Assembly: GCA_003695725.1 (NCBI GenBank)
Contig: RFHX01000155.1
Location: 1-7,668, forward strand
From: J061 sp003695725 [NCBI: Candidatus Schekmanbacteria bacterium]
GTDB lineage: Bacteria; Schekmanbacteria; GWA2-38-11
Reading direction: 5' to 3'
Length of the DNA: 7,668 bases
The position numbers were made by a program, and so were the translations under genes. The stretch's first letter is position 1, and the number at the start of each line of letters is the position of its first letter. The notes beneath the pieces were generated by a model that was not told where the DNA came from, searched no databases, and saw only the letters and a list, made by a program, of their open reading frames with translations. Shown here piece after piece: positions 1 through 7,668 of the stretch.

Positions 1-701
1 ACAAATTCCATATCTTCAAGTGGAAGTCCTGCATTGTAAACAATGCTCATCCCATCGCCTGTTGAAGAATAAGCGTTTGATGTTGTCTTAAATATCTTTC
101 CATATCCACCTGTAGCAAACATCACTGCCTTGGCATGAAGAACTATTATTTCACCGCTTATCATATCCATCCCTACAATACCTCGGCAGATATTGTCTCG
201 CACGATCAAATCAAGCATCAAAAATTCTGAATAAACCTTTACCTGATGTTTGATACACTGCTCATAGAGAGTATGAAGCATTACATGTCCTGTCCTGTCA
301 GCGGCATAACATGCTCTTTTAACAGCCGCTTCACCGAAATTTTTCGTATGCCCGCCAAAAGGTCTTTGTGCAATTTTGCCATCCTTGGTTCTGCTGAAAG
401 GCACTCCCATATGCTCCAATTCATAGACCGTGCGCGGTGCATCATTGCACATTATTTCAATCGCTTCCTGATCTCCCAAATAGTCACTTCCTTTGGTAGT
501 ATCAAAGGCATGCCAAAGTGGAGAGTCTTCTTCTTCATTTCCTAATGCTGCTCCCACACCTCCTTGAGCAGCAGACGAATGTGAGCGTGTTGGGAATACT
601 TTTGTTACAATCGCAACATCAGTGTTCTCAGCAAGCTCAACAGCTGCTCTTGAACCAGCAAGACCAGCTCCAACTATTATTACATCATGTTCAAAAGTCA
701 T
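1..701 (-). CDS. sdhA: Succinate dehydrogenase/fumarate reductase flavoprotein subunit, N-terminal 233 codons
   Basis: This is the FAD-carrying catalytic subunit that interconverts succinate and fumarate on the cytoplasmic face of the membrane (complex II). The reading frame is open from the ATG at 701 to the window edge, giving about 233 of the roughly 570-640 residues usual in the family. The protein begins with a dinucleotide-binding loop (VGAGLAG, about residues 10-16). Next comes RSHSSAAQGG, in which His41 is the expected site of covalent FAD attachment. Further on are a QRPFGGH segment, ADRTGHVMLHTLYEQ, and near the edge GGYGKIF and STGDGMS, all typical of SdhA. The start is supported by GAGGAGGA at 707-714, six to seven bases upstream. 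It follows sdhD by 29 bases, so the order is C-D-A and sdhB is expected outside the window. Function is secure; the direction in vivo (succinate oxidation or fumarate reduction) cannot be told from this fragment. Confidence 0.96.
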   Translation of the reverse strand, partial: MTFEHDVIIVGAGLAGSRAAVELAENTDVAIVTKVFPTRSHSSAAQGGVGAALGNEEEDSPLWHAFDTTKGSDYLGDQEAIEIMCNDAPRTVYELEHMGVPFSRTKDGKIAQRPFGGHTKNFGEAAVKRACYAADRTGHVMLHTLYEQCIKHQVKVYSEFLMLDLIVRDNICRGIVGMDMISGEIIVLHAKAVMFATGGYGKIFKTTSNAYSSTGDGMSIVYNAGLPLEDMEF

Positions 702-730
702 CGTTATCCTCCTCAATAAATCCCTATAAA

Positions 731-1111
731 TTAAGGGATATTTACCCAATCAGGTGAAATTGGCAATACAGCAACAAATCCAAGGACTACTAAAATTAAT
801 CCTACAAATGACAACAAACTGAATATTGTCGTTTTCCATGCAGGAGATTTAATGTAGTCTTGGACTACCATCCAGATGCCATTCAATCCATGGTATAGTC
901 CCAAAACGAGGAAGGATAAATCAATAACTTTGAACTTTGGATCTGCTAATCTCTTTACAACAGCATCAAAAAGGATATTTTCTTCTCCTCCGCTGTAATG
1001 CATTATCCAAAAATGAATCAATAACAAAAAGAGGAGAACCAAACCAGTTATTCTTTGAAAAAACCAGTTTATAGCTCCTGAATCGCTTGAAACTCTATTT
1101 TCTAATGCCAT
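731..1111 (-). CDS. sdhD: Succinate dehydrogenase membrane anchor subunit D (heme b)
   Basis: This 126-residue hydrophobic protein is the second membrane anchor of complex II and helps bind heme b and quinone. Three membrane helices can be read at about residues 18-39, 62-85 and 95-117. The entry to helix 1 carries FQRITG, the R-x-T-G pattern of the SdhC/SdhD superfamily. Candidate heme ligands are His33 (or His38) in helix 1 and His74 in helix 2, the latter within YHGLNG. The ATG at 1111 is preceded by AAGGA about nine bases upstream. It lies 24 bases after sdhC and 29 bases before sdhA, so co-transcription is very likely. SdhC and SdhD are paralogous and their names can be swapped; D is used because this is the second anchor gene before sdhA. 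It carries a short hydrophilic N-terminus and no cleavable signal peptide is evident. Confidence 0.88.
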   Translation of the reverse strand: MALENRVSSDSGAINWFFQRITGLVLLFLLLIHFWIMHYSGGEENILFDAVVKRLADPKFKVIDLSFLVLGLYHGLNGIWMVVQDYIKSPAWKTTIFSLLSFVGLILVVLGFVAVLPISPDWVNIP

Positions 1112-1135
1112 AATTCACCATCCTTCCTTATCTAT

Positions 1136-1489
1136 CTATCCTGCCAAAAGGGGCGAAACAAAAGGATAAGCCCCAGCAAGAAAAATTATTATCCCTATAA
1201 CTACCAATACCCAAAAAACCGATTTGTGGTAGCTTGCGCCTCCAAAAAAATCTATTAGAAAAACCCTGACACCATTTAAACTGTGGTAAATGATAATGGC
1301 AAAAAGAGCCAATTCACCAAGTTTAAAGATAGGAGCTCCAAAGAGCTTCATCAGGTTGTCGAAGCTCTCTCTCCCCTGCTGCAGATGGCTGACAGTATAA
1401 ATATGTTCAAGGATAAAGAGAGTTATTCCTAATCCTGTTACTCTGTGCAGGACCCACGCCCACATTCCAGTTCGCCATTTATACCTCAT
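1136..1489 (-). CDS. sdhC: Succinate dehydrogenase cytochrome b subunit C
   Basis: This 117-residue integral membrane protein anchors the SdhAB domain and contributes heme b and quinone contacts. It has three predicted helices at about residues 12-34, 57-80 and 90-113. The family signature is clear: HRVTG at residues 15-19 at the start of helix 1, and YHSLNGVR at 68-75 in helix 2, where His69 is the expected heme ligand. His29 in helix 1 is a second candidate ligand. The ATG at 1489 has a strong GGAGG site at 1496-1500 with six bases of spacing. The gene follows the fumarase beta stop by 30 bases and precedes sdhD by 24 bases. The length is normal for the small three-helix anchors. Together with SdhD, four helix-embedded histidines are present, which fits a diheme anchor (see findings). 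Confidence 0.9.
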   Translation of the reverse strand: MRYKWRTGMWAWVLHRVTGLGITLFILEHIYTVSHLQQGRESFDNLMKLFGAPIFKLGELALFAIIIYHSLNGVRVFLIDFFGGASYHKSVFWVLVVIGIIIFLAGAYPFVSPLLAG

Positions 1490-1495
1490 AATAAA

Positions 1496-1502
1496 CCTCC
1501 AA
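1496..1502 (-). promoter_or_regulatory. Ribosome binding site of sdhC
   Basis: The minus strand reads TTGGAGG followed by six bases and the ATG of sdhC. It is the strongest internal ribosome binding site of the fum-sdh part. It is listed because seven contiguous bases (TGGAGGT, running one base into the spacer) are complementary to an exposed C-rich segment of the RNA-like element upstream of the fumarase genes. Confidence 0.75.
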
Positions 1503-1519
1503 AAAAGTTAAAAAAAGCG

Positions 1520-2080
1520 TCAATCAATTATCTGGTATCTTTTCCTTCCTTCCTTGTATAAATCATTGCCATAAATATCATTCACTACAACAGCAGGAAA
1601 ATTTTCGACTTCTATTCTTCTAATTGCTTCAGGCCCCAAGTCCTCATAGGCAATGATTTCAGCTTTTTTGATTTGGCTTGCAATCAGAGCCGCCGCTCCT
1701 CCAATAGCCGCAAAATATACAGATTTATATTTTTTCATAGCTTCAATAACATTATCAGCCCTCGAGCCCTTGCCTATCATTCCTTTCAACCCCAATTCTA
1801 TCAAACGTGGAGCATAGGCATCCATCCTGCCACTTGTGGTCGGTCCGGCTGAACCTATAACTCTTCCGGGTTTTGCCGGAGTAGGCCCTACATAATATAT
1901 AACCTGACCCTTGACATCTATGGGAAGCTCTTCCCCTTTATCCAAGAGTTCAACCAATCTTTTGTGTGCCGCATCTCTTCCAGTCAACAGGACACCGCTT
2001 ATTAAAACTTGATCCCCTATTTTTAACTTTTCAACATCTTCATCTTTTAACGGCGTTTGAAGTTTAATCGGTCCTTCCAT
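1520..2080 (-). CDS. Class I fumarate hydratase, beta (C-terminal domain) subunit
   Basis: This is the smaller subunit of the two-part, oxygen-sensitive [4Fe-4S] fumarase that interconverts fumarate and L-malate in the cytoplasm. With the chosen start it has 186 residues, the usual size. Visible family motifs are GRDAAHKRL (34-42), GPTPAKPG (65-72), GSAGPTTSGRMD (76-87) and IGKG (102-105). The frame stays open upstream to an ATG at 2134, but that start would overlap the alpha gene by 32 bases, lacks a ribosome binding site, and adds 18 residues not expected in the family. The ATG at 2080 has GAGGG at 2089-2093 with eight bases of spacing and gives the typical N-terminus leading into KLQTPL; ATGs at 2095 and 2086 are less well placed. 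The alpha stop is 22 bases upstream. The related tartrate dehydratase beta subunit is an alternative that the TCA neighbours make unlikely. Confidence 0.93.
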   Translation of the reverse strand: MEGPIKLQTPLKDEDVEKLKIGDQVLISGVLLTGRDAAHKRLVELLDKGEELPIDVKGQVIYYVGPTPAKPGRVIGSAGPTTSGRMDAYAPRLIELGLKGMIGKGSRADNVIEAMKKYKSVYFAAIGGAAALIASQIKKAEIIAYEDLGPEAIRRIEVENFPAVVVNDIYGNDLYKEGRKRYQIID

Positions 2081-2102
2081 TTTCATTTCCCTCATCAAAT
2101 TA

Positions 2103-2942
2103 TTAAAGAACAACTTCCTTGTGTCTATGGGCATGACAATTGATATTGACTGCTACAGGAAGACTTGCTATATGACATGGATGCTTTTCAATATGTACAG
2201 CAAGAGCTGTAATTCTTCCTCCATAACCTTGAGGTCCAATACCTAATTTATTTACCTTTTCAAGCATTTCCTCTTCAAGTTTGGCAATTTCAGGATCAGG
2301 ATTATGTTTGCCAAGTTCACGGGTTAGAGACTTTTTTGCAAGAAGAGCAGCTACCTCAAAAGTCCCTCCAATTCCTACTCCAACAACTATAGGAGGACAA
2401 GGATTGGGTCCTGCTTCACTTACTCTTTCAAGAATAAACTGCTTTATGCCCTCAACTCCATCAGAGGGTTTGAGCATTTTAAGGCCGCTCATATTTTCGC
2501 TTCCCCCACCCTTTGGAGCCATAATGATTTTCAATGAATCTCCCGGGACAATAGAGGTATGAATTACAGCCGGAGTATTGTCGCCTGTATTAACTCGATT
2601 CAAAGGATCGGCAACAATTGATTTCCTTAAATATCCTTCCTTGTAGCCCTGCCTTACGCCCTCATTAACAGCATCAACAAAATTTCCTTCAATATGTACA
2701 TCCTGTCCAATCTCAGCAAAGATTACAGCAAATCCTGTATCTTGACACATAGGGACTGAGTCTCTTCTGGCAATTTCAGAATTCTCCTTTATGTGCTGTA
2801 GGACAACTTTACAAACAGGCGATTCCTCTTTTTCAATTGCTTCATCAAGAGCTTTTACAACATCTTCACCAAGGTCGTAGTTTGCATCCATACACATTTT
2901 TTTTACAGCATCAGTTATTTGTGAAGCTTTTATCGTTTTCAT
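2103..2942 (-). CDS. Class I fumarate hydratase, alpha (N-terminal domain) subunit
   Basis: This 279-residue protein is the iron-sulfur subunit of the heteromeric class I fumarase (fumarate + water to L-malate). Three cysteines placed as expected for the [4Fe-4S] cluster are seen: Cys66 in PMCQDTG, Cys182 in NPCPP and Cys269 in NCHAHRH. KGGGSEN (144-150) and GVGIGGTF (188-195) are further family motifs. The frame extends three codons upstream to a TTG at 2951, but that TTG abuts the AGGG ribosome binding site (2952-2955) and cannot use it, whereas the ATG at 2942 has nine bases of spacing and is chosen. The beta subunit follows after 22 bases. The spacer to mdh is about 200 bases and contains a terminator-like repeat and a structured element, so this gene may begin its own transcription unit. 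Being an Fe-S hydro-lyase of the oxygen-sensitive class, it fits an anaerobic or low-oxygen host. Confidence 0.95.
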   Translation of the reverse strand: MKTIKASQITDAVKKMCMDANYDLGEDVVKALDEAIEKEESPVCKVVLQHIKENSEIARRDSVPMCQDTGFAVIFAEIGQDVHIEGNFVDAVNEGVRQGYKEGYLRKSIVADPLNRVNTGDNTPAVIHTSIVPGDSLKIIMAPKGGGSENMSGLKMLKPSDGVEGIKQFILERVSEAGPNPCPPIVVGVGIGGTFEVAALLAKKSLTRELGKHNPDPEIAKLEEEMLEKVNKLGIGPQGYGGRITALAVHIEKHPCHIASLPVAVNINCHAHRHKEVVL

Positions 2943-2991
2943 TTTTATCAACCCTGTTTTTGTTTAAAAAGTGACAAATTTTAAAAAAATC

Positions 2992-3009
2992 AAAAAAAAG
3001 CCCCGCTCA
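2992..3009 (-). terminator. GC-rich stem arm plus T-run before the fumarase genes
   Basis: The 3' arm TGAGCGGG (3009-3002), two further bases and eight Ts (2999-2992) form the distal half of an intrinsic terminator whose 5' arm lies at 3067-3074. The large loop is unusual for a simple terminator and suggests attenuation or an RNA 3' end rather than the end of mdh, which has its own repeat at its stop codon. Read-through would be needed for fum-sdh expression from upstream promoters, since no clear promoter is seen between the T-run and the fumarase start. Confidence 0.45.
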
Positions 3010-3098
3010 TTTCTTCAAAAACCTTAAATAGGATTTTTTAACTAGTTTCTAAATTCTTTGTGGAGGTAAGCGGGAAAAAAATCATTTCATTCTTTCTC
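2992..3098 (-). ncRNA. Candidate structured leader or small RNA upstream of the fumarase genes
   Basis: The minus strand from about 3098 to 2992 can form a closed domain. CCCGCTTA (3074-3067) pairs with TGAGCGGG (3009-3002) over eight pairs, one of them G-U. The 57-base interior holds a second hairpin (AAAAA-x-CCT / AGG-TTTTT around 3014-3036), and the outer stem is followed by GC and eight Ts (2999-2992). The G+C of the closing stem stands out in a very AT-rich spacer. The same position and orientation fit either a transcription attenuator/riboswitch-like leader of fum-sdh or an independent RNA of about 105 nt ending at an intrinsic terminator. It does not match any riboswitch consensus I can recall. 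The pairing is seen in the sequence; that it is transcribed and functional is inference. Confidence 0.42.
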
Positions 3099-3104
3099 TC
3101 ACAA

Positions 3105-3110
3105 AGTATA
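3105..3110 (-). promoter_or_regulatory. Possible -10 element for the fumarase leader
   Basis: The minus strand reads TATACT, five of six matches to the sigma-70 -10 consensus, in the mdh-fumarase spacer. It would start transcription near 3098, just ahead of the structured element. The region about 17 bases upstream has only a poor -35 match, so the call is weak and rests on the -10 alone and on its placement between a terminator-like repeat and the structured RNA. Confidence 0.3.
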
Positions 3111-3114
3111 TATC

Positions 3115-4085
<971 letters not shown>

Positions 4086-4095
4086 TCAGGCTCCT

Positions 4096-5349
4096 TTAAA
4101 CAGTGTCCATATTTTTAATTATTTCACTCCCATACTCAGAACACTTGATCTTCTTTGCCCCTTCCATCAATCTTTCAAGGTCATAAGTTACAGTCTTGTT
4201 TTGAATTGTCTTCGCAATCGCCTTTACAATAAGGTCTCCTGCTTCATCCCAACCCATATGTTCAAACATCATAACGCCTGAAAGAATTACCGAACTGGGA
4301 TTGATTACATCTTTTCCTGCATATTTTGGAGCAGTTCCGTGTGTTGCTTCGAAAAGAGCAACTTCATCACCAATATTTGCACCCGGTGCTAAACCTAAAC
4401 CTCCAACCTGAGCCGCGCAGGCATCTGAAAGATAATCGCCGTTGAGATTTGGTGTGCAGATGATGTCATATTCATCTGGTCTGGTGAGAACCTGCTGAAA
4501 CATTGAATCAGCTATTCTATCTTTAATGAGGATTTTCCCATCAGGGAGCTTGCCGTCATATTTTTCCCAAAGCTCATCTTCTGTGATTGTAATGTCGCTA
4601 AACTCTTCTTTTGCAACCTCATAACCCCAATCTCTAAAAGCTCCTTCGGTGAACTTCATTATATTGCCTTTATGAACAAGAGTTACACTCTTCTTTCCTC
4701 TTTTTATCGCATAATTGATCCCCATCTTAACGAGGCGCTTCGTGCCTGTTATGCTTATTGGTTTAATACCAACACCGGAATCAGGCCTTACCTTTACTCC
4801 CATTTCATTTGACAAAAAATCAATGACTTTTTTGACTTCATCAGTGCCTTGCTGCCATTCAATTCCGGCATATACATCCTCTGTATTTTCACGAAATATG
4901 ACAACATCGAGTTTCTGAGGCGCCTTGACAGGGCTTGGCACACCTTCAAAATATCTAACAGGCCTTACACAAGCATAAAGGTCGAGAATTTTTCTCAAAC
5001 TGACATTTAAACTTCGTATTCCTCCTCCAACAGGTGTTGTCAAAGGACCTTTTATTGCAACTTTATATTCCTTTATCGCATTTATAGTATCATCAGGAAG
5101 CCATTCTCCAACAGAGTTATAAGCTTTTTCGCCTGCAAGAACTTCAAACCAATGAATTTTCCTTTTACCACCATAAGCTTTCTCCACAGCGGCATCAAAA
5201 ACTCTTACAGCGGCAGCCCAAATATCGCCACCAATTCCATCACCTTCAATAAATGGTATTATAGGGTCATCAGGCACACTAAGCTGACCATCTTTGATTT
5301 CAATTTTTGTCCCACTTTCCGGTTTCTTTAAATTTTTGAACTCGACCAA
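4096..5349 (-). CDS. icd: NADP-dependent isocitrate dehydrogenase, E. coli type
   Basis: This 417-residue homodimer-type enzyme converts isocitrate to 2-oxoglutarate and CO2, reducing NADP. It aligns almost throughout with E. coli Icd by eye. Substrate residues are seen in [12 protein letters not shown] (Ser113, Arg112, Arg119), Arg129, Arg153, Tyr160 and Lys227 (VHKGNIMKF). Metal ligands are in LNGDYLSDA (Asp305, Asp309). NADP preference is indicated by Lys342-Tyr343 in [11 protein letters not shown] and by Tyr389 and Arg393 in VTYDLERL, the positions that bind the 2'-phosphate in the E. coli enzyme. The start is a TTG at 5349, chosen because AAGGAGGA at 5355-5362 sits about six bases upstream and the resulting N-terminus matches the family; no ATG or GTG is suitably placed. 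It is first in the TCA block behind a promoter near 5479-5507. The use of TTG despite a strong ribosome binding site is mildly unusual for a central enzyme. Confidence 0.97.
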
Positions 5350-5354
5350 AACAA

Positions 5355-5362
5355 TCCTCCTT
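5355..5362 (-). promoter_or_regulatory. Ribosome binding site deciding the TTG start of icd
   Basis: AAGGAGGA on the minus strand is a near-perfect Shine-Dalgarno sequence with about six bases to the TTG at 5349. Another TTG lies too close to it to be used, and no ATG or GTG is in range, so the site fixes the start. Confidence 0.85.
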
Positions 5363-5472
5363 CGTTTTTCAATTTCAATAAGATTTTATCAATTTATCTT
5401 TCTTGCCATCCCCCTCTTCACAACTTCCTAATGCTAATGAAAGATTTCAGAATACTATTTTAAAAAAAATTC
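5363..5472 (-). other. Untranslated leader of icd
   Basis: Between the predicted transcription start near 5472 and the icd ribosome binding site lie about 110 AT-rich bases, giving a leader of roughly 120 bases. No strong hairpin or known riboswitch is visible. It contains a possible ten-codon open frame (GTG at 5418 to TGA ending 5389, with AGGA just upstream), which is too short to support as a gene. Confidence 0.4.
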
Positions 5473-5478
5473 GTGCGG

Positions 5479-5507
5479 AGTGTATTCAAAAAATAACCTC
5501 TTGTCAA
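5479..5507 (-). promoter_or_regulatory. Sigma-70-type promoter of the icd-led TCA operon
   Basis: On the minus strand a perfect TTGACA (5507-5502) is followed by a 17-base spacer and TACACT (5484-5479), four of six matches to the -10 consensus, including its first T, second A and final T. The upstream bases are A/T-rich, as expected for an UP element. Transcription would start near 5472, giving a leader of about 120 bases to icd. It lies in the only large spacer of the window, downstream of the mqn terminator, and points into icd. In an AT-rich spacer chance matches occur, but the exact -35 and ideal spacing make this the best promoter seen. Confidence 0.62.
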
Positions 5508-5622
5508 TATCTTTAACTCTTTAATAAAAAAGAAAAAAACTAATTTTCGCCACTACTGAATGCATAATTCGTGCCATTTACAAAGAAAGGATAAAAATTA
5601 ACTAAATAATTGAATTAAAAGG
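5508..5622. other. AT-rich spacer between the mqn terminator and the icd promoter
   Basis: Together with the terminator, promoter and leader, this makes up the 351-base gene-free stretch 5350-5700. The bases here are strongly A/T-rich, with several A- and T-runs. The only distinct element is a second copy of the nine-base word GCACGAATT (minus strand, 5574-5566), whose other copy lies at the predicted icd transcription start (5476-5468). No gene is supported. Confidence 0.6.
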
Positions 5623-5681
5623 AAAAAAAGAGATTATTAAGAATTAGTTTTTTTTCACTTTTGACAAAAAAAATTCTTAAT
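5623..5681 (-). terminator. Terminator of the mqnC-led unit
   Basis: Starting 19 bases after the stop codon of the MTAP-like gene, ATTAAGAATT (5681-5672) and AATTCTTAAT (5645-5636) form a perfect 10-bp inverted repeat. It is extended inward by six or more A-U pairs across a two-base bulge. A run of seven Ts (5629-5623) follows six bases after the stem. The stem is A-U rich and the T-run is offset, so it is not an ideal terminator, but its position at the end of the unit and before the icd promoter supports the role. A smaller hairpin, GACA/TGTC, lies at 5685-5695. Confidence 0.5.
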
Positions 5682-5700
5682 GATGACATTTTGTCGGAAA

Positions 5701-6591
5701 TTACTTGAACCAATCCTTCCAGTTGTCTGAAAGAATACCTGATTTTTTATACCTGAGCATATAATCTTTACAACTGCATTTGCGCTCTTTTGCATAGTTT
5801 TCTTTTATAAATCGAAAAATCAATGATGGAATTTTTTCTAATGTTTCTTGCACCTTAACTGCCTCATCCTTATTTTGCATTCCTTCAAAGAGAATACCTG
5901 ACTGAAATGATTTCTTTCTGCCAATACCTTCAGCAACATTGGTAAGATAACAAATTGGCTGATAACAGATTTCAAGTTCCCGTGCAAGGAAACACTCAGG
6001 TGCTAAAGTCATCCCTACCAAATCTGCTCCCAAGATTTTATACATTTTGATTTCAGCAGCTGTTTCCAATCTTGGTCCCTCTGTACAAACATAAACGCCC
6101 CCCTTTTTAACATTTATTTTCATCTTCTTTGCACAATTATAAACCATATCAGCAAGGTCCGGACAAAATACGGGATTTTGCCTAACAAATCCGATACCCT
6201 TGTTTTCAAAGAAGGTGTTTTTTCTCGTCTTCGTTTCATCAATTATGTCATCAGGAAGGACAATATCAGCCACTTTGAATTTTGAAATGTTTATTATTCC
6301 CGGCCCTGACCAAGATACAATTCTTTCAACACCAATCTCTTTTAATGCCCATATATTCGCCCGATAATTTACAAAGGGAGCTGAAACATCGTACCCTTTT
6401 TCCCCATGCCTTGAAATAAAGGCAAAATGAATTCCGTCCTTTTCGTAAATATATAAGGGAGCACTATTGCCAAAAGGAGTTTTTATGATTTTTCTCGATA
6501 TTTGCTTCCCCCAGCTTTTATCAATCGTCAAATAGGCTTTGCTTCCGCCTATTATTCCAACCTTTGAAAAACATTTCTTTTTAACTGCCAC
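5701..6591 (-). CDS. MTAP/PNP-family nucleoside phosphorylase, candidate futalosine-cleaving enzyme
   Basis: This 296-residue protein belongs to the trimeric methylthioadenosine/purine nucleoside phosphorylase family, which cleaves the base from a nucleoside using phosphate. Landmarks are GIIGGS (12-17, phosphate loop), RHG (61-63), VNYRANIWALKE (74-85), TEGPRLET (170-177), GMT (193-195) and a C-terminal CSC (272-274). Where human MTAP has Asp220 and Asp222 for adenine, this protein has Asn218 and Ala220 (LTNVAEG). That pattern is known from 6-oxopurine-specific relatives such as methylthioinosine phosphorylase and suggests hypoxanthine rather than adenine. The frame extends up to a TTG at 6654, but that would give a 74-base overlap and an odd N-terminus. 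The GTG at 6591 has GGAG seven bases upstream and gives the family N-terminus, overlapping mqnC by 11 bases. Such coupling suggests it removes hypoxanthine from futalosine ahead of MqnC. Alternatives are methylthioinosine or 5'-deoxyinosine salvage. The family is certain; the substrate is inferred. Confidence 0.82.
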   Translation of the reverse strand: MAVKKKCFSKVGIIGGSKAYLTIDKSWGKQISRKIIKTPFGNSAPLYIYEKDGIHFAFISRHGEKGYDVSAPFVNYRANIWALKEIGVERIVSWSGPGIINISKFKVADIVLPDDIIDETKTRKNTFFENKGIGFVRQNPVFCPDLADMVYNCAKKMKINVKKGGVYVCTEGPRLETAAEIKMYKILGADLVGMTLAPECFLARELEICYQPICYLTNVAEGIGRKKSFQSGILFEGMQNKDEAVKVQETLEKIPSLIFRFIKENYAKERKCSCKDYMLRYKKSGILSDNWKDWFK

Positions 6592-7651
6592 CTTTAATCT
6601 CCAAGATTTTATAATTATTGTCTCTCCTAACTGGGACAAATCCTGCTCTTTCAATCAAATTAACGATTTCATCTTCATCCATCCTAAATGTTGCCCCTGC
6701 CATTCTCACAACATTTTCCTCCATCATTGTTCCCCCAAGGTCATTTGCTCCAAAAAAAAGGGAAAGCTGAGCTACCTTGGCGCCCTGCGTAACCCATGAA
6801 GACTGAATGTTTTTTATATTGTCCAAATATATGCGAGAAAGAGCCAAGGTTTTTAAATATTCAAATGATGATGCTTTGAATTCGCCAAGTTTTGTATTTT
6901 TCCATTGGAATGTCCATGGTATGAAAGCTGTAAAACCTCCGGTTTCATCCTGAAGTTCTCTTATTCTCTCAAGATGAAAAACCCTGTCTTTAATACTTTC
7001 AATGTGGCCAAACATCATTGTAGCTGTTGTAGGCATTTTTAACTTATGTGCCTCCCGCATAACTTCAATCCATTGTTTCCCACTGCACTTATGGGGGCTT
7101 ATTTTTCTTCGCGTCTCCTCTACCAATATCTCTGCACCTCCACCGGGTATAGAATCGAGCCCTGCATCTTTCAAGTGTCGTAATACCTTGGAGGTGGATA
7201 TTTTTTCTTTTTCTGCAATAAAGACAATTTCAGGTGGAGAAAATGAGTGGATGTGGATTTTAAATCTCTCCTTAATTCCTTTTAAAAGTTTTTCATAATA
7301 ATCCAGACCAAGGTTAGGATTTAGTCCTCCCTGCATCAATATTCTTGAAGCACCTTTTTTTATCGCCTCATCAATCTTATTATATATCTCATCATTTGAA
7401 AGAAGAAATCCTCCTTCCTCATCCGGTTTTTTATAAAAAGCGCAAAATGCACAGCCTGAAACACAGATATTCGTGAAATTAATATTCCTATCAACTATAT
7501 AGGAAACTTGGGAAGAATCAGTTTTCTTAAGTCGAATATTATGGGCAAGACGTCCAAGAAGATGCAAATCCGATTTCTCGTAAAGAAGAATTGCTTCTTC
7601 TTTGTCTATCCTCTTCTCATTTTCAATTTTTTCTATTCTTTCATTTATCAT
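6581..7651 (-). CDS. mqnC: Cyclic dehypoxanthinyl futalosine synthase (radical SAM)
   Basis: This 356-residue radical SAM enzyme converts dehypoxanthine futalosine to its cyclic form in the futalosine route to menaquinone. The cluster motif is CVSGCAFC, with Cys63, Cys67 and Cys70 (CxxxCxxC), preceded by DRNINFTNI. MqnC-like features are YIVDRNIN (51-58), QGGLNPNL (107-114), HSFSPPEI (135-142), LDSIPGGGAEIL (165-176), TATMMFGHIES (209-219) and FIPWTFQ (243-249). These favour MqnC over its paralogues MqnE and CofH. The ATG at 7651 yields a normal length but has no clear ribosome binding site in the 17 bases available, so it may be translated by coupling to an upstream gene outside the window. 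The gene overlaps the MTAP-like gene by 11 bases. Its presence implies that the host makes menaquinone, the usual low-potential quinone partner of the succinate dehydrogenase encoded in this window. Confidence 0.95.
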   Translation of the reverse strand: MINERIEKIENEKRIDKEEAILLYEKSDLHLLGRLAHNIRLKKTDSSQVSYIVDRNINFTNICVSGCAFCAFYKKPDEEGGFLLSNDEIYNKIDEAIKKGASRILMQGGLNPNLGLDYYEKLLKGIKERFKIHIHSFSPPEIVFIAEKEKISTSKVLRHLKDAGLDSIPGGGAEILVEETRRKISPHKCSGKQWIEVMREAHKLKMPTTATMMFGHIESIKDRVFHLERIRELQDETGGFTAFIPWTFQWKNTKLGEFKASSFEYLKTLALSRIYLDNIKNIQSSWVTQGAKVAQLSLFFGANDLGGTMMEENVVRMAGATFRMDEDEIVNLIERAGFVPVRRDNNYKILEIKGGS

Positions 7652-7668
7652 AATATTGTTTCTAAAAT

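What the first reader, a model, noticed from the sequence alone, without database searches (positions are those of the whole stretch)
5701..6591. MTAP-family enzyme coupled to mqnC as a possible futalosine phosphorylase or hydrolase
The gene overlaps mqnC by 11 bases and its purine site carries Asn218/Ala220 in place of the Asp/Asp pair of adenine-specific MTAP, which predicts a 6-oxopurine such as hypoxanthine. Futalosine is the hypoxanthine nucleoside cleaved just before the MqnC step, normally by the hydrolase MqnB. A phosphorylase would yield the 1-phosphate rather than the free sugar used by MqnC, so either a further step, a relaxed MqnC or hydrolytic behaviour would be needed. This may be a non-orthologous replacement of MqnB. 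Residues and overlap are seen; the role is inferred.
Basis: partly seen in the sequence, partly recalled or inferred. Interest (0 to 1): 0.62.

Follow-up and report, generated by a model that had tools for sequence, protein, structure and literature searches.

The report
Candidate futalosine phosphorylase for vitamin K2
A gene beside the vitamin K2 (menaquinone) gene mqnC marks a version of the futalosine pathway, seen in several bacterial phyla, that lacks two of the standard enzymes (MqnB and MqnD) and probably cuts futalosine with phosphate instead of water.

Summary
In detail: a 296-aa MTAP-superfamily gene (5701-6591, minus strand) overlaps mqnC by 11 bases and carries Asn218/Ala220 where adenine-specific MTAP has Asp/Asp. 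The window's genome has MqnA, MqnE, MqnC, the menaquinone UbiD decarboxylase and a separate ordinary MTAP; no MqnB or MTAN was found. The protein belongs to a distinct clade ("FutP"; 28 rows, support 100/97), found in ten named phyla; in 18 of 80 named loci it directly follows mqnC or precedes an aminofutalosine-deaminase-like gene. Of 386 genomes 18 carry FutP: all 18 have MqnC (background 130 of 386), none an MqnB hit. Unexpectedly, none of 51 distinct FutP genomes has a second PF02621 gene (MqnD), while 24 of 25 MqnB genomes have two or more. A distant MTAP-like type sits in the same operon slot in three further MqnD-less genomes. The phosphate site is kept and the base and 5' pockets are rebuilt, so phosphorolysis of futalosine is most likely. 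How dihydroxynaphthoate is made without MqnD is open; I propose a sugar-phosphate route. A similar gene, mqnZ, was noted in 2016 with another role. No biochemistry was done.

The parts
5701..6591 (-). FutP: MTAP-superfamily enzyme, candidate futalosine phosphorylase (296 aa, GTG start)
   Evidence: PF01048 120.4 bits; below the TIGR01694 MTAP cut-off (215.4 vs 274.85) and the NF006599 MTIP cut-off (169.5 vs 223); own clade 100/97; AlphaFold2 pLDDT 89, pTM 0.90, MTAP fold
6581..7651 (-). mqnC, cyclic dehypoxanthinyl futalosine synthase (radical SAM)
   Evidence: TIGR03699 500.7 bits, cut-off 428.1
6581..6591 (-). 11-base overlap of the mqnC end and the FutP start
   Evidence: coordinates
6599..6602 (-). 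GGAG, Shine-Dalgarno-like site for FutP, 7 bases before the GTG
   Evidence: sequence printed

Best explanation
The gene encodes a nucleoside phosphorylase of the MTAP fold that has been re-tuned to futalosine and replaces the hydrolase MqnB in a variant menaquinone pathway. Proposed order: MqnA and MqnE make aminofutalosine; an amidohydrolase deaminates it to futalosine; FutP cleaves the bond to hypoxanthine with phosphate, giving dehypoxanthine-futalosine 1-phosphate; MqnC makes the ring; the late steps do not use MqnD. Shown here: membership of the mqn gene set, no MqnB hit in the 18 FutP genomes of the 386-genome set, no second PF02621 gene (MqnD) in 51 FutP genomes, kept phosphate-site residues, 6-oxopurine-type base site, changed 5' pocket. 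Inferred: futalosine as substrate, phosphorolysis rather than hydrolysis, and everything after the cleavage.
For: Own genome: only two PF01048 genes, FutP and an adenine-type MTAP, with MqnE (534 bits, cut-off 434.55) and UbiD decarboxylase (651.6, cut-off 495.9) present and the single PF02621 gene matching chorismate dehydratase, MqnA. Same 386 genomes: MqnC over cut-off in 130, FutP (389 bits or more; the next-best hits are 230 or less) in 18, MqnB over cut-off in 25; 18 of 18 FutP genomes have MqnC (hypergeometric p 1.4e-9) and 0 of 18 have any TIGR03664 hit at E 1e-20. Context: 24 of 80 named loci hold a mqn-pathway or deaminase-like gene in the DNA fetched, mqnC directly upstream in 9 and the amidohydrolase directly downstream in 10; whole operons UbiD-UbiX-UbiA-MqnE-MqnA-MqnC-FutP (L082) and UbiD-UbiA-MqnE-MqnA-MqnC-FutP-amidohydrolase (L069). 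Of nine amidohydrolases scanned (eight in FutP loci, one beside the F2 type), five have 'aminofutalosine deaminase family' NF006269 as best match and four as second, all below its cut-off of 320. Residues: S17, R61, H62, S/T95 and T195, which by my mapping match human MTAP T18, R60, H61, T93 and T197 (active-site list in PMC5738077, section 12, read), are kept in 28 of 28; D220/D222/S178 become N218/A220/E176, as in hypoxanthine-type relatives; W94, G96-P97, F135, R137, E221 and L234-F235-E236-G237 are invariant in 28 of 28, and R137 occurs in none of the 40 other rows.
Against: No assay exists. Known MqnC is thought to act on the free sugar (recalled), and MqnC from FutP genomes shows no clean residue switch that would signal a phosphorylated substrate. 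No phosphatase, isomerase or aldolase is conserved beside FutP in the neighbourhoods read. The second, F2 type in the same operon slot has lost the phosphate-site Arg (Met) and Ser/Thr (Gly), yet its genomes also lack MqnD, so MqnD loss need not follow from phosphorolysis. 17 of 18 FutP genomes in the set hold a third PF01048 gene. Of ten scanned, four (G008, G027, G295, G174) are MTAN/HpnG-like nucleosidase-type proteins that could cleave futalosine there; one of them (L236) scores 76.6 on the MTAN model, cut-off 73.8; none passes the MqnB cut-off. In 56 of 80 named loci no mqn-pathway gene was recognised in the DNA held. Kinship is not corrected for: only 3 supported independent pairs on the MqnC tree.
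Confidence: 0.68

Rival explanations
1. FutP is the functional MqnB but works as a hydrolase on a phosphorylase fold, releasing free dehypoxanthine futalosine for an ordinary MqnC.
For: It needs no new chemistry up to MqnC; MqnC shows no clean change of specificity positions; the loop beside the phosphate site is altered (W94, G96-P97); the related F2 type has lost phosphate-site residues.
Against: The five residues that match the human MTAP phosphate site are kept or conservatively changed (Thr to Ser) in 28 of 28 (site list from PMC5738077). It does not explain the missing MqnD.
Confidence: 0.18
2. FutP and the neighbouring amidohydrolase salvage 5'-deoxyadenosine released by the radical-SAM enzyme MqnC (via 5'-deoxyinosine) or methylthioinosine; another enzyme cleaves futalosine.
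For: Promiscuous MtiP of Methanocaldococcus takes 5'-deoxyinosine and methylthioinosine (passages of PMC6302742); the amidohydrolases also score on 5'-deoxyadenosine deaminase models, but lower; some FutP genomes hold an MTAN/HpnG-like gene that could be the other enzyme.
Against: No MqnB hit, and no nucleosidase common to FutP genomes was found: the third PF01048 genes are of unrelated kinds and the window's genome has none. FutP is tied to MqnC, 18 of 18. The invariant Phe135 and Arg137 by the presumed 5' pocket would be odd for a methyl or methylthio group.
Confidence: 0.1
3. FutP replaces MqnD (the role proposed for mqnZ in 2016), acting after MqnC on cyclic futalosine or cyclic dehypoxanthine futalosine, and futalosine cleavage is done by something unrecognised.
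For: FutP and MqnD exclude each other: 0 of 51 distinct FutP genomes have two PF02621 genes. PMC4746308 found a PF01048 gene (mqnZ) with mqnC and mqnE in genomes without mqnD (section 9).
Against: The fold and kept residues are those of enzymes that split N-glycosidic bonds with phosphate, a chemistry MqnD does not do (recalled); MqnB is also missing and would need its own replacement.
Confidence: 0.06

Closest known systems
S-methyl-5'-thioadenosine phosphorylase (MTAP; e.g. PDB 2a8y, 1v4n, human 1cb0/3oze)
   Same: Same fold and superfamily; kept phosphate-site residues; best structural and sequence matches in the PDB
   Different: 34% identical to the genome's own MTAP over the full alignment and 31-33% to archaeal MTAPs; Asp/Asp/Ser of the adenine site are Asn218/Ala220/Glu176; His at position 135 is Phe; segment 232-237 specific to the clade; separate branch
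S-methyl-5'-thioinosine phosphorylase (MTIP, PA3004, PDB 3ozb) and archaeal-type MtiP
   Same: Asn-x-Ala-x-Gly signature and Glu176, which fit hypoxanthine
   Different: Below the NF006599 cut-off (169.5 vs 223); R137, W94, P97 and E221 are in none of the 8 MTIP-like rows
Futalosine hydrolase MqnB (TIGR03664) and MTAN
   Same: Presumed role: removes the purine base from (amino)futalosine; all are PF01048 proteins
   Different: No TIGR03664 or TIGR01704 match at E 0.001; its 11 NCBIfam matches are all MTAP- or PNP-type; probably uses phosphate
mqnZ (PMC4746308, 2016)
   Same: PF01048 protein encoded with mqnC/mqnE in genomes without mqnD; reported PF01048 E-value 1.14e-32, here 1e-34
   Different: Described in Selenomonas, Syntrophomonas and others and proposed as an MqnD replacement; its sequence was not reached here, so identity with FutP or F2 was not tested
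F2 type in G088, G228 and G150
   Same: MTAP superfamily, N-x-A-E-G motif, between mqnC and the amidohydrolase; forms one side of a branch with FutP (support 94/97.7, not starred)
   Different: About 30% identical; phosphate-site Arg is Met and Ser/Thr is Gly; no Arg at the 137 column

Membership tests
PF01048 phosphorylase superfamily | profile match over cut-off | tested here: met
   120.4 bits, cut-off 25.1
MTAP (TIGR01694 equivalog) | score over 274.85 | tested here: not met
   215.4 bits
MTAP (adenine-specific) | Asp220/Asp222 (human numbering) in the base site | tested here: not met
   Asn218/Ala220 in 28 of 28 clade members
MTIP (NF006599 equivalog) | score over 223 | tested here: not met
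   169.5 bits
MqnB futalosine hydrolase (TIGR03664) | profile match | tested here: not met
   no match listed for the protein at E 0.001; no hit at E 1e-20 in the window genome
Futalosine pathway gene set | co-occurrence and linkage with mqn genes | tested here: met
   18 of 18 with MqnC; linkage in 24 of 80 named loci and in the window's relatives
Phosphorylase (versus hydrolase) | phosphate-site residues matching human MTAP T18, R60, H61, T93, T197 | tested here: met
   S17, R61, H62, S/T95, T195 in all 28 rows; site list read in PMC5738077 section 12; the mapping is mine
Phosphorylase (versus hydrolase) | phosphate-dependent activity | not testable with these tools
   needs assay
mqnZ | PF01048 gene with mqnC/E in genomes lacking mqnD | tested here: met
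mqnZ | orthology to M. hypermegale MHY_27640 | not tested
Futalosine branch with deaminase | aminofutalosine deaminase in the window's own genome | not tested

The most novel reading that the evidence does not exclude
FutP marks a phosphorolytic branch of the futalosine pathway in which the sugar stays phosphorylated: DHFL-1-phosphate is cyclised by MqnC, then an aldose-1-phosphate isomerase (perhaps the MtnA of methionine salvage) and an aromatisation-driven retro-aldol step give 1,4-dihydroxy-6-naphthoate plus dihydroxyacetone phosphate. This would explain in one stroke why both MqnB and MqnD are missing, and it mirrors the MTA to MTR-1-P to DHAP shunt.
Probability: 0.28. Interest if true: 0.86.

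Novelty: new variant of a known kind. Interest (0 to 1): 0.72.

Why it matters
If true, it fills a gap in menaquinone synthesis for many genomes, including Nitrospinota (which hold abundant marine nitrite oxidisers), Nitrospirota and Desulfurobacteriaceae, and shows that a gene which scores nearest to MTAP can be a quinone enzyme. It also exposes a second, sharper puzzle: none of 51 FutP genomes has a second PF02621 gene, so how 1,4-dihydroxy-6-naphthoate is made there without MqnD becomes directly testable. Futalosine enzymes are studied as antibacterial targets (recalled), so knowing which organisms use which enzyme matters.

Tried and rejected
Idea that the third PF01048 gene of FutP genomes is the real MqnB: rejected as a general answer, not for every genome. 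Ten scanned are of three kinds: AMP-nucleosidase/DeoD-like (L235, L250, L252, L253), MTAN/HpnG-like (L236, L251, L254, L255) and PNP (L237, L238). None passes the MqnB cut-off of 124.7; L236 just passes the TIGR01704 MTAN cut-off. L256 and L257 were read but not scanned, and the match list was capped, so the third genes were not all seen.

Idea that MqnD presence tracks hydrolase presence in all MqnC genomes: not claimable, because MTAN passes its cut-off in only 8 of 79 MqnC genomes with neither MqnB nor FutP, although 60 of those 79 have two or more PF02621 hits.

MtnA (PF01008) as a FutP-specific isomerase: not discriminating. It is present in 17 of 18 FutP genomes (the miss, G003, is 70% complete) and 20 of 25 MqnB genomes; three FutP genomes have a second, weaker PF01008 gene. 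By eye no aldolase gene stands beside it in the 12 loci read.

MqnC specificity positions: no clean switch between 29 FutP-genome rows and 40 others (two of the 88 MqnC rows are identical); the best interpretable is position 65 in the CxxxCxxC loop.

Phylogenetic correction: on the MqnC tree the FutP label needs 10 changes (3 forced by supported branches), but only 3 supported independent pairs exist, too few for a test; the Fisher p of 2e-11 for FutP against two PF02621 hits therefore ignores kinship.

Tree housekeeping: the first tree held a wrong frame (L016, branch length 10) and two long PNP rows (L373, L369); it was rebuilt without these three rows. In one search one long PF02621 row (G205b) was left out.

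Literature: 'futalosine phosphorylase' and 'aminofutalosine phosphorylase' occur in none of the 28 papers listed (30 counted) by the six-term search of the held library. Absence in print beyond that open-access library is not shown.

Corrections made on re-checking: the column counts printed only the four commonest letters of a group; one search gives nine key columns in full. The tree of MqnA rows was widened to 24 FutP genomes.

Full report
WHAT IS THERE. The window is contig C155 of a 2.77 Mb draft genome, 97.84% complete. Its near relatives G001 and G003 lie in the same family and order; the G003 contig has the length of a named Candidatus Schekmanbacteria contig (L034). On the minus strand mqnC (6581-7651; TIGR03699 500.7 bits, cut-off 428.1) is followed by a 296-aa PF01048 protein (5701-6591) whose GTG start lies inside the mqnC end, preceded by GGAG. 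I call it FutP. Its best named families are of the MTAP and MTIP kind, but it misses both cut-offs (215.4 vs 274.85; 169.5 vs 223). The AlphaFold2 model (pLDDT 89, pTM 0.90) matches human MTAP first (3oze_F, E 2.5e-22); MTIP 3ozb ranks 38th.

OWN GENOME. PF01048 at E 0.001 gives two genes only: FutP and, on contig C56, an MTAP with the adenine-type TDYDCW motif and a score over the MTAP cut-off (327.1). MqnE (534 bits, cut-off 434.55) lies on contig C26 beside a gene that reads as citrate synthase, and in G001 the order MqnE, citrate synthase, MqnC, FutP, one unrelated gene, isocitrate dehydrogenase, malate dehydrogenase, fumarase and succinate dehydrogenase is seen on one contig (the TCA names are recalled from sequence and were not scanned). 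The UbiD-type menaquinone decarboxylase (651.6 bits, cut-off 495.9) stands next to the only PF02621 gene, whose PDB matches are chorismate dehydratases (two of nine are titled hypothetical protein), that is MqnA. MqnB, MTAN and MqnD were not found.

A DISTINCT CLADE. The 27 other clade members aligned are 46-65% identical to the window protein; in the first 41 genomes the next homologues are 43% or less over long stretches. A maximum-likelihood tree of 66 rows puts the 28 FutP rows on one branch (100/97), apart from MTAPs, MTIP-like proteins and PNPs. A scan of named genomes gave 265 relatives; the best 80 were kept, all with a frame scoring 296 bits or more against the window protein, against about 135 for the genome's own MTAP. 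By record title: Nitrospinota 48, Nitrospirota 12, Aquificota 8, Armatimonadota 3, Planctomycetota 2, one each in five further phyla, two unassigned.

CONTEXT. In the DNA held for these 80 loci, 24 have at least one mqn-pathway or deaminase-like gene: the amidohydrolase in 16, MqnC in 13, MqnE in 12, MqnA in 5. MqnC is directly upstream in 9 and the amidohydrolase directly downstream in 10, one locus having both. The fullest operons are UbiD-UbiX-UbiA-MqnE-MqnA-MqnC-FutP (L082) and UbiD-UbiA-MqnE-MqnA-MqnC-FutP-amidohydrolase (L069). In 56 of 80 nothing of the pathway was recognised in the DNA held (13 of the 80 loci are under 6 kb); in G008, G156 and G295 MqnC, MqnA and FutP lie far apart. 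Of nine amidohydrolases scanned (eight in FutP loci, one beside F2), NF006269 (aminofutalosine deaminase family) is the best match in five and second in four, below its cut-off of 320 in all.

CO-OCCURRENCE. In one set of 386 genomes MqnC passes its cut-off in 130. FutP is found in 18 at 389 bits or more; eight further genomes have MTAP-family hits at 205-230 bits. MqnB passes its cut-off in 25 (22 of them among the 130; the other three have MqnC just under its cut-off), and any TIGR03664 hit at E 1e-20 occurs in 54. All 18 FutP genomes have MqnC (p 1.4e-9 against 130 of 386); none has a TIGR03664 hit, against 37 of the other 112 MqnC genomes (p 0.0017). These p values ignore kinship; the 18 genomes fall in ten families. 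17 of the 18 hold a third PF01048 gene; of ten scanned, four are MTAN/HpnG-like, four AMP-nucleosidase/DeoD-like and two PNP, and none passes the MqnB cut-off.

MISSING MqnD. PF02621 holds MqnA and MqnD. Over 55 FutP handles (51 distinct genomes; G361/G390, G206/G396, G312/G401 and G174/G412 are pairs by identical coordinates), none has two PF02621 genes: 49 distinct genomes have one and two have none (G003, 70% complete, and G395). Of 25 MqnB genomes, 24 have two or more and one (G328) has one. Of 79 tested MqnC genomes with neither FutP nor MqnB (of 90; 11 were not tested), 60 have two or more places, 18 one and one none; in a few the second is a weak or split match. The remaining copy in FutP genomes is MqnA where checked: in trees of PF02621 proteins 24 of 24 FutP-genome rows and 3 of 3 F2-genome rows fall with MqnA, while nine MqnB-genome rows form the other clade, a member of which matches T. 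thermophilus 2czl, described as a menaquinone biosynthetic enzyme (MqnD by recall). The Fisher p for 0 of 18 against 84 of 104 is 2e-11 but ignores kinship; on the MqnC tree only three supported independent pairs remain, none contrary. Published counts agree: PMC3914697, Table 1 (part 1 of section 8 read), lists Aquificae with MqnA 9, MqnC 9, MqnD 7 and Firmicutes 24, 25, 16.

A SECOND TYPE. Three MqnD-less genomes (G088, G228, G150) have another MTAP-superfamily protein (F2, about 30% identical) directly after mqnC and before the amidohydrolase. It shares the N-x-A-E-G motif and joins FutP on the tree (94/97.7, short of the tool's star), but has Met and Gly where FutP keeps phosphate-site Arg and Ser/Thr.

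ACTIVE SITE. Taking the human MTAP active-site list from PMC5738077 (section 12, read) and my own mapping: the phosphate residues T18, R60, H61, T93 and T197 are S17, R61, H62, S/T95 and T195; the base residues S178, D220 and D222 are E176, N218 and A220 (which residue serves which part is recalled); around V233, V236 and L237, which line the 5' side (recalled), FutP has an insertion with invariant L234-F235-E236-G237. Phe135 replaces a His that is invariant in the MTAP (20 of 20) and MTIP-like (8 of 8) rows, and Arg137 is invariant in FutP and in none of the 40 other rows. I read this as a kept phosphate site, a hypoxanthine-type base site and a 5' pocket remade for an aromatic, negatively charged group, which fits the 3-carboxyphenyl end of futalosine. 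That last step is inference.

MECHANISM. Most likely: aminofutalosine is deaminated, FutP plus phosphate gives hypoxanthine and dehypoxanthine-futalosine 1-phosphate, and MqnC closes the ring. Chemistry (reasoning, not data): with the 1-phosphate kept, isomerisation to the ketose 1-phosphate followed by retro-aldol cleavage would release DHAP and the aromatic naphthoate, so MqnD, which releases dihydroxyacetone (recalled), would not be needed. MtnA is in 17 of 18 FutP genomes but also in 20 of 25 MqnB genomes, so it is possible, not indicated. MqnC shows no phosphate-type signature, and F2 may not bind phosphate, so the missing MqnD may instead mean an unlinked, unrecognised enzyme.

KNOWN OR NEW. 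PMC4746308 (2016; section 9 read, other passages seen) found mqnZ, a PF01048 gene with mqnC and mqnE in genomes without mqnD, and proposed it as an MqnD replacement. The review PMC6302742 (passages seen) says promiscuous MtiP could serve the futalosine pathway. I found no paper naming a futalosine phosphorylase among those the search listed. So the linkage has a precedent in other taxa; the enzyme assignment, the clade, its breadth and the joint lack of MqnB and MqnD are, as far as these searches go, new.

Noticed in passing
window 3-5349 and L234 (G001:C9): FutP-mqnC sits beside genes that read as TCA-cycle genes (succinate dehydrogenase, fumarase, malate and isocitrate dehydrogenase; names recalled, not scanned), and in G001 citrate synthase and mqnE complete the block; the menaquinone genes are embedded in a respiratory cluster.
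   Followed up: partly
L082 10038-10817; L083 2502-3302: A SurE-type phosphatase gene follows FutP in L082, and a calcineurin-like phosphoesterase gene lies between mqnA and mqnC in L083 (Pfam matches); single cases, but of interest if a sugar 1-phosphate must be dephosphorylated.
   Followed up: partly
L298, L299, L300 (G131, G149, G090): Genomes with MqnE-MqnA-MqnC followed by a probable menaquinone methyltransferase gene (name recalled; with UbiD/UbiA/UbiX in L299 and L300), one PF02621 gene, and no recognised FutP or F2 in the cluster: a further MqnD-less arrangement.
   Followed up: partly
79 MqnC genomes with neither MqnB nor FutP: Only 8 of 79 pass the MTAN cut-off, so the enzyme that cleaves (amino)futalosine is unassigned in most of these genomes.
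   Followed up: no
window mqnC residue 65 (CVSGCAFC loop): MqnC residue 65 is Ser/Asn/Thr/Cys in 28 of 29 FutP-genome rows but Val or Ala in 26 of 40 rows from MqnB or two-PF02621 genomes; meaning unknown.
   Followed up: no
L007, L075, L237 (G013, a Desulfurobacteriaceae genome, G300): FutP follows a gene that reads like the preQ0 reductase QueF (name recalled from sequence, not scanned), within a few bases.
   Followed up: no
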